This document shows, in pieces, positions 1 through 64,000 of a stretch of 64,000 nucleotides of DNA. Within the stretch, counting starts at the first letter, position 1. The number at the start of each line of letters is the position of its first letter. This stretch comes from Dehalococcoides mccartyi 195 (GTDB lineage: Bacteria; Chloroflexota; Dehalococcoidia; Dehalococcoidales; Dehalococcoidaceae), in assembly GCF_000011905.1 (NCBI RefSeq), contig NC_002936.3:1240001-1304000 (forward strand), read 5' to 3'. The notes beneath the pieces were generated by a model. It was not told where the DNA came from and ran no database searches. It saw nothing but the letters and a program-made list of their open reading frames with translations. The translations under genes were made by a program, and so were the position numbers.

Positions 1-774
1 CGCATCTTCGGCATTCATAATACCGCCGCCGCCGATAACAGGCACATTCACCGCACCGGATACCTGATAGACCATGCTGACAGCCACCGGTTTTATAGCC
101 GGTCCTGAAAGCCCCCCGGTATGATTACCCAGTATGGGACGCCGTTTTTTAATATCTATACGCATACCCCGCAGGGTATTTATAAGCGAAATAGCATCCG
201 CCCCGGCATCCGCCACTGCCCTGGCCAGCTCGGTTATGCTGCTGGTATTGGGGGTCAGTTTTATTATCAGGGGCAGAGTGGTGGCATTCCTGACTGCATC
301 AGTCACTCTGGCGGCAGATTCGGGTGAAGAACCAAACTCTATACAGCCGCACTTAACGTTGGGGCAGCTGATATTTACTTCTATACCGCTTACACCGGGC
401 ACTTTATCCAGCCGCCGGGCAAGCTCAGCATAATCTTCAATGCTTTCAGCCGCAATATTTACTATTACAGGCACGCCCCAGGTGTACCACTGGGGCGCCT
501 TTTCCCGGATAACCGCCTCCACCCCCATATTTTGCAGCCCGATGGAATTAAGCATGCCGTTTGGAGTTTCGGCTATGCGGGGCTGGGGGTTTCCCTCCCT
601 CGGTTTCAGGGTAGTGGCTTTGCAGACAATGGCACCCAAACGGTTACGGTCAAAAAGGTGGGGGTACTCATCACCATAGCCAAACGTCCCGGAAGCCACT
701 ATAACCGGATTGGCCAGCCTGAGCTGGCGGGCATTATACGGGGCGATATCTACATTTAAATTAAGTTCAGCCAT
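1..774 (-). CDS. pyrD: Dihydroorotate dehydrogenase, partial (C-terminus beyond window)
   Basis: Oxidises dihydroorotate to orotate in pyrimidine synthesis, using FMN, in the cytoplasm. The reverse-strand reading begins [18 protein letters not shown] and shows the family order: an [14 protein letters not shown] segment, [17 protein letters not shown], the [11 protein letters not shown] substrate/active-site region near residue 130, [14 protein letters not shown], and VPVIGGGGI near the window edge (phosphate/FMN loop). The NISCPN context and the likely catalytic Cys suggest class 1B, which normally pairs with a PyrK electron-transfer subunit; none is visible here. The start is ATG at 774, with no Shine-Dalgarno. 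A TATAAT lies at 784-789 on this strand, nine bases ahead, so the mRNA may be leaderless. The 3' end is cut off by the window. Confidence 0.93.
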
Positions 775-1114
775 ACGCCCAAGATTATAAGGCTTGGAGA
801 TGGCGGAACACAACCTCTCTTTCCAAGCTGTGCCCTAATATTTTATCTTGCTTATTTGGGTTTTATAGACTACACTGAAAACATGAAGCGAAACACCTCC
901 TGTTTTAGCTTTGTTGTTATTAGGGGACACACAAAATCCCGCTTGGGTAGTTTGTTCTTTACGCACACGGGGGAGGCCAGGGCAGATTTTATGCCGGCTT
1001 CTTCCCGGATGCTAGATTAAAAAACCAGAATCCGGTTTTTTCATTCGGAATTTCCGGCAAAACGGCACAGTACCGAAACATACCCGAAGGTATCATAGCA
1101 ACCAGGAGGACCCA
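775..1114. other. Divergent intergenic region with promoters, a possible 45-codon ORF and a hairpin
   Basis: This 340-base stretch separates pyrD (minus) from the zinc-finger regulator (plus). On the minus strand TATAAT (784-789) serves pyrD. On the plus strand a TTGCTT at 848-853 and TACACT at 871-876 with 17-base spacing make a weak promoter. An open reading frame of 45 codons runs 883-1020, starting ATG six bases after that -10, with no Shine-Dalgarno. Its stop codon overlaps the left arm of the hairpin at 1019-1041. Nothing else is recognised. Confidence 0.5.
1019..1041 (+). terminator. Hairpin with T-run in the leader of the regulator/lspA operon
   Basis: AAAAAACC (1019-1026), a seven-base loop, then GGTTTTTT (1034-1041). 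The stem is short and AT-rich but ends in six T, so it resembles an intrinsic terminator. It lies about 73 bases before the gene at 1115, inside its apparent leader, so it could act as an attenuator as well as end the short ORF at 883-1020. Confidence 0.5.
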
Positions 1115-1486
1115 ATGGTGGCAAAGAAAAAAAGTGGATTAAACCCGATATACCGTTTACGGCTGGAAGCAGACCTGAAAAGGCTGACCGACCAGCTTGA
1201 ACAGATGCGTTCTTTACGGGTGGCTGAAGACCGCCGTGAGGGAAGCCCTTTTGGCAAACGTGAAGAAGAGGCAACCGAAACAGCCGAGCTTGAAAACGGG
1301 CTGGCTATGGAAAAGAAACTGCTTGACCAGATTGCTGAAACTGAGTACGCACTGGATAAATATGACCGGGGTGTTTACGGCCTCTGTGAAATGTGCAAAG
1401 AGCCTATAGACCCTGCCAGACTTGAAGCTTTGCCGCAGGCCAGACTGTGTATGCAGTGCAAGTCTAAAGCAGCCAAGTCTTACTAA
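1115..1486 (+). CDS. DksA/TraR-type C4 zinc-finger protein
   Basis: A 123-residue protein with the DksA/TraR zinc-finger architecture: an N-terminal helical, probably coiled-coil region (residues 14-82) and a C-terminal C4 zinc finger with Cys91, Cys94, Cys112 and Cys115. Family members bind the secondary channel of RNA polymerase and alter promoter selectivity; Firmicute and Chloroflexota relatives (YteA-like) are less well understood. A good Shine-Dalgarno (AGGAGG) precedes the ATG. It leads an operon with lspA 25 bases downstream and rluD overlapping lspA. The usual acidic DxxDxA coiled-coil tip motif of E. coli DksA is not evident, so a stringent-response role should not be assumed. Confidence 0.8.
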   Translation: MVAKKKSGLNPIYRLRLEADLKRLTDQLEQMRSLRVAEDRREGSPFGKREEEATETAELENGLAMEKKLLDQIAETEYALDKYDRGVYGLCEMCKEPIDPARLEALPQARLCMQCKSKAAKSY

Positions 1487-1511
1487 ATCAGCTTGAAAAG
1501 GGTTGGGGTTA

Positions 1512-1994
1512 ATGACCAGGGGATTAGTATTTTTTGTCAGCGCCGCTTGCGGCGTTCTGGCTGACCAGCTAAGCAAATTTATTATTGCCGCTAACCTTAC
1601 CCCGGGCACAGCCATACCGGAAAGCGGTTTCTTCCAGATTGTCCACGTTCATAATACCGGCGCGGCTTTCAGTATTTTCAGGGGGCACACCGAGTGGCTT
1701 ATTGCCGCCAGCTGTCTGGGAGTAATACTGGCCCTGACCGCTTTCTTCTTAAGGAAAAAACTGCCGTTTTTGGATACCCGCCCCGGTGTAGCCGCTTTGG
1801 GAATTATCCTGGCAGGTACGATAGGCAACCTGATTGACCGGGTGCGGCTGGGTTATGTTACTGACTTTATACAGGTAGGGAATTTCCCTACTTTCAATAT
1901 GGCTGATTCCTGCCTGACGCTGGGCATTATCTGGCTGGTGCTCTTATACCTGACATCTTCCCATTCGGGAGGAGATGCCAGTGAAAACGCGTAA
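1512..1994 (+). CDS. lspA: Lipoprotein signal peptidase (signal peptidase II)
   Basis: Membrane aspartyl protease that removes signal peptides from diacylglyceryl-modified prolipoproteins. About 160 residues, the usual length, with four hydrophobic segments (near residues 4-24, 61-80, 92-108 and 133-148). The conserved catalytic aspartates are seen in the GYVTDFI motif (Asp118) and FNMADSCLTLG (Asp132), and the VHNTGAAFS motif is near residue 46. An in-frame TTG at 1503 exists, but ATG 1512 is better placed after the purine-rich AAAAGGG. A substrate candidate in the window is the rhodanese lipoprotein at 19268-19702. The 3' end overlaps rluD by 14 bases. Confidence 0.93.
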   Translation: MTRGLVFFVSAACGVLADQLSKFIIAANLTPGTAIPESGFFQIVHVHNTGAAFSIFRGHTEWLIAASCLGVILALTAFFLRKKLPFLDTRPGVAALGIILAGTIGNLIDRVRLGYVTDFIQVGNFPTFNMADSCLTLGIIWLVLLYLTSSHSGGDASENA

Positions 1995-2883
1995 ACTGGT
2001 TGCCGAATCTGACGGTGAGCGGCTGGATAAATACATAACCCAAAAGGAAACTGACCTTTCCCGCAGTTTTATACAGGAACTGGTGGAAGCAGGCCATATA
2101 CAGGTAAACGGGAAAAACGCCAAACCCAGTCTGAAACTTAAAAACGGTGACACTATAACTATAGAAATACCCCCCGAAACCCCGCCCGAACTCAAAGCCG
2201 AAGATATACCCCTGGAGATAATCTTCCAGGACAAGGACCTGCTGCTTATAAATAAACCGCCAGGGCTGACCGTTCACCCTGCCCCGGGTCACCCTGACCA
2301 TACCCTGATAAACGGGGTGCTGGCACTTGAACCTGAAATGGAAGACTTTGACGACCCCCTTCGTCCCGGAATAGTCCACCGTCTGGATAAAGATACTTCC
2401 GGGCTGCTGCTGGTAGCTAAAAACCGCGAAGCCCTGGCGAACCTGTCTGCCCAGTTTAAAGAACGGACCGTACGTAAGTACTATCTGACCTTGGTGCAAG
2501 GGGAACTGCATCCTGCGGAAGGGTTTATTGAAGCCCCGCTGGGGCGTGACCCTCAAAACCGCCAGAAAATTGCGGTGGTATCTAACGGAAGGCCCGCCCG
2601 CACCGGCTACAAAGTGCTGCGTTATATTCAGGGATACAGCCTGCTTGAAGTCAAACTTGAAACCGGCCGCACTCACCAGATACGTGTCCATTTTGCGGCT
2701 ATAGGCCACCCGGTGGCAGGTGATGCGGTTTACGGGCAGAAAGAGACTTGGCTTAAAAGACAGTTTTTGCATGCCCACCGCCTTAGTTTCAGCCTGCCCT
2801 CAAACGGGCAGAACGTAGAGTTCAGCTCTCCCCTTCCGCCGGATTTGGAAGAGGCCTTGAAAACACTGGAAAACCCCTCCTGA
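1981..2883 (+). CDS. rluD: Large-subunit rRNA pseudouridine synthase, RluD family
   Basis: Converts uridines of 23S rRNA to pseudouridine. An N-terminal S4 RNA-binding domain (about residues 12-70) is followed by the RluA/RluD catalytic domain with the HRLDKDTSG motif; the catalytic Asp is near residue 135. RTHQIRVH and GDAVYG motifs follow. Total length about 300 residues, as expected. Two starts are possible: ATG 1975 touches the Shine-Dalgarno GGGAGGAG (1967-1974) with no spacing, whereas GTG 1981 sits six bases after it, so GTG is chosen. It overlaps lspA, suggesting translational coupling. Confidence 0.9.
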   Translation: MKTRKLVAESDGERLDKYITQKETDLSRSFIQELVEAGHIQVNGKNAKPSLKLKNGDTITIEIPPETPPELKAEDIPLEIIFQDKDLLLINKPPGLTVHPAPGHPDHTLINGVLALEPEMEDFDDPLRPGIVHRLDKDTSGLLLVAKNREALANLSAQFKERTVRKYYLTLVQGELHPAEGFIEAPLGRDPQNRQKIAVVSNGRPARTGYKVLRYIQGYSLLEVKLETGRTHQIRVHFAAIGHPVAGDAVYGQKETWLKRQFLHAHRLSFSLPSNGQNVEFSSPLPPDLEEALKTLENPS

Positions 2884-2939
2884 AAATATTTTTAAAAATA
2901 TTTGGAATTGGGGGGTTATATTCGGCTTGCACGGCATAG

Positions 2940-2945
2940 TATAAT
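2940..2945 (+). promoter_or_regulatory. Probable -10 box before the winged-helix gene
   Basis: A perfect TATAAT lies 38 bases before the ATG at 2984. The matching -35 position holds only a weak TATATT, so strength is uncertain. Confidence 0.45.
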
Positions 2946-2983
2946 AGTAACTCCGTAGCAGATAGTAATAGGTCAAAAGGGCT

Positions 2984-3265
2984 ATGAGATTAGACCGCAG
3001 ACGTTCCAGTATAGAGATTATCGCTGACATGCTCAGGCTGGGTGAAGCCGGCAAAACTGAGATTATGTACAGCGTCAATATGTCTTATTTCCAGCTCCAG
3101 AAATATCTGAACTTCATGCTGGACAGGGAGCTTATTGACCGTGTACAGCTTGGCAACCCTTCTGTTACCTACAGGGTGACTGCCAAGGGGCTTGAACTTT
3201 TACGCAGTATTGATAATATATTAGACACACTGGACCTTAAAGATAATGAACAGGACGAAGCCTAA
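2984..3265 (+). CDS. Small winged-helix DNA-binding protein, archaeal-type
   Basis: A 93-residue protein with a single winged helix-turn-helix fold: RRSSIEIIADMLRLGEAGKTEIMY (helices 1-2), a recognition helix around YFQLQKYLNFMLDRELI, and a beta wing VTYRVTAKGLELL. The pattern resembles the HTH_45-like winged-helix regulators common in archaea and scattered in Chloroflexota. No ligand-binding domain is present, so it probably acts as a small dimeric repressor or nucleoid-type protein. It is followed 27 bases later by another predicted DNA-binding protein. Targets are unknown; the nearby palindrome at 3782-3796 is one candidate site. Confidence 0.65.
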   Translation: MRLDRRRSSIEIIADMLRLGEAGKTEIMYSVNMSYFQLQKYLNFMLDRELIDRVQLGNPSVTYRVTAKGLELLRSIDNILDTLDLKDNEQDEA

Positions 3266-3292
3266 CTTACCGGGGCAGTAAAAGGAGATACC

Positions 3293-3703
3293 ATGTCTGA
3301 CAAACGAATGCTGATTGTACCGGCGGAGCTGGTAAGGCGGATTGATGAAAACCGCGGCGACCTGAGCCAGGCGGATTTCCTGAATTACCTTATTGACTCT
3401 CAGCTTGGCGGCGAAAACCGCAAGGAAAACGGAATCTCCAGCCAGGAGTTTGAAGCCCTCAAGCAGGACGTTAAGAAACTGCTTGAAAAATCCAACAAGT
3501 CTGCCAGCAGAGAAGAACTGGTCTCCTTCCAGGAAGACACCAAGAAACTCCTCAAGAGTTTCGTGGATTTCTTTGTAGGCTACGGGCTGGAACTGGGCAA
3601 AGGGTCTTCTGCCATGAGTGACCTTGAGGCCTTAAGCAAACTGGGCGGTGCCGGCAGCAAAGACGAAACCCCCGGCGGTGAAGTAAAACTTAAGTGGAAA
3701 TAA
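3293..3703 (+). CDS. Putative ribbon-helix-helix protein with coiled-coil tail
   Basis: I do not recognise a named family. The first 40 residues (KRMLIVPAELVRRIDENRG then LSQADFLNYLIDSQL) have the beta-strand, helix, helix pattern of a ribbon-helix-helix DNA-binding domain. Residues 50-105 are rich in Lys, Glu and Leu with two similar stretches (EALKQDVKKLLEKS and SFQEDTKKLLKSF), suggesting a coiled coil. The last 30 residues are low-complexity and Gly-rich. The start ATG has a clear Shine-Dalgarno (AAGGAG, five-base spacing). It ends before a strong terminator. A role as a transcription factor or DNA-organising protein is inferred only. Confidence 0.5.
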   Translation: MSDKRMLIVPAELVRRIDENRGDLSQADFLNYLIDSQLGGENRKENGISSQEFEALKQDVKKLLEKSNKSASREELVSFQEDTKKLLKSFVDFFVGYGLELGKGSSAMSDLEALSKLGGAGSKDETPGGEVKLKWK

Positions 3704-3731
3704 CCTAAAACAGGCTTCTAAAGACCTGCTT

Positions 3732-3766
3732 AAGCCCTCTTCAGACGAAGAGGGCTTTTTTCTTTT
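3732..3766 (+). terminator. Intrinsic terminator after the ribbon-helix-helix gene
   Basis: AAGCCCTCTTC (3732-3742) pairs with GAAGAGGGCTT (3747-3757) over a four-base loop and is followed by a T-rich tract. It separates the regulator pair from the methyltransferase/GH3 operon. Confidence 0.9.
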
Positions 3767-3781
3767 TCCCCTCAGCTTTAA

Positions 3782-3796
3782 TAGAACATTGTTCTA
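3782..3796. promoter_or_regulatory. Perfect 15-base palindrome, possible operator
   Basis: TAGAACA-T-TGTTCTA is a perfect inverted repeat upstream of the methyltransferase/GH3 operon. A partial copy, TAGAACAT-GTTTTA, occurs at 3838-3851 and covers the ATG at 3844. The arms resemble GAAC/GTTC LexA-type half-sites but the centre is three bases, not four. Confidence 0.5.
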
Positions 3797-3843
3797 GTAT
3801 TTAAAACCTTCCAAGTGTGTTTTGTGTCTGCCATATTTAGAAC

Positions 3844-4433
3844 ATGTTTTATGTATTTATTGGTGCAATCGGTTTTTCACTGGTACATATCTTGATTTTG
3901 TGGCCCTGAAAAAACTGCCGCTTCTCAAGCCCATACTCTGGCTTTCGGGTTCAACCCTGCTGGTGTATGCCGGTTTTATGGTCTGCTTCAACGGAAATTC
4001 ATTCTTACTGCCCGTCTGGCTGAATGCCGCCGGCTGGGCGGTATTTGCAGCAGGCATCTATTTCTTTCTTTATTCCCTCTTTGTAAATCTGCCCTTCGGT
4101 AAAACTTATGTCAAAACCGGAGTGGGAGACAAACTGGTTACCAGCGGGTTTTACGCCCTGGTACGTCACCCCGGCGTACCCTGGTTTGTACTGGCCATGG
4201 CCGGTATGACCCTGGGTGCGGGCACGGACTTTGCCCTGTGGGCGGCCGTTATCTGGAGCCTTTTGGATATATTGCTGGTATACATACAGGACCGCTGGGT
4301 ATTCGGAAAAATGTTTCCGGGCTATGCCCAGTATCAAAAAACCACCCCCATGCTGATACCCAACCGCAAAAGCATTGCGGCTTATATAAAACAGCGTAAT
4401 TTTTCAAATACTATACAAGGAGAAGCAAAATGA
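3844..4433 (+). CDS. PEMT/isoprenylcysteine-methyltransferase-like membrane protein, apparent N-terminal frameshift
   Basis: The main frame (open from 3822 to 4433) encodes a membrane protein with about four hydrophobic segments and the C-terminal signature of the phospholipid/isoprenylcysteine methyltransferase superfamily: GFYALVRHPGVPWF and a final YAQYQKTTPMLIPN. Such enzymes methylate lipids or lipid-linked groups using S-adenosylmethionine. The expected N-terminal helix is in another frame: ATG 3844 gives MFYVFIGAIGFSLVHIL and then stops, while the main frame resumes DFVALKKLPLLKP at about 3891. One missing base near 3889-3893 would join them. The 3' end overlaps the GH3 gene by four bases (ATGA). 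The function of this member is unknown. Confidence 0.65.
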
Positions 4434-6061
4434 CCCAGCTAGGTGAGCTATTTGCACAGGGTAAAGTTGAGGAAATCTGGGACCGCTGCTGCGGTTTTAT
4501 TGACCTCAGCATTGAAGATTTCATGAAAATACAGGAAAGACTTCTTCAGGAACAATTGGAACTCCTTAAAAAATGCGAACTGGGCAAGCACATTTTCAAC
4601 GGGGCAACGCCTACCAATTCAGAGGAACTGAGACGGAGCGTACCCCTTACCACCTATGCGGACTATGCCCCCTTCCTGACTAAAAGACGCATGGATATAC
4701 TTCCCAAAAGGCCTATTCTCTGGCAGTATACCTCCGGCAAAAACGGCGAATACGCCCACCGCTGGGCTCCGGTAACCGCCCGCCAGATGGACGAGGTAGA
4801 GTCTCTGGTTTGGGCAATGGCCCTTTTCAGCAGCTGCAATAAACGCAAGGATATAAATATCCGCCCGAATGATGCCGTACTCTACGGCATGGCACCGCCG
4901 CCTTATGCCACCGGCACTATTGCCCGCTGTTTCCCCCATGAAAAGTTTAATTTTCTGCCCAAAGTAGAGGAGGCCGAAAGGATTCCCTTTGAAGACCGGG
5001 TGAAAAAGGGCTTCCAGATGGCTCTGTCTGAAGGGCTGGATTACTGTTTGTCCATGTCCAGTGTAACTGTAGCCCTGGGCAACCGTTTCAGCCAGAGCAG
5101 CGGCAAAATAAGCATGAAATTCCTGCTGTCTAATCCCAAAGCCATGCTGCGGCTGCTAAAAGGTAAAATCAAGGCCAAGCTGGCCGGCCGCCCCATGCTC
5201 CCCAAAGACCTTTGGAAGGTAAAGGGGCTGATGACCTACGGTATTGACGGCAGTGTCTACCGTGAGAAAATAAAGGAACAGTGGGGGCGCTATCCGCTGG
5301 ATTTCCACGGTTGCACCGAAGCCTTTTTAATAGCTACCCAAACCTGGGACTATTCCAGCATGACCTTTGTCCCCTATATGCAGTTCTTTGAGTTTATACC
5401 TGAGGAAGAGGCGGTAAAGAGCTGGCGTGATACCAGTTATCAGCCCAAAACCCTGCTGATGGACGAACTGAAACCCGGCAACTACGAGGTGGTTATCACC
5501 AGTTTCCACGGCGGCCCGTTCGTACGCTACCGCTTAGGCCACCTGGTACAGATAACATCTTTACGCAACGAAGCTTTGGATATAGATATCCCACAGATGA
5601 TTTACCTGACCAGAGTGGATGACCAGATTGATATTGCCGGTTTTACCCGCCTTTCCGAAAAAGGCATCTGGCAGGCTATTGAAAACAGCCGGGTAGAATA
5701 TGTGGATTGGGTAGCCTGCAAGGAACGGGTGAATAATACACCCCGTCTGCACCTTTATATTGAACCCAAAGATAACACCACTCAGACTAAAGAGGAGGTT
5801 ACAGCCTCTATCCACGAGGAACTCAAAAAGGTACACCCCGGATACGCTGATTTGGAGTCTTTTATAGGTTTGATGCCGCTGGATGTGACCTTTTTGCCCA
5901 AAGGTGCTTTCAAACTCTACAAAATACGCCAGCAGAACGCCGGAGCAGATTTGAGTGATTTGAAGCCCCCGCATCTGAATCCTTCGGCCGGAGATTTGGC
6001 TTTTATGCTGAATACTCCCACCAAGGTAACTGTCAAACAGGAAGAAGCTGTCAAAGTCTAA
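4430..6061 (+). CDS. GH3-family acyl-adenylate-forming protein
   Basis: A 543-residue protein of the GH3 superfamily. Plant members activate carboxylic acids such as indole-acetate or jasmonate with ATP and conjugate them to amino acids; bacterial substrates are unknown. Visible features are an early PLTTYADYAPFL segment, a P-loop-like QYTSGKNGEYAHRWAPVT near residues 99-116, YGIDGSVYREK, HGCTEAFLI near residue 290 (matching the adenylation motif region), GGPFVRYRLGHLVQI near residue 360, and a smaller C-terminal domain ending with a lysine in GAFKLYKIRQQN. Length fits the family. The start ATG has AAGGAG six bases upstream and overlaps the preceding methyltransferase, so the two products may act on one lipid or carboxylate. 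Confidence 0.75.
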   Translation: MTQLGELFAQGKVEEIWDRCCGFIDLSIEDFMKIQERLLQEQLELLKKCELGKHIFNGATPTNSEELRRSVPLTTYADYAPFLTKRRMDILPKRPILWQYTSGKNGEYAHRWAPVTARQMDEVESLVWAMALFSSCNKRKDINIRPNDAVLYGMAPPPYATGTIARCFPHEKFNFLPKVEEAERIPFEDRVKKGFQMALSEGLDYCLSMSSVTVALGNRFSQSSGKISMKFLLSNPKAMLRLLKGKIKAKLAGRPMLPKDLWKVKGLMTYGIDGSVYREKIKEQWGRYPLDFHGCTEAFLIATQTWDYSSMTFVPYMQFFEFIPEEEAVKSWRDTSYQPKTLLMDELKPGNYEVVITSFHGGPFVRYRLGHLVQITSLRNEALDIDIPQMIYLTRVDDQIDIAGFTRLSEKGIWQAIENSRVEYVDWVACKERVNNTPRLHLYIEPKDNTTQTKEEVTASIHEELKKVHPGYADLESFIGLMPLDVTFLPKGAFKLYKIRQQNAGADLSDLKPPHLNPSAGDLAFMLNTPTKVTVKQEEAVKV

Positions 6062-6090
6062 AACCCAGGAAACCTGTCCGTATCAGTCAA

Positions 6091-6122
6091 AAATGGGCGG
6101 GGCTCAAAGCTACCGCCCATTT
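6091..6122 (+). terminator. Hairpin after the GH3 gene
   Basis: AAATGGGCGG and CCGCCCATTT form a ten-base-pair stem around a 12-base loop, 30 bases after the GH3 stop. The trailing T-run is short, so termination may be partial. Confidence 0.65.
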
Positions 6123-6142
6123 GTATTACTGGGTGTCCATAT

Positions 6143-6171
6143 TTGACAACAACACTATTGTACTGCATAAT
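6143..6171 (+). promoter_or_regulatory. Sigma-70-type promoter for the GGDEF/HD-GYP gene
   Basis: TTGACA (6143-6148), exactly 17 bases, then CATAAT (6166-6171). It is the only good promoter between the GH3 terminator and the GTG at 6237. Confidence 0.75.
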
Positions 6172-6236
6172 GGCTCAATACAAGCCTGATTTTTTACTAT
6201 GCACCCGGATATAACGGGTAATGAAGAGGCATTTTC

Positions 6237-8762
6237 GTGACTATCTGGGCTCTGGTACCGCTTGTAACCAGTATTGCATATATAGTACTGCTAGCCGTTG
6301 TCCTGCTTTCTAAACGGCAGCCTATCACCGGTGTTTTTTCTGTCTTCTTAGCTGCAGCCGCTTTCTGGAGCTTCACCTCTTTTATGCTCCATCTGGACGC
6401 CCCGCCGGAACAAACCCTGTTCTGGCACAACCTGCTAAATATTGCTCTCTTTACCGCCATACTTATGTATTACCAGTTTATCCATGTCTATACCAACCGT
6501 AAAAACAACCTTTTCCTGATAATAGGTTATATTACACTGGCCCTGGATATTTTCTTCAATCTGAACGGACAGCTGGTTACCTCTGCTTATATAGAGGACA
6601 ATATCGTTTACCACACCACTACTCCATTATTTTATTATATTTTTACATTTGCCCTGCTGTTCATAGGGGTTATCATTTATCATCTGGTACACAAATACCG
6701 CCAATCTACAGACCCGGCCGAACGCAACCGCACCCTGTACCTGGTACTGGGGTGGGTAATTGTAGTTCTTTCAAGCTATACCAATCTTAGTGACAACCCC
6801 CGCATCTACGGCCTGCCCCTTGACCATGTGGGCAACTTTATAAACGCGGGAATTATTGTCTACGCCATAACCCAGTACCGCCTGATAGACATTAAACTGA
6901 TAGCCCGCAAGACCCTTACCTATGTTCTTTTGTTTTTCTCCATGATAACCATATATGCAGGCGCTTTATTTGTAGCTACACGTATATTCCCCGCCGAAGA
7001 AATGTCTACTATAATCCTTATGGCAACCCTGATTGTGCTGATACTGGCCATGACCGCCCGCCCTCTAAGAACACTTATTGAAAAACGCATAGACAGGTTA
7101 TTTTATCAGGAGACCTATGAATCCCGTCTAGCGCTTATGGGTTTTTCACGCAAGATGGGTAACATACTTAATCTGGAGGAACTGGCCAAATCACTGCTAC
7201 CTGACCTGGCTAAATCTTTAAATGTAAACAAAACCGCCCTCCTTTTCCCGGATGCTGCCAGCGGTGAGTTTTCCCTGCAATATGTTTACCCCGGTGATGA
7301 CCAGCTGAAAACCCATTTCAAACTGGCTTCCGATAACCCTGTCATTGCCTGGCTGGATAAGAACAATGCCCAGTTATACCTGAATAAACTGGATACTTTA
7401 CCGGAACTGAAGGGCTTATGGCAGATAGAGAAAGAGCAGCTCCAGAAATCAGAGATGGGGTTACTCTATCCCATAAAAAGCCGTGATAAGCTGATAGGCA
7501 TTATCGGGCTGGGCAACAAAAAACGGGGGGGCATATATTCCACCGGAGATTTGGACCTGCTGATAAGTGTAGCCAATCAGGCCGGTATTATAATAGAAAA
7601 TGCCCAGCTTTATACTCAGGCCACTATCCGTGCCAATACCGACGAACTTACCCGCCTGTATAATCACCGCCACTTTCATGAGCGCATAGAACAGGAAATA
7701 GCCCGTGGTTCACGCTTCGGCAATACCTTTTCCCTGATACTGCTTGACCTTGACCTCTTTAAGGTCTACAACGACGTATACGGCCATCTGGCAGGTGACC
7801 AACTGCTCCGCAGGCTGGGTAAAATACTGGAAAATTCCATCCGCTCTATTGATATGGCCTTCCGCTACGGAGGCGAGGAATTTGCCATAATGCTGCCCGG
7901 CACTAAGATTGAAGATGCTTATCATGTAGCCGAACGTATCCGCAAAAATGTTGAGACCAAGTCTTCCTTCCGTGATATGCCCATAACCGCTTCCCTGGGT
8001 CTGGCTAACTGGCCGAATGACGGGATAATGAAGGAAGAGATTATAGCCAAAGCTGATGCCGCCCTGTACCACTCCAAAGAGACAGGACGAAACCGTACCA
8101 GTCTGCCTGCCGAGTTGAATAGCAACCCCACCCAGGTAATCAACTCCGAGCTGGAGGCCCGTCCCAAGGCTATGTCCATTATTTATGCTTTAGCGGCCAC
8201 GGTTGATGCCAAGGACCATTATACTTACGGGCATTCGCGCAAGGTAAGTGAATATGCAGTAGCCCTGGCAGAAATATTAAAACTGCCTGAGGAAAAAGTG
8301 GAAAACATACGGGCGGCCGGACTGCTGCATGATATAGGCAAAATAGGCGTACCCGACCATATTCTGACCAAGCCATCTGCTTTGGACGATGAAGAATGGG
8401 AGCCTATTAAAACCCACCCGGAACTGGGGGTGGAAATACTGAAGCGGATAATTGACCTGGTAAACTGCCTGCCGGCAATACTCCATCACCATGAACACTT
8501 TGACGGCAGCGGATACCCGTTTGGGCTTAAGGGCGAAAACATACCTCTGGAAGCCAGAATACTCAGTATTGCAGATGCCTATGATGCGGTTACCTCACCC
8601 CGCCCCTACCGCACCCAACTCCATACCGAGCAGGCTATAGCCGAACTGAAACGCTGTGCCGGCTCCCAGTTTGACCCGGCGCTGGTAGATATCTTCTGCC
8701 GTGTTATAAAACCGGAAGATAACCCCCAACTCGAAGCCTCACCGGAAACCGGCACTGACTAA
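6237..8762 (+). CDS. Membrane cyclic-di-GMP protein: 7TM sensor, GAF, GGDEF and HD-GYP domains
   Basis: An 841-residue membrane protein. Residues 1-275 contain about eight hydrophobic segments like the histidine-kinase-type 7TM sensor region. Residues 300-460 look like a GAF domain. The GGDEF domain (about 465-625) has GGEEF at 545-549, compatible with active diguanylate cyclase, and an RxxD inhibitory site, RSID at 536-539. The HD-GYP domain (about 640-830) keeps HDIGKIGVPDHIL and HHEHFDGSGYP, so phosphodiesterase activity is also plausible. It could thus make or break cyclic-di-GMP according to a membrane signal. GTG start at 6237 has GAAGAGG seven bases upstream. It is monocistronic and ends convergently with nadC. 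Confidence 0.88.
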   Translation: MTIWALVPLVTSIAYIVLLAVVLLSKRQPITGVFSVFLAAAAFWSFTSFMLHLDAPPEQTLFWHNLLNIALFTAILMYYQFIHVYTNRKNNLFLIIGYITLALDIFFNLNGQLVTSAYIEDNIVYHTTTPLFYYIFTFALLFIGVIIYHLVHKYRQSTDPAERNRTLYLVLGWVIVVLSSYTNLSDNPRIYGLPLDHVGNFINAGIIVYAITQYRLIDIKLIARKTLTYVLLFFSMITIYAGALFVATRIFPAEEMSTIILMATLIVLILAMTARPLRTLIEKRIDRLFYQETYESRLALMGFSRKMGNILNLEELAKSLLPDLAKSLNVNKTALLFPDAASGEFSLQYVYPGDDQLKTHFKLASDNPVIAWLDKNNAQLYLNKLDTLPELKGLWQIEKEQLQKSEMGLLYPIKSRDKLIGIIGLGNKKRGGIYSTGDLDLLISVANQAGIIIENAQLYTQATIRANTDELTRLYNHRHFHERIEQEIARGSRFGNTFSLILLDLDLFKVYNDVYGHLAGDQLLRRLGKILENSIRSIDMAFRYGGEEFAIMLPGTKIEDAYHVAERIRKNVETKSSFRDMPITASLGLANWPNDGIMKEEIIAKADAALYHSKETGRNRTSLPAELNSNPTQVINSELEARPKAMSIIYALAATVDAKDHYTYGHSRKVSEYAVALAEILKLPEEKVENIRAAGLLHDIGKIGVPDHILTKPSALDDEEWEPIKTHPELGVEILKRIIDLVNCLPAILHHHEHFDGSGYPFGLKGENIPLEARILSIADAYDAVTSPRPYRTQLHTEQAIAELKRCAGSQFDPALVDIFCRVIKPEDNPQLEASPETGTD

Positions 8763-8810
8763 ATAACTATCTTTGCTCTTCTTTACAGAAAACCGGGTCA
8801 GTTATAAAGG

Positions 8811-9668
8811 CTATTCTGTTTCCTGCTGAACAGGGAACTCCAGGCTGAAATCCAGTGACGGAGCCGAATGGGTCAAAGCCCCCACTGAAATAACGTCTAC
8901 CCCGGTCATAGCCACTTCGCGGATATTATCCAGATTTATATTGCCGGAAGCCTCTATTTTTATAGTTTCCGGAATAATATCAACTGCTTTTTTCATATCC
9001 TCAACACTCATGTTATCCAGCAGGATGGAACTCGGCCCGGCCTCTATAGCCTGAGCTACCTGTTCCAGCGTATTTACTTCTACAATTACCGGCAGTTTAC
9101 TCTTGTTGGTCTTAGCCTTTTCAATGGCTTCTTTTATACCAATACCTTTGGCAGACAAAGCCATAAGGTGGTTATCCTTTATAAGGACTCCGCAAGCCAG
9201 GTCCGGCCGGTTGCTTTTACCGCCTGCGGCATACACGGCATATTTTTCCAGCATCCGCATACCGGGTATAGTTTTGCGGGTATCTGCCAGAGATACGTTC
9301 AAACCTTCCACTTTGGAAATATACTTGGCAGTAAGGGAGGCAATACCGCTAAGGTGGGTCAGGAAATTCAGGGCGGTGCGTTCACACTTGAGGATGTTTA
9401 TCACCCGGCCGTTAAGCACCATGACCACATCCCCGGCTTTTATTTTCTTGCCGTCCTCTATCAGTATATCTATTTCCATATTGGGGTCATGTTTCATAAA
9501 CACTATTTTGGCTACTTCAGCTCCGGCCATTATTCCGTCCTGCTTAGCCACTATAATAGCCCGCCCTGCCAGAGAAGACGGGATTAGTGTTTCGGTAGTA
9601 ATATCACCCCGGGCAAAATCTTCATCACAAGCATTGTCAATGATTTTCTCAATTTGAGACTGGGACAT
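8811..9668 (-). CDS. nadC: Nicotinate-nucleotide pyrophosphorylase (quinolinate phosphoribosyltransferase)
   Basis: Makes nicotinate mononucleotide from quinolinate and PRPP in de novo NAD synthesis. It has 285 residues, the usual length. Diagnostic motifs are TLIPSSLAGRAIIVAKQDGI, ERTALNFLTHLSGIASLT, the Arg/Lys-rich ADTRKTIPGMRMLEKYAV near residue 130, IKDNHL near 165, and the C-terminal EASGNINLDNIREVAMTGVD barrel segment. The ATG lies one base after the nadB stop with a perfect AAGGAGG inside the end of nadB, so the two are translationally coupled. No nadA is seen in the window. Confidence 0.93.
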   Translation of the reverse strand: MSQSQIEKIIDNACDEDFARGDITTETLIPSSLAGRAIIVAKQDGIMAGAEVAKIVFMKHDPNMEIDILIEDGKKIKAGDVVMVLNGRVINILKCERTALNFLTHLSGIASLTAKYISKVEGLNVSLADTRKTIPGMRMLEKYAVYAAGGKSNRPDLACGVLIKDNHLMALSAKGIGIKEAIEKAKTNKSKLPVIVEVNTLEQVAQAIEAGPSSILLDNMSVEDMKKAVDIIPETIKIEASGNINLDNIREVAMTGVDVISVGALTHSAPSLDFSLEFPVQQETE

Positions 9669-9669
9669 G

Positions 9670-11218
9670 TTAATCCTCCTTAATAAAGACTATATGTTTT
9701 TCCCACTCAGGCCGGTGGCCGGGGAAATCTGTACGGTAATGTGCCCCGCGGCTTTCCTGCCTGAGAAGGGCTGATTCCACCATGAGCCTTCCGGCCAGGA
9801 TAAGGTTTGCCAGTTCAATCCCTTGGCGGTTTGAGACATCACCCAGGCTGTACTGCCAGCCTGAAAGTATCTCCTGTGCCTTGGACAGACCGCTATAACT
9901 CCTTATTATACCAGAGTCTTCCCAGAGAAGCTTCTGGAGGGAGGGTATTGAAGGGTCAGGCAAATCACGCACGTATTTACCCCACCCGAGCAACCGCTTG
10001 GTAAGCTGGGGCAGGGGTGCCAGCATTTCGGGCTGGTTTTCACCGGCACTGTATTCTATAATCCGCCTGCCGAATACCAGCACCTCTAAAAGCGAATTTG
10101 AAGCTAAACGGTTTGCCCCGTGGACACCGGTGCAGGCTACTTCACCGCAGGCAAACAGACCCTTTATATTTGTTTCTCCCCAGCTGTTTACCTTTACCCC
10201 GCCTATCATATAATGGGCAGCCGGAGAAACAGGTATGGCCTCACGGGCAATATCCAGCCCGTGGTCCAGACAGAAACGGTATATCTGGGGAAAGCGGCTG
10301 CTTACCTTGTGGGGGGGAAGGTGGGTCACGTCCAGATAGACATGGTCAGACTGGGTTTTAAGCATCTCAAGGTGAATACTGCGGGCTACCACATCCCTGG
10401 GGGCAAGTTCGGCCTGGGGGGCATATTCGGGCATGAAGCGTTTGCCGCTGGTATTCCGCAGAATGCCGCCTTCGCCTCTGACCGCCTCCGAGATAAGAAA
10501 CGGGGCAACCCCCGGCAGGTGAATGGCAGTGGGGTGAAACTGATAAAACTCCATGTCTTTTATCTCTGCCCCTGCCCGGAAAGCTAATGCCACACCGTCT
10601 GCAGTGGCAACCTCCGGGTTGGTGGGTAAGCTGAAAAGCTGGCCTGCCCCGCCGGTTGCCAGTATTACAAAGCGGCACTCAAAATTCTGGATAGCCCCGG
10701 TATTGGTATCCAGGGTTGCCACACCCTTGATACGCCCGTTTTCCACAATAAGCTCTTTGGCCAGCGTATCTTCCAATACCTCAATTTCTGTCGTCCGCAC
10801 CCAGTTGTTCAGGGTGATTTCAATATGTTTGCCGGTGGCATCCCCCCCGGCGTGAAGTATACGGGGGCGGCTGTGGGCGGCTTCCAGAGTAAGGGCTATT
10901 TCACCGTTGACACTGTCAAAAGGCACTCCCAGATAAACCAGCTCGGCCAATACGCTGGGGGGCTTCTTCGGACAGCAAACGCACCATTTCAGGGTCACAC
11001 AAGCCGTCTCCGGCTGAGAGCGTATCTTCAAAATGGAGGCGGGGAGAATCATCCGGGCCGATGGCGGCGGCTATTCCGCCCTGAGCATGGCGGGTATTGC
11101 AGTCCTGTATCTTGCCCTTGGTAACCAGCAAGACACTGCCTCGCCCACGCGCCAGCAAAGCGGTATACAGCCCGGCAATACCGCTGCCAATAATTATATA
11201 ATCATACCTGGAAATCAA
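9670..11218 (-). pseudogene. nadB: L-aspartate oxidase, interrupted by a one-base frameshift
   Basis: Oxidises L-aspartate to iminoaspartate, the first step to quinolinate. The gene is split between two frames. The first (from a TTG at 11218) encodes the N-terminal FAD-binding fold with IIIGSGIAGLYTALLA and CNTRHAQGGIAAA, up to PEMVRLLSEEAP. The second carries LAELVYLGVPFD and the rest, including HAGGDATGKH, FHPTAIHLPG, HYMIGGVKVNSWGETNIKGLFACGE and GANRLASNSLLE. They join perfectly if the run of six G (plus strand 10957-10962) were five. All the known sequence is otherwise present, so this is a fresh lesion, a phase-variable tract or a sequencing error. It lies between yajC and nadC in one operon. 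Confidence 0.88.
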
Positions 11219-11239
11219 AATACGCCCGTCCTGGGGATT

Positions 11240-11518
11240 TTACTTTTTATCTTCGGGGGCTTTTTTATAGCCGATAGCGCCCCGGGAGACCTTGAGCAGA
11301 GTGCCTGACTCCACTTTGATAACTACACTATCTTCGGCTACGGACTCTATCACCCCGTGAATACCACCTATAGTAATAACGCCGTCACCCTTTACCAGTG
11401 AGGACATAAGAGTGGCATGGTCCTTCTGGCGCTGGCGCTGCGGCCTGATGATAAGAAAATAGAACATACCAAAGAAAAGAGCCAGTAAAACAAACATCAT
11501 AATAGTCTGCTGATCCAT
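11240..11518 (-). CDS. yajC: Preprotein translocase accessory subunit YajC
   Basis: A 92-residue protein with one N-terminal transmembrane helix (about residues 6-23, ending FYFLIIRPQRQRQKDH) and a small cytoplasmic beta domain with the GDGVITIGGIHGVI motif. These are the hallmarks of YajC, which associates with SecDF-YidC in protein export. It starts at ATG 11518 with a Shine-Dalgarno (AAAGGAG) overlapping the end of miaB, and its stop is 21 bases before nadB. No secD/secF genes are nearby in this window, unlike many genomes. Confidence 0.9.
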   Translation of the reverse strand: MDQQTIMMFVLLALFFGMFYFLIIRPQRQRQKDHATLMSSLVKGDGVITIGGIHGVIESVAEDSVVIKVESGTLLKVSRGAIGYKKAPEDKK

Positions 11519-11528
11519 ATTTTCTCCT

Positions 11529-12791
11529 TTAACTTTCCAGTATCTTTACCAGCTTTGCCTGCAAAGACCAGGGGCTGGCTTTAAATATCTTTACATTTAT
11601 GAGACATCCCTCAAGGGGCAAATCACTCTCCAGAAATACCAGTTTACCACCTAAAGTGCGTCCCTGCCACTTATTCTTTTGCCTGCCCTCCACCAGTACC
11701 TCGGCAAAGGTATCTACCAGAGCGGAATTGGCTTTGGATACTGTTTCTTTCTGCAGGTCTTCTATAAGCTTCAGGCGGCGTTTTTTCTCGGCAACCGGCA
11801 CGTCATCTGCCATATCACGGGCAGCCGCAGTCTGGGGGCGGGGGGAATATGCGGCCACATGGATAGCGTCATAACCGATATCTGACATAAGTTTATAGCT
11901 CTGGTCAAACTGCTCTGCGGTTTCAGAGGGGAAGCCCACTATCAAATCTGTCTGGAGGCTGATATCCGGCATGGCGGTTTTCAGACGCCCCACCAGCTCC
12001 CGGTACTGTTCGCTGGTATATCCCCGCCGCATAGCCGCCAGAATAGTATCAGCGCCTGCCTGCACCGGTAAACTCAGGGAGTGGCATACTTTGTGCAGGC
12101 TGGCCATAGCGTCTATAAGTTTCTGGCTGATATCCTTGGGGTGGCTGGTTAAAAAGCGTATCCGGAGTAAACCCGGTATATCACTAAGGGCATAAAGCAA
12201 ATCTGCCAGACAGGGCTTTTCGGGCAGGTCATGCCCGTAGGAATCAACATTCTGCCCAAGGAGTACCACCTCACGGCTGCCCCGCCTGACCAGTTCGGCT
12301 GCTTCGCAGCATAGTTCAGATATGCTCCGGCTCTTTTCCCGCCCCCGGCGGTAAGGCACAATGCAGTAAGTACAAAAGTTATCACAGCCCTGCATAATGG
12401 TGATACTGGCACTTACCGGCGGCTTAAGCGGCAGAATAAACCCTTCCGGAATCTCACCCCAATCAGGCAAAGCACCCGGCTGGAAAATGTAATCTACAAA
12501 CGGAAATTTTTTACGGACAGAAGCTATATCCTGCCCGACCAGACAGCCGGTCAGGGCTATTTTCAAGCGGGGATTTTTATCTTTCAGCTTGCGCAAGATA
12601 TGCAGGCGGTTAATAACCTTGTTTTCGGCATGCTCGCGGACAACACAGCTGTTTACCAGCACCAGCTCAGCATCTTCGGCCTTATCCGCCAAAGAGTAAC
12701 CCCAGAGTTCAAAAAGCCTGCCTAAACGCTCGGATTCGGCCTGATTCATCTGGCAGCCAATAGTCCACAAATAGTAACCGGGCATAAGCAA
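11529..12791 (-). CDS. miaB: tRNA-2-methylthio-N6-dimethylallyladenosine synthase
   Basis: Radical-SAM methylthiotransferase acting on A37 of tRNAs that read UNN codons. The N-terminal UPF0004 domain has the three cluster cysteines in TIGCQMN, LVNSCVV and LTGCLV; the radical-SAM CDNFCTYC motif (CxxxCxxC) is near residue 137; a C-terminal TRAM RNA-binding domain spans about the last 65 residues. Length 420 is typical. Two starts are possible: TTG 12791 sits six bases after GGAG, while ATG 12785 is 12 bases away. The related methylthiotransferases MtaB and RimO are less likely given the motif set. It heads the miaB-yajC-nadB-nadC operon. Confidence 0.88.
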   Translation of the reverse strand: MLMPGYYLWTIGCQMNQAESERLGRLFELWGYSLADKAEDAELVLVNSCVVREHAENKVINRLHILRKLKDKNPRLKIALTGCLVGQDIASVRKKFPFVDYIFQPGALPDWGEIPEGFILPLKPPVSASITIMQGCDNFCTYCIVPYRRGREKSRSISELCCEAAELVRRGSREVVLLGQNVDSYGHDLPEKPCLADLLYALSDIPGLLRIRFLTSHPKDISQKLIDAMASLHKVCHSLSLPVQAGADTILAAMRRGYTSEQYRELVGRLKTAMPDISLQTDLIVGFPSETAEQFDQSYKLMSDIGYDAIHVAAYSPRPQTAAARDMADDVPVAEKKRRLKLIEDLQKETVSKANSALVDTFAEVLVEGRQKNKWQGRTLGGKLVFLESDLPLEGCLINVKIFKASPWSLQAKLVKILES

Positions 12792-12825
12792 AAATATCTC
12801 CGCATCCAGATTAAACTGAATATAG

Positions 12826-12831
12826 ATTATA
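12826..12831 (-). promoter_or_regulatory. -10 box of the miaB operon
   Basis: TATAAT on the minus strand, 34 bases before the miaB start. No good -35 is visible at the standard distance. Confidence 0.5.
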
Positions 12832-12913
12832 CCCCAATACCTAAAAATATAATAAGTAGCCGAACCTTTTAAAAAACCGGCTTGTGTTATTGCCGTAAAA
12901 GCCGCCGCAAGCC

Positions 12914-12942
12914 TTTACATACCATTTCGCAGGAAATATAAT
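12914..12942 (+). promoter_or_regulatory. Promoter of the DUF3089 gene, leaderless arrangement
   Basis: TTTACA (12914-12919), 17 bases, TATAAT (12937-12942). The ATG follows only seven bases after the -10, so transcription would begin at or next to the start codon. Confidence 0.75.
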
Positions 12943-12949
12943 ACTCCCC

Positions 12950-13981
12950 ATGCAAAAGAAACTTTTTTACCTGCTGATTGTTATTTTAGTATCCGGCCTG
13001 GGTATTCTGGGGATTCTCCGGTTCTCCGGTCAGGATGGGGAAGCCACAGATTATTCTAACCCTGATAACTGGCTGGCCCTGCCGCCACAAGCTGTTATGG
13101 AGGTGGATATTTTCTATCTGTACCCCACGGTCTACCACAAGCAGGCATCAACCGACCCTGACATATGCGAAGTAAACAACGACATGATGCGTTTTGGCGC
13201 CCAGATGGCTTATAAACTGCAGGCAACCGCATTTGAAACTGTGGGTAACATATATGCACCCTACTACAGGCAGGGTGATGCGGCAGCGTGTTTGTCCCTG
13301 ACGGAGGAAGACAGATATAATCTTCTAAGCGGTGCACCCGAAGAGGACGCAATGGCCGCATTTGACTATTATATAAAACATTTCAACAACGGCAGGCCGT
13401 TTATTCTGGCAGGCCATTCGCAGGGCTCTGAAATACTGCTGTATCTGCTTTCGGACTATATGGGAAAGCACCCGGACGTGTATAAGCAGATGATTGCCGC
13501 TTATGCCATCGGCTACTCGGTGACAGAGGATTATCTGGCTAAAAACCCGCACCTCAGGTTCGCGGAAAACGCAACTGACACCGGGGTAATCATATCCTAC
13601 AATACCCAGGCAGCGGAGATTGAGGGTAAGAACCTGATAGTTTCAGAAGGAGCTTTGGTAATAAATCCCATCAGCTGGACTAGAGACGATGTCCCAGCTT
13701 CGGCATCAGAAAATCTTGGCTCGTACCTGCCCGGTGCGGACGGCTATATTCCAATCAACCCGGACACAGAGTTAAAAAAAATAATGGGGTTAGCTGATGC
13801 CCGTGTTGACAGCGAAAAAGGCGTGCTGGTATGCAGCAGCGTGGATGCGGAGGCATGGTTTTCAGGAAACCCCGTGCTGGGCAAAGGGGTTTATCACAGT
13901 TATGATTATTCGTTTTATTACTATAACCTGAGGCAAAATGCGGCAGACAGAGCCAGAGCGTTTCTGGATAATAACGGCTAA
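12950..13981 (+). CDS. DUF3089 alpha/beta-hydrolase-like exported protein
   Basis: A 343-residue protein with an N-terminal membrane segment (residues 4-24) that works as a signal anchor or uncleaved signal peptide. The remainder matches the DUF3089 family of alpha/beta-hydrolase-like proteins: IFYLYPTVY near residue 54, VGNIYAPYYRQ near 101, and the nucleophile elbow ILAGHSQGSEILLYLL with Ser at about 158. A late histidine (GKGVYHSYDYSFYYYNLR) may complete the triad. The substrate is unknown; ester or lipid hydrolysis outside the membrane is a reasonable guess. No Shine-Dalgarno is present and the promoter is seven bases upstream, pointing to leaderless expression. Confidence 0.72.
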   Translation: MQKKLFYLLIVILVSGLGILGILRFSGQDGEATDYSNPDNWLALPPQAVMEVDIFYLYPTVYHKQASTDPDICEVNNDMMRFGAQMAYKLQATAFETVGNIYAPYYRQGDAAACLSLTEEDRYNLLSGAPEEDAMAAFDYYIKHFNNGRPFILAGHSQGSEILLYLLSDYMGKHPDVYKQMIAAYAIGYSVTEDYLAKNPHLRFAENATDTGVIISYNTQAAEIEGKNLIVSEGALVINPISWTRDDVPASASENLGSYLPGADGYIPINPDTELKKIMGLADARVDSEKGVLVCSSVDAEAWFSGNPVLGKGVYHSYDYSFYYYNLRQNAADRARAFLDNNG

Positions 13982-14113
13982 GCCCCCGCCAGCCTGTTTA
14001 CGCCTGTGATAAACCGGGTAAAACCCCAGTACCAAACCGGATGAAGTAAAAAACAAACATAATCTGAAAGAAGCTACAGCTGATGAGAAGTTCGGCAAAT
14101 ACAGATGCCGCCG

Positions 14114-14698
14114 TTACCCCTTATCACTGCCTGGCTGCAACAGCTTTTTTATTGTATTGGCGTTGCGAATAGTGATGTTGCCATAAGCGGAGGTCGAAAC
14201 AACTTTCAACCACCGTGTGCGGGAGAAGGTTTTTATCGGTGCAGACCAAAAAATCACTTGTCCGTGGTATGCCACCTTTTCGTATTCAGGCTTTGCCTCA
14301 CCGACCGTTTTTATGACAGCATCTGCCTTGGCCGGAGCAATAACAACGATGGCGTTGTGCTTGGAATCAGCATCTCGGTCCCACCATTCGGGAGCATGGT
14401 TCAACGCATCAGCAAGGGCGTTTACGGACAGAACAGCAATCGGTATCTCCAAGCTGAAGGTATCCAGCACTACCTGCCGGCATTGCTGCTGCAAATCGGT
14501 GATTTCTTTCTCCTCACAGGAAAAAAATACGTTTCCGCTGTTGATATAAGTGCTGACTTCGGTAAATCCGGCATTTTCAAACGCAGCTTTTAATTCCGGC
14601 ATTGAAACCTTGTTCTTGCCGCCTACATTCACTCCGCGCAAAAGCGCTATATACTTTATCTTAGATCCATTCATGCCTGACCCATCATCATTTGCCAT
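14114..14698 (-). CDS. DUF1697 family protein
   Basis: A 194-residue protein of the DUF1697 family, seen from KYIALLRGVNVGGKNKVSMPELKAAFENAG, the STYINSGNVFF motif and the C-terminal FSRTRWLKVVSTSAYGNITIRNANTIKKL. The fold is thought to be two ferredoxin-like halves; no biochemical function is established. The start is unclear: ATG 14698 directly abuts an AAAGGA, while ATG 14674 (MNGSKIKYIALL) fits the usual family N-terminus. It stands alone between a plus-strand gene and a tRNA. Confidence 0.78.
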   Translation of the reverse strand: MANDDGSGMNGSKIKYIALLRGVNVGGKNKVSMPELKAAFENAGFTEVSTYINSGNVFFSCEEKEITDLQQQCRQVVLDTFSLEIPIAVLSVNALADALNHAPEWWDRDADSKHNAIVVIAPAKADAVIKTVGEAKPEYEKVAYHGQVIFWSAPIKTFSRTRWLKVVSTSAYGNITIRNANTIKKLLQPGSDKG

Positions 14699-14833
14699 TC
14701 CTTTATCATATGGTTATACGGCAAGAAACTGCTGAAAGTAAATCACGGAATACCAGATATGATAGCGGTAAGCCCGCACCACCTGAAGCACAGTATATCA
14801 CGGCACTGCAAACTGACTACACTACACATAAAC

Positions 14834-14869
14834 AAAAGGACTCAAGCCGCGATGGTTCAAGTCCTTTTT
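14834..14869. terminator. Terminator downstream of the tRNA-Ser gene
   Basis: AAAAGGACT (14834-14842) and AGTCCTTTTT (14860-14869) bracket a 17-base loop. On the minus strand the stem is followed by TTTTGTTT, 14 bases after the tRNA end, as expected for a tRNA terminator. It could work in both directions. Confidence 0.7.
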
Positions 14870-14882
14870 CTTCGTTTTTTTA

Positions 14883-14974
14883 TGGCGGAGGGGGAGGGAT
14901 TCGAACCCTCGACCCCGGTTTCCCAGGGCAAGCGCTTAGCAGGCGCCCGCACTAGACCACTATGCGACCCCCCC
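14883..14974 (-). tRNA. tRNA-Ser(GCT)
   Basis: A 92-base tRNA gene. The acceptor arm pairs GGGGGGG at the 5' end with CCCCTCC, followed by discriminator G and an encoded CCA. The anticodon loop reads CTGCTAA, giving anticodon GCT for AGC/AGU serine codons. The T arm has GGGTTCGAATCCC, and the long variable arm (built on CCCTGG and CCGGGG) is the serine-type class II arm. A promoter and a terminator flank it. Confidence 0.95.
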
Positions 14975-14993
14975 AGTGTCTAAACAAGAAGAT

Positions 14994-15022
14994 AATATAG
15001 CATAAGAGCCCAGCTGATACAA
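14994..15022 (-). promoter_or_regulatory. Promoter of the tRNA-Ser gene
   Basis: On the minus strand TTGTAT (15022-15017), 17 bases, TATATT (14999-14994), 20 bases before the tRNA 5' end. Confidence 0.6.
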
Positions 15023-15052
15023 CCAAAAGCCGCTTGAAAACACCGGGACGTG

Positions 15053-15865
15053 TCAGGCCTGGCAATGGGGGCAGTAGTAACAGGCCCGCTGGCGTATCAG
15101 CTGGCGGTTTATAGGCGCACCGCACTCAGGGCAAACCTCACCCCGGCGGTGGGCAACGTTAAACTCCAGCTGGGCGCCCCCCTTTGAGCCGTCAGGACGG
15201 TGATAAGTGCTGACACTTGCCCCCTTGTTCTGTATAGCTTTATGTAAAACTGACTGAATAGCCGAATGGAGTTTGGTTACCTCTGCCTTGCTCAGGCTGT
15301 CAGCCGGGCGGAGCGGGTTCAGACAGGCTTTAAACAAAGCTTCGTCCGCATACATATTGCCCACCCCTGCCAGCACCTTCTGGTCAAGGAGAACGGCCTT
15401 AATAGGCCCTTTACGCCCCGAAAGACGCTTACCAAGCACCTCCGGGGTAAAATCCCCTTCCAGAGGTTCAGGCCCCAGTTTTTCCAGAATAGTGTCCAGA
15501 CTGGTAAGCAAGTTTATCCGCCCGAATTTGCGTATGTCTGTGAAATATACCTGCTCTCCATTTTCCAAATGAAAGACCGCTCTGGTGAAACGGGGGAACT
15601 GTTCAGTCTCAGCCTTGACTGCCGTCAGCCCGCCGCTCATTTTCAAATGCACACTGATAAACAGACCGCCGCTTAAGCTGATGATAATATACTTGCCGCG
15701 GCGGCTAAGCCCGGTTACCTGTAAACCGGAGACCAGTTTGTTAAACTCGGTTTCAGGCGGGCAGAGCGTTTTAGCCCACAAAGCTTCCATGCGGGTTATT
15801 TTTTTGCCCAGCAAATGGGGCATTATTTCGTTTTTTACCGTTTCCACTTCAGGCAGTTCAGGCAT
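15053..15865 (-). CDS. mutM: Formamidopyrimidine-DNA glycosylase
   Basis: Base-excision repair glycosylase/AP lyase removing 8-oxoguanine and formamidopyrimidines. It begins MPELPEVETV, giving the catalytic Pro2 and Glu3; Lys in HLKMSGGL (near residue 75) is the conserved DNA contact; the helix-two-turn-helix lies around LLDQKVLAGVGNMYADEALF near 160; and the C-terminal zinc finger has four Cys (CPECGAPI and CYYCPHCQA). Length 270 is standard. It overlaps the upstream PAP2 gene by eight bases and lies in the polA operon, so repair genes are grouped. Confidence 0.95.
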   Translation of the reverse strand: MPELPEVETVKNEIMPHLLGKKITRMEALWAKTLCPPETEFNKLVSGLQVTGLSRRGKYIIISLSGGLFISVHLKMSGGLTAVKAETEQFPRFTRAVFHLENGEQVYFTDIRKFGRINLLTSLDTILEKLGPEPLEGDFTPEVLGKRLSGRKGPIKAVLLDQKVLAGVGNMYADEALFKACLNPLRPADSLSKAEVTKLHSAIQSVLHKAIQNKGASVSTYHRPDGSKGGAQLEFNVAHRRGEVCPECGAPINRQLIRQRACYYCPHCQA

Positions 15866-16481
15866 GATTTACTCCTTTGGTTAATTTGTGCTTAAGATAG
15901 GTCAGCCCTATTCCCAGCACTGCCCCCGAAAGCAGGTATGCCCCCAGCACATCACTTGGCCAGTGGGCATTTAAATATACTCTGGAAATACCCATAAAGA
16001 CTACCGGCACAAGGCAAAGCAGCCGGAGTATAAACCTGAATACAGGGCGGTGGATAAATTTGGGTATGATAAAAAATATCACCCCGTAACAGGCCAAAGC
16101 ATAAGCGGTATGGCCTGAGGGGAAACTGGTGCCGCCGTCTTCCAGACTGCCGGGACGGGGGCGGTCAATAAGCCATTTGAATATATACCCCAAGAGGGCG
16201 GCAATGCCGGGCACCAGAGCACAAATTACGGACTGTAAACGATAGCCTTTGCACCACAGCCAGATTACCGCCGCCCCCGGCGGAATAATCCAGACCGGAA
16301 AACTGCCCAGGCAGGAAATAAATTCCATAAATCCGTCAAAACCGGGCAGTGAAATATCTTGAATAAAACCCGAAACAGCTGTATCCGCGGCTAAAACCGG
16401 GTTTAAAAATACCAGCCAGGCCAGCAGGATAAACACACCCAGCAGTATCAGATACGGCAGGTAATCACGCAGTTTTGCCAA
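15858..16481 (-). CDS. PAP2-family membrane phosphatase
   Basis: A 207-residue integral membrane protein of the type-2 phosphatidic acid phosphatase family. The three motifs are KWLIDRPRPGS, TSFPSGHTAYAL and SRVYLNAHWPSDVLGAYL, with catalytic histidines in the second and third. About six hydrophobic segments surround them. Likely substrates are undecaprenyl pyrophosphate or phosphatidylglycerol phosphate; sequence alone cannot choose. D. mccartyi-type cells lack a normal peptidoglycan wall, which would favour a lipid-recycling or phospholipid role. It starts at TTG 16481, eight bases after the polA stop, and overlaps mutM. Confidence 0.85.
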   Translation of the reverse strand: MAKLRDYLPYLILLGVFILLAWLVFLNPVLAADTAVSGFIQDISLPGFDGFMEFISCLGSFPVWIIPPGAAVIWLWCKGYRLQSVICALVPGIAALLGYIFKWLIDRPRPGSLEDGGTSFPSGHTAYALACYGVIFFIIPKFIHRPVFRFILRLLCLVPVVFMGISRVYLNAHWPSDVLGAYLLSGAVLGIGLTYLKHKLTKGVNHA

Positions 16482-16489
16482 GTCCAGTA

Positions 16490-19201
16490 TTACTCCATAT
16501 CTCCCCAGTTAGCCCCGGACTTAAGCTCAACCTTGAGCGGTATTTCAAAGGCAACTGCACCTGACATGGTTTCTACAAGCAAATCACTCATCCGCCCAAG
16601 CTCTGTCTTGGGTACTTCAAATATAAGCTCGTCATGCACCTGAAGAAGCAGGCGGCTTTTCAGCTTTTCTTCTTTAAGCTTTTCGTCCAGCCGGACCATA
16701 GCCAGCTTGATAATGTCAGCAGATGTCCCCTGTACCGGCATATTGATAGCCATACGCTCGGCTGATTCACGCAAAATACGGTTGGGTGAATTGATTTCCG
16801 GTATATAGCGGCGTCTGCCCAGCAGGGTTTCCACATAACCCTGAGTACGCACCTGCTGCTTAATCTCCGAGAAATAAACAGCCACCCGCGGATATTTTTC
16901 AAAATAGGCTTTTATAAATTTGTCGGCTTCTTCCAGCGAAAGCTCGGTAGCCTGTTCCAACCCGTAGCTGCTCATGCCGTATATCACCCCGAAATTTACC
17001 GTTTTAGCCAAGCGGCGTTGTTCTTTAGTCACCTTTGACGGGGGAATGTTCAGCAATCTGGCGGCGGTAGCGGTGTGAATATCCTGGTCACTTTGGAAAG
17101 CCTCTATCAGGGCGGGGTCCTGGGAAAGATGGGCCAGCACCCTGAGGTCTATTTGGGAGTAATCTCCCGCCAGCAGCACTGTGCCGGGAGGTGCAATAAA
17201 TGCCCGCCGTATCTCCCTGCCCATTTCCCCCCTGACAGGTATGTTTTGCAAATTAGGCTCGGAAGAAGATAACCTGCCGGTAGCTGTACGGGTCTGATTA
17301 AAACTGGTATGCAGCCGCCGGGTATGCGGATTTACCATACGCGGCAGGGTATCCAGATAAGTAGATTTCAGCTTTACCAGCATACGGTATTCCAGTATCA
17401 GGTCTACAATACGGTGCTTGCCCTTCAGTTCTTCAAGCACCTCTGCCCCGGTGGAATAGCCGGTTTTGGTCTTTTTGATAACCGGCAGTTTCAGTTCGTC
17501 AAAGAGTATCCGCCCCAGCTGCTGAGGGGAGCCTATGTTAAAGTTATGCCCGGCCCGGGCATAGATATCTTCTTCCAGTTTAAATATCTGCCTGCCTGTC
17601 TTTTCAGCCATAGCCTTCAGCAAATCTGTATCCAGCATAATGCCGGTGCGTTCCATGCCCAGCAGTATGGGCAAAAGGGGCATTTCCACCCTGGCAAATA
17701 AATCCATCAGCCTGGTTTCGGCAAGCTGGGCGGCAAAGATACCTTTGAGGCGGAAAGTGTAATCAGCCGCAAGCTGAGCCGCTTCTGAAAGCTGAACCTC
17801 GCTGAAACTGGCTTTTTTACCGTTTCGGGTCAGTATATTTTCAATATCCGCAATCTCTATGCCGAAATGCTCAAAGACAAGGTCTTTGATAGCCAGATTT
17901 TTTTCACCCAGAAGATGGGCGGCAATCATTGTATCAAAATCCAGCCCTTTTACTGCCTGCCCGGCAGATAAAAGCAAATTCATAAGGTACTTGGCGTTAT
18001 GGGCGGTTTTACTTATTTTTTCATCACCAAGCAGAGCTGCCAAGCCGGAATGCCCTTCGGCGGCAAACATCTGCCCTTCTGAAGCACTGCCGATAAACTC
18101 AGCGGGTACAAAACAGGCATCACCCGCCGCACTTGAAAGTGCCAGTGCCGTCAGGCGGGCATCCATAGCTTCTTCGGGAGTACCCGAAACCGCCAGCGCC
18201 AGCTCTTTGGCATTTGCCAGGCGGCTTACAATACTGTCTATATTTTGGCTGTCTGCCACCATATAGCGGGTCTCAACCTTTGAAGCAACAGCGAACATAT
18301 CCGGCGTACCCTGAAGCTGGTTTTCCCCTCCCGGCAGGCGGTCAATCAGCCTGAAAAACTCCAGCTCACGGAATAGGTCTACCACTTTCTGGCGGTTATA
18401 GTGCTCTGCCCGGCATTCCTCAATACTGAAATCAAGCGGTAAATCGCACACGATAGTAGTCAGTATTTTACTGTCACGGGCTACTTCGGCATTGTCTGCC
18501 AGCTTTTTCTGAAGACCGGGCGGGCTTATTTTATCCAGATTTTTATAAATATCTTCTATGCCGCCGTACTCTTCTATAAGTTTCTGGGCGGTTTTCGGGC
18601 CTATGCCGGGTACTCCGGGGATATTGTCAGAAGGGTCACCCATAAGGGCTTTGTAATCAGCAATATGCTCCGGCCCCAGACCGTATTTTGCCCTTACCGC
18701 CACCTCGTCATACAAACTGGTGCTGGCAAAAGAACCTGCCGGACCGGGATACAAAATGCGGATATCCGGCCCGACCAGCTGCATAGAGTCTGCGTCCCCG
18801 GAGGCTATAATAACCTCCATACCTGCGGCAGCGGCTCTGGTTGCCAGCGTACCCAGCACATCATCAGCCTCAAAGCCGCTCTGTTCGTATACCGGCATAT
18901 TAAAAGCATCTACAATCTGGCGTACCCGCCCCAGCTGGCTGACCAGTTCGTCAGGCATGGGCGGACGCTGGGCTTTGTATGCTTTGAACATTTCATGGCG
19001 GAAGGTTGGGCCTTTTCTGTCAAAGGATATGGCATAACAATCCGGTTTAAGGTCTGTTAAGACTTTAATCAGTATGGAGGCGAAACCAAAAGCGGCACCC
19101 ACTACTTCACCTGTTTTGCGGATGGCAAGCGGAGGAAGTACATGATATGCCCGGTGAACAAGGTTAGTGCCGTCAAAGAGGACTATTACAGGTTTATTCA
19201 T
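16490..19201 (-). CDS. polA: DNA polymerase I
   Basis: About 903 residues. The 5'-3' exonuclease domain (1-290) keeps LFDGTN, the metal-site aspartates in FEADDVLG and ASGDADSMQL, and the GVPGIGPKTA helix-hairpin-helix. The central 3'-5' exonuclease domain (about 310-500) is degenerate: where the DxE motif I is expected the sequence reads LALAVSGTPEE, so proofreading is probably lost, as in Bacillus and Thermus enzymes. The polymerase domain has LLAGDYSQIDLRVLAH (motif A), RRLAKTVNFGVIYGMSSYG (motif B) and LLQVHDELIFEVP (motif C). ATG 19201 is preferred over the in-frame GTG 19207; no clear Shine-Dalgarno is seen. Confidence 0.96.
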   Translation of the reverse strand: MNKPVIVLFDGTNLVHRAYHVLPPLAIRKTGEVVGAAFGFASILIKVLTDLKPDCYAISFDRKGPTFRHEMFKAYKAQRPPMPDELVSQLGRVRQIVDAFNMPVYEQSGFEADDVLGTLATRAAAAGMEVIIASGDADSMQLVGPDIRILYPGPAGSFASTSLYDEVAVRAKYGLGPEHIADYKALMGDPSDNIPGVPGIGPKTAQKLIEEYGGIEDIYKNLDKISPPGLQKKLADNAEVARDSKILTTIVCDLPLDFSIEECRAEHYNRQKVVDLFRELEFFRLIDRLPGGENQLQGTPDMFAVASKVETRYMVADSQNIDSIVSRLANAKELALAVSGTPEEAMDARLTALALSSAAGDACFVPAEFIGSASEGQMFAAEGHSGLAALLGDEKISKTAHNAKYLMNLLLSAGQAVKGLDFDTMIAAHLLGEKNLAIKDLVFEHFGIEIADIENILTRNGKKASFSEVQLSEAAQLAADYTFRLKGIFAAQLAETRLMDLFARVEMPLLPILLGMERTGIMLDTDLLKAMAEKTGRQIFKLEEDIYARAGHNFNIGSPQQLGRILFDELKLPVIKKTKTGYSTGAEVLEELKGKHRIVDLILEYRMLVKLKSTYLDTLPRMVNPHTRRLHTSFNQTRTATGRLSSSEPNLQNIPVRGEMGREIRRAFIAPPGTVLLAGDYSQIDLRVLAHLSQDPALIEAFQSDQDIHTATAARLLNIPPSKVTKEQRRLAKTVNFGVIYGMSSYGLEQATELSLEEADKFIKAYFEKYPRVAVYFSEIKQQVRTQGYVETLLGRRRYIPEINSPNRILRESAERMAINMPVQGTSADIIKLAMVRLDEKLKEEKLKSRLLLQVHDELIFEVPKTELGRMSDLLVETMSGAVAFEIPLKVELKSGANWGDME

Positions 19202-19267
19202 AAACACATTATAGCAGATGAGGCCAAAATGGGTTCAGGTATTTTAGCCGCTGTTAAGAAGCCTGAG

Positions 19268-19702
19268 CTAGGTTTCCAGCGGCAGTCCGCCGGATATCCA
19301 GGCGTTTATTCCGCCCTGCATGTTATATATAGCGGCAAAGCCGTTATCCAGCATAAGCCGGGCAGCGGAAGCAGAACGGTTGCCTGTACGGCAGTAAACG
19401 AGGTAAGTCTTGGTTTTATCAAAGGCCGAAAGAGAAGCTTCAAAGGAAGCGTAATAATCCAGATTTACCGCACCCGGAATATGCCCCTGAGCATACTCAG
19501 ACGGGGTACGCACATCTAAAATAATAAAATCCGCAGAGACCGCATTCCGGTCTATAAGGGCTTTGGCTTCGGCAACAGATATATTCTGTACAGCGGGCAG
19601 ATTTGCATCATCAACAGCGGAACCAGTATCACAGCCTGTCAACACCCCGCAAAATGTGAGTAACAATGCCAATACGGCAATCAGATTACGTTTTGATGGC
19701 AC
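19268..19702 (-). CDS. Rhodanese-domain lipoprotein
   Basis: A 144-residue exported protein. The N-terminus is a lipoprotein signal peptide with lipobox LTGC (Cys at about residue 24), so it should be lipidated and anchored outside the membrane. A single rhodanese domain follows, with ILDVRTPSEYAQGHIPGAVNLDY and an active-site loop beginning with cysteine in YCRTGNRSASAA. Rhodaneses carry sulfur as a persulfide; the substrate here is unknown. It starts at GTG 19702, three bases after the stop of the upstream unknown gene, so the two are cotranscribed. Confidence 0.85.
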   Translation of the reverse strand: MPSKRNLIAVLALLLTFCGVLTGCDTGSAVDDANLPAVQNISVAEAKALIDRNAVSADFIILDVRTPSEYAQGHIPGAVNLDYYASFEASLSAFDKTKTYLVYCRTGNRSASAARLMLDNGFAAIYNMQGGINAWISGGLPLET

Positions 19703-19705
19703 AGA

Positions 19706-20284
19706 TTAAACACCGATAAAATTCGGCTGGAGCTTGACTCCGGAATAATCTGACATGGTCTGCAGGCAGGTTTCTTCACGCTGGGTAATCCAGGTGGATA
19801 CACTGGTCAGCCCGAAATCAGACATCTGGCAGAAAGTAACCATCAGCTCATTACAATAGCTGTAGTAGCGCGAAGAACGGTTATCAAAACTGACATGGCC
19901 CGTATCAGCCATTTGCTCTATAAGCGAACGCAGTTTCAGGCGGTTATAATAGGCCGCCCGCATACCGGCCAATATGCCGTCAAAGAAAAGCTGGGCGCGG
20001 AAGTTCACCATCTGGCCTTCATTATTGAAAACCACATCAAAAGAGCCGCCGGTGGCACCGGATTCTTTAAACTGAAAAACCTTTTGTTCATAACCTATGG
20101 GCAGAGGCGGAGCAAGCTCCGGCAGGCGCACTTCCGGAGTTTCGGTGATATCGGTCAGGCTTTCACCGCCAAACCGGCGGATTATATCCTGAGGAGACTG
20201 AAAAGCAGCGTAGTCACCCAAAACTTCTGACACAAGTGTAAGGTAAGACAGTGATTCTTTTGGGTCATACTGACGCAGTCTCAT
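19706..20284 (-). CDS. Unrecognised 192-residue protein, cotranscribed with the rhodanese lipoprotein
   Basis: I do not recognise this family. It has no signal peptide or membrane segment. A central part, FDVVFNNEGQMVNFRAQLFFDGILAGMRAAYYNRLKLRSLI, looks like a strand followed by a long amphipathic helix, and the C-terminal third has several aromatic residues and three Cys. It starts at ATG 20284 with a strong GGAGGAAG Shine-Dalgarno and is preceded by a leader of about 220 bases. Coupling to an exported rhodanese suggests a shared but unknown role. Confidence 0.6.
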   Translation of the reverse strand: MRLRQYDPKESLSYLTLVSEVLGDYAAFQSPQDIIRRFGGESLTDITETPEVRLPELAPPLPIGYEQKVFQFKESGATGGSFDVVFNNEGQMVNFRAQLFFDGILAGMRAAYYNRLKLRSLIEQMADTGHVSFDNRSSRYYSYCNELMVTFCQMSDFGLTSVSTWITQREETCLQTMSDYSGVKLQPNFIGV

Positions 20285-20545
20285 ACTTCCTCCAGCCTTT
20301 TTCGGGTAAAGCTAAGCGAAACAGTCATAAAATATATCAGACGGATACGTCTATTTTTTCTCTAAAAACGTATCCGGCAACCACCGCCAACTAACCGCCA
20401 TTTATTTGTAAGGCCAAAGAGAATCTCTAAGGAGTAACTCCCCCGGTTTTGCCCAAGCCAAATACCGGACAAAACATACCTATCCTTTACATAGCTGTCT
20501 CAGATGATATGTACATTATAATACCCCTTGTGAACAGGGTGTCAA
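20285..20545 (-). promoter_or_regulatory. Promoter and long structured leader before the unknown/rhodanese operon
   Basis: On the minus strand TTGACA (20545-20540) and TATAAT (20520-20515), spaced by 19 bases, give a start near 20508 and so a leader of about 220 bases. The leader contains GGAG/CTCC and AGAGA/TTCTCT small hairpins (around 20421-20441) and a large inverted repeat, CGGATACGT (20342-20350) against ACGTATCCG (20368-20376). The repeat sits about 60 bases before the start codon. No known riboswitch class is recognised. Confidence 0.5.
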
Positions 20546-20697
20546 GTGCAACCCAAGGCAAGGGCTCCGGCAGAGACTTTCACGAAGCAACCACCCCAAC
20601 CAGTCAGAGTGCCTGCCCTGACACACCTATCTATACTATACCATATATTAGTTGTTTGTATAACTATTTGCTACAAAAAGACCCTCTCCCGCCCGGT
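20546..20697. other. Intergenic stretch with no recognised feature
   Basis: Between the divergent promoters of the unknown/rhodanese operon and argF. I see no gene, RNA or repeat here. Confidence 0.5.
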
Positions 20698-20734
20698 CAT
20701 TAAAGTATCCAGATAAACACTTTAATGCTATAAT
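20698..20734 (+). promoter_or_regulatory. argF promoter with inverted repeat in the -35/spacer region
   Basis: TATAAT at 20729-20734 is preceded by an inverted repeat, CATTAAAGT (20698-20706) and ACTTTAATG (20719-20727), separated by 12 bases. The repeat spans the -35 and spacer positions, an arrangement typical of a repressor operator. The half-sites are AT-rich like ArgR boxes but do not clearly match the ArgR consensus. Confidence 0.55.
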
Positions 20735-20763
20735 TAAGGGTAATTGTGTGCCGGAGGCGAAAA

Positions 20764-21699
20764 GTGAACACCAAGGACCTGCTGTCTATTTCAGACCTTT
20801 CCCCTGACGATATCGGGCGTCTGCTTTCAGATGCCATTGAACTTAAAGCCAGGGGCTGGAACAGCTGTCTTTCCGGTAAAACTCTGGCTCTGGTCTTTGA
20901 AAAACCCTCCCTGCGTACCCGGGTCAGCTTTGAGCTGGCCATGAAGCAGCTGGGCGGGGAAGCACTGTATCTTTCACCGGCTGAGGTAGGTTTGGGCAAA
21001 CGCGAACCGGTGGCTGACGTGGCCAGAGTGCTAGCCCGTTTTGTAGACGTTATCGCCTGCCGCACCTTCGGGCATGATACCCTGGTACAGCTGGCAAAAT
21101 ATGCCGATATACCTGTTATAAACGCCCTTTCAGACTTGGAGCACCCCTGCCAGGCACTGGCGGATATCCTGACCATTTACGAGAAAAAGGGCGAACTCAA
21201 GGGGCTTAATCTGGCTTACATAGGTGATGGCAACAACTGTGCCAACAGCCTTTTGCTGGCCTGCGCCATGACGGGAATAAACTGCCGCTTGGCTTCACCC
21301 GAAGGCTATCTGGTAGACAAGGCCATATTTGCTAAGGCCAAAGCTTACGCAGAAGACAGCGGGGCTGAACTATACAGCGGGACAGACCTTAAGGCCGCCC
21401 TCCGCGGGGCTGACGTAATCTATACAGATGTCTGGACCAGTATGGGACAGGAAGCTGAAACTGAAAAACGCCTTAAGGATTTTGCGGGTTTTCAGGTGAA
21501 TGCCAAGCTGGTTTCCATGGCTGATAAAGATGCCATCATTATGCACCCTCTGCCGGCTCATTACGGTGAAGAGGTTGACCGGGAAATACTGGAATGCCCT
21601 CAGTCTGTTATCTTTGACCAGGCCGAAAACCGGCTGCATGCCCAAAAGGCGGTACTAAGAGATATGCTGGGTGGACTGGAGATAGGCGGCAGGCACTAA
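20764..21699 (+). CDS. argF: Ornithine carbamoyltransferase family protein
   Basis: Joins carbamoyl phosphate and ornithine to make citrulline in arginine synthesis. The carbamoyl-phosphate loop reads FEKPSLRTRVSFE near residue 45 (the usual STRTR has Leu for Thr), then HPCQALADILTIYEK near 130 and YIGDGNNCANSLL near 150. The ornithine-site loop is MHPLPAHYGEEVD near 260, where ornithine enzymes usually have HCLP; aspartate enzymes have HPLP. The overall sequence, including GDGNN and the C-terminus, fits ornithine rather than aspartate transcarbamylases, but the substrate could be a relative of ornithine. GTG 20764 follows GGAGG by six bases. First gene of argF-der-plsY-gpsA. Confidence 0.82.
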   Translation: MNTKDLLSISDLSPDDIGRLLSDAIELKARGWNSCLSGKTLALVFEKPSLRTRVSFELAMKQLGGEALYLSPAEVGLGKREPVADVARVLARFVDVIACRTFGHDTLVQLAKYADIPVINALSDLEHPCQALADILTIYEKKGELKGLNLAYIGDGNNCANSLLLACAMTGINCRLASPEGYLVDKAIFAKAKAYAEDSGAELYSGTDLKAALRGADVIYTDVWTSMGQEAETEKRLKDFAGFQVNAKLVSMADKDAIIMHPLPAHYGEEVDREILECPQSVIFDQAENRLHAQKAVLRDMLGGLEIGGRH

Positions 21700-21705
21700 G
21701 CGGCC

Positions 21706-23040
21706 GTGAAATATATGAATAATACTACCCCTATTATTGCCATTGTGGGGCGGCAGAACGTGGGTAAATCCACCCTGCTTAACCGCCTTGCCCATAAGAA
21801 TCTGGCCATTACCGAAGACCTGCCCGGTACTACCCGTGACCGTTTGTTTACGACTGTAAGCTGGCTGGACCGCCGGCTGATTATGGTGGATACCGGCGGG
21901 CTTGACCCGGATCTTGAGAGCATTATCGGCCAGCAGGTAAATATCCAGATAAGTCTGGCCATAAAAGAAGCCGATCTGGTACTTTTGGTAGTAGACGTAA
22001 AAGCCGGGCTGATTACACCTGACTACGAAATGGCAGATATTATCCGCCGCACCGGTAAACCGGTAATACTGGTGGCCAATAAAGCCGACAACCTGAAAAT
22101 GGGCCAGGAAGCCGCTGAATTTTACAGCCTGGGCTTTGGCGAACCTTCGGTTATCAGTGCCTTCCACGGCAGCGGCATTTCAGACCTGATGGACCGGGTG
22201 CTGGAAGAACTGCCTGACCAGCCCATTGCCACCCCAGAAGAGGACAATTCGGTTAAGCTGGCACTTGTGGGAAGAACCAATGTAGGTAAATCCACCCTGC
22301 TTAATACCTTTATGGGACAGGAACGCTCTATAGTAAGCAATATACCCGGTACTACCAGAGATGCTATTGACACACCTCTTAACTTTAATGGTACTAATGT
22401 GTTACTTATAGATACTGCAGGGATAAGACGGCGCGGTAAAGTTGAGAGCGGTGTTGAAAAATACAGCGTACTCAGAGCCTTAAAAGCTGTAGACCGGGCA
22501 GACATAGTACTGCTGGTTATGGATACTGAAGAGCTGGTGACCGCTCAGGACACCCACATTGCCGGATATGTCCGGGATACCGCCAAGGGTATTATAATTA
22601 TCCTGAATAAATGGGATCTGGGTAAAGGCCAGGACAAAGCTGAAGTGACACAGACTATCCAGAGTAGATTTAAGTTTTTGGATTACGCTCCGATATTGTT
22701 TGTTTCAGGCAAAACCGGGCGTGGTGTTGATACTATTATCCCCATGGCGCTGAAAGTTCAGGAAGAGCGCAACAAACGTATTCCCACTGCCAAGGTAAAC
22801 AGCGTGGTCACCGAAGCCCTCTCTGCCCATACCCCGCCCCATCAGGGCAAAACCCAGCTGAAAATCTATTACGCCACCCAGGCAGACACCAATCCGCCTT
22901 CATTTGTGTTTTTCGTCAATAACCCTAAACTGGTTCATTTTTCGTATGAACGCTTTATTGAAAACCGTCTCAGGGAGTCTTTCGGATTTTTCGGTACCCC
23001 AATCCGTTTAACTTTTAAAGCCCGAGGTGAAAAATGTTAA
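21706..23040 (+). CDS. der: Ribosome-assembly GTPase Der (EngA)
   Basis: Essential double-GTPase for 50S ribosome assembly. Two G domains are visible: the first with GRQNVGKSTLLNRL, DLPGTTRD, DTGGL and NKAD; the second (from about residue 180) with GRTNVGKSTLLNTF, IPGTTRD, DTAGIRRRGK and NKWD. The C-terminal KH-like domain ends IRLTFKARGEK. Length 444 fits. GTG 21706 and in-frame ATG 21715 are both possible starts; neither has a strong Shine-Dalgarno. It lies six bases after argF and overlaps plsY by seven bases. Confidence 0.96.
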   Translation: MKYMNNTTPIIAIVGRQNVGKSTLLNRLAHKNLAITEDLPGTTRDRLFTTVSWLDRRLIMVDTGGLDPDLESIIGQQVNIQISLAIKEADLVLLVVDVKAGLITPDYEMADIIRRTGKPVILVANKADNLKMGQEAAEFYSLGFGEPSVISAFHGSGISDLMDRVLEELPDQPIATPEEDNSVKLALVGRTNVGKSTLLNTFMGQERSIVSNIPGTTRDAIDTPLNFNGTNVLLIDTAGIRRRGKVESGVEKYSVLRALKAVDRADIVLLVMDTEELVTAQDTHIAGYVRDTAKGIIIILNKWDLGKGQDKAEVTQTIQSRFKFLDYAPILFVSGKTGRGVDTIIPMALKVQEERNKRIPTAKVNSVVTEALSAHTPPHQGKTQLKIYYATQADTNPPSFVFFVNNPKLVHFSYERFIENRLRESFGFFGTPIRLTFKARGEKC

Positions 23041-23684
23041 TTGCCAAGCTTCTGCTTGTTGTTATAGTAAGTTATCTCCTGGGTTCAATCCCCTTTGGGT
23101 ATTTAGTCAGCCACCGCGGTTCCAAAATAGATATCCGCAGTTACGGCAGCGGACGCACCGGAGCTACCAATGTCCTGAGAACCATGGGCAGGAAAGCTGC
23201 TTTGCTGGTAGCCGCTTTAGACGTAGTCAAAGGAGTTTCAGCCGTGGCTTTTGCCGGGCTGGTCATAGGCACGGAAGCGCTTACTTTCGGGACTAACGGC
23301 ATGGCTATTTTATTCGCCCAGGTGCTGGCCGGGCTGGCGGCTGTTGCCGGGCATATCTGGCCTGTGTTCCTTAAATTCCGCGGCGGCCGCGGTGTGGCTA
23401 CCTTCTTCGGGGGCATGATTGCCCTGTGTCCGGTGGCGGCCATATTCGGCGGTGAAGTACTGATAATAGGTGCCGGGCTTTCCGGTTTTGCTTCGCTGGG
23501 CTCTATAACCGGGGTAGTGGGGGCATATGCCTTGCTGATACCCCTTACATTTATCAGCGGTTTCCCCACCGAGTATATAGTTTATGCAGTTTTAGGTTCG
23601 CTTCTAATTACCATCATGCACCGCGATAATATTAAACGGCTTTTAGCGGGTAAAGAACGCAAGCTCAACGAAAAATCCCGTTAA
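23034..23684 (+). CDS. plsY: Acyl-phosphate:glycerol-3-phosphate acyltransferase
   Basis: Membrane enzyme that makes lysophosphatidate, the first committed step of phospholipid synthesis. The 216 residues include five or so hydrophobic helices and the three PlsY motifs: SIPFGYLVS, the GSGRTGATNVLRTMG loop near residue 40 (usually GSGNxGATN), and KFRGGRGVATFFG near 113. It overlaps der by seven bases and is followed by gpsA, which makes its glycerol-3-phosphate substrate. Confidence 0.95.
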   Translation: MLIAKLLLVVIVSYLLGSIPFGYLVSHRGSKIDIRSYGSGRTGATNVLRTMGRKAALLVAALDVVKGVSAVAFAGLVIGTEALTFGTNGMAILFAQVLAGLAAVAGHIWPVFLKFRGGRGVATFFGGMIALCPVAAIFGGEVLIIGAGLSGFASLGSITGVVGAYALLIPLTFISGFPTEYIVYAVLGSLLITIMHRDNIKRLLAGKERKLNEKSR

Positions 23685-23732
23685 ACACCCCTTGTCTAAA
23701 ACCAATCCGGCATTAGAAAGCTTAGGTTTTTC

Positions 23733-24812
23733 ATGTCTAAAGTTTGTATTATAGGCACTACTACCTGGGGCATTACCCTGGGTACGGTCATAGCCCATAA
23801 AGGGCGCGAAGTAATGCTCTGGGCACGCACCGAGGACGAAGCCGCACTTCTCTCAGCCCAGCGCCGTCCGGCTGATTTTTTGCCGGAAGATTATTATTTC
23901 CCCGAATACCTGAACGTAACCGCCAGTTTGGAGGAAGCCCTATCCGGAGCAGACATGGTTCTTATGGCTGTGCCTTCCCAGCGGATGCGCCCCAATATAC
24001 GGCTGGCTGCACCTTTGCTGACTAAAAACATGCTGGTCTGCAGCGCCTCCAAGGGGCTGGAAATAGGTACTGCCAAGCGTATGAGCCAGGTAATTGCCGA
24101 CGAGATTTCCCCGGATTTTTCCCAGAATATATGTGTTCTTTCGGGGCCGAATCTGGCTATGGAAATACTAAAGGGGCTGCCGGCTGTAACTGTACTGGCT
24201 GCCGATACTGAAAAGACGGCTAAAAAAGCCGCCAAACTGGTAACCGCCAGTAACTTTTGCGCTTACACCAATACGGATATCATAGGGGTGGAGCTGGGCG
24301 GCTCACTCAAGAATATTATCGCTCTGGGGGCAGGCATAGCGGACGGGCTGAGCTTCGGCAACAATGCCAAGAGCGCCCTGATTACCCGCGGCCTTACCGA
24401 GATTTCCGCCCTGGGGGCGGCTTTGGGGGCAAACCCTCTGACATTTTCGGGTCTGGCCGGACTGGGTGACCTGATTGCCACCTGTTCCAGCAACCTGTCA
24501 CGCAACCATTTTGTGGGGGTGGAATTAACCAAAGGCCGCAGCCTGAATGACATTATGTACAGCATGAGCAATGTAGCCGAAGGTGTTTCCACTACCGCAG
24601 TAGCCTATGAGCTGGCCCGCTCTATGGATTTGGAAATGCCGGTAACCGAAAACATTTACAACGTGCTTTATAATAACGCAGACCCGAAGGAAGCCGCCAG
24701 AAAACTGATGGCTGCCCAGGCTGCCCATGAACTGGCCGGACGCAAGTGGGATTTGTTTAAAATGTTCCGCAGGCGCAGAACCCGCAAAACACCTGAACTT
24801 AATCCGGATTAG
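23733..24812 (+). CDS. gpsA: Glycerol-3-phosphate dehydrogenase [NAD(P)+]
   Basis: Reduces dihydroxyacetone phosphate to glycerol-3-phosphate for phospholipid synthesis. The N-terminal Rossmann motif is IIGTTTWGITLGTVIA, a variant of the usual GxGxWGTALA. Further motifs are CSASKGLEIGT, LSGPNLAMEI, the catalytic lysine in GVELGGSLKNIIALGAGIADG near residue 195, and GLAGLGDLIATCSSNLSRN. At 359 residues it is about 20 longer than usual because of a basic C-terminal tail. It directly follows plsY and faces dnaJ. Confidence 0.94.
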   Translation: MSKVCIIGTTTWGITLGTVIAHKGREVMLWARTEDEAALLSAQRRPADFLPEDYYFPEYLNVTASLEEALSGADMVLMAVPSQRMRPNIRLAAPLLTKNMLVCSASKGLEIGTAKRMSQVIADEISPDFSQNICVLSGPNLAMEILKGLPAVTVLAADTEKTAKKAAKLVTASNFCAYTNTDIIGVELGGSLKNIIALGAGIADGLSFGNNAKSALITRGLTEISALGAALGANPLTFSGLAGLGDLIATCSSNLSRNHFVGVELTKGRSLNDIMYSMSNVAEGVSTTAVAYELARSMDLEMPVTENIYNVLYNNADPKEAARKLMAAQAAHELAGRKWDLFKMFRRRRTRKTPELNPD

Positions 24813-24828
24813 AAAACTTAAAGACCGG

Positions 24829-25899
24829 CTACTTTTTATCCTCGGCGAAAGACTTCTCCAGCTCCTCAAAGAGCTGTTTCTGTTTACGGCTGAGCTTCTC
24901 AGGAGTAACAACGTTCAGGTGCACCATTTCGTCACCGCTGCCAAAGCGGTTCAGATGGGGAATACCCTTGCCCTTCAGCACAAAGTACTTGCCGTTCTGA
25001 CTGCCTGACGGAATTTTCAGCTTGTGAGAGGTGCTAAGCCCCGGCACATTTACTTCAGTGCCCAAAGCCGCCTGGGCAAAATTTATCTCAAGTTCATAAA
25101 TAACATCATCACCGTCACGTTTGAAATCCGCATGTGAGGCAATGCTTACGTTTATATACACATCACCGGCGGAAGCGCCCTTATCACCTACACCGCCGTA
25201 GCCGTTAAGGCGTATCTGGTTGCCGTCTGCCACCCCGGCAGGTATCTTTACCTGAACAGTCCGCTTGACATATTCTTTACCGGTACCCCGGCACTTGGCA
25301 CAGGGTTCGCCGATGATAGTCCCCTCACCCCGGCATTTGGGACAGGGGGTTACGCTGGTAAAACGCCCGAAAACACTCTTTTGCACCTGATAAACCTGCC
25401 CGGTACCGTTACAGTTGGTACATTTTACAAGTGAAGTGCCGGCTTTAGCTCCCGTACCGCTGCACTCAGAGCAGTATTCAAGCCTTTCGGTGGTAATTTC
25501 TTTTTCAACCCCGGTTGCGGCTTCTTCAAGAGTTATCCGTATATCATAAGACATATCCGGCCCGCGGCGGGGGCCGCGCTTGGCACTCTGGGTAGCACCG
25601 CCAAAAAATGTCTCAAAAATACTGCCCAAACCGCCGAAATCAAAGTTTTCAAAGCCGCCCTGACCAAAGGCATCTGATCCGGCGCTGAAACCAAACCGGT
25701 CATAGGCCGCCCTTTTTTCGGGATTGGAAAGGACTTCGTAGGCTTCGTTTATTTCTTTGAATTTTTCGGCAGCGCCATCCTCGTGGTTACGGTCAGGATG
25801 ATGCTTCATAGCCATCTTGCGGAAGGCCTTTTTTATATCTTCGTCAGAAGCGCTGCGTTCAATACCCAGTACTTCGTAATAATCTCTTTTATTTGCCAT
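24829..25899 (-). CDS. dnaJ: Chaperone DnaJ
   Basis: Hsp40 co-chaperone that delivers unfolded proteins to DnaK and stimulates its ATPase. It has an N-terminal J domain (1-70) with the HPD motif in [10 protein letters not shown], a Gly/Phe-rich linker (about 75-120), the full zinc domain with four CxxCxGxG repeats ([32 protein letters not shown]), and two C-terminal substrate-binding beta domains. 356 residues. A TATAAT lies eight bases upstream (25913-25908, minus) with no Shine-Dalgarno, so dnaJ may also be made from its own leaderless mRNA besides the operon transcript. Confidence 0.97.
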
Positions 25900-25994
25900 A
25901 GTTTATCATTATAACCTAAAACTTTATTTTATAGAAATAAGACAGTTCAAATGAAATATGTTTTTGCTTACCAAATATCTGCTGGGAAAAGGGT

Positions 25995-26049
25995 GGGAGG
26001 GGGCATTACACCCCCTCCCAAAGGCCGCAGAATCAAATTCCCGGCCTTT
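25995..26049 (-). terminator. Two adjacent hairpins between dnaK and dnaJ
   Basis: Just after dnaK, AAAGGCCG and CGGCCTTT (26020-26049) form one stem. Next to it GGGAGGGGG and CCCCCTCCC (25995-26019, seven-base loop) form a very stable one, followed on the minus strand by ACCCTTTT. They probably end or slow most transcripts after dnaK, or protect the dnaK mRNA 3' end. Confidence 0.65.
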
Positions 26050-26051
26050 AT

Positions 26052-27965
26052 TTAAACTTCGCGGAATTCTCCCTCTACCGTGCCTTCGTCGTCATTCTTT
26101 TTGCCTTCTGCCGAAGGTTCTTCCTGAGCGGGAGCGCCCTGCTCCTGCTGCTGGCCGTAAACGGCACTGCCTACGCTTTGAAGAGCGGTGGAAAGTTCCT
26201 GAGTAGTTGTCTTGATAGCGTCCACATCAGTACCCTGAAGGGCAGTGCGGACGGCCGCTATCTTACTTTCCAGTTCGGTATTCAGTTCGGCCGGTATCTT
26301 GTCCTTATTGTCACGCAGGGTCTTTTCGGCATTGTAAGCCAGATTATCCGCCACATTCCGGGCTTCTATCTCTTCCTTGCGTTTGCTATCTTCAGCGGCA
26401 TGGGCTTCCGCCTCACGGGTCATCTTTTCAACCTCTTCCTTGGAAAGGCCGGAGGAAGCGGTGATAGTTATCTTCTGTTCACGCCCGGTGCCTTTATCCT
26501 TGGCTTTGACGGAAAGTATACCGTTGGCATCAATGTCAAAGGTAACCTCTATCTGGGGGACGCCGCGGGGGGCGGGCAAAATGCCGTCCAGCATAAAGCG
26601 GCCCAGAGTGCGGTTATCGGCCGCCATGGGGCGTTCGCCCTGCAGGACATGGATTTCTACGCTGGGCTGGTTGTCAGCCGCAGTGGAAAATACCTGGCTC
26701 TTGGAAGTGGGAATGGTAGTATTGCGGGTAATAAGAGCGGTAGATACACCGCCAAGGGTCTCAATACCCAAAGTCAGGGGGATAACATCCAGCAGGAGTA
26801 CGTCACTGACTTCACCCTTGAGTACGCCGGCCTGAATGGCAGCACCGATAGCTACCACCTCGTCAGGGTTTACACCCTTGTTAGGTTCTTTGCCGAAAAA
26901 CTCTTTGACCTTCTGCTGTACCAGCGGCATACGGGTCTGTCCGCCTACCAGAATAACCTCGTTGATTTCAGAAGCAGTCTTGCCCGAATCTTTCAAAGCC
27001 TGGCGGCAGGGCTCAAGGCTCTTGTCTACAAGGTCCATTACCATCTGCTCCAGTTTGGCACGGGTAAGGATAATATTTAAGTGCTTGGGCCCTGAAGCAT
27101 CTGCGGTGATAAAGGGCAAATTTATCTCTGCCTGCTGAACAGTGGAAAGCTCTATCTTGGCCTTTTCAGCCGCCTCTTTCAGACGCTGCAAAGCAGTTTT
27201 ATCTTTAGAAAGGTCAATGCCCTGGTCTTTCTTATATTCGGCTATAAGCCAGTCAATAATCTTCTGGTCAAAATCATCACCGCCCAGATGGGTATCACCG
27301 GCGGTGGATTTTACCTGGAAAGTGCCTTCGCCCAGTTCCAGTATGGAAATATCAAAGGTACCGCCGCCCAAATCATAAACGGCGATAGTTTCATCTTTCT
27401 TCTTGTCCAGACCGTATGCCAGAGCAGCGGCGGTGGGTTCGTTGATAATCCGCAGGACTTTCAGCCCGGCAATAGCCCCGGCGTCTTTGGTGGCCTGGCG
27501 CTGGGCATCGTTAAAATAAGCCGGTACGGTAATAACCGCTTCGGTTACCTTTTCGCCCAGGTAGGCTTCCGCATCTGATTTAAGTTTCTGCAAAATCATG
27601 GCGGAAACTTCGGGAGGGCTGAAATCCTTGTCACCCATAACCACCCGGACTTCATTATTGTTACCCTGAATAACCTTGTAAGGTTTGCGTTTGGCATCTG
27701 CCTCAACCGGCAGCTCACGCCCGGCGGGTTCGCCCCATTTGCGTCCCATAAAACGCTTGATGGAATAAACCGTGTTTTCAGGGTTCAAAATAGCCTGATT
27801 TTTAGCCTGACGGCCAACAATGCGTTCGCCGTTTTTGTTTACTGCCACTACCGAAGGAATAAGGGTGCTGCCTTCGGCAGAGGGAATAACTACCGGTTCG
27901 CCGCCCTGCATGACGGCAACTTCACTGTTTGTAGTACCAAGATCTATACCAACTACTTTAGCCAT
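26052..27965 (-). CDS. dnaK: Chaperone DnaK (Hsp70)
   Basis: ATP-dependent Hsp70 chaperone. 637 residues with the nucleotide-binding domain starting [16 protein letters not shown], the phosphate loop [19 protein letters not shown] near residue 195, [14 protein letters not shown] near 335, the interdomain linker around [15 protein letters not shown], the substrate-binding beta domain, and a helical lid ending in a Gln/Glu-rich tail. It lies third in hrcA-grpE-dnaK-dnaJ and should be under HrcA control from the promoter at 29698-29726. Confidence 0.98.
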
Positions 27966-28000
27966 TTGTGTTTCGTTCCTCCTTGTTTACTTAAAGAAAT

Positions 28001-28564
28001 TTATCTCATGTCCGAATCAGACCGGCAGGGCTGGTTTCCGTTACCTACCACTACCAGAGATGTTCTAAGTACCTTATCCCCTACCGTATAACCCCGGCGG
28101 GCTTCGTGCAGAATAATGCCTTCCGGCCCGTCTTCACAGGCAACCGCCTCATGCAGGCGGGAATCAAACGGCTCACCGGCCGCCGGAATAGCTTTGACAC
28201 CCTGATTGTCCAGTATAGCCTGAAACTTGCGGACTATCAGGTCCAGCCCCTCCACAAAAGGGTGTCCGGCAATATCCGCCGGAACAGATGCCAAAGCCCG
28301 CTCCAAATCATCCAGCACCGGCAAAACCAGCATAAAAGCATTGCCTCTGGCCATATCACTCTGGACGTTTCTTTCCTGCTCTATATACCTTTTGTAGTTT
28401 ACAAACTCGGCTCTGGCCCTCTTCAGGTTGTCCAGATATTCTTCTGAACGTTTCTTTTCGGCGGCCAGCTGGGCAGTCAGGCTGTCTGCCTGAGTATCAG
28501 CTTTAACCTGGGTATCTTCAGGGTGTTCATTTCCTTCTTTATCATACATTTTTTTATCTGTCAT
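28001..28564 (-). CDS. grpE: Nucleotide exchange factor GrpE
   Basis: Releases ADP from DnaK. 187 residues: an acidic, disordered N-terminus, a long coiled coil (AAEKKRSEEYLDNLKRARAE, about residues 33-65), the conserved NVQSDMARGNAFMLVLPVLDDLERAL region, and a C-terminal beta domain with EGIILHEARRGYTVGDKVLRTSLVVV. It sits between hrcA and dnaK with short gaps, so it is translated from the same mRNA. Confidence 0.95.
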   Translation of the reverse strand: MTDKKMYDKEGNEHPEDTQVKADTQADSLTAQLAAEKKRSEEYLDNLKRARAEFVNYKRYIEQERNVQSDMARGNAFMLVLPVLDDLERALASVPADIAGHPFVEGLDLIVRKFQAILDNQGVKAIPAAGEPFDSRLHEAVACEDGPEGIILHEARRGYTVGDKVLRTSLVVVGNGNQPCRSDSDMR

Positions 28565-28610
28565 AATCCCTTCCTAACTTAAAAATGTACTATATGCCCT
28601 AAAGGCACTG

Positions 28611-29648
28611 CTATTCATCTTTACCGCCTGGCGGTTTGCCGTAGAGTTCGGCCACCAGAGTACTCATAACCAGAGACAGGTAACTGACCGCTGACAATGC
28701 CCTTTCATAGGCCATACGGGTGGGGCCTATCACCCCGATAGTCCCCACCGCCTCGTCCGGTATGCCGTACTGGCTGACTATCAGACTGTAATCACGTATT
28801 TCGGCGGAGGCATTTTCCTGGCCGATATATACCTGCACCCCCCGGTTAAAAGGCGAGGGCGGGGCAATCATCTTGGAAAGCTTTTTCTGCTCCAGCAGCT
28901 GCATTATCTCCTGAACCCGTTGGTTCTGGTGGAATTCGGGCTGCTCCAGCATATAATGCAGCCCGTCAAAGAAAGGTTCGCGGCTTTCCTGCTCGTCCTC
29001 ACCCCGCATCATCTTTATCAGGCTGTCCTTGACCTTCAGTTCATCCGGGTTAAGGTTAAGCGTTTTCTGCTCTATCTGGAAACGGGTCAGCCCGGCATAG
29101 GCGTCATTTAGGCGGTTTGATATAAGGGTGAGTTCCGGCTGGGAAACGGTATTTTCAAAGTTTATAAGCTGCTGCTTTACCTTAGCCCCGCGCAGTATCA
29201 GAACTACCAGTACCAGATTATCCTGTAAGCTGACCAGCTCTATATGATGGACCTTGCCCTGTGTCTGGCGAGGCATGGTAACAACCGCCATACTCTGGAC
29301 ACGCTGGGAAAGGACAGCCACAGTCAGATTCAGCCACTCCTCCATCTCTTTTTCCACCTGATGAAAAAGATGGCGGATAAGAAACTTGTCATTAGTCGGC
29401 AGTTCCACATCTTTAAGGGATTCCACATAATAGCGGTAACCCTTGTCTGCCGGAATACTGCCGGCGGAATGATGGGGACGCAGGATATAACCCTCGGTTT
29501 CCAGCCGCACAACTTCGTTGCGGATAGTGGCCGAACAGATATCCAGGCCACAATCCTCCAGTATGGAAGATGACGATACCGGCACCGCTTTGGTTATGTA
29601 CTGCCTGACTATAGAACGCAGTATTATCTCTGCCCTGGGTGTTAGCAC
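28611..29648 (-). CDS. hrcA: Heat-inducible transcription repressor HrcA
   Basis: Represses class I heat-shock genes by binding CIRCE; its folding depends on GroEL, which couples repression to chaperone supply. 345 residues: an N-terminal winged helix (LTPRAEIILRSIVRQYITKAVPVSS; then DICSATIRNEVVRLETEGYI), a GAF-like middle and the C-terminal dimer region with VGTIGVIGPTRMAYERALSAV. The start is GTG 29648, with CGAGGT about eight bases upstream. The start codon lies inside an extra CIRCE half-site. First gene of its operon, with a degenerate CIRCE at its own promoter. Confidence 0.96.
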   Translation of the reverse strand: MLTPRAEIILRSIVRQYITKAVPVSSSSILEDCGLDICSATIRNEVVRLETEGYILRPHHSAGSIPADKGYRYYVESLKDVELPTNDKFLIRHLFHQVEKEMEEWLNLTVAVLSQRVQSMAVVTMPRQTQGKVHHIELVSLQDNLVLVVLILRGAKVKQQLINFENTVSQPELTLISNRLNDAYAGLTRFQIEQKTLNLNPDELKVKDSLIKMMRGEDEQESREPFFDGLHYMLEQPEFHQNQRVQEIMQLLEQKKLSKMIAPPSPFNRGVQVYIGQENASAEIRDYSLIVSQYGIPDEAVGTIGVIGPTRMAYERALSAVSYLSLVMSTLVAELYGKPPGGKDE

Positions 29649-29688
29649 TCTTGCTACCTCGTTAGCACTCTATTAGCTTGTTTGCTAA
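29642..29688 (-). promoter_or_regulatory. Degenerate CIRCE operator plus an extra half-site before hrcA
   Basis: On the minus strand TTAGCAAAC (29688-29680), nine bases, GAGTGCTAA (29670-29662): the CIRCE layout with two mismatches in the left arm (consensus TTAGCACTC-N9-GAGTGCTAA). A second perfect GAGTGCTAA lies at 29650-29642 and contains the hrcA GTG start. Confidence 0.85.
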
Positions 29689-29697
29689 TACAGGTAT

Positions 29698-29726
29698 AAT
29701 TTAGCATGACTGCCAACCACTGTCAA
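29698..29726 (-). promoter_or_regulatory. Promoter of the hrcA-grpE-dnaK-dnaJ operon
   Basis: TTGACA (29726-29721), 17 bases, TAAATT (29703-29698) on the minus strand. The CIRCE element begins ten bases downstream, overlapping the likely transcription start. Confidence 0.75.
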
Positions 29727-29775
29727 GGGTAAATTATGCCCCCTCTCCGGCTGCCAATAAAGTGACCGGCTTCAA

Positions 29776-29804
29776 TTGACCCTCTGAAAGGGGTCTGATA
29801 TAAT
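29776..29804 (+). promoter_or_regulatory. Promoter of the metallo-beta-lactamase-fold gene
   Basis: TTGACC (29776-29781), 17 bases, then an extended -10 TGATATAAT with TATAAT at 29799-29804. The ATG is eight bases later, so the mRNA would be leaderless or nearly so. Confidence 0.8.
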
Positions 29805-29812
29805 TCACCCAT

Positions 29813-30445
29813 ATGGAAATAAAATGGTTAGGCCACTCGTGCTTTCGCCTTAAAGGCAAAAATACTACTGTAATTACTGACCCGTTCCCTTCCAGCCTGG
29901 GGTTTGCTATGGGCAAACAAAGTGCCGAGGTAGTTACCGTAAGCCATGCTCATGCCAATCATTCGTTTACCTCAGCTATTGACGGCAACCCCCATATTGT
30001 AAGCGGCCCCGGCGAATACGAAATCGGGGACGTTATCATCTTGGGTCTTTCCACTTTTCATGATGACGCCAAGGGCAGCGAACTGGGCAAAAACACCATT
30101 TACCAGATGGAGATAGATGACTTGTCCATTTGCCATCTGGGTGATATAGGCCAGGGATTGACTGACAGCCAGATTGAAGAGCTGGGACGGGTGGATATCC
30201 TCCTTTTGCCTGTTGGCGGTGGCAATACTGTCAGCCCGGGCAAAGCCGCTGAGATAATGCGCAAGCTGGAACCGTCTATCGTCATTCCCATGCACTTCCA
30301 GAGTGATTTATCCACCAGTTCACTTTTGCCTATAGGCCAGTTTCTAAAAGAAATAGGTATAAGTAGTCTTGAACCCCAATCTAAGCTGAATATCACCAGA
30401 GGCAATTTGCCTGTAACCACTCAGGTTATGTTACTGCAGCCCTGA
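29813..30445 (+). CDS. Metallo-beta-lactamase-fold protein (UlaG-like), altered metal motif
   Basis: A 210-residue protein with the compact UlaG/YtkL-like metallo-beta-lactamase fold: MEIKWLGHSCFRLKGKNTTVITDPF, then SHAHANHSF near residue 45, GPGEYEIGDVII near 64, ICHLGDIGQGL near 105, and PMHF near 160. The metal motif is normally HxHxDH; here it reads HAHANH, so the aspartate is Asn and one metal site may be weakened. Relatives are usually annotated as Zn-dependent hydrolases of unknown substrate. It starts with no Shine-Dalgarno and a promoter eight bases upstream. The caspase-like gene follows after 40 bases. Confidence 0.75.
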   Translation: MEIKWLGHSCFRLKGKNTTVITDPFPSSLGFAMGKQSAEVVTVSHAHANHSFTSAIDGNPHIVSGPGEYEIGDVIILGLSTFHDDAKGSELGKNTIYQMEIDDLSICHLGDIGQGLTDSQIEELGRVDILLLPVGGGNTVSPGKAAEIMRKLEPSIVIPMHFQSDLSTSSLLPIGQFLKEIGISSLEPQSKLNITRGNLPVTTQVMLLQP

Positions 30446-30485
30446 AACCCGGAAAACAAGAGCTGCGCGGAAGGATAAGCGCTGA

Positions 30486-32015
30486 ATGCACTGCCTGAAA
30501 CGGATTGCTATTTCCGCCATTCTGGCTTTGGGGCTTTTGGCAGGCCTCCTGCCCCAAACACCGCTTAGTGCTGCCTCCACCCATGAATACTGGGCGGTAG
30601 TAGTGGGCATTTCGGATTACCAGAAAATTACAGATGTATCAGGCTTGGCCAACGGCGCCCAAAAATTCGCAGCTTCCCTAAAGCAAGCTTGGGGCGATGA
30701 CCATGTAAAGCTGCTGACCAACAGCAACGCTGATAAATCTTCTATAAAGTCCGCCCTGGACTGGATGATAGGCCAGGAAGATGACAATGATACAGTGGTC
30801 TTTTTCTTTGCCGGACACGGTGACAGCCAATCATATATAGCCCCTTATGACGCTTATTATGTTTCGGAATGGATTTCAAGCCAGGAGCTTTCCAACTGGC
30901 TCGCGCCGCTGGAATCCCATTATCAGGCTGTAATACTGGAATCCTGCTATTCGGCCGGATTTGCTGATGATTTAAACCAAACCGGGCGGGTAGTTCTCTA
31001 TTCGTCACTGGCAGAAGAAGTCTCCTGGGCAGACGGGGACAGCGGCCTTTTTTCCGGATACATAAATGACGGTCTCAGCTATGTGCCGAATGCGGACATA
31101 AACGGTGACGGTCTGATATCTCTGGAAGAGCTCTTCTTCTATGCCCAGCCCCGCACTACAAATGAGTCCCGCTTAGCTTTATCTCTGCAGCATCCCTTCC
31201 TGTCAGACGGCATAGGCGGAGAGCTTAGCCTTATCGGCAAGCTGCTTCTGACCACCTCCATACCTATAAGCGGCAACTATAACTACATAATAGTAGACGG
31301 CCAAACCTATTCACTCAGCTACACGCAATTAAATTTCACTCCCGGTACTACCCATGAGATTACCGCTTTGAACATAGATGCCCTGCCAGGGGTGCGTTAT
31401 TTTTTCAATAGCTGGGCAGACGGGGTTACCTCTGCCAGCCGTTCATTTGTCAGCGGGGCTAACCTTGAGGCAGTTTATTCCCGCCAGTATCTTTTAACAA
31501 TAGACTCCCCTACCACCGCAGTCAGCGGCAGCGGATGGTATGACCAGTACACCTTTGCCAACCTTTCAGCCCCGGATATAGAAGAAGGCGGTATCCGTTA
31601 TACATTTACCGGCTGGAGCGGTGATATAACAGGACCTTTTGACAGTACCCGTATTGTGATGGACAAGCCCAAAACTGTAAAAGCGAACTATGATATTGAA
31701 TACCTGCTGAATTTGTCTTCCCCGTACGGCACACCTGAAGGCAGCGGCTGGTATGCCGCCGGCAGCACAGTGAAACTAAGCGCACCTAAAGCGGAAGGCT
31801 TTTTAATCCGCCAGGTATTTGAAAGCTGGAGCGGAGACTATACCGGTACAAATGCCAATGCTGTTATCACCCTTAACAAACCCCTGAATATCTCCGCCAA
31901 TTTCAAGGCAGACTATACTTTCCTGTATATTGCCATTGGACTGGGGGCAATTGTGATTGGCTGGATAATACTGGCCGTATCCAGACGCCGGAAAATCTAT
32001 TACAATACTATCTGA
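30486..32015 (+). CDS. Exported, membrane-anchored caspase-like protease with InlB-type repeats
   Basis: A 509-residue protein. A signal peptide (1-30, ending PLSAAS) leads into a caspase/metacaspase-like C14 domain (about 33-190): EYWAVVVGISDYQ, the catalytic histidine in FFFAGHGDS (His111) and cysteine in VILESCYSAGF (Cys154). An EF-hand-like calcium loop, ADINGDGLISLEE, follows at 203-215. Two repeats resembling InlB B-repeats (about 305-395 and 396-475, each with SGSGWY or EGSGWY, then W-S-G-D) precede a C-terminal transmembrane helix (about 476-500) with an RRRK stop. The protease should therefore face outside the cell, probably calcium-dependent and Arg/Lys-specific; targets are unknown. 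Shine-Dalgarno GGAAGGA is present. Confidence 0.8.
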   Translation: MHCLKRIAISAILALGLLAGLLPQTPLSAASTHEYWAVVVGISDYQKITDVSGLANGAQKFAASLKQAWGDDHVKLLTNSNADKSSIKSALDWMIGQEDDNDTVVFFFAGHGDSQSYIAPYDAYYVSEWISSQELSNWLAPLESHYQAVILESCYSAGFADDLNQTGRVVLYSSLAEEVSWADGDSGLFSGYINDGLSYVPNADINGDGLISLEELFFYAQPRTTNESRLALSLQHPFLSDGIGGELSLIGKLLLTTSIPISGNYNYIIVDGQTYSLSYTQLNFTPGTTHEITALNIDALPGVRYFFNSWADGVTSASRSFVSGANLEAVYSRQYLLTIDSPTTAVSGSGWYDQYTFANLSAPDIEEGGIRYTFTGWSGDITGPFDSTRIVMDKPKTVKANYDIEYLLNLSSPYGTPEGSGWYAAGSTVKLSAPKAEGFLIRQVFESWSGDYTGTNANAVITLNKPLNISANFKADYTFLYIAIGLGAIVIGWIILAVSRRRKIYYNTI

Positions 32016-32058
32016 CAATATTCCCTGTTTTTTGAGAAAAGGATAATACAAAGCCCGC

Positions 32059-32556
32059 ATGGAAGCATATTTAGATATTGAAACAACCGGCCTTTCGCCT
32101 TATCAGTCAGAACTTACAGTTATAGGTATCCATCTGGTAAACGGAGACTCTATACCGGGCCTTATCCAGCTGGTAGGTAAAGAATGCACCGCCGAAAACG
32201 TGATGGCTTCTTTAGCAGGTACAGACATACTCTATACCTACAACGGCAAGGGGTTTGACCTGCCGTTCATTCACCGAAAACTGGGTATAGACCTCAGCCG
32301 CCATTTCAACCACCGTGACCTCATGTTTGACTGCTGGGACAAAAACCTTAAAGGCGGGCTGAAAAAAGTGGAATGCCAGCTGGGTATCTCACGTGAGCTT
32401 ACCGAAGTAAACGGTTATATAGCCGTTCAGCTATGGTGGAGTTATATAAATAACTTTGATACCCGGGCACTAAAAACATTGCTGGCCTACAACCGGGAAG
32501 ATGTAGTAAACCTTAAAACCCTTAAAGACATGCTATTGAATAACTGCACCTATTGA
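32059..32556 (+). CDS. DEDD-family 3'-5' exonuclease-like protein (YprB/RNase_H_2 type)
   Basis: A 165-residue single-domain protein of the ribonuclease-H-like DEDD superfamily. Motif I is YLDIETTGLSP (Asp6, Glu8), motif II YTYNGKGFDLPFIHRK (Asp near residue 65), and motif III YNREDVVNLKTLKDML near 149. Relatives (YprB-like) occur as stand-alone nucleases or fused to helicases; DNA or RNA specificity is not known. It follows the caspase-like gene after 43 bases and has a rather distant AAAGGA as its ribosome site. Confidence 0.75.
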   Translation: MEAYLDIETTGLSPYQSELTVIGIHLVNGDSIPGLIQLVGKECTAENVMASLAGTDILYTYNGKGFDLPFIHRKLGIDLSRHFNHRDLMFDCWDKNLKGGLKKVECQLGISRELTEVNGYIAVQLWWSYINNFDTRALKTLLAYNREDVVNLKTLKDMLLNNCTY

Positions 32557-32611
32557 CTGGCGGGTTAGTCCTAACTATAATCTTCTAAAATGTATTTATG
32601 GAGGCGTTTAG

Positions 32612-32737
32612 ATGGAATGGTATGAAATCCTTCTTATTGTGGTTGTACTCTGGGCGGTAATTCACACTTACATGGATATGCAGATTAAGAAACAGGTGGA
32701 AAAACTCCAGAAAGAGTTTGATTCCCACAAGCACTAA
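32612..32737 (+). CDS. 41-residue single-pass membrane protein
   Basis: A small gene too short for usual gene calling. ATG 32612 follows a clear GGAGG (32600-32604) and encodes MEWYEILLIVVVLWAVIHTY followed by MDMQIKKQVEKLQKEFDSHKH. Residues 5-18 form a transmembrane segment and the rest a charged amphipathic helix, probably cytoplasmic. A terminator follows 20 bases after the stop, which supports a real transcript end. The family is not recognised; it could be a regulator or assembly factor of a membrane complex. Confidence 0.65.
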   Translation: MEWYEILLIVVVLWAVIHTYMDMQIKKQVEKLQKEFDSHKH

Positions 32738-32756
32738 TCAGTTTTTATTTTTTGAC

Positions 32757-32785
32757 TAAAGGGCCGGAGGAATCCGGCCTTTCTT
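32757..32785 (+). terminator. Terminator after the small membrane protein
   Basis: AAAGGGCCGGA and TCCGGCCTTT form a stem over a short loop, followed by CTTTATTT. Confidence 0.85.
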
Positions 32786-32988
32786 TATTTCGGCAAACTT
32801 CATAACAGGCTATTATCCCCACCCCCCAGTACGCCGTTTCAGCCATTTTCCGGCACTTTACAGCTAAATTCCTTTTGTCTGCCAGGCATTGCCCAGTTTC
32901 TGACTGTAAGCCCCCAGGACGAACCGGCTATTATTATGTAAATTTACAGCCCAAAAAGTTTAGACCGTCCTAAAAATCCTTAAAATAG

Positions 32989-33017
32989 AAGAGCCCCCCG
33001 TTTCCGGGGGGCTCTTT
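32989..33017 (-). terminator. Strong terminator of the surface-layer-like gene
   Basis: AGAGCCCCCC and GGGGGGCTCT make a ten-base-pair GC-rich stem with a six-base loop, 45 bases after the gene's stop. T-rich sequence on both sides lets it act in both directions. Confidence 0.85.
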
Positions 33018-33061
33018 TTGGTTACTTTAGGACTGTTAGTCCTTTTTCACTTTGTAGTTTA

Positions 33062-36000
33062 TTAGACTACGCGGCGAGTGCGAACAATCAGGACGATTAC
33101 GGCGATAGTCAGTACAGCACCGACAGCCACAATCAGCCAGATGTAGGCAGGAATTTCAGCCTGGGGTACTTCTAAGGTGATGTCCGGAGGATTATTTACT
33201 TCAACCGCAGCGGCATCAGCCTTAACAGTAGTGAATACAGCCGGGAACCATTCGCTGGTGCTGTTGGCGGTATTGACGCGAACTCTCCAGTAGTAGCTGG
33301 CGGAGTTGTCAAGAGTGCCGTCATAAGCCCAGTAATTGGTGGTCAGGTTCTTGGTAGCCAAAACCTTGGTAGCATCAGCGAAGGTAGGATCGGTGCTGAG
33401 AATAAGGTCATAGCTTACAGCAGTAGAAACTGAATCCCAGGCGAATACGGGGTTAACGGGTACGTTTGAAGCACCGTTGGTGGGCATCAGGTTAAAGTTG
33501 TAGGTCAGTTTTTCGGGCTGGGTGGAGACTGAAGCAGTACCCACGAAGCTCATGACCGGATCAACAGCCCAGACGCTTATCTGATAAACGGTGTCTTCGT
33601 CAAGACCAGTTACTTTAAGGGTAGTAGCGGTAGTTTCAGTACCAGTAGTGGTACCGTAAGCAACCTTAACAGCAGTAGCAGCATCGGTAACTATTATATA
33701 GTAACCAACGGTTACATTGCTGTTATCAACATTCAGAGCGTCCCAAGTGATAGTGAAACCTTCAGTAGTAACCTTAGTGGTCTGAACGTTGGCTACGGGT
33801 ACAGCCATCTTGTCGGTGTAAACATACAGTTCGTCATCAAAGATACCGTAAAGCATGTTAGCACCGGGGGCGGCAATACCAATCAGTTTGTATGCATCAC
33901 TGGCAGTAGTAGGAGCAGGAATAATACCAGCTTTGTAGGAAGTACCAACATTGGTGATACGGATCAGGTTGTCCCAATCACCATCCAGTACATACAGGAC
34001 ATTTCCGCCGGAAGCAATACCGGAGAAGATGCCTACACCCTCATCAACATCAGCATAGCTGCCGCTGTCAAAGGTATTGCCAGTGGTAACAACGTTATCA
34101 ATCTGGATCCAGGCAGGAGCGGTAGCAGCGAAGTCATATTTGTAAGCGCCGCCATTGCTGCTGGTCAGATAGACAACATCATTGCTGCCGTTCTGGAAGG
34201 TTACAAGAGAAGTACCAGAAATTGCAACAGCGGTAGGAGTGCTCCAGGTAACGCCACCATCGGTGGATCTTGAAATGCTGCCATTTGAACCGCCAACTAC
34301 CAGGGTAGAACCGTCAGTTGAAACGGCAAATGAGGTAACAGTGCCAACAGCACAGGCGCGGCCAAACCAGAAAACACCATTGGTGCTGGTCTGGTAAACC
34401 TTGCCTGAACCACCAACCAGAACAGTGTTGGCATTGGAAACGAACCAGGAATTGATAGTAACACCACCGTCAACAGTGGTAATGCTGCTTACCTGAGCGG
34501 TAAAGGTCTGGCCGTTATCCAGTGAACGCCAGATAGTAGTACCGCCGAGGTCAGCTACAAATACAGCGTCACCAGCGGGTGAAACGGCAACATCAATGTA
34601 GCCGCTCTCAGAAACCATGGAGGTTGAGAAAACGCGCTCGTAAACGCCATTGGTCAAACGCCAGACGCTGCCTTCAACATAGTCATAGGTGACTATGAAG
34701 AGGTTGCCGGCAATGTTGTCAATTTCGGTAATAGCCTGGCTCATCATGGAAATCTGATTCCAGGTTTTGCCGAAGTCAGCAGTGTAGGAAACACCACAAT
34801 CCCAACCACCGGTACCAGCAAGAGCTTTACCGGAAGTGGCAAAGTCAGCCAAAGCCAAAACGGTTACTTCCGCATTATACCAGCCATCATTACCAGTGGG
34901 AGCTTTGCTGGTCTTGGCGAAGGTAAGGCCGTCAGCAGAATACCAGGTGCTGGGGACATCAGTGGCAGTGCTAAGGTAACCGCCGATAATCAGTTTGGCA
35001 GTGCCAACACCACCGGCGCCGTCAATGTCAGATACTTCGGTTTCAGAGCCAAGACCGCTGACGTTAAGGTCAATGGTCTTGTCAGCGCCGCCGTACCACA
35101 GGTAGACGTCACCCTGTCCACTGAAGGTGGCAAGGGCAAGCCAAGCCTGGAACTTGCCGGAGGTCAGGCTGGAGCTGAAGTCAGCGGGCAGCCAGAGTTC
35201 GGCATGATAAGGCGTAGCAATGATGGTAACATTGTCCTGCATAACCTCTGCATCTTTGCAGAGAGCAGTCTGGTTCCACTGATTGCCGAAATATTTGGCG
35301 GTAATGACAGTTTTGCTAGAATTATTGGTGGCAACTGCAAGAACGCCCTGTTTGGTAGCAAAATCAGTGGGGTCTACCACTACATCCCAAACGCTGCAAG
35401 CGGTCCAAGCAGAAGCGCGCTGAGAATCAATGTCGAGGTCAGACCAGGGCATACCGAAAGCGGTTTCCTGGCACATATATACGCCGTTGCCACTATCAGT
35501 GCCGCCAAAAACGGCAGTGCCGACAAAGACGTATTTGTTAGCGCCGGCATAACCGATGTCAAGGGTGACAATCAGGTTAGTGCCAGAAATGGGAGGGGTA
35601 GCCCAAGCATTGGCGGTAGCCCAAGTAAATACGTTGGACAGATAATTCCAGGTAGCACCGCCATCTTTGGAGGTGAAGATATCCCTACCATCGGTGAAAT
35701 AGAGTTCATTGACATTCACGGAGGAAGCAACGAAATCATAGATAATTCCACCAGTTACAGTCGGGATAGTCAGTTTTTTCCAAGTGCGGCCAGCATCAGT
35801 AGATTTGAAGATAGCGGCTGCACCGTCATATTCGGCAGTGGCATAGACAGCAGATTTATCTGCGTTCCATTCCAAAATGCCGATGTTGTCAAACCGGTCA
35901 CCGGGAGCACTTACTACATAGCCGCCGGTTGAGCCGGAGCCGGGCAGGGAGATTTTGCTCCAAGCCTGGTTGGCAGCAGCTACGGGGGTAGCGACTGTGA

Positions 36001-36067
36001 ACATGGAAAGAACCATGGCAGCAGTCAGGACTACGCCCAGCACTTTACTTATTTTTGTCTTAAACAT
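33062..36067 (-). CDS. Large cell-surface protein with Asp-box (BNR) repeats, S-layer candidate
   Basis: A 1001-residue exported protein. The signal peptide ends near TPVAAANQAW (about residue 33). Residues 40-740 contain many Asp boxes of the form SxDxGxTW (STDAGRTW, SKDGGATW, TADFGKTW, SLDNGQTF, STDGGVTW) typical of beta-propellers of the sialidase/Vps10 type. A fibronectin type III-like domain spans about 760-850 (TTEGFTITWDAL), a second similar domain about 860-950, and a C-terminal transmembrane helix (about 972-995) ends in RTRRVV. Ser/Thr/Ala-rich composition, a terminator and a strong leader suggest high expression. It resembles the protein proposed as the Dehalococcoides S-layer. It is monocistronic. 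Confidence 0.75.
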   Translation of the reverse strand: MFKTKISKVLGVVLTAAMVLSMFTVATPVAAANQAWSKISLPGSGSTGGYVVSAPGDRFDNIGILEWNADKSAVYATAEYDGAAAIFKSTDAGRTWKKLTIPTVTGGIIYDFVASSVNVNELYFTDGRDIFTSKDGGATWNYLSNVFTWATANAWATPPISGTNLIVTLDIGYAGANKYVFVGTAVFGGTDSGNGVYMCQETAFGMPWSDLDIDSQRASAWTACSVWDVVVDPTDFATKQGVLAVATNNSSKTVITAKYFGNQWNQTALCKDAEVMQDNVTIIATPYHAELWLPADFSSSLTSGKFQAWLALATFSGQGDVYLWYGGADKTIDLNVSGLGSETEVSDIDGAGGVGTAKLIIGGYLSTATDVPSTWYSADGLTFAKTSKAPTGNDGWYNAEVTVLALADFATSGKALAGTGGWDCGVSYTADFGKTWNQISMMSQAITEIDNIAGNLFIVTYDYVEGSVWRLTNGVYERVFSTSMVSESGYIDVAVSPAGDAVFVADLGGTTIWRSLDNGQTFTAQVSSITTVDGGVTINSWFVSNANTVLVGGSGKVYQTSTNGVFWFGRACAVGTVTSFAVSTDGSTLVVGGSNGSISRSTDGGVTWSTPTAVAISGTSLVTFQNGSNDVVYLTSSNGGAYKYDFAATAPAWIQIDNVVTTGNTFDSGSYADVDEGVGIFSGIASGGNVLYVLDGDWDNLIRITNVGTSYKAGIIPAPTTASDAYKLIGIAAPGANMLYGIFDDELYVYTDKMAVPVANVQTTKVTTEGFTITWDALNVDNSNVTVGYYIIVTDAATAVKVAYGTTTGTETTATTLKVTGLDEDTVYQISVWAVDPVMSFVGTASVSTQPEKLTYNFNLMPTNGASNVPVNPVFAWDSVSTAVSYDLILSTDPTFADATKVLATKNLTTNYWAYDGTLDNSASYYWRVRVNTANSTSEWFPAVFTTVKADAAAVEVNNPPDITLEVPQAEIPAYIWLIVAVGAVLTIAVIVLIVRTRRVV

Positions 36068-36115
36068 CGACCTATAAATTTCCTTTTAAACTTATTTTAT
36101 GCAAATGTCTTCATA

Positions 36116-36190
36116 TTATATATGTACACATGAAGACCAAGAGTGGTCCAATTCAGCATCAATCAAAGACGCTTTCCCTTGCGGGTGCAT
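36116..36190 (-). CDS. Possible leader peptide before the surface-layer-like gene
   Basis: In the leader, a near-perfect Shine-Dalgarno (AAAGGAGGTGG, 36211-36201 minus) is not placed for the main gene, which starts 130 bases further on. It could serve a 24-codon ORF from ATG 36190 (MHPQGKASLIDAELDHSWSS and four more residues), or a 10-codon ORF from TTG 36195 (MECTRKGKRL, ending 36163), whose spacing of eight bases is better. Translation of either would be a regulatory or mRNA-stabilising device. Neither peptide resembles a known protein. Confidence 0.35.
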   Translation of the reverse strand: MHPQGKASLIDAELDHSWSSCVHI

Positions 36191-36224
36191 TCCAATACCA
36201 CCACCTCCTTTCATGGTTTAACCT

Positions 36225-36251
36225 ATCTTATATAATAACACAGCCTGTCAA
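36225..36251 (-). promoter_or_regulatory. Likely promoter of the surface-layer-like gene
   Basis: TTGACA (36251-36246) with TAAGAT (36230-36225) 15 bases away on the minus strand, a tight spacing. It implies a leader of about 150 bases. Confidence 0.45.
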
Positions 36252-36283
36252 TAGTTTACGGGCATTTTAACTTAATTTGGCTG

Positions 36284-36309
36284 AAAGTACTATAGTTTTC
36301 AGGTACTTT
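36284..36309 (-). terminator. Possible hairpin downstream of rho
   Basis: AAAGTAC (36284-36290) and GTACTTT (36303-36309) with a 12-base loop, 32 bases beyond the rho stop. The stem is weak. Confidence 0.35.
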
Positions 36310-36340
36310 ACGTTCAAAAATATTTTTTATCCCTTTTGGT

Positions 36341-37616
36341 TTACATTTCTTTCTGGAGGTTAGCCAGGAAGTCAGCATTATTCTTGGAGCGGCGCAGGCG
36401 GTCCAGCACGCGCTCGTTAACCTCTGTATAGTGGTTGGCGTCATCAGCGATGATAGCCACCATCCTCCGCAAAAGCTGTACCTGCTTGTAGTTTTCACCC
36501 AGCAGGAGTTCCTCACGGCGGGTGCTTGAACGGGAGATGTCCAGGGCAGGGAAGACACGGCGTTCGGCCAGGCGGCGCTCCAGATGAAGTTCCATGTTGC
36601 CGGTGCCTTTGAATTCTTCGTAAATAAGGTCATCCATGCGGCTGCCGGTTTCTACCAGACAGGTGGCAATGATGGTAAGCGAACCGCCCTCTTCGGTATT
36701 GCGGGCAGCCCCGAAGAATTTCTTGGCGGGGTGGAGGGCGACCGGGTCAATACCGCCAGAAAGGGTGCGGCCTGATGAAGGCATGGCCAGATTGTAGGCA
36801 CGGGTAAGGCGGGTAATACCGTCCAGCAGGATAAAGACGTCTTTGCCGCTTTCCACCATACGCTTTGCCCGTTCCAGTGCCAGTTCGGCTACCCGGGTCT
36901 GGTTTTCCACCGGTTCGTCAAAGGTGGCGGCCATAACTTCACCCCGTACGTGGCGGCGCATATCGGTTACTTCCTCAGGGCGTTCACCTATAAGGACTAC
37001 CATTATATGTATATCGTTATAATTGGTAGCGGTTGCATTGGCTATATTTTTCAAAATGGTGGTCTTGCCGGCTTTGGGCGGGGAAACGATAAGGCCGCGC
37101 TGTCCCCGGCCGATGGGGGCTATCAGGTTTATAAGGCGGGTGGCAAGTTCGTGCGGCGTAGTTTCCAGGTTTATAAGGCGGTCAGGGAAAGTGGGAACTA
37201 AAGCACCAAAATTGGGGCGGCGTTTGGCCATTTCAGGGTTAAGGTCATTGATGGCTTCCACCCGCAGAAGACTGTAATATTTTTCACCCGGCTTGGCAGG
37301 GCGTCCCTGCCCTATTACCATGTCACCGGTACGAAGACCGAAACGGCGGTATCTGGGACTGAGACACATATATGTCTGACGAACTGGGCAGTAAAGATGC
37401 CTGGCGCAGAAAGCCGTATCCGTCCGGCATTATTTCCAGAATACCCGAACAGAATACATTCCCCTGTGATTCGGTATACACCTGAATAAGGCGCATCACC
37501 AAATCCTGCTTTTTAAGGGCAGTAACCCCGTTTACACCCATTTCCTTGGCAATATCCAGAAGCTCTTCACGAGTCTTCTTCTCAAGTTCACTCAGCTCAA
37601 ATTGCCCGATTTCCAT
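36341..37616 (-). pseudogene. rho: Transcription termination factor Rho, interrupted by a one-base frameshift
   Basis: Hexameric RNA-dependent ATPase that ends transcription. ATG 37616 opens the N-terminal domain (MEIGQFELSELEKKTREELL) and the cold-shock-like RNA-binding domain up to DGYGFLRQ and DIYVSQSQI. The next residues expected, RRFGLRTGD, continue in another frame, which runs to the stop at 36341 and carries the Walker A PPKAGKTTILKN, Walker B-type DVFILLDGITRLTRAYN and the Q/R-loop regions. One extra base in the GG of CGGCGG (plus strand 37344-37349) explains the break. All other sequence is intact, so sequencing error is the first suspicion. It is last in the pyrG-transaldolase-rho cluster. 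Confidence 0.88.
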
Positions 37617-37702
37617 TGTGTCTCACCCCCTATCTACAACGAGTTATCTGTATTTTAGTTTCTATATATAAAGGAAGCACCTGTGATAAACAACCTTAAA
37701 TA

Positions 37703-38353
37703 TTACTTCTGGACACTTTTCCAGTCAGCCATGAAACGGGCAATACCCGAATCTGTCAGCGGATGCTGCATCATCTGCATCAGCACCTTGTAAGGTACGG
37801 TGGCAATACCGGCACCGGTCTGGGCCGCCTGAGTGCAATGAAGCGGGTGGCGGATACTGGCGGCAATCACCTGGGTTTCAAAGCCGTATTCCTTATATAT
37901 ACTGACAATATCATTTATAAGCATCATGCCGTCATGCCCGGCATCATCCAGCCTGCCCACAAACGGGCTGACAAAGGCCGCACCGGCCAAAGCCCCCAGC
38001 AAAGCCTGGTTGACCGAGAAACAGAGGGTCATATTGAAGCGGACACCCTCTTTGCTCAGCTTGGAAATAATCTCCAGCCCTTCGGCGGTGGCGGGTATTT
38101 TGACCACCACGTTGGGTGCCCATTTAGCTATCTCGCGGGCCTGCTTGAGCATTTCGGCGGGGTCTTCAGCCGTAATTTCGGCAGAGACATCACCCTCCGG
38201 CAGCAAGGCACATATCTGCTGTACTACGGATTTATAATCACTGATGCCTTCTTTGGCAACCAGAGTGGGATTGGTGGTCACACCGCTCACCACTCCCAGT
38301 TTCAGGCCTTTTTTAATCTCTTCAATATTAGCGGTATCCAGAAAAATACGCAT
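37703..38353 (-). CDS. Transaldolase / fructose-6-phosphate aldolase family
   Basis: A 216-residue single-domain TIM-barrel protein of the short (type 3B) transaldolase family. It has MRIFLDTANIEEIKKG, GVTTNPTLVAKEG near residue 24, the Schiff-base lysine in NVVVKIPATAEGL near 85, FVSPFVGRLDD near 130, and a C-terminal DSGIARFMADW. Members act either as transaldolase in the pentose phosphate pathway or as fructose-6-phosphate aldolase; the FVSPFVGR Phe fits transaldolase-type members only loosely, so I leave the symbol blank. It lies between pyrG and rho on the same strand. Confidence 0.88.
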   Translation of the reverse strand: MRIFLDTANIEEIKKGLKLGVVSGVTTNPTLVAKEGISDYKSVVQQICALLPEGDVSAEITAEDPAEMLKQAREIAKWAPNVVVKIPATAEGLEIISKLSKEGVRFNMTLCFSVNQALLGALAGAAFVSPFVGRLDDAGHDGMMLINDIVSIYKEYGFETQVIAASIRHPLHCTQAAQTGAGIATVPYKVLMQMMQHPLTDSGIARFMADWKSVQK

Positions 38354-38390
38354 TTCTACCTCAGGACCAATTTATATTTATGCCCTTATT

Positions 38391-40025
38391 TCAGGGCGAA
38401 AGCGGCAAAGAAGGCTGCTCACCATCTCTTATAACCTTTTTGGCAGCATTTATAAATTCACGGAACAGGGGGTGGGGACGGTTTGGCCGTGAAAGAAACT
38501 CCGGGTGAAACTGCGAACCGACCATAAACGGGTGTCCTGAAACTTCGCAAATCTCTACCAGCTTGCCGTCAGGAGACAGTCCGCTGAATACCATACCGGC
38601 TTTGGAAAGGGTATCACGGTAATCATTATTGAACTCAAAACGGTGACGGTGACGTTCATTTATCAGCTTGTTGCCGTAAGCCTGTCCGGCCATAGTACCG
38701 GGCTGAATTACACAAGGATAATTGCCCAGACGCATAGTACCGCCTTTGGAATCCACCCCCCGTTGCTCCGGCAACAGGTCAATAACCGGGTAAGGGGAAT
38801 CCGGCTCAAATTCGGTTGAGTGGGCTTTGTCAGACTGAAGCACGTGCCGGGCAAACTCTATCACCATGACCTGCATGCCCAGACACAAACCCAGATAGGG
38901 TATGCCGTTTTCACGGGCATACTTTACGGCGGTTATCATGCCCTCAATACCCCTGATGCCGAACCCGCCGGGTATAATAATGCCCTGAACGTGTTTTAAA
39001 TATTCCTCAGGGCCGTTTTTCTCAATATCTTCAGCATACACCCAGTCTATCTGGATATCACGCCCGTTATGAATGGCGGCATGACACAGGGACTCACGGA
39101 CTGAATAATAGGCATCTTTCAGCTCTACGTATTTGCCGACCAGAGCAATCCTGACCGCTGGGGTAGGTTCTTTAATTTTTTCCACCAGCCCGCGCCAGAT
39201 ACTAAGGTCAGACGGGGAAGCATTCAGGTGAAGGCGGCTGACCAGCAAATCACCCACACCCTCAGACTCCAGCTTCAGGGGGACTTCATATATAGTGGAA
39301 ACAGTAGGCATAAAGATAACTGCCTTGCGTTCCACATCACAGAACAAAGAAAGTTTGTCCCGGATACCTTCGGATATAGGATAATCTGCCCGGCAGACTA
39401 TTATATCCGGCTGGATACCTATCCGCCTCAGCTCGTTAACACTGTGCTGGGTGGGCTTGGTTTTAAGCTCCTGGGTGGACTGTATATAAGGAAGCAGGGT
39501 TACGTGAATATAAATAACATTATCCCGCCCCATATCATTGCGCATCTGGCGGATAGCTTCCAGAAAGGGCTGACCCTCAATATCACCGACAGTACCGCCC
39601 ACTTCCACTATTACCACATCCGCTTTGGAACGGTCTGCCAGACGCTGTATTCTGGCCTTTATCTCCTGGGTGACATGGGGTACAACCTGTATAGTCCCCC
39701 CCAGATAATCACCCCGGCGCTCTTTATTTATAACTTCGGAATATACCTGGCCGGAGGTGACAGTGGAGTCAGCGGTAAGCTCAATATCTATAAAGCGTTC
39801 ATAGCTGCCCAAATCAAGGTCTGTTTCCGCCCCGTCCTGGGTTACAAAAACCTCGCCGTGCTGATAGGGTGACATGGTACCGGGGTCTACATTCAAATAG
39901 GGGTCAAGCTTTTGAACCGAAACACTCAGTCCCCGGCTTTTAAGAATATTTCCCAGTGAGGCAACGGTAATGCCCTTGCCTACAGAACTAACCACACCGC
40001 CAGTTACAAAAACAAATTTTGACAT
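38391..40025 (-). CDS. pyrG: CTP synthase
   Basis: Makes CTP from UTP, ATP and glutamine. 544 residues: the synthetase domain (1-265) starts [17 protein letters not shown], with [22 protein letters not shown] and [10 protein letters not shown]; the glutaminase domain has GGFGIRG near residue 350, the nucleophile elbow YLGLCLGMQ near 378, and the His-Glu pair in [12 protein letters not shown] near 512. Start ATG 40025. It has its own consensus promoter and a leader of about 110 bases with a possible attenuator, unlike its neighbours. Confidence 0.97.
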
Positions 40026-40067
40026 AATAACCTGCTAAGACTTGATAAGATGAGAGTAAAATAGAAA

Positions 40068-40097
40068 GGCAAATTTCGAACCTTTGCCATAAATTTG
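40068..40097 (-). promoter_or_regulatory. Candidate attenuator in the pyrG leader
   Basis: On the minus strand GGCAAA and TTTGCC (40088-40068) can form a hairpin followed by TTTCTATTTT, like a weak terminator. An alternative pairing, CAAATTT (40097-40091) with AAATTTG (40076-40070), would exclude it. The two structures share the 40070-40076 segment. Confidence 0.4.
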
Positions 40098-40142
40098 AAA
40101 ACGGATAGACAAAGCAGAAGTCTGATTCATTAAATCGTTTTT

Positions 40143-40171
40143 ATTATAAGGATGTGCCTTAGGCTTGTCAA
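40143..40171 (-). promoter_or_regulatory. Consensus promoter of pyrG
   Basis: TTGACA (40171-40166), exactly 17 bases, TATAAT (40148-40143) on the minus strand: a perfect sigma-70 match. Confidence 0.9.
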
Positions 40172-40245
40172 CATTATATATACATGGAAAAGCCGCTTTT
40201 CTTAAACTGTATTGATACTGTTTTATTAACTTTAATAATATATTG

Positions 40246-40275
40246 TTGACATTATTCATACCACCATAATATAAT
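40246..40275 (+). promoter_or_regulatory. Promoter of the cbpA-hspR-clp operon
   Basis: TTGACA (40246-40251), 18 bases, TATAAT (40270-40275), 30 bases before the ATG. I find no HspR-type HAIR inverted repeat beside it. Confidence 0.8.
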
Positions 40276-40305
40276 AGAAAATAGGTATTTCCCAGGGGGA
40301 ATTGT

Positions 40306-41298
40306 ATGGCTAATGAAAAAAACTTATACGAAACACTGGGCGTAGCCAAAACCGCCAGCGCAGACGAAATCAAGAAGGCATACCGCAAGCTTGCCCGCAA
40401 GTACCACCCGGATTTGAATCCGGGAGATAAGACGGCTGAAGAAACCTTCAAGAAGATTAACCAGGCTTATGAAGTACTTAACAACCCTGAAAACCGGGCC
40501 AAGTATGACAAGTATGGTGACCAGTGGCAGTATGGCGAACAGTTTGAAAAAGCCCGGGCCAGCCAGCAGCAAACCCAGGGCAACCCCTTTGGGGGGTATG
40601 ATTTCAGCTTTGGCGGCAGCGAAGGCGGCGGGTTTGAAGATATTTTGAGCCAGATGCTGGGTGGCCGTATGGGCGGGCGCCGAAGCCGCCCCCAGCCTGG
40701 ACAAAGCATTGAACAACCCGTAGACATTTCGCTGGAAGAAGCCGCCAGCGGCACCAGCCGTCTGCTAAGTTTCCAGATGCAAAAACCCTGCGAGACCTGC
40801 GGAGGCAGCGGGGCAAAAGATAAAAAGGTCTGCCCCACCTGCCAGGGTACAGGTATAAATCCGGGGATTGAAAGACTGGAAGTCAAAATACCGGCCGGGG
40901 TTAAAAATGACTCCAAAATCCGTTTGGCAGGCAAGGGCGGGTATGGACAATCGGGTGGACAAAGGGGTGACCTATTCCTCCGGATACATGTCCGCCCCAA
41001 TGATAGATTTGAACGCAAGGATGATGACCTGACGGTAAACGTACCGGTAAACCTGACTACCGCCATGCTGGGCGGGGAGATATTTGTCCCCGCACTCAAA
41101 GGCAAACTAGCCTTGAAAATACCGGCCGAAACCCAGAACGGGCGGACTTTCCGCTTAAAAGGGCAGGGCATCCCCCACTTAGGCAAAGACGGCAGCGGGG
41201 ATTTACTGGCCAAAATCAACATTGTGCTGCCGGAAAAACTTACCGCCGCTGAAAGAGACCTTTTTGAAAAACTGCGCCAGCTTAGGCCGGACAGTTAA
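40306..41298 (+). CDS. cbpA: DnaJ-class co-chaperone (CbpA-like) with a half zinc domain
   Basis: A 330-residue Hsp40. The J domain (5-70) carries HPD in [10 protein letters not shown]; a Gly/Phe-rich region follows (about 92-125); then the two C-terminal substrate domains (from about 135) ending [15 protein letters not shown]. Full DnaJ has four CxxCxGxG repeats; this protein has only two, CETCGGSG and CPTCQGTG (about residues 163-183), enough for one zinc. It is thus intermediate between class A and class B Hsp40. ATG 40306 has AGGGGGAA upstream. First gene of an operon with an HspR-type regulator and a Clp ATPase. Confidence 0.88.
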
Positions 41299-41310
41299 AG
41301 GGAGATATTT

Positions 41311-41616
41311 ATGGAAAATGCAAACCAGCCCCGTTATGTAATCTCAGTAGCTGCCGAAATACTGGGTATGCAGACTTATACCCTGCGGTATTACGAAAGG
41401 GTGGGCATTATCAAGCCTTTCCGTTCGCAGGGCAGGATAAGATTATACTCGGAGCAGGATATTGAACGGCTGAAACTGGCCAAAACCCTGCTGGATGATT
41501 TGGGTATAAATATGGCCGGGGTTGAAGTAATCTTAAACATGCGTAACCGCATTCAGGAGCTTATATCCGAAAACGAAGCCCTGAGGGAAGAAATACAATT
41601 ACTCAGAGAGGAGTAA
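41311..41616 (+). CDS. hspR: MerR-family regulator, HspR-like
   Basis: A 101-residue protein with a MerR-type winged helix: YVISVAAEILGMQTYTLRYYERVGIIKP, then GRIRLYSEQDIERLKLAKTLLDDLGINMAG, and a C-terminal coiled coil (QELISENEALREEIQLLREE). HspR represses dnaK or clpB operons in Actinobacteria and relatives through HAIR repeats, with DnaK as co-repressor. The position between cbpA and clp matches that role. The cognate DNA site is not obvious here, so autoregulation is an inference. Confidence 0.85.
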   Translation: MENANQPRYVISVAAEILGMQTYTLRYYERVGIIKPFRSQGRIRLYSEQDIERLKLAKTLLDDLGINMAGVEVILNMRNRIQELISENEALREEIQLLREE

Positions 41617-41620
41617 ACCC

Positions 41621-44059
41621 GTGAGACAGGAAAAATTTACCGAACAAGCCCAGGAAGCCCTCAGTGCTTCACAGATGCTGGTGCAGGAATACCAGCACAG
41701 CCAATGGGACGTTGAACATGTGCTGCTGGCCCTTATCCGTCAGGAAAAGGGGCTGGTGGGTGAAATACTAAAAGAACTTAAAGTAAGCTCAGAGGAAATA
41801 ACCAAGCAGCTGGTGGACTCTTTAAAGCGTTCGCCCAAAGCGGTAGGCGGCAATATCCAGATATACCCCACCCCCCGTATTATAAACCTGCTGCAAACCG
41901 CCAACAACGAAGCAGAGCGCCTGCGGGACGAGTTTATCGGCACGGAACATTTGCTGGTGGCCATTGCCGGAGATACCCAGGGAGAATCTGCCCGAATTTT
42001 GAAGCAGTTTGGTATTGACCAGGAAAAAGTTTATTCCGCCCTCCAAAAAATACGGGGCGGACACAGGGTGACCGATGCCAGAGCCGAAAGCAAATACCGG
42101 GCACTGGCCAAATACAGCCGCGACCTTACCGAACTGGCCAAACAGGGCAAAATAGACCCGGTAATAGGCCGTGACCAGGAAATCCGCCGGGTTATGCAAA
42201 TACTCTCCCGCCGCACCAAAAACAACCCGGTGATTGTGGGTGAAGCGGGCGTGGGCAAAACTGCCATTGCCGAAGGGGTTGCCCAGAAAATTGCGGATAA
42301 TGACGTACCCGAATCCCTGCGTGACCGCAAGGTAATGGCCCTGGATATGGGCGCTCTGGTTGCCGGAAGCAAGTTCCGCGGAGAGTTTGAAGAACGCCTC
42401 AAAGCGGTCATGGACGAGGTGCGCCAATCCGCCGGAGAGATTATCCTTTTCATAGACGAAATCCATACCGTAGTCGGGGCGGGAGCGGCTGAGGGAGCTA
42501 TAGATGCCTCAAATATGCTCAAACCGGCTTTGGCCAGAGGTGAACTTCAGACAATAGGGGCTACCACTCTGGATGACTACCGCAAATATATTGAGAAAGA
42601 TACCGCTCTGGAGCGCCGTTTCCAGCCGGTGTTTGTAGACGAGCCTACAGTTGAACAGACTATTGAAATATTAAAGGGCATCAGACCCAAATACGAAGCC
42701 CACCATAAACTGAAAATAACTGACGCCGCTCTGGAGGCAGCCGCCAGACTGTCCAGCCGCTATATAACCGAACGCCAGCTGCCGGACAAGGCGATAGACC
42801 TTATTGACGAGGCAGCCAGTAAACTCCGGCTGGACAGCGAAAGCGCCCCGCCGGAAGTAAAAAAACTGGAAGATGAACTCCGCCAGGCAGGCATTGAGGA
42901 AGAGGCCGCCTCCCAGCTTCAGGAATACGAAAAAGCGGCTGAACTCAAGGCTGAAAAGATGCGTCTTGAGGAAAAATTCAACACTGCCCGCGAGGATTGG
43001 CTGAAACAGGAGAAAATAGCCGAAGAAGTAACCGCCGAACAGATTACCACCTTGGTTTCGTCTATGACCGGCATACCGGTCAGCCAGATGCTGGAAGGTG
43101 AGGCTTCCAAACTGCTGAATATGGAAGACCGCATCCACGAGCGTATGGTAGACCAGGAGGAAGCGGTAAAAGCCGTAGCCGAAGCTATCCGCCGCAGCCG
43201 GGCCGGTCTTAAAGACCCGCGCCGTCCCATCGGCAGCTTTTTGTTCTTAGGCCCGACCGGGGTTGGCAAAACCGAACTTGCCCGCAGCTTAGCCTGGTTT
43301 TTGTTTGATGACGAAACCGCCATGGTCAGGCTGGACATGTCCGAATATCAGGAAAAACACACTGTTTCCCGTCTGGTAGGTGCTCCCCCCGGATACGTGG
43401 GCTACGACGAAGGCGGGCAGCTGACTGAACTGGTTCGCCGCCGCCCGTACCGGGTTATCCTGCTGGACGAAATTGAAAAAGCCCACCCGGATGTATACAA
43501 CACCCTGCTCCAGCTGCTGGATGACGGCCGCCTGACAGACGGGCAGGGCAGAACGGTGGACTTTAAAAACACGGTTATCATTATGACCTCCAACGCAGGC
43601 ATAGAAACTATCAAACGCGAATCTGCCCTGGGTTTTGCCGTCAGGACTGATGACTCCAAAACCCGCCATGACGGCTATGAACGCATGAAAGACAAGGTCA
43701 TGGCCGAGGTTAAAAAGACCTTCCGCCCGGAGTTTATCAACCGGGTAGACGAAATAATTGTCTTCCATGAGCTGGCCGAAGAACAGATACGCCAGATAGT
43801 GGATTTCATAATAAAAGATGTTTCCAAACGGCTTGAAGAACGCAAACTCAAGCTGGAGCTGACCGATGCCGCCAAAGGCTGGCTGGCCAAGGTGGGTTAT
43901 GACCCGGCCTTTGGTGCCAGACCCCTTCGCAGGGCCATTGAAAGATACATAGAAAGCCCGCTGGCTGACAAGCTGCTTCGCAATGAGTTCAGCGAAAATG
44001 CTACAATACTGGTGGACAAGGCGGATGAAGCCCTGAGTTTCAGCCAGAAGGCCGCCTGA
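41621..44059 (+). CDS. Clp/Hsp100 AAA+ ATPase (ClpC/ClpB type)
   Basis: An 812-residue Hsp100 protein with a double Clp N-domain (1-150), the first AAA+ module ([14 protein letters not shown] near residue 206, [12 protein letters not shown] near 278), a middle region (about 410-480) shorter than that of ClpB, and the second AAA+ module ([16 protein letters not shown] near 545, [14 protein letters not shown] near 615). The total length and short coiled coil resemble ClpC, while the operon with HspR and cbpA resembles ClpB operons. I see no clear ClpP-binding loop, so a disaggregase or an unfoldase for ClpP both remain possible. GTG start with GAGGAG, four bases after hspR. Confidence 0.88.
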
Positions 44060-44079
44060 TACCAGGAAGGCCTTGGATA

Positions 44080-44730
44080 GTGGATCTGCCCGAAGAAGAC
44101 ATCTCAATATATGAAACCGGTGCCGAGCTGAAAACCCGTGCTTGGTTTAAAAGATGGGGGATTTGGCTCGGCATTCTGGTGATAATTATCAGTATTGCCC
44201 TTTCGGTCTGGCTTATTATCCGCCGGGATATTATTCAGGACCTGGCCGGTTACGGCTATATAGGCATGTTTGCCATCAGCTTTCTGGGCAGCTCCATTTC
44301 CATTGTCCCGGTGCCTATGCTGGCTGTCCAGTTTACTCTGGGGGGTGTTTTGCCCCCGCCGGTGGGGGAGCCGATACTGGGGCCCCTTTTTGCTGGAATA
44401 GTAGCCAGTTTAGCCGAAGCCTTGGGCGGCTTCTCCATTTACATGACCGGCTACTCCGGCAAATCCAGCCTGGCCGGGTCAGATTCAGGCAGCAAACTAA
44501 ACCGCCTCTACTGCAAAATGATACGGCTGATGGAAAGGCGGGGTTCGCTCATGGTCTTCATCCTTTCAGCCATTATCAACCCTTTTTTCTACCCCATGAC
44601 TTTGGCTGCCGGAGCGGTAAATTTCGGTATCCGCAAATTTATGCTGATTTCACTGGCCGGCAAATTTATAAAATGCACTGCCATCTGTTATGCCGGATAT
44701 TTCGGCTTAACCCGCCTGTTTGGTTTTTAA
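44080..44730 (+). CDS. VTT-domain (DedA/YqaA-like) membrane protein
   Basis: A 216-residue membrane protein with a leading helix (about residues 29-47) and a VTT-type core: GYIGMFAISFLGSSISIVPVP, a glycine-rich stretch, then FILSAIINPFFYPMTLAAGAVNFGIRKFM and a final helix. Members of the DedA/VTT superfamily are thought to move or scramble lipids and to support membrane homeostasis. GTG 44080 lies 20 bases after clp with AGGAAGG upstream, so it may be read through from the heat-shock operon. Confidence 0.7.
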   Translation: MDLPEEDISIYETGAELKTRAWFKRWGIWLGILVIIISIALSVWLIIRRDIIQDLAGYGYIGMFAISFLGSSISIVPVPMLAVQFTLGGVLPPPVGEPILGPLFAGIVASLAEALGGFSIYMTGYSGKSSLAGSDSGSKLNRLYCKMIRLMERRGSLMVFILSAIINPFFYPMTLAAGAVNFGIRKFMLISLAGKFIKCTAICYAGYFGLTRLFGF

Positions 44731-44752
44731 GAGGTTCGTATTACCCTTTAAA

Positions 44753-44781
44753 TTGACCCGTTTCAAAGCTTGGCGTATAAT
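44753..44781 (+). promoter_or_regulatory. Promoter of purF
   Basis: TTGACC (44753-44758), 17 bases, TATAAT (44776-44781), giving a start near 44788 and so favouring the purF start at 44819. Confidence 0.85.
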
Positions 44782-44818
44782 AAAAAGCTGTCACTCAGAT
44801 ATAAAGAGGCTGTCTACT

Positions 44819-46237
44819 TTGCATGAATCTTGCGGCATTTTCGGTGTATTTGCCCCCGGTCAGGATGTAGCCCGGCTCACATTTTTCGCCCTGTTTGCCT
44901 TGCAGCACAGGGGACAGGAAAGCTCAGGTATTTCTACATCTGACGGGCGGGAACTTAAGCTTTATTCCCAGATGGGTCTGGTCTCCCATATCTTTACTGA
45001 AGATATACTCCGCAAACTGGGCGGACATATTGCCATAGGGCATAACCGTTATTCCACCACCGGTTCAAGCCAGCAGATAAACGCCCAGCCATTTCTGATG
45101 GGCCAAGGCGACAACGTTATGGCCATAGCCCATAACGGCAATATAGTTAATTCAGAAGCCCTGAATGCCGAACTAAGCTCTCAGGGATATGTTTTTAAAA
45201 GCTCTACAGATACCGAAATAATCGGCCAGCTTATCCTGTCAGCAGTTGAAACTGACTGGGTCAAACGGATACGCTATGCCATGAACCGCCTTAAAGGGGC
45301 TTTTTCCTGCACTATTATGACCAAAGACACCCTCTACGCCATGCGTGACCCGCTGGGTGTCCGCCCCCTGTGCCTGGGCAAAATTCAAGGGGGTTACGTA
45401 GTTGCTTCCGAAAGCTGTGCCCTTGACCATATCGGGGCTGATTTCATACGCGAAATAGAGCCGGGTGAAATTCTGGCTATAAATGAAAACGGGGTAACCA
45501 GTTTCAAACAGCCGATTTCCCGCCGGGCTTTGTGCATATTTGAATTTATTTATTTTGCCCGCCCTGACAGCCAGATAGACGGGCAGCTTTTATATTCCGC
45601 CCGCCAGGCTATGGGGGCAGAGCTGGCCAGAGAGTACCCGGTAGAAGCGGATTTGGTGATAGGCGTACCTGACTCCGCTACAGCAGCCGGTATAGGTTAT
45701 GCTATAAATTCAGGCATACCCCCGGCCGAAGGCCTTATTAAAAACCGCTACATGGGGCGGACATTTATTCAGCCTGACCAGCACCTTCGCGACCTGGGAG
45801 TAAAGCTCAAGTTCAACCCCCTGAGGAGTGTTCTGGAAGACAAGCGGGTAGTACTGGTAGATGACAGCATAGTCCGCGGGACTACCACCCCCCAGGTTAT
45901 CCGCCTGCTGCGCAAAGCCGGTGCCAAAGAAGTACATATGAGGGTATGCGCCCCGCCCATAACCAACCCCTGTTTCTTCGGGGTAGACATGGCCACCCGT
46001 TCGGAGCTTATTGCCGCTAAAATGAGCGTGCCTGAGATACAGAAATACATAGGGGCAGATTCACTTGGTTACCTCAGCCTGCCCGGCCTTATAAAGGCAG
46101 TGGGGCTGCCCAAAGATAACTTCTGCCTGGCCTGTTTCACCGGCGAATACGCCCTGCCGGTTCAGCTGGAGATGGATAAATTTGCACTCGGCAACCAGCG
46201 CGGCAACTGCTGCCAGATGCCATCACCCGGCAGCTAA
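44819..46237 (+). CDS. purF: Amidophosphoribosyltransferase
   Basis: Catalyses the first step of purine synthesis, PRPP plus glutamine to phosphoribosylamine. TTG 44819 is chosen: AAAGAGG precedes it, the promoter is just upstream, and it places Cys four residues in (MHESCGIFGVF), as in proenzymes whose short propeptide is removed to expose the catalytic Cys. The N-terminal glutaminase domain has ALQHRGQESSGI, GHNRYSTTG and AHNGNIVN; the phosphoribosyltransferase domain has VVLVDDSIVRGTT near residue 350. Later Cys (CAPPITNPCFFG; NFCLACF) suit the Fe-S cluster of the Bacillus type. 472 residues. Confidence 0.94.
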   Translation: MHESCGIFGVFAPGQDVARLTFFALFALQHRGQESSGISTSDGRELKLYSQMGLVSHIFTEDILRKLGGHIAIGHNRYSTTGSSQQINAQPFLMGQGDNVMAIAHNGNIVNSEALNAELSSQGYVFKSSTDTEIIGQLILSAVETDWVKRIRYAMNRLKGAFSCTIMTKDTLYAMRDPLGVRPLCLGKIQGGYVVASESCALDHIGADFIREIEPGEILAINENGVTSFKQPISRRALCIFEFIYFARPDSQIDGQLLYSARQAMGAELAREYPVEADLVIGVPDSATAAGIGYAINSGIPPAEGLIKNRYMGRTFIQPDQHLRDLGVKLKFNPLRSVLEDKRVVLVDDSIVRGTTTPQVIRLLRKAGAKEVHMRVCAPPITNPCFFGVDMATRSELIAAKMSVPEIQKYIGADSLGYLSLPGLIKAVGLPKDNFCLACFTGEYALPVQLEMDKFALGNQRGNCCQMPSPGS

Positions 46238-46268
46238 TCCTCCCCCCGCAGGGAGTTATTCCGGATTT

Positions 46269-46309
46269 AACACCGCCCGAAGTTTTATACCTTCGGCGGT
46301 GTTTTTTCT
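46269..46309 (+). terminator. Terminator after purF
   Basis: AACACCGCCCGAAG and CTTCGGCGGTGTT form a long stem followed by TTTTTCTTT, ending right at the earliest possible purM start. Confidence 0.85.
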
Positions 46310-47374
46310 TTGCAGTTGATAGCTATTTCTGATAATCTTAGTTACCACAATTTGAGAGGTGGGCACATCAAAGATACATATGCCGGGGCAGGAGTAGATA
46401 TAAATTCCGCCTCAAAATCAAAAGAACTCATCAAGCAGTACGCCAAAGCCACTTTGGGCTCCCAGGTACTGGCCGGGCCGGGATTTTTCGGCGGAATGTA
46501 CGAATTCAAAGGCTACAAAAACCCGGTGCTGGTTTCCAGTTGTGATGGAGTAGGCACCAAACTGAAACTGGCCGGGGTGCTGAATAAACATGACACTATA
46601 GGCATTGACATTGTCAACCACTCTGTCAATGATATACTGACCTCCGGGGCTGAACCAATCTTTTTCCTTGATTACATAGCCATGGGCAAACTTTCGCCTG
46701 AAAAAATAGCCGACATTGTCAAGGGACTGTCTACCGCCTGTCTAGAGGCGGGCTGCGCCCTTATCGGCGGAGAAACGGCCGAAATGCCCGGCCTTTACCA
46801 CGGGGAAGATTATGATTTGGCCGGCTTTATCGTAGGGGTAGTTGAAAAGGAAAATATGCTTATCAACCGGGGTATCAAACCGGGAGATGTCATTTTGGGT
46901 CTGGCTTCAAACGGACTCCACACCAACGGTTATTCGCTGGCACGCAAAGTTCTGGGCGAAAGCCGCGAAGCTCTGGATAAATATTATCCCGAACTGGGGC
47001 AAACCGCAGGCGAAGCCCTGCTGGTGCCTCACCGCAGTTATCTGAAAGAAATAAAGCCCAACCTCCCCCTCATAAAAGGGCTGGCCCACATAACCGGCGG
47101 AGGCCTGACAGACAATGTCCCCAGGACACTGCCCGAAGATGTATCCGCCCGTTTTGAAACTAAAAACTGGGAAATACCGCCCCTCCTCCAGCTTATCCAG
47201 AAAACCGGGGGAATAGACCGCGAAGAGATGTTCCACGTGTTTAATATGGGTATAGGCATGGTGATTATAGCCGGCAGCGAAGAGGCCGCTCTGATAATGC
47301 AAAATCTGCCGGAAGCAAAAGTAATCGGGGAGATTGCAGCCCGCCAAAGCGGAGTGCAGGTAATAATTGAATAA
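46310..47374 (+). CDS. purM: Phosphoribosylformylglycinamidine cyclo-ligase (AIR synthetase)
   Basis: ATP-dependent ring closure giving aminoimidazole ribotide. The conserved core begins YAGAGVDINSASKSKELIK, then VSSCDGVGTKLKLA, DIVNHSVNDILTSGAEPIFFLDYIAMGKL, GGETAEMPGLY and the C-terminal AHITGGGLTDNVPR and MFHVFNMGIGMV. The start is uncertain: the frame opens at TTG 46310, at the end of the purF terminator; TTG 46352 or an ATC after GAGGTGG near 46367 are alternatives nearer the conserved region. No purL, purQ or purS is near. Confidence 0.92.
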   Translation: MQLIAISDNLSYHNLRGGHIKDTYAGAGVDINSASKSKELIKQYAKATLGSQVLAGPGFFGGMYEFKGYKNPVLVSSCDGVGTKLKLAGVLNKHDTIGIDIVNHSVNDILTSGAEPIFFLDYIAMGKLSPEKIADIVKGLSTACLEAGCALIGGETAEMPGLYHGEDYDLAGFIVGVVEKENMLINRGIKPGDVILGLASNGLHTNGYSLARKVLGESREALDKYYPELGQTAGEALLVPHRSYLKEIKPNLPLIKGLAHITGGGLTDNVPRTLPEDVSARFETKNWEIPPLLQLIQKTGGIDREEMFHVFNMGIGMVIIAGSEEAALIMQNLPEAKVIGEIAARQSGVQVIIE

Positions 47375-47503
47375 GCAGCCGGGATTCTTTCCAGAGGCAG
47401 CTTTTTCACAGACTATACGGGCATAGCTGCCAAGAGCAGCTTGCCGCAAATATATTTATGCACCTGGTAAAAATAAATTTATTTAACATAAGGAGGGATT
47501 GTC

Positions 47504-49045
47504 ATGAGGGCTATCCTGAGCGTCTCAGATAAAACCGGTCTTATCGAATTCGCCAAAGGCTTGTCAGAACTGGGTTTTGATATATACAGCACCGGCGGAA
47601 CCAAGAAATCACTCCAGCAGGCAAATGTAACCGTTCACGGCATTTCGGACATGACCGGTTCGCCTGAAATACTGGACGGACGGGTCAAAACTTTGCATCC
47701 CAAGGTACACGGCGGCATACTGGCCCGGCGTGACCTGCCCGAACATATGGCCGAACTGGAAGAACACCATATCCAACCCATTGACATGGTGGTAGTCAAT
47801 CTCTACCCCTTTGTCAAGACTGTTTCCCGGCCGGATGTAAGCCTGACTGATGCACTGGAGAATATTGATATCGGCGGACCTACCATGATACGGGCTTCCG
47901 CCAAGAACTTCCCCAGTGTGATTGTGGTGGTAGACCCTCAGGATTACTCCCGTGTACTGGAACACCTTCAGGCAGGCACTCTGAGCCTTGACGAACGCAA
48001 GAAACTGGCCCAAAAGGCCTTCCAGCACGTAGCCATGTATGATACGGCCATCTCCCAGTACCTCTGGCAGGGAGAAGAGGGTTTCCCCGAAAATATGACC
48101 ATAGCCCTTTCCAAACGCTATGACCTGCGTTACGGTGAAAACCCCCACCAGCCGGCTGTTTTCTATGCTGAAAACAGGGTTGGACAAGGGCAGGACAGCG
48201 GCATTACCTGGGCGCAGCAGGTCTGGGGCAAACAGCTTTCCTTTAACAATATTCTGGACGCAGACGCCGCCTGGGGAGCCGCCACTGACTTTGCGGCTGC
48301 CACAGTAGCCATAGTCAAGCATACCAATACCTGCGGTCTGGCCAGTGACGAAAACATTGCCGAAGCCTACAAGAAGGCCTTTTCGGGTGACCCCGTTTCG
48401 GCTTACGGCGGTATAGTAGCCTCCAACCGCAAAGTGACACTGTCCATGGCCGAAGCCATGAAGGGTGTCTTTTATGAAATCATCATTGCCCCCGAATACG
48501 AACCGGAGGCACTGGAATTCCTTAAAACCCGCAAGGATTTGCGTATACTCATAGCCGAACTGCCCAAACATGCGGAAAACAAGGCCGCTTCGCTGGATTA
48601 CCGCCGGGTAAAAGGCGGGCTGCTGGTGCAGGCGGCTGATGAACTGGCCGAAGAGGCCCTTCAGACCAAGGTAGCCACCAACCGGGCACCCACCGCTGAG
48701 GAAATGGCAGATTTGAAATTCGCCTGGCGGGCAGTCAAGCATATTAAATCAAACGCCATTGTCCTGGCTAAAAATAAAGTCCTGCTGGGAATGGGCGCAG
48801 GGCAACCCAACCGAGTAGTCAGCGTAGACATTGCCAAGAGCAAGGCCGGTGAGGCCTCAAAGGGCAGTGTCATGGCCTCAGATGCCATGTTTCCCTTCCC
48901 TGACAGCGTTGAACAGGCGGCTGCCGCCGGAGTAACCGCCATTATCCAGCCGGGCGGTTCTATCCGTGACCAGGAATCTATTGACGCTGCCAACAAGTAC
49001 AATATAGCTATGGTATTTACCGGTACCCGCCACTTCCGCCATTAG
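47504..49045 (+). CDS. purH: Bifunctional AICAR transformylase / IMP cyclohydrolase
   Basis: Last two steps of IMP synthesis. The IMP cyclohydrolase domain (1-200) starts RAILSVSDKTGLIEFAKGL with YSTGGTKKSL, DGRVKTLHPKVHGGILARRD and NIDIGGPTMIRASAKN. The transformylase domain follows with LRYGENPHQPAVFY near residue 208, AIVKHTNTCGLA near 265, the late GMGAGQPNRV, and DAMFPFPDSVEQAAAAGV near 460. 513 residues, as usual. ATG has AAGGAGG upstream. A hairpin (GGCAGCT/AGCTGCC, 47396-47431) lies in the leader. Confidence 0.96.
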   Translation: MRAILSVSDKTGLIEFAKGLSELGFDIYSTGGTKKSLQQANVTVHGISDMTGSPEILDGRVKTLHPKVHGGILARRDLPEHMAELEEHHIQPIDMVVVNLYPFVKTVSRPDVSLTDALENIDIGGPTMIRASAKNFPSVIVVVDPQDYSRVLEHLQAGTLSLDERKKLAQKAFQHVAMYDTAISQYLWQGEEGFPENMTIALSKRYDLRYGENPHQPAVFYAENRVGQGQDSGITWAQQVWGKQLSFNNILDADAAWGAATDFAAATVAIVKHTNTCGLASDENIAEAYKKAFSGDPVSAYGGIVASNRKVTLSMAEAMKGVFYEIIIAPEYEPEALEFLKTRKDLRILIAELPKHAENKAASLDYRRVKGGLLVQAADELAEEALQTKVATNRAPTAEEMADLKFAWRAVKHIKSNAIVLAKNKVLLGMGAGQPNRVVSVDIAKSKAGEASKGSVMASDAMFPFPDSVEQAAAAGVTAIIQPGGSIRDQESIDAANKYNIAMVFTGTRHFRH

Positions 49046-49062
49046 AAAGAACCGGAGGAATT

Positions 49063-50064
49063 ATGCCTGTTAAACCGAAGTTCAATATACCCGGGAACCT
49101 GCTCTCAGGTGATACCACTGATATTTATTTTGCCCGTACGGTGGAAATACTGGCTAAGGAAAACCAGAACCCGGAGACGGTAATGGAAGTATTTACCACC
49201 CGCCCCGGTATTCTGTGCGGCCTGAGCGAGGCTGTAGAGCTTCTGCAGGCGGTATTACCGGCGGGTGAGGGTGAAATATGGGCTTTGGAAGATGGCGACC
49301 AGATTTCCGCCAAGGAAGTTGTGATGCGTATCAAAGCTCCTTACCTGAGCTTCGGTCTTTACGAGACTGTTTATTTGGGTATGCTGGCATCCGGCACAGG
49401 CTGGGCAACCGCCGCCCGTGAATGTGTTGAAGCGGCCGGGGATATACCCGTTACCAGTTTTGGTGCCCGCCATATTCACCCGCTGGTTGCCGGACGGATG
49501 GATTATGCCGCCATGATAGGCGGGTGCAAAGGCTGTTCGTCTATTGAAGGGGCGCGCCTCTGGGGCATCAGCCCTTCGGGCACTATTCCCCATTCCCTGA
49601 TACTGGTTATGGGTGATACCCTGAAAGCTACCCTGGCCTTTGACAAACACATGCCGCCCCAAGTACCCAGAGTAGCTCTGGTGGACACCTTCAAGGACGA
49701 GGTGGAAGAAAGCCTGCGGGTAGCCGAAGCCATGGGACAAAGGCTGGACAGTGTCAGACTGGACACCCCCTTTGAGAGAGGCAGGGTCACGGCTGACCTG
49801 GTTAAAGAAGTGCGGGCTAATCTGGATATGGCCGGACACAATCACGTCAAGATATTCGTTTCCGGCGGCCTTACCCCGGAACGTATCCGCTACTTCGCAG
49901 AGAATAACGCCCCGGTAGACGGCTACGGCACAGGCAGTTATATAAGCGGCGCCCGCCCCATTGACTTCACTGCAGACCTGCACGAAATTGCGGGCAAAGC
50001 GGTAGCCAAGCGGGGACGTATTCCCGGTCTATCCCAAAATCCCCGCCTTAAAAAAGTGCGTTAA
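49063..50064 (+). CDS. Nicotinate phosphoribosyltransferase
   Basis: NAD-salvage enzyme making nicotinate mononucleotide from nicotinate and PRPP. The 333 residues match the short archaeal/Firmicute type: SGDTTDIYFARTVEIL at the N-terminus, then a quinolinate-transferase-like barrel with VTSFGARHIHPLVAG near residue 133, GCSSIEGARLWGI near 158, GTIPHSLILVMGD, VALVDTFKDE near 205, and VSGGLTPERIRYF near 265. It lies 17 bases after purH. With nadB frameshifted here, this salvage route could matter. Confidence 0.88.
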   Translation: MPVKPKFNIPGNLLSGDTTDIYFARTVEILAKENQNPETVMEVFTTRPGILCGLSEAVELLQAVLPAGEGEIWALEDGDQISAKEVVMRIKAPYLSFGLYETVYLGMLASGTGWATAARECVEAAGDIPVTSFGARHIHPLVAGRMDYAAMIGGCKGCSSIEGARLWGISPSGTIPHSLILVMGDTLKATLAFDKHMPPQVPRVALVDTFKDEVEESLRVAEAMGQRLDSVRLDTPFERGRVTADLVKEVRANLDMAGHNHVKIFVSGGLTPERIRYFAENNAPVDGYGTGSYISGARPIDFTADLHEIAGKAVAKRGRIPGLSQNPRLKKVR

Positions 50065-50084
50065 TATTCCCCGTGATACTGCTT

Positions 50085-50112
50085 AAAGCGGCTCTAACCA
50101 GCCGCTTTTTTA
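50085..50112 (+). terminator. Terminator after the nicotinate phosphoribosyltransferase gene
   Basis: AAAGCGGCT (50085-50093) and AGCCGCTTT with a short loop, followed by TTTT. Confidence 0.88.
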
Positions 50113-50113
50113 T

Positions 50114-50142
50114 TTGACAGAAAAGCCCGCCTGAAGTATTAT
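50114..50142 (+). promoter_or_regulatory. Promoter of the AbrB/arsM operon
   Basis: TTGACA (50114-50119), 17 bases, TATTAT (50137-50142), about 40 bases before the ATG at 50183. Confidence 0.78.
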
Positions 50143-50182
50143 TCAGTATATTCTGATTTTTCTGATTTATTGCGAGGCCGAG

Positions 50183-50431
50183 ATGGAAGAAAAATGTTGC
50201 TGCGGGGTAGATGCCATCTTAAGCGTAGATGCCCGCGGCCAGCTGGTACTGCCCAAAGAAATCCGCACCAAACTGAATATTCAGCCGGGAGACAAGCTGG
50301 CAGCTATCACCCGCCATTCAGGCGGCAAGCCCTGCTGTCTGCTGCTTATCAAAGCAGACGAATTTTCAGAACTGGCAAACGAAATAGTCAGCCCTATTTT
50401 AAAAAATATGACAGTGGCAGGAGGAAATTAG
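50183..50431 (+). CDS. AbrB/SpoVT-type protein with an N-terminal Cys cluster
   Basis: An 82-residue protein. After MEEKCCCGVDAILSV comes a swapped-hairpin AbrB domain (DARGQLVLPKEIRTKLNIQPGDKLAAI) followed by a helix. AbrB-type proteins bind DNA as dimers or tetramers. The Cys4-6 cluster plus CC near residue 52 could bind a metal or metalloid; next to arsM, 3 bases downstream, it may sense arsenic or another thiophile. GAGG precedes the ATG. This regulatory role is inferred from position only. Confidence 0.75.
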   Translation: MEEKCCCGVDAILSVDARGQLVLPKEIRTKLNIQPGDKLAAITRHSGGKPCCLLLIKADEFSELANEIVSPILKNMTVAGGN

Positions 50432-50434
50432 CCC

Positions 50435-51277
50435 GTGACAGACATCAAAAAACTGGTTCGTGACGAATATGGACATATCGCCGAAAGAGCGGCTTCGCCA
50501 GCCAGCGGCTGCAGCTGTTGCAGCTGCAATTCTGACATAGCCGCCGAATCCAGCCTTCAGGCAGGCTACACCGAAGAGGAAATAAACTCCGTTCCCGAAG
50601 GGGCAAACCTGGGGCTGGGGTGCGGCAACCCTCTGGCACTGGCTGAAATAAAAGAGGGTGAGACCGTACTGGACCTGGGGTCAGGCGGCGGCTTTGACTG
50701 CTTTCTGGCAAGCCCGCGGGTAGGTGCAAAAGGCAAAGTAATAGGTGTTGACATGACACCCCAAATGCTGTCTATAGCCAAACGCAATGCTTTTCAGGGC
50801 GGCTATACCAATGTAGAGTTTATCCAGGGGGAGATTGAAAACCTGCCGCTGGAGTCAGACAGCATAGACCTTATCATCTCCAACTGCGTAATAAACCTGT
50901 CACCGGACAAGCCTGCCGTTTTCAAGGAAGCCCTGCGGGTGCTCAAGCCGGGCGGGCGGATAGTTATATCTGATATTGTACTGGAAGGTGAACTGCCGGA
51001 CGAAGTCCGCAAATCTGCCGCTGCCTATATAAGCTGTATTGCCGGGGCAGAACAGTTTGACGATTATCTGGATATCATCAATGAGGCCGGCTTTGTTGAC
51101 ATAACATTACTTTCCAAAGAAACCTATGGCGCAGATAGCTGCTGTAACGACGATGAAGGTTGCGGATGCAGCTGCGGCTGTTCAGGCGAATCCTGCCAGA
51201 GCGGTGAAGATACTGAAACCAACGCACTGGACGGCCTGATAAGCAGTCTCAGGTTAAGGGCTTACAAACCGCTTTAA
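50435..51277 (+). CDS. arsM: Arsenite S-adenosylmethionine methyltransferase (ArsM type)
   Basis: Methylates As(III) with S-adenosylmethionine. 280 residues. The methyltransferase fold has VLDLGSGGGFDCFLASPRVG near residue 70, GVDMTPQMLSIAKRNA, and IISNCVINLSPDKPAVFKEA near 147. The arsenic-binding cysteines appear as a cluster near residues 25-31 (CSCCSC), Cys in ISNCVINL (near 149), and Cys in YISCIAGA (near 198), as in ArsM. The tail has a further Cys-rich stretch (SCCNDDEGCGCSCGCSGESC). GTG start with AGGAGG upstream. It runs four bases into the convergent tilS. Confidence 0.87.
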   Translation: MTDIKKLVRDEYGHIAERAASPASGCSCCSCNSDIAAESSLQAGYTEEEINSVPEGANLGLGCGNPLALAEIKEGETVLDLGSGGGFDCFLASPRVGAKGKVIGVDMTPQMLSIAKRNAFQGGYTNVEFIQGEIENLPLESDSIDLIISNCVINLSPDKPAVFKEALRVLKPGGRIVISDIVLEGELPDEVRKSAAAYISCIAGAEQFDDYLDIINEAGFVDITLLSKETYGADSCCNDDEGCGCSCGCSGESCQSGEDTETNALDGLISSLRLRAYKPL

Positions 51278-52704
51278 TTTTGGAGTTTAAATTCCACCCG
51301 AAGCACCCGGCGGGTATTTTCATCTACCTTGGCAGACTGGCCGATACGGTAGCCCACCAGCCAGAGTATTTCTGCGCCCGAAAAAAGCAGGGGTACTCTG
51401 GCCCGCCAGCTTCGGGGGATTTTATTATCTATCATAAATTCCTTCAGGCTTTTGGCTTCTTCCATGCCCAGCGGCTGAAACTGGTCACCTTCGGTGCGGG
51501 TGCGGACAGCCAGGTCACTCCCGGCTTTGTCCATATCCAGATAGGCCACCAGAGTACTTTCACTTAAATCCAGCCCTACCGGGGAAGGCAAGACTTCGGT
51601 CTTTACAGTCCAGCCGTCCAAAATAGTTTCAGTGCCAACTCCCAGCCGGTACTCCCCCTGAAAAGGCGGGTACGGACAGAGTTCATCAATCTCCCAGCCC
51701 AGCAAATAATGTTCATAGTCCACCTGAAAGACCAGCTTGTAAGGCAGGTCTATTCGCCGTCCGGCAGGTTTGTCCAGAGTCTGGATAATGCTTTCTATAT
51801 GACGGGCTTCAATATCCTTCAGTCCGCCCAGCAGTTCTTCCAGCATCTGCCTAAGCAGGTTTCTTTTGAGTGCCGGATGAAGCCGCTGCATCTCTATTTT
51901 TTCAATCATAAGCACATTGTCCTGCCGGATTACCAGCTCAGCCTTCATTTGAGAAGTCACTTCGTCCAGCAGGGCCATTTCTTCACCCGCAATAAATGCA
52001 GTGCGGAGTATGGTTTCTTCAAAGGCGGGGTTAATTCCCCTAAGCATGGGCAGCACCTCAAGGCGGATACGGTTGCGTAAAAGGTCTGTACTCTGGTTAG
52101 TTACGTCCTGTACGGGTGAAAGCCCGGCTTCGCAGCAGTAATTTTGAGTTTCAGCCCGGCTGAGGCCAAGCAGAGGGCGGATAACCCTTAGACAGCCTTC
52201 ACCGGCTACCGTACGGTTTAAAACAGGCCTAAGTCCCTGAAGCCCGCGGGTTCCGCTGCCGCGTACCAGATGAAGCATAACCGTTTCAATATTGTCATCT
52301 GTGGTGTGTCCCACCGCCACTGCCGCCGAACCATACTCAGCAGCAGTCCGGCAAAGAAAGGCATACCGCATTTCGCGGGCGGCTTCTTCAGTTGACAGGT
52401 GGTGTTCAGCCTGATAGGCCTTGACACTGACTTTCTGCTGGCAAAGGGGTACACCCAAAGCAGCCGCCAGTTCGGCCACATAGGCGGCATCACGCTCGGA
52501 TTCTTCACCCCTCAGGCTGTGGTTCAAATGGGCCAGCCGCAAACTGAAACCCATTTCACAGCTTAGTTTATGCATTATGTAAAGCATACAAACGGAATCA
52601 GGCCCGCCAGAAACCGCCAGCAGGATTTCATCTCCGTCTGACACCATGCCCTGTTGTTTTATATATCTGCTTACCCGTTCGCTCAAAATTTCATTGTTGT
52701 CCAA
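51274..52704 (-). CDS. tilS: tRNA(Ile)-lysidine synthetase
   Basis: Attaches lysine to C34 of tRNA-Ile(CAU), an essential decoding step. The N-type ATP pyrophosphatase domain begins near residue 27 with EILLAVSGGPDSVCML (SGGPDS loop), then RLAHLNHSLRGEESERDA and AVGHTTDDNIETVMLHLVRGSGTRGL; the C-terminal TilS domains include LKEFMIDNKIPRSWRARVPLL. The frame is open to 52785, but that would overlap the upstream phosphatase; TTG 52704, just after it, is preferred. About 476 residues. Confidence 0.92.
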   Translation of the reverse strand: MDNNEILSERVSRYIKQQGMVSDGDEILLAVSGGPDSVCMLYIMHKLSCEMGFSLRLAHLNHSLRGEESERDAAYVAELAAALGVPLCQQKVSVKAYQAEHHLSTEEAAREMRYAFLCRTAAEYGSAAVAVGHTTDDNIETVMLHLVRGSGTRGLQGLRPVLNRTVAGEGCLRVIRPLLGLSRAETQNYCCEAGLSPVQDVTNQSTDLLRNRIRLEVLPMLRGINPAFEETILRTAFIAGEEMALLDEVTSQMKAELVIRQDNVLMIEKIEMQRLHPALKRNLLRQMLEELLGGLKDIEARHIESIIQTLDKPAGRRIDLPYKLVFQVDYEHYLLGWEIDELCPYPPFQGEYRLGVGTETILDGWTVKTEVLPSPVGLDLSESTLVAYLDMDKAGSDLAVRTRTEGDQFQPLGMEEAKSLKEFMIDNKIPRSWRARVPLLFSGAEILWLVGYRIGQSAKVDENTRRVLRVEFKLQN

Positions 52705-52747
52705 GGGTATGTCCCGCCTTTTAAAAACTTCGTCAACAAGTATTTTC

Positions 52748-53371
52748 TCAAATACAACGGCTGTCCTGATGAAAAACGTTTTCATTAAAGAGTGCCAGAT
52801 AGGCCTGGCTGCCCTTAAACTCTATCAGACTCAGACTGCCAATGTGAAGCCTGAAATTGGCCATTTTTTCCAGAGGCAAATCCAGCACCTTGCAGATAAC
52901 CGCCAGTATCACAAAATAGTGACAGACCACCGCCACATTCTGGTCAGGATGGTCAGCGGCTATTTGGGTGATAACCCGCCAGGCACGGGTCTGGACATCA
53001 GTCAGGGATTCACCGCCCGGAATCCGGGGCAAACCGCCCTCCGGGTGGGGTTCGGTAAAGAGTTCGGTAACCTTCATATTGGCACTGCCCATGTCCATAC
53101 CCTCAAAATCACCCGCCTCTATCTCCCGAAGGTCTGGTGCGGTATTGATGGCAAGGCTGTGCTCAAGGGCAATCACCTCGGCGGTCACTTTGGCCCGGCT
53201 GAGCGGGCTGGAGTATATGGCAGACAGTTTTTCATCTTTGAGCCGCAGTGCCAGATTTCGGGTCTGGCGCAGCCCGTTTTCATTCAGGGGGGTATCACTT
53301 AACCCGCCCTGCAGCCGTCTTTTATTATTCCAGTCTGTTTCCCCGTGGCGAATCAAATACATTCTGGTCAT
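52748..53371 (-). CDS. Histidine phosphatase family protein
   Basis: A 207-residue phosphoglycerate-mutase-like phosphatase. The phosphohistidine motif is LIRHGETDWN (His9), followed by LSDTPLNENG, IYSSPLSRAKVTAE, the glutamate region LREIEAGDFEGMDM, and the second histidine in VAVVCHYFVILAVI near residue 155 (family often has SHG). Members include alpha-ribazole phosphatase CobC, phosphoglycerate mutases and general phosphatases. In a corrinoid-dependent organism CobC is worth considering, but the family cannot be fixed by sequence here. Confidence 0.83.
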   Translation of the reverse strand: MTRMYLIRHGETDWNNKRRLQGGLSDTPLNENGLRQTRNLALRLKDEKLSAIYSSPLSRAKVTAEVIALEHSLAINTAPDLREIEAGDFEGMDMGSANMKVTELFTEPHPEGGLPRIPGGESLTDVQTRAWRVITQIAADHPDQNVAVVCHYFVILAVICKVLDLPLEKMANFRLHIGSLSLIEFKGSQAYLALFNENVFHQDSRCI

Positions 53372-53373
53372 GT

Positions 53374-54552
53374 CTAACCTCTGTCTACACTATGGCGTTT
53401 TTCAAATTCGTCTGCCAGACTAATCCGCTGAGTATAGTTAGGGTGGTCCTGGGTCAGCCGCTCCAGCCAGTTTGAGGGTTCAGCCTCAGCCAGATTCTGG
53501 TTGGTCAGGCGGGTCATAGCTGTCCGGAAGGCCGAAGGATTATTACTGATATTAAGGGCAAATTCATCTGCCTGCTTTTCCAGCCTGCGGGTAAAAAGGC
53601 TGATTAGCGGGGCAACTGCCATCAGCAAAAAAAACAGGATACTACCCATAAGCGGCAGCCCGGCCGGGTCTGTCAGACCATTATACCCCACCGCATCACC
53701 CAGATAACTGAAAATTAGCCCGCCCCCCGCCAGCACCCCGAACAGGACTGCCGCCTGAAGAGAAAAAAGACGGAGCATATCGTTATGCTGCTGGTGGGCA
53801 ATCTCATGAGAAAGGACAACCTCTATTTCGGGTATGGAATAACGGTCTATCATAGTATCACTCAGGACTATCCGCCTGGTACGCCCCAAACCCATCAGGG
53901 CGGCATTGGCGGCGGTTCCGCGCTTACTCAGCTCTATAACATATATCCCGCGGACATATACGCCTATACGCCGGCAAAGCTCTAAAAGACTGTCTTTCAG
54001 CTGCCCGTCTTCAAGCGGTTTCATAGGGTAGAAAAGGGGTATCAGCCAGACAGGGGCAATAAAGGTCATACCCAAACTCACCGCTAAAAATCCCAGCCAG
54101 ACCAGCAGCCACCAGATATCCGGCCATGCACCCATAACGGCATATACCGCCGCAACCAGAGGCGCACCCAGCACCAGCATAATCAGAAAAGACTTGGCTG
54201 TATCCGCAAAAAAAGCCCGGCGGGTCTGTCGGGAAGTGCCGTAGCGTTTAGCCAGTATATACCCGGTATAATAACCAAACGGCAGACTGAATATTTCGTA
54301 AACAACCGCCAGCAGCAAAAAGTAAATAACAGCTGCCCAGACAGGGTGAGATACCAAATGGGCAGCAACTGAGGCGGATAACCCGCCGAATATTAAAACC
54401 AATGCGGCTGCGGCAATGATAAGGGCTTGGATATAAGTAAACCGCCGCTCAATACGGCCGTACTCTCTGGCTTGTTGCTGACGCTGGGTATCCAGCTTAG
54501 GGGGAGAGTTCAGATTATCTTCGGGGGGAAGAGCCAGTTCTTCTTCAGGCAT
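53374..54552 (-). CDS. M48-family zinc metalloprotease, membrane
   Basis: A 392-residue integral membrane peptidase of the Ste24/HtpX clan. Four or more hydrophobic segments (near residues 38-60, 70-92, 118-140 and 150-172) are followed by the zinc motif in VVLSHEIAHQQHNDM near residue 246 (HEIAH), a third ligand glutamate in RLEKQADEFAL near 340, and more membrane segments between. Relatives process CAAX proteins or degrade damaged membrane proteins. The ATG shares one base with the stop of the upstream gene, and the next gene starts two bases on, so all are in one operon. Confidence 0.87.
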   Translation of the reverse strand: MPEEELALPPEDNLNSPPKLDTQRQQQAREYGRIERRFTYIQALIIAAAALVLIFGGLSASVAAHLVSHPVWAAVIYFLLLAVVYEIFSLPFGYYTGYILAKRYGTSRQTRRAFFADTAKSFLIMLVLGAPLVAAVYAVMGAWPDIWWLLVWLGFLAVSLGMTFIAPVWLIPLFYPMKPLEDGQLKDSLLELCRRIGVYVRGIYVIELSKRGTAANAALMGLGRTRRIVLSDTMIDRYSIPEIEVVLSHEIAHQQHNDMLRLFSLQAAVLFGVLAGGGLIFSYLGDAVGYNGLTDPAGLPLMGSILFFLLMAVAPLISLFTRRLEKQADEFALNISNNPSAFRTAMTRLTNQNLAEAEPSNWLERLTQDHPNYTQRISLADEFEKRHSVDRG

Positions 54553-55196
54553 CAGGCCTCCAGGACAAGCCGTATACGCTCCACTGACAAAGGAAATTCG
54601 CTGATACCCAGGGCTTTGGTGAGTTGTTCGGGGCGGCCGGCCCCTTTGCTGTCACACTGAAGCAGCATCCGCAGGCACAGCACACCATCCAAAAGAGAGA
54701 CCACTTCCAGTTCAGCTGTCTGGGCGCGTAAATCATATTCCTTTACTTTGTCCTGACGCTGCAGCTGCCACAAGAAGCTGTCTTTAGCCATAAAATCATC
54801 TACAGCCTTATGGCATTCCGCCAAAGACATTGAAGTATTTACGCTTACCAGATACTCTGCCTGCCGTACCAGCGCCTGGAGTGAGTCATGTTCGGGGGGA
54901 ACAACGCAGCTTTGAAGTATCTTGACGCCCTCCGGCAGGTGGCGGTTAATCAAATCTTCAAAATAATGGGGGCTGACAGCAGCAGAGGTATATAAATCCA
55001 TAAACTCCGCCCGGCTGGTATACCCCACCGGCAAGGGTGAGGCCAGAGCCATTCGGGGGTGAGGGTTAAAGCCCTCCGAATAGGCCAGTTCTACCCCGGC
55101 CCGGTAAAAAACCCTTTGCCACAGGCGTATTATGTCAAGGTGAGAAATAAACTTCAGGTTTTCTCCCCTTTGGTATCTAACTCTTAGACGCTGCAC
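54552..55196 (-). CDS. DUF2344 radical-SAM-associated protein
   Basis: A 214-residue protein with the DUF2344/TIGR03936 pattern: RLRVRYQRGENLKFISHLDIIRLWQRVFYRA, then YSEGFNPHPRMALASPLPVGYTSRAEFMD. This domain is usually the C-terminal part of, or next to, a B12-binding radical-SAM protein; no such partner is beside it here, so the partner would be elsewhere. GTG 55196 overlaps the upstream CBS/DUF21 gene by 20 bases. Confidence 0.8.
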   Translation of the reverse strand: MQRLRVRYQRGENLKFISHLDIIRLWQRVFYRAGVELAYSEGFNPHPRMALASPLPVGYTSRAEFMDLYTSAAVSPHYFEDLINRHLPEGVKILQSCVVPPEHDSLQALVRQAEYLVSVNTSMSLAECHKAVDDFMAKDSFLWQLQRQDKVKEYDLRAQTAELEVVSLLDGVLCLRMLLQCDSKGAGRPEQLTKALGISEFPLSVERIRLVLEA

Positions 55197-56451
55197 GCTT
55201 TTCCTTTGTTATCAGGACTTCATCAATCTTCATACCCTTCATACGGGTAATCACTACCTTAAGGTTTTGAAGTTTAATCTGCTGACCCTGCTTGGGTATG
55301 TATCCCAGGCGGTCAAGTATCAAACCGGCAATAGTCTCATAATCACCTTCGGGCAGGTCCAGTTCCATTTCTGCGTTAGCTTCTTCTATCCGCATGCTGC
55401 CGTCCACCTGAAAGGTGTATTCGTTTATAGATTCGTAGTCTTTTTCGGCTTCCGCCAGTTCATCACCCACCGGCCCTACTATCTCTTCCATCAGGCGGGA
55501 AAGGCTTACGATACCGGCCGTACCGCCATACTCATCTACCACCACACACATCCGGAAATTCTTTTCCCGCATCTCGTTAAACAGCTTGCCGATAGGCTTG
55601 GTTTCAGGAGCAAAATAAGCCGGGCGCATAAGGTCATCTACCAAATCCTGCTGGTTATGAGTGCCTTTGGCCAGTGCCATCAGCACGTCTTTGATAGATA
55701 AAATACCCAGCACGTTATCCATGTTGTCTTCGTACACCGGGAAACGTGACATGGGGGACTCGGCATATAAATCCAGAAAATCTTTCAGGGTTGAGCCTTT
55801 TTCCACGCTTTCCACTTCCGGTCTGGGTACAATCACTTCCCTGACCGGCCGGTCTGAAAACTCAAATACCTTGTGCAGAAGCTCCGCTTTATCTTCTTCA
55901 ACCGTCCCCTCTTTATGGCCGACAGTTATCATAGCACGGATATCATCTTCGGCCACCAGGGAACTTTTAAGGGCAGGGCCGCCGAAGAGCTTGGTAAAAC
56001 CGGAGGATATCCAGCCAAGCAGAGCTACTATAGGTGCGAATATTTTGGAAATCACCTCTACCGCAGGGGCTACTGCGAAGGCTATTTTTTCAGAATGCTG
56101 GGTAGCCAGAGTTTTGGGGGTGGTTTCGCCGAAAACCAGCAAAATAATAGTAACCCCGGCAGTGGCGATAAGCACGCCTCTTTCATTACCCCAGATAGAA
56201 ACCGCCAGAACAGTACCCAAAGCGGAAGCGGCTGTATTTACAAAGTTGTTGCCCAAAAGTACAGTGGAAAGGAATTTTTCCGGCCTCTCCATCAGCTGCG
56301 AGACCTTGTCTGCGCCCTTTACTTTACTTTGAACCATATTTTGCAGGCGGAACCGCTGGATCGAAATAAAGGCTGTTTCAGAGCTGGCAAAAAAAGCGGA
56401 AAAGACAATACACAGAAAGAAGAGTATAAGGTACCAGGTATCGGTACTCAT
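55177..56451 (-). CDS. CNNM/CorC-like membrane transporter, DUF21 and CBS domains
   Basis: A 424-residue membrane protein of the HlyC/CorC family. The N-terminal DUF21 region (about 5-185) has four hydrophobic segments and motifs SSETAFISIQRFRL and LLGNNFVNTAASALGTVLA. A CBS pair (about 205-335) includes VIVPRPEVESVEKGS and RFPVYEDNMDNVLGILSIKD. A C-terminal CorC/HlyC transporter-associated domain follows (YTFQVDGSMRIEEANAEMEL). Family members handle Mg2+ or Co2+ efflux; the old haemolysin label is not informative. It heads the operon with DUF2344, M48, phosphatase and tilS, and is transcribed divergently from tsaD. Confidence 0.87.
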   Translation of the reverse strand: MSTDTWYLILFFLCIVFSAFFASSETAFISIQRFRLQNMVQSKVKGADKVSQLMERPEKFLSTVLLGNNFVNTAASALGTVLAVSIWGNERGVLIATAGVTIILLVFGETTPKTLATQHSEKIAFAVAPAVEVISKIFAPIVALLGWISSGFTKLFGGPALKSSLVAEDDIRAMITVGHKEGTVEEDKAELLHKVFEFSDRPVREVIVPRPEVESVEKGSTLKDFLDLYAESPMSRFPVYEDNMDNVLGILSIKDVLMALAKGTHNQQDLVDDLMRPAYFAPETKPIGKLFNEMREKNFRMCVVVDEYGGTAGIVSLSRLMEEIVGPVGDELAEAEKDYESINEYTFQVDGSMRIEEANAEMELDLPEGDYETIAGLILDRLGYIPKQGQQIKLQNLKVVITRMKGMKIDEVLITKEKRAASKS

Positions 56452-56496
56452 TTTGAAGAAAACCTCACTAACCTAGGCTACATGGCCTGGATATTT

Positions 56497-56525
56497 ATAA
56501 TAACATTGCCCTATATAGGTGTCAA
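56497..56525 (-). promoter_or_regulatory. Promoter of the CorC-headed operon
   Basis: TTGACA (56525-56520), 17 bases, TATTAT (56502-56497) on the minus strand, about 45 bases before the ATG. The -35 forms one arm of the inverted repeat shared with tsaD. Confidence 0.82.
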
Positions 56526-56560
56526 AGGGTTTAGCCCCTTGACATTGTCTATGCTATAAT
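56520..56560 (+). promoter_or_regulatory. tsaD promoter and shared inverted repeat
   Basis: An extended -10 (TGC before TATAAT, 56555-56560) lies nine bases before the tsaD ATG. Upstream, TGTCAAAGGG (56520-56529) and CCCCTTGACA (56535-56544) form an inverted repeat with one mismatch that spans the divergent -35 box. Confidence 0.65.
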
Positions 56561-56569
56561 CCTGCATAT

Positions 56570-57550
56570 ATGAAGATACTCGGTATAGAAAGCTCCTGTG
56601 ATGAAACCGCTGCCGCAGTAGTGGCAGACGGGGTAAATATTTTATCCAACCGGGTATCCTCGCAGATAGATATCCACTCCCGTTACGGCGGGGTAGTCCC
56701 CGAAGTGGCTTCCCGCCAGCACCTGCTTTCCATATTACCGGTCATAAGTGACGCACTTAAGGAAGCACGTACCGGATTTGATGAAATTTCGGCCATAGCT
56801 GTAACCAACGGGCCGGGTCTGGCAGGCTCTCTGATAGTGGGGGTAAATGCCGCCAAAGCCATAGCCGCCGCCCGCGGCATACCCCTGGTGGCGGTAAACC
56901 ACCTGCACGGCCATATCTATGCCAACTGGCTTTCCGGCAGGATACCGGAATTCCCCTGCCTGTGCCTGACTGTCTCAGGCGGGCATACCGACCTGGTGCT
57001 GATGAAAGGGCATGGTCAGTATCAGCTGCTGGGACGTACCCGTGATGATGCCGCCGGAGAAGCCTTTGACAAAGCCGCCAGAATACTGGGTTTAAGCTAT
57101 CCAGGCGGGCCGGCCATAGACAGAGCTTCGCAGGACGGTGAGGCAGTACTGGATTTGCCGCGCTCGTGGATACCCGGCAGCCATGACTTCAGCTTTAGCG
57201 GACTGAAAACCGCCCTGCTCCGGCTGGTGGAAAACGGCGAAGTCTGTTCGGTAAATGACGCCGCCGCCAGCTTTCAAAAAGCGGTGGTAGATGTACTGGT
57301 AACCAAGACCCTGAACTGCGCCCATGAGTACAACGTAAAGCAGATACTGCTGGCAGGCGGAGTGGCCGCCAATAACCTGCTGCGTAAACAGCTAAGCGAA
57401 CAATCCCCTCTGCCGGTTTCCATACCACCCATAGGCTTATGTACCGACAATGCCGCCGTAATAGCCTCCTGCGGCTATTTCCGCTTTATATCCGGCGGTC
57501 AGGACAGGCTGGACATGGATGTACTGCCGGCGCTGTCCGTTGTTTCCTGA
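56570..57550 (+). CDS. tsaD: tRNA N6-threonylcarbamoyladenosine transferase
   Basis: Kae1/TsaD transfers the threonylcarbamoyl group to A37 of ANN-decoding tRNAs. 326 residues with [31 protein letters not shown], the metal-binding [10 protein letters not shown] near residue 110 (two histidines), [37 protein letters not shown] and the C-terminal [12 protein letters not shown] and [13 protein letters not shown] 56570 has no Shine-Dalgarno; the -10 is nine bases upstream, so the mRNA is essentially leaderless. No tsaB or tsaE is visible nearby. Confidence 0.96.
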
Positions 57551-57611
57551 TATCTAAAGCATTTCTTCGCCAAATAAAAAAGGAACTCGTTTCCGAGCTC
57601 CCTTTTACAAA

Positions 57612-57645
57612 CTGTACAGTATTTGAGGCGGCCTGTACAGTATTT
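57612..57645. repeat. Tandem 13-base repeats containing the palindrome CTGTACAG
   Basis: Two perfect copies of CTGTACAGTATTT start 21 bases apart, which is two helical turns, so two bound dimers would lie on the same face of the DNA. Probably operator sites for an unidentified regulator, or part of the tsaD 3' end. Confidence 0.6.
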
Positions 57646-57934
57646 CAAAGACCATCCAGATCTTTGAGAACTGCAATCAGTATAGACCAGAACCAGAGCC
57701 CTTGCTATCGTACTTAATACGTAAATTGACTGCGCATTTATGCTTAGTACTATTCTATACTTTAGTATATTTTCAGTTTAGCAAACCCTGTTAAAGCTCT
57801 GCTAAGCATTGCTATTGACATACTGTAAAGCATTCCGGAGAGTTATCAGCATTGGATTAAATAGCTTTTCGTAGTCTTAAGGGTGTATTTATGGTTATTT
57901 TATTCTAAATACCTGTAATTACCGCTGATTGCAG

Positions 57935-57963
57935 TTGCAGCCGACTTCCCAGTGCTGTATTAT
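57935..57963 (+). promoter_or_regulatory. Promoter of groESL
   Basis: TTGCAG (57935-57940), 17 bases, TATTAT (57958-57963), followed after seven bases by the CIRCE variant. Confidence 0.75.
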
Positions 57964-57970
57964 ATGCCTG

Positions 57971-57997
57971 TTAGCAGTCTCGTACTGAGACTGCTAA
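57971..57997 (+). promoter_or_regulatory. CIRCE variant operator of groESL
   Basis: TTAGCAGTC, nine bases, GACTGCTAA: a perfect 9-9-9 inverted repeat. Consensus CIRCE has CTC/GAG at the inner arm ends; here the change to GTC/GAC is present on both arms, so symmetry is kept. Confidence 0.88.
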
Positions 57998-58040
57998 AAC
58001 ATTGCCGCAATAAATTTAGTCAAACTTAGAAGGAGGAATA

Positions 58041-58337
58041 ATGGCAACTAGATTCGAACCCCTGCACAACATGGTACTCATCCAGCCCCAGGAAAAACAA
58101 GACATGAGCAAAGGCGGTATCATCATCCCTGACGCCGCTCAGGAAAAATCTCAGGAAGGCGTGATTGTCGCCGTGGGCCCCGGCCGTCTGGACAAAGATG
58201 GCAAACGCGAACTCATGAGCATTAAAGTCGGTGACAAGGTTCTTTTCCCCAAATTCGGCGGTGTTGAACTTAAATCTGGCGGTATTGATTACATCATCAT
58301 GCCCGAAAGCCAGATTATGGCTAAAATCGTAGGCTAA
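58041..58337 (+). CDS. groES: Co-chaperonin GroES
   Basis: Ten-kDa lid of the chaperonin. 98 residues with RFEPLHNMVLIQPQEK at the N-terminus, the mobile loop region (EKQDMSKGGIIIPDAAQEKSQEG), and VGDKVLFPKFGGVELKSGG. AAGGAGG precedes the ATG. It shares an HrcA-type operator with groEL, 27 bases downstream. Confidence 0.98.
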   Translation: MATRFEPLHNMVLIQPQEKQDMSKGGIIIPDAAQEKSQEGVIVAVGPGRLDKDGKRELMSIKVGDKVLFPKFGGVELKSGGIDYIIMPESQIMAKIVG

Positions 58338-58346
58338 ATTTTTTAA

Positions 58347-59978
<1,632 letters not shown>

Positions 59979-59999
59979 GACCCAAACGGGTTAAACAAG

Positions 60000-60029
60000 A
60001 AGGGCGGGACTTTAAAGTCCCGCCCTTTT
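60000..60029. terminator. Bidirectional terminator between groEL and the M16 peptidase gene
   Basis: AAGGGCGGGACTTTAAAGTCCCGCCCTT in effect: arms AAGGGCGGGACTT and AAGTCCCGCCCTT meet at the centre and are followed by TTC on the plus strand. It is GC-rich and near-perfect, so it probably ends both convergent genes. Confidence 0.9.
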
Positions 60030-60066
60030 CTATTATTCACAATAGGCTTAGATACAAATATATTGT

Positions 60067-61326
60067 CTAGTCTTTCAGCAGACAGGCTACTGCATCTTTG
60101 TCAACAGGCCCTACCAGTGCCAGCCGCATTTGGGGTTTTTGGAAGTATTCGCCTGCCAGTTGCATAACACCTTTCAGGCTGACCCCGTCTATCAGGCGAA
60201 TAACATCTTCGTGGGTGTTCACCCTTTGGCACAGCAGTTCCTGAGAACCTATCCACTTGGCCATATAGCGGCTGTCTTCCATAGCCAGCTGAATCCGTCC
60301 CTTGGACATTTCCTTAGCCTTTGTCAACTCTTCAGCTGTTATGGTTGTCTTGGCAGTTTCCAGTTCACTAAGTACAGCCTTTATACAGGCAGTCAGATTA
60401 GCCGGATCTACCGCCGCAAAAACAGAGAAAGCCCCGGTATCATGCAAATACTCAAGCCCGGACTGGACAGAATAAGCCAAACCCAGATTATCCCTGACAC
60501 GGGCAAAAAGGCGGCTGCTCATGCCGTCACCCAGTATAGTGTTTAATATGCTGAAAGCATAACGGCGTTCATCCAGACGGTTCATGCCCGGCATGGCCAG
60601 CATCAGGTTAATCTGCTCGGCATCACGCTTGTCCACCCCTACCTGACAAGGGTTGCCGGAGTGATACGGCTCAAAGGTCTGAACTTTTTGCTGCCCGGCC
60701 AAACCGCCAAAGGCCTGAGAAATGGCCGAAACGGCGTTCTTATGCTTTATATCCCCGGCTACTGCCACCACTATATTGGCAGGGGTGTAATGGCGGTGCA
60801 TGAAATCAAGCAGTTTTTGGCTGTCCAGACCGGCCACACTCTGGCGGCTGCCGGCTATATCCCGCCCCAGCGGGTGATCCGGCCAGAGTATCTCATCAAG
60901 CAGCAGCCCTACCCGGTGGGAAGGGTTGTCCAGGCTCATGCTTATTTCTTCGTAGATTACCTTGCGTTCCTTCTCAAGGTCTTCGGGGTTAAACAGGGGG
61001 GTTACCAGCATATCCGAAAGCACATCCAGGGCCAGAGCAAACTTGTCACTGCCCACTTTGGCATAATAAAGGGTAGACTCACGGTCGGTAGCCGCATTCA
61101 AAATACCCCCCACCCCCTCTATGGCACTGGAAATAAGCTGGGAATCAGGATACTTTTTGCTACCCCTGAATACCATGTGTTCTATAAAGTGGCTGGCACC
61201 GGCCTCGCAGTCTGTTTCATAACGCGAACCCACCCCGATATATACGCAAATGGTAACCGAACGGCTGGCAGGCATATGGTGGCTTATTACCCGCAAACCG
61301 CTTGGCAAAACACTTAATTCATACAA
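60067..61326 (-). CDS. M16-family zinc peptidase
   Basis: A 419-residue pitrilysin-like (PqqL/mitochondrial-processing-peptidase-type) peptidase. The inverted zinc motif is in HFIEHMVFRGSKKYP near residue 46 (HxxEH), with the distal glutamate expected near residue 120 (KVIYEEISM). Both half domains of the M16 fold are present. Bacterial relatives degrade peptides; the substrate is unknown. TTG 61326 follows GAGGTG by about five bases. Confidence 0.88.
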   Translation of the reverse strand: MYELSVLPSGLRVISHHMPASRSVTICVYIGVGSRYETDCEAGASHFIEHMVFRGSKKYPDSQLISSAIEGVGGILNAATDRESTLYYAKVGSDKFALALDVLSDMLVTPLFNPEDLEKERKVIYEEISMSLDNPSHRVGLLLDEILWPDHPLGRDIAGSRQSVAGLDSQKLLDFMHRHYTPANIVVAVAGDIKHKNAVSAISQAFGGLAGQQKVQTFEPYHSGNPCQVGVDKRDAEQINLMLAMPGMNRLDERRYAFSILNTILGDGMSSRLFARVRDNLGLAYSVQSGLEYLHDTGAFSVFAAVDPANLTACIKAVLSELETAKTTITAEELTKAKEMSKGRIQLAMEDSRYMAKWIGSQELLCQRVNTHEDVIRLIDGVSLKGVMQLAGEYFQKPQMRLALVGPVDKDAVACLLKD

Positions 61327-61349
61327 ATAAACACCTCGCTTCTTTCTGA

Positions 61350-61378
61350 ATAATAAACACAGCCTTAAAAGGTGTCAA
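61350..61378 (-). promoter_or_regulatory. Promoter of the M16 peptidase gene
   Basis: TTGACA (61378-61373), 17 bases, TATTAT (61355-61350) on the minus strand. Confidence 0.82.
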
Positions 61379-61391
61379 ATACCCCCCGAAT

Positions 61392-61420
61392 TAGACACCC
61401 AAGCGGGTCTGCCTTATAAT
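61392..61420 (+). promoter_or_regulatory. Promoter of the hyp operon
   Basis: TAGACA (61392-61397), 17 bases, TATAAT (61415-61420), 12 bases before the hypA ATG, so the leader would be only about six bases. An inverted repeat ATAATT/AATTAT surrounds this point. Confidence 0.7.
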
Positions 61421-61432
61421 TAAATAAGAATT

Positions 61433-61792
61433 ATGCACGAACTATCCATAACCGAAGAACTGCTAAAAACAATTGTAGCCAAGGCTGAAGAAGCCAAAGC
61501 CCGTAAAATCAGCCGGATAAATCTGGTGATAGGCGAATATGCAGGCGTGGTGGAAGACAGCGTAAAAATGTGTTTTGATATACTCAGCCAGGACACTATG
61601 GCCAAGGGGGCGCTTTTAGAATTTAAGCGCATACCCGCCGAATTCCGCTGCCGTTTGTGCGGCCATACCTTCCCTTCAGGGCAGCATGCACTGGTCTGCC
61701 CCAAATGTCAGGGCTGGAATGCCGAAGTGATAGCCGGCAACGAATTTTTTATTGAAAGCATTGAGGTAGATGATGAAAGTCAAAGTTCTTAA
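61433..61792 (+). CDS. hypA: Hydrogenase nickel-incorporation protein HypA
   Basis: Delivers nickel to [NiFe] hydrogenases. 119 residues starting MHELSITEELLKTIV, with the N-terminal His2-Glu3 nickel site, and a zinc finger CRLCGHTF and CPKC (about residues 73-93) completing the four-Cys site. It has no Shine-Dalgarno, consistent with a very short leader. It overlaps hypB by 23 bases. Confidence 0.95.
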   Translation: MHELSITEELLKTIVAKAEEAKARKISRINLVIGEYAGVVEDSVKMCFDILSQDTMAKGALLEFKRIPAEFRCRLCGHTFPSGQHALVCPKCQGWNAEVIAGNEFFIESIEVDDESQSS

Positions 61793-62426
61793 AAATATTA
61801 CCGACATGAATGACCAGCTGGCTGCCAGAAACAAGGATATGTTTGCCGGAAAAGGCATACTGGTGATAAATGTCATGTCTTCACCCGGCGCCGGTAAAAC
61901 CAGCTTGCTTCTTAAAACTATTGAGCTGCTGGGAGATGATGCCCGGGTGGGTGTGATAGAGGGTGATATAGCCTCAAGCGTAGATGCCGAAAAAATAGCC
62001 GCCACCGGTTCGCAGGCTATTCAGATAAATACAGACGGGGGCTGCCATCTGGATGCCAACATGGTAGCCTCAGCCGCAGACGGGCTGGAACTGGACAAGC
62101 TGGATATTATTTTTATTGAAAACGTGGGCAATCTGGTCTGCCCGGCCGGATTTCAGCTGGGCGAAGCCAAAAGGGTAGTGCTGGCATCCGTGCCGGAGGG
62201 TGATGACAAACCCACCAAATACCCCTTTATGTTCAGGGATACAGACGTAATAGTCATAACCAAAATGGATTACCTGCCGCTTAGTGATTTTAATATGGAA
62301 TCCTTCCGCAAAACAGTACTGGGTCTCAACCCGGACGTAAAAATAATTGAGCTTTCAGTAAGGAATGGCCAGGGGCTGGACGAATGGACAGCCTGGCTGA
62401 AAAGCAACCTCCTCAAGGGGAAATAG
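61770..62426 (+). CDS. hypB: Hydrogenase nickel-incorporation GTPase HypB
   Basis: GTPase that releases nickel into the hydrogenase large subunit. 218 residues with the P-loop MSSPGAGKTSLLLKT near residue 32, VIEGDIASSVDAEK, the switch/metal region TDGGCHLDANMV (Cys and His ligands near 92) and VITKMDY. The N-terminus lacks the His-rich nickel-storage stretch of some HypB proteins. ATG ATG at 61770/61773, with GAGG upstream. Overlaps hypA and abuts hypF. Confidence 0.95.
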   Translation: MMKVKVLKNITDMNDQLAARNKDMFAGKGILVINVMSSPGAGKTSLLLKTIELLGDDARVGVIEGDIASSVDAEKIAATGSQAIQINTDGGCHLDANMVASAADGLELDKLDIIFIENVGNLVCPAGFQLGEAKRVVLASVPEGDDKPTKYPFMFRDTDVIVITKMDYLPLSDFNMESFRKTVLGLNPDVKIIELSVRNGQGLDEWTAWLKSNLLKGK

Positions 62427-64000
62427 ATGCCCGCACCTAAGCAAACCAAGCGGTTTGCCTTTGCCATCAGCGGGATTGTCCAGGGGGTGGGCTTCCGCCC
62501 CTTTGTTTACCAGCTGGCCGCCAAACACGGCTTAAACGGCTGGGTCAGGAATACTTCTGCCGGAGTGGAGATAGAGGCAGAAGGGATTGAACAAGCGCTG
62601 GACAGCTTTTCAGATGAGCTAATTAGCCTCAGCCCGCCCCAGTCAGTTATTAAAACATTTAAACAGACTGAAATACCCTTAACAGGTGAAGAAGGGTTTA
62701 CCATCAAACCCAGCCAGAGCCTTTCCGGGCGTTTTCAGCTGGTTTCACCGGATATAGCCACCTGCACCCAGTGCCAAAATGATGTATCTGACCCCCGAAA
62801 CCGCCGCTACCGTTACCCCTTTACCAACTGCACCAACTGCGGCCCCCGTTTTACCATAATTGAGGACATACCCTATGACAGACCCCTGACCACTATGAAA
62901 GACTTTGAAATGTGCCCGGTCTGCCAGGCCGAATATGACAACCCTTTAGACCGCCGTTTCCATGCCCAGCCCAATGCCTGCCCGGTGTGCGGCCCCCGCC
63001 TCTGGCTGGTGGATAAAACCGGAAAAGAGCTTGAAAGTGCCGATGCTATAGCAGAAGCCGCAAAACTGCTGAAAGACGGCCGGATTTTAGCCATACGGGG
63101 TCTGGGGGGCTTTCTGCTGGCCGCTGACGCCACTAATCAGCTGGCGGTTAATACCCTCCGGCGCCGTAAACACCGCCCTTCCAAACCCTTTGCGGTTATG
63201 CTTCCTGATATAGCCGAAGCCCGCAAACACTGTTTTATATCCGCCGAAGAGGAAAAGCTGCTTATTTCACCTGCCGCACCCATTGTCCTTTGCAAATGGA
63301 ACAGGGAAAGCCCCATATGCCCCGAAACCGCCCCTAAACAAAATTATCTGGGCATAATGCTGGCATACACCCCTCTCCACCACCTGCTTTTAAAGGAAAC
63401 GGGTAAACCCCTTATCATGACCAGCGGCAATCTGAGCGCAGAGCCCATTGCCAAAGACAATGACGAAGCCCTGAAACGGCTGGGCAATATAGCGGATTAT
63501 TTTCTGCTTCACAACCGCCCCATCTACTCCCGTTATGATGACAGCGTGGTCATGTATGAGGCCGGTGCAAAAAGGGTAATCAGGCGGGGCAGGGGTTATG
63601 CCCCCTACCCTGTCCAGACCTCTTTTACGGATAAAGAAGTACTGGCGCTTGGTCCGCAGGAAAAAAACACCTTCTGCCTGCTTAAAGACGGTTATGCTTT
63701 TGTCAGCCAGCATATAGGGGATATGCAAAACCCCGAAACGCTGGACAGCTTTGAAGAAACCCTGGCGGTTTACCTGAAGCTATTCCGCTTAAACCCCCAA
63801 ATAATAGCTTCAGACCTCCACCCCGGTTATATTACCACCGCTCTGGCTGAGGCACGCTCAGCCAGCCTTGACATACCTCTGGTCAAAGTCCAGCACCACC
63901 ATGCCCATATTGCCTCCTGTCTGGCGGAAAACAACTGTGACGAAGAGGTTATCGGGGTGGCTCTGGACGGCACCGGCTACGGGCTGGACGGGCATATCTG
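62427..64000 (+). CDS. hypF: Carbamoyltransferase HypF, partial (C-terminus beyond window)
   Basis: Makes the thiocyanate precursor of the hydrogenase cyanide ligands. From ATG 62427, directly after the hypB stop, come the acylphosphatase domain with SGIVQGVGFRPFVYQLA (residues 14-30), the two zinc-finger pairs (CTQCQNDV, NCTNCGPRF; CPVCQAEY, CPVCGPRL, about 113-175), a YrdC-like domain (LLKDGRILAIRGLGGF through TSGNLSAEPI, about 210-340), and the Kae1-like domain beginning IIASDLHPGY and VQHHHAHIASC with GVALDGTGYGLDG at the edge. The reading frame is intact up to the window end. Confidence 0.95.
   Translation, partial: MPAPKQTKRFAFAISGIVQGVGFRPFVYQLAAKHGLNGWVRNTSAGVEIEAEGIEQALDSFSDELISLSPPQSVIKTFKQTEIPLTGEEGFTIKPSQSLSGRFQLVSPDIATCTQCQNDVSDPRNRRYRYPFTNCTNCGPRFTIIEDIPYDRPLTTMKDFEMCPVCQAEYDNPLDRRFHAQPNACPVCGPRLWLVDKTGKELESADAIAEAAKLLKDGRILAIRGLGGFLLAADATNQLAVNTLRRRKHRPSKPFAVMLPDIAEARKHCFISAEEEKLLISPAAPIVLCKWNRESPICPETAPKQNYLGIMLAYTPLHHLLLKETGKPLIMTSGNLSAEPIAKDNDEALKRLGNIADYFLLHNRPIYSRYDDSVVMYEAGAKRVIRRGRGYAPYPVQTSFTDKEVLALGPQEKNTFCLLKDGYAFVSQHIGDMQNPETLDSFEETLAVYLKLFRLNPQIIASDLHPGYITTALAEARSASLDIPLVKVQHHHAHIASCLAENNCDEEVIGVALDGTGYGLDGHI

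Follow-up and report, generated by a model that had tools for sequence, protein, structure and literature searches.

The window, a stretch of 64,000 nucleotides from Dehalococcoides mccartyi 195, encodes a caspase-like protein of peptidase family C14 in which, as sequence and structural model indicate, a caspase fold with an intact His/Cys dyad is combined with an altered S1 pocket. We read this protein as an exported, membrane-tethered clan CD peptidase with a retuned S1 pocket that trims or clears surface proteins, a reading to which we give an even chance. Its gene (30486-32015, + strand) is an intact frame of 509 amino acids from ATG to TGA. The ORF is genuine, and the architecture described in the original prediction stands. 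The features of the protein are listed below.

30486-30575, + strand: signal peptide, residues 1-30, with n-region MHCLKR, a hydrophobic core and the AxA-like end LSAA; no lipobox
30576-31250, + strand: C14 (caspase-like, clan CD) domain, residues about 31-255; PF00656, AlphaFold2 pLDDT about 80-98
30654-30656, + strand: Gly57, aligned with the S1-pocket Asp of metacaspases (TbMCA2 Asp95); from alignments
30816-30818, + strand: His111 of the putative catalytic dyad, in FAGHGD, directly after a core strand; invariant in three species
30939-30941, + strand: Glu152, two before the catalytic Cys (TbMCA2 Asp211; mostly Asp in relatives); from alignment
30945-30947, + strand: Cys154 of the putative catalytic dyad, in LESCYSAG, directly after a core strand
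30954-30956, + strand: Ala157, three after the catalytic Cys (Gly in relatives); from alignment
31095-31130, + strand: EF-hand-type 12-residue loop DINGDGLISLEE, residues 204-215, then a helix; from sequence and model
31248-31484, + strand: r0, a divergent InlB-like repeat at residues about 255-333; aligns with r1 and r2 of the same protein, beta in the model, below Pfam detection
31485-31694, + strand: InlB-type repeat r1, residues about 334-403; partial Flg_new_2 match, below cut-off on its own, and self-alignment
31695-31913, + strand: InlB-type repeat r2, residues about 404-476; Flg_new_2 match over cut-off
31917-32012, + strand: C-terminal transmembrane helix (residues about 478-500) and basic tail SRRRKIYYNTI; model helix 478-508

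Fold, export and accessory domains

The Pfam model Peptidase_C14 matches residues 36-193 (E 6e-13, 49.4 bits against a cut-off of 21.4), with a weaker match to C13 and a likewise weak one to CHAT. The NCBIfam model caspase_w_EACC1 aligns with residues 36-223, but at 45 bits against a cut-off of 140. An AlphaFold2 model built on 17 relatives reached a mean pLDDT of 88.4, and Foldseek matched it to MALT1, metacaspase 9, caspases, legumain and GPI8 (E 1e-9 to 1e-7); the caspase core expected by the original prediction is present in it. The catalytic domain modelled by itself from a single sequence came out poorly (pLDDT 46), and that model was discarded. His111 and Cys154, which form the dyad at the positions first proposed, follow consecutive core strands of the model (103-109 and 146-152), and this is where clan CD enzymes place their catalytic His and Cys (PMC4357240). 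Cys154 is the single Cys of the mature protein, and the orthologues of the two other species in the genus have no further Cys anywhere in their sequence. No separate Pfam match was obtained for a p10 part; the EF-type loop and a strand at 238-241 come after the p20 part.

The signal peptide and C-terminal membrane helix claimed earlier are clear in the sequence, and the model has helices at residues 2-21, followed by disorder at 22-29, and at 478-508. Relatives carry clear AxA signal-peptide ends, e.g. APAQA or VYA. Hydropathy along the C-terminal helix peaks at residue 479, and the RRRK that follows is positive inside. A type I membrane topology is predicted, with the catalytic domain outside, and the relatives that bear cytoplasmic-type FHA or zinc-ribbon domains beyond the same helix are consistent with it. 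The protein is likewise predicted to be exported and tethered, in agreement with the extracellular rather than cytoplasmic location proposed at the outset. No LPxTG-like sorting motif is found in ADYTFLYIA, which precedes the helix. Sortase anchoring was rejected, as the NCBIfam LPxTATN model scores 15.5 bits, far below its cut-off of 32.

Between the catalytic domain and the helix, the Flg_new_2 / InlB B-repeat model (PF18998) matches two stretches (E 6e-12, 45.8 bits against a cut-off of 23.6). The two InlB repeats of the original prediction are clear at Pfam level, but the count was one short: a third, divergent repeat precedes them. InlB-type repeats over cut-off are present in only one further gene of this genome, at G000:C1:1450762-1451394 (L160), whose 456-residue frame has three repeat copies and a membrane helix in its interior and lacks a peptidase domain.

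The EF-hand-like loop was also recognized correctly and is of canonical form. Its ligand-type residues D204, N206, D208 and E215 (positions 1, 3, 5 and 12) are present in three species of the genus, position 6 being Asn in the other two, and the Pfam EF-hand match lies below cut-off. A chance motif was rejected given its conservation in relatives: the Glu at position 12 occurs in 94 of 95 alignable dyad-intact relatives and in 12 of 13 dyad-less ones, frequencies that are biased somewhat upward since one of the two collection patterns contained the end of the loop. Profile-search matches, which are free of this bias, mostly carry the loop too. The loop would bind a cation, probably Ca2+. As it is common to most relatives, including dyad-less ones, it is not readable simply as a cleavage switch; its outlasting of the dyad makes stabilization of the fold more likely than switching of catalysis.

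Conservation, pocket divergence and loss of the dyad

The single contig of 1,469,720 bases that makes up the genome has just one C14 gene. Full-length orthologues are present in two other species of the genus (86% and 81% identity), single-copy and between the same flanking genes. Purifying selection is seen in dN/dS values of 0.10-0.13 for the whole protein and of 0.08-0.10 for the C14 domain and the repeats alike. The low dN/dS, together with Cys154 as sole mature Cys in the three species, indicates that the protein and its nucleophile are maintained. The gene is more than a product of chance.

Relatives further afield were found only once an alignment of relatives was used; a single-protein scan of the genome contigs detected none. 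A profile of the three catalytic domains matched 22 of 156 Dehalococcoidales genomes, the weakest of these matches being ordinary cytosolic C14 proteins, and a wider profile matched 38 of 393 genomes of the class. The named contigs from the pattern search include Dehalococcoidales, Peptococcaceae, ANME-1, Ignavibacteria and Saprospiraceae. The succession of signal peptide, C14 domain, EF-type loop, InlB repeats and helix recurs in the Dehalococcoidales set, in some members as tandem arrays of up to five genes. Two such arrays, in L049 (849-7216) and L052 (1443-6672), mix dyad-intact and dyad-less copies. None of the eight genomes of the sister genus, which we take to be Dehalogenimonas, has a full-length C14-InlB protein. 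One short relative in that genus (L006:1471-2034, + strand) has the His and Cys, is without signal peptide or repeats, and lies beside a transposase-like gene. In a quick tree the stem leading to the genus of the window is long, at 1.07 changes per site, and the nearest relative outside that genus is the dyad-intact L047 protein (SH-aLRT 97).

The proteins of the genus depart from this family at three positions of the active site, and all three species share the replacements. Among 102 dyad-intact relatives outside the genus, the S1-pocket Asp is kept in 95 (Gly57 in the genus), the Asp two before the Cys in 90 (Glu152) and the Gly three after the Cys in 99 (Ala157). In profile alignment the DDDA stretch of the family falls on the xNDA stretch of solved metacaspases, including Asp95 of TbMCA2; the exact numbering is our reading, and the pockets are compared by alignment, not by structure. 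Asp95 is a pocket residue of TbMCA2 (PMC4357240), and the characterized C14 enzymes other than caspases are all described as strictly basic at P1 owing to an acidic pocket (PMC5756287). By alignment, the acidic S1 pocket associated with Arg/Lys preference is missing here. Since the acidic S1 residues are altered, cleavage probably occurs after residues that are not simply basic, or is slow. The Arg/Lys specificity suggested earlier is accordingly doubtful on sequence grounds; the assay proposed for it is fair, yet Arg/Lys cutting is not the outcome we would expect.

Export itself is less of a surprise than first supposed. Among 671 prokaryotic caspase homologues surveyed, 15% had transmembrane helices, of which many are likely signal peptides, and extracellular roles, including action on neighbours, have already been proposed (PMC3501461). 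Export of a caspase homologue is not new; the divergent part is the pocket of this genus.

The long stem branch and the three active-site departures could also reflect weakened or lost catalysis. The main rival to a working peptidase is a surface sensor or binder that is barely or not at all catalytic, in which the caspase fold would act as an ectodomain that binds a ligand or a protein, and the dyad would be left over or make a regulatory cut only. We hold this to be possible, though distinctly less probable than a surface peptidase. It owes its rank to the relatives: of the 26 distinct proteins in the InlB-type subfamily, a few of them truncated at contig ends, 11 are without the full dyad and keep the EF-type loop and anchor, and one protein carries FHA on the cytoplasmic side. 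In the quick tree of 44 rows the state of the dyad changed seven times, with at least three changes forced by well-supported branches. With close relatives losing the dyad repeatedly, catalysis is not what the whole family retains. Dyad-less members with an FHA domain, or with zinc ribbons beside protein-kinase or TIR genes, point in the same direction, as do the three pocket departures of the Dehalococcoides protein, and a complete dyad need not mean activity (PMC5756287). Against a sensor, His111 and Cys154 are fixed in three species, with Cys154 the sole mature Cys, the tail is short and has no signalling domain, and the nearest outside relative has its dyad intact.

Several dyad-less relatives can be described individually. 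The protein at L053:3447-5672 (+ strand) combines InlB repeats and a membrane helix with an FHA domain at the C-terminus (E 5e-15), and resembles a transmembrane receptor whose ectodomain has a caspase fold. Those of L055 (5911-7449) and L057 (5971-7446) end in zinc-ribbon tails. The former neighbours a protein kinase with a zinc-ribbon-like tail (3847-5880), and the latter two TIR-like genes (3639-5240 and 5253-5885), of which one has TPR repeats and one a zinc-ribbon-like tail. A 2019 survey listed three pseudo-orthocaspases in Chloroflexi and zero in Dehalococcoidia (PMC6426788). The Dehalococcoides protein is itself no pseudo-orthocaspase, a type defined by loss of the His or Cys, as both residues are in place. 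On a tentative and broader reading, of rather low probability, it is an extracellular C14 peptidase with P1 moved off Arg/Lys, within a surface family that has repeatedly lost catalysis to yield transmembrane receptors, in which an ectodomain without the dyad faces outward and the tail with FHA or zinc ribbon lies inside the cell.

Genomic neighbourhood

The C14 gene lies between two genes of the same strand, the first with a promoter-like sequence before it.

29776-29804, + strand: promoter-like TTGACC-17-TATAAT (sigma-70-like) before the upstream gene; from a scan, 11 of 12 positions, consensus only
29813-30445, + strand: MBL-fold (metallo-beta-lactamase) hydrolase gene, 40 bp upstream of the C14 gene; PF13483, E 9.5e-52
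32059-32556, + strand: RNase_H_2 / 3'-5' exonuclease-like gene, 43 bp downstream of the C14 gene; PF13482, E 1e-40

A conserved operon with these two genes was rejected. Both are present in the sister genus, but far apart, so their grouping with the C14 gene is no evidence of shared function. Further downstream, a small ORF of 41 codons (32612-32737, + strand; MEWYEILLIVVVLWAVIHTYMDMQ...) with a GGAGG site likely encodes a small membrane protein and is followed by a terminator-like hairpin at 32759-32782. On the upstream side, two direct GAGTGCTAAC copies (29641-29670, - strand) precede an hrcA-like gene, where none is expected by chance; they stand head to tail, in contrast to the usual inverted CIRCE element. 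The C14 gene of the window is near hrcA-grpE-dnaK, and the genes of relatives in L048, L050 and L054 adjoin a DnaJ-MerR/HspR-like chaperone cluster, which in L048 and L054 comes with a ClpB-like gene; this proximity to chaperones may be coincidental.

The original prediction drew attention to a nearby surface-layer-like gene. This gene (33062-36067, - strand), presumably DET1407, does adjoin the C14 locus in all three species, but it is convergent with the C14 gene and forms its own transcription unit. A S-layer candidate is among the most abundant proteins of these bacteria (PMC5102406). The C14 protein is unlikely to be a dedicated maturation protease of this neighbour. In favour of such a role, the adjacency holds throughout the three species, both products are predicted to be exported, and an S-layer homologue is present in every one of the 12 genomes that count as InlB-type carriers. 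The two convergent genes are nevertheless separated by a strong hairpin of bidirectional terminator-like form (32987-33018), and 124 of the 156 Dehalococcoidales genomes have S-layer homologues, including all eight of the sister genus, where the full-length C14-InlB protein is lacking. Across the 156 genomes, S-layer homologue and peptidase show no significant association (p 1.0 when any match counts, 0.13 for the InlB type), and no S-layer-like gene was seen in the neighbourhoods of relatives outside the genus.

An effector of programmed death, fratricide or phage defence is the least probable role considered: C14 homologues occur in such systems, a PADLOC caspase profile matches at 2e-14 and extracellular homologues have been proposed to act on neighbours (PMC3501461), but no defence partner genes are found near the gene, which has the MBL-fold hydrolase and exonuclease-like protein as neighbours, it is single-copy in the same place in three species with low dN/dS and no diversifying selection seen, and the catalytic domain is predicted to lie outside the membrane, beyond reach of intracellular triggers.

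Known systems and proposed role

The closest likeness is to orthocaspases, such as MaOC1 of Microcystis aeruginosa, which share the p20-type fold and His-Cys dyad, commonly have extra C-terminal domains and are in some cases exported or membrane-bound (PMC3501461, PMC5756287). The Dehalococcoides protein differs from them in its pocket, which is without the acidic S1 set (Gly57 for Asp, Leu54 at the pocket-Cys position, Glu152, Ala157), and in its EF-type loop, whereas characterized orthocaspases are reported to work without calcium (PMC5756287). Type I metacaspases (TbMCA2, yeast metacaspase-1) have the same core fold and give the best sequence matches to solved structures (profile E 7e-8 to 2e-4), over the first half of the domain only, the match ending after the His region. 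Type I metacaspases are marked by a calcium-dependent p20 plus p10 with a 280-loop, and a match of this length gave no evidence of such a loop. The protein differs from them in having Gly57 as Asp95 equivalent and in being predicted to be exported with a stalk. MALT1 paracaspase is the top Foldseek match (E 1.6e-9) and likewise has a caspase fold followed by a beta domain; it is, however, a human intracellular signalling protein with 10-12% identity, and the repeats here are InlB-type, not Ig. With pseudo-orthocaspases the link is through many dyad-less relatives of the same architecture, while the protein itself keeps its dyad.

We place it as a putative clan CD cysteine peptidase, p20-type, orthocaspase-like and type I membrane-tethered. 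In the surface-peptidase reading, Sec would export the protein, signal peptidase would remove the N-terminus and the C-terminal helix would anchor it in the membrane. The three InlB-like beta repeats would form a rod raising the catalytic domain toward the surface layer, and the EF-type loop beside the core would bind a cation, probably Ca2+, stabilizing the fold. His111 and Cys154 would then cleave exported or surface proteins as substrates, and the likely role of this activity would be surface-protein trimming or clearing, not programmed death. Literature searches on Dehalococcoides and caspases, the neighbouring DET locus tags and C14 proteins in Dehalococcoidia yielded nothing on this gene and no activity, localization or expression data, and the papers searched had nothing on surface processing in these bacteria.

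A single-copy, conserved peptidase that is predicted to be exported is a concrete candidate for processing the surface of these bacteria. Given that characterized C14 enzymes other than caspases are all described as basic at P1 (PMC5756287), natural proteins that combine an intact dyad with a remodelled S1 pocket would test how P1 specificity is set. In addition, the many dyad-less relatives that keep the same anchor and EF-type loop offer a clean system for studying a role of the caspase fold on the cell surface without cutting.
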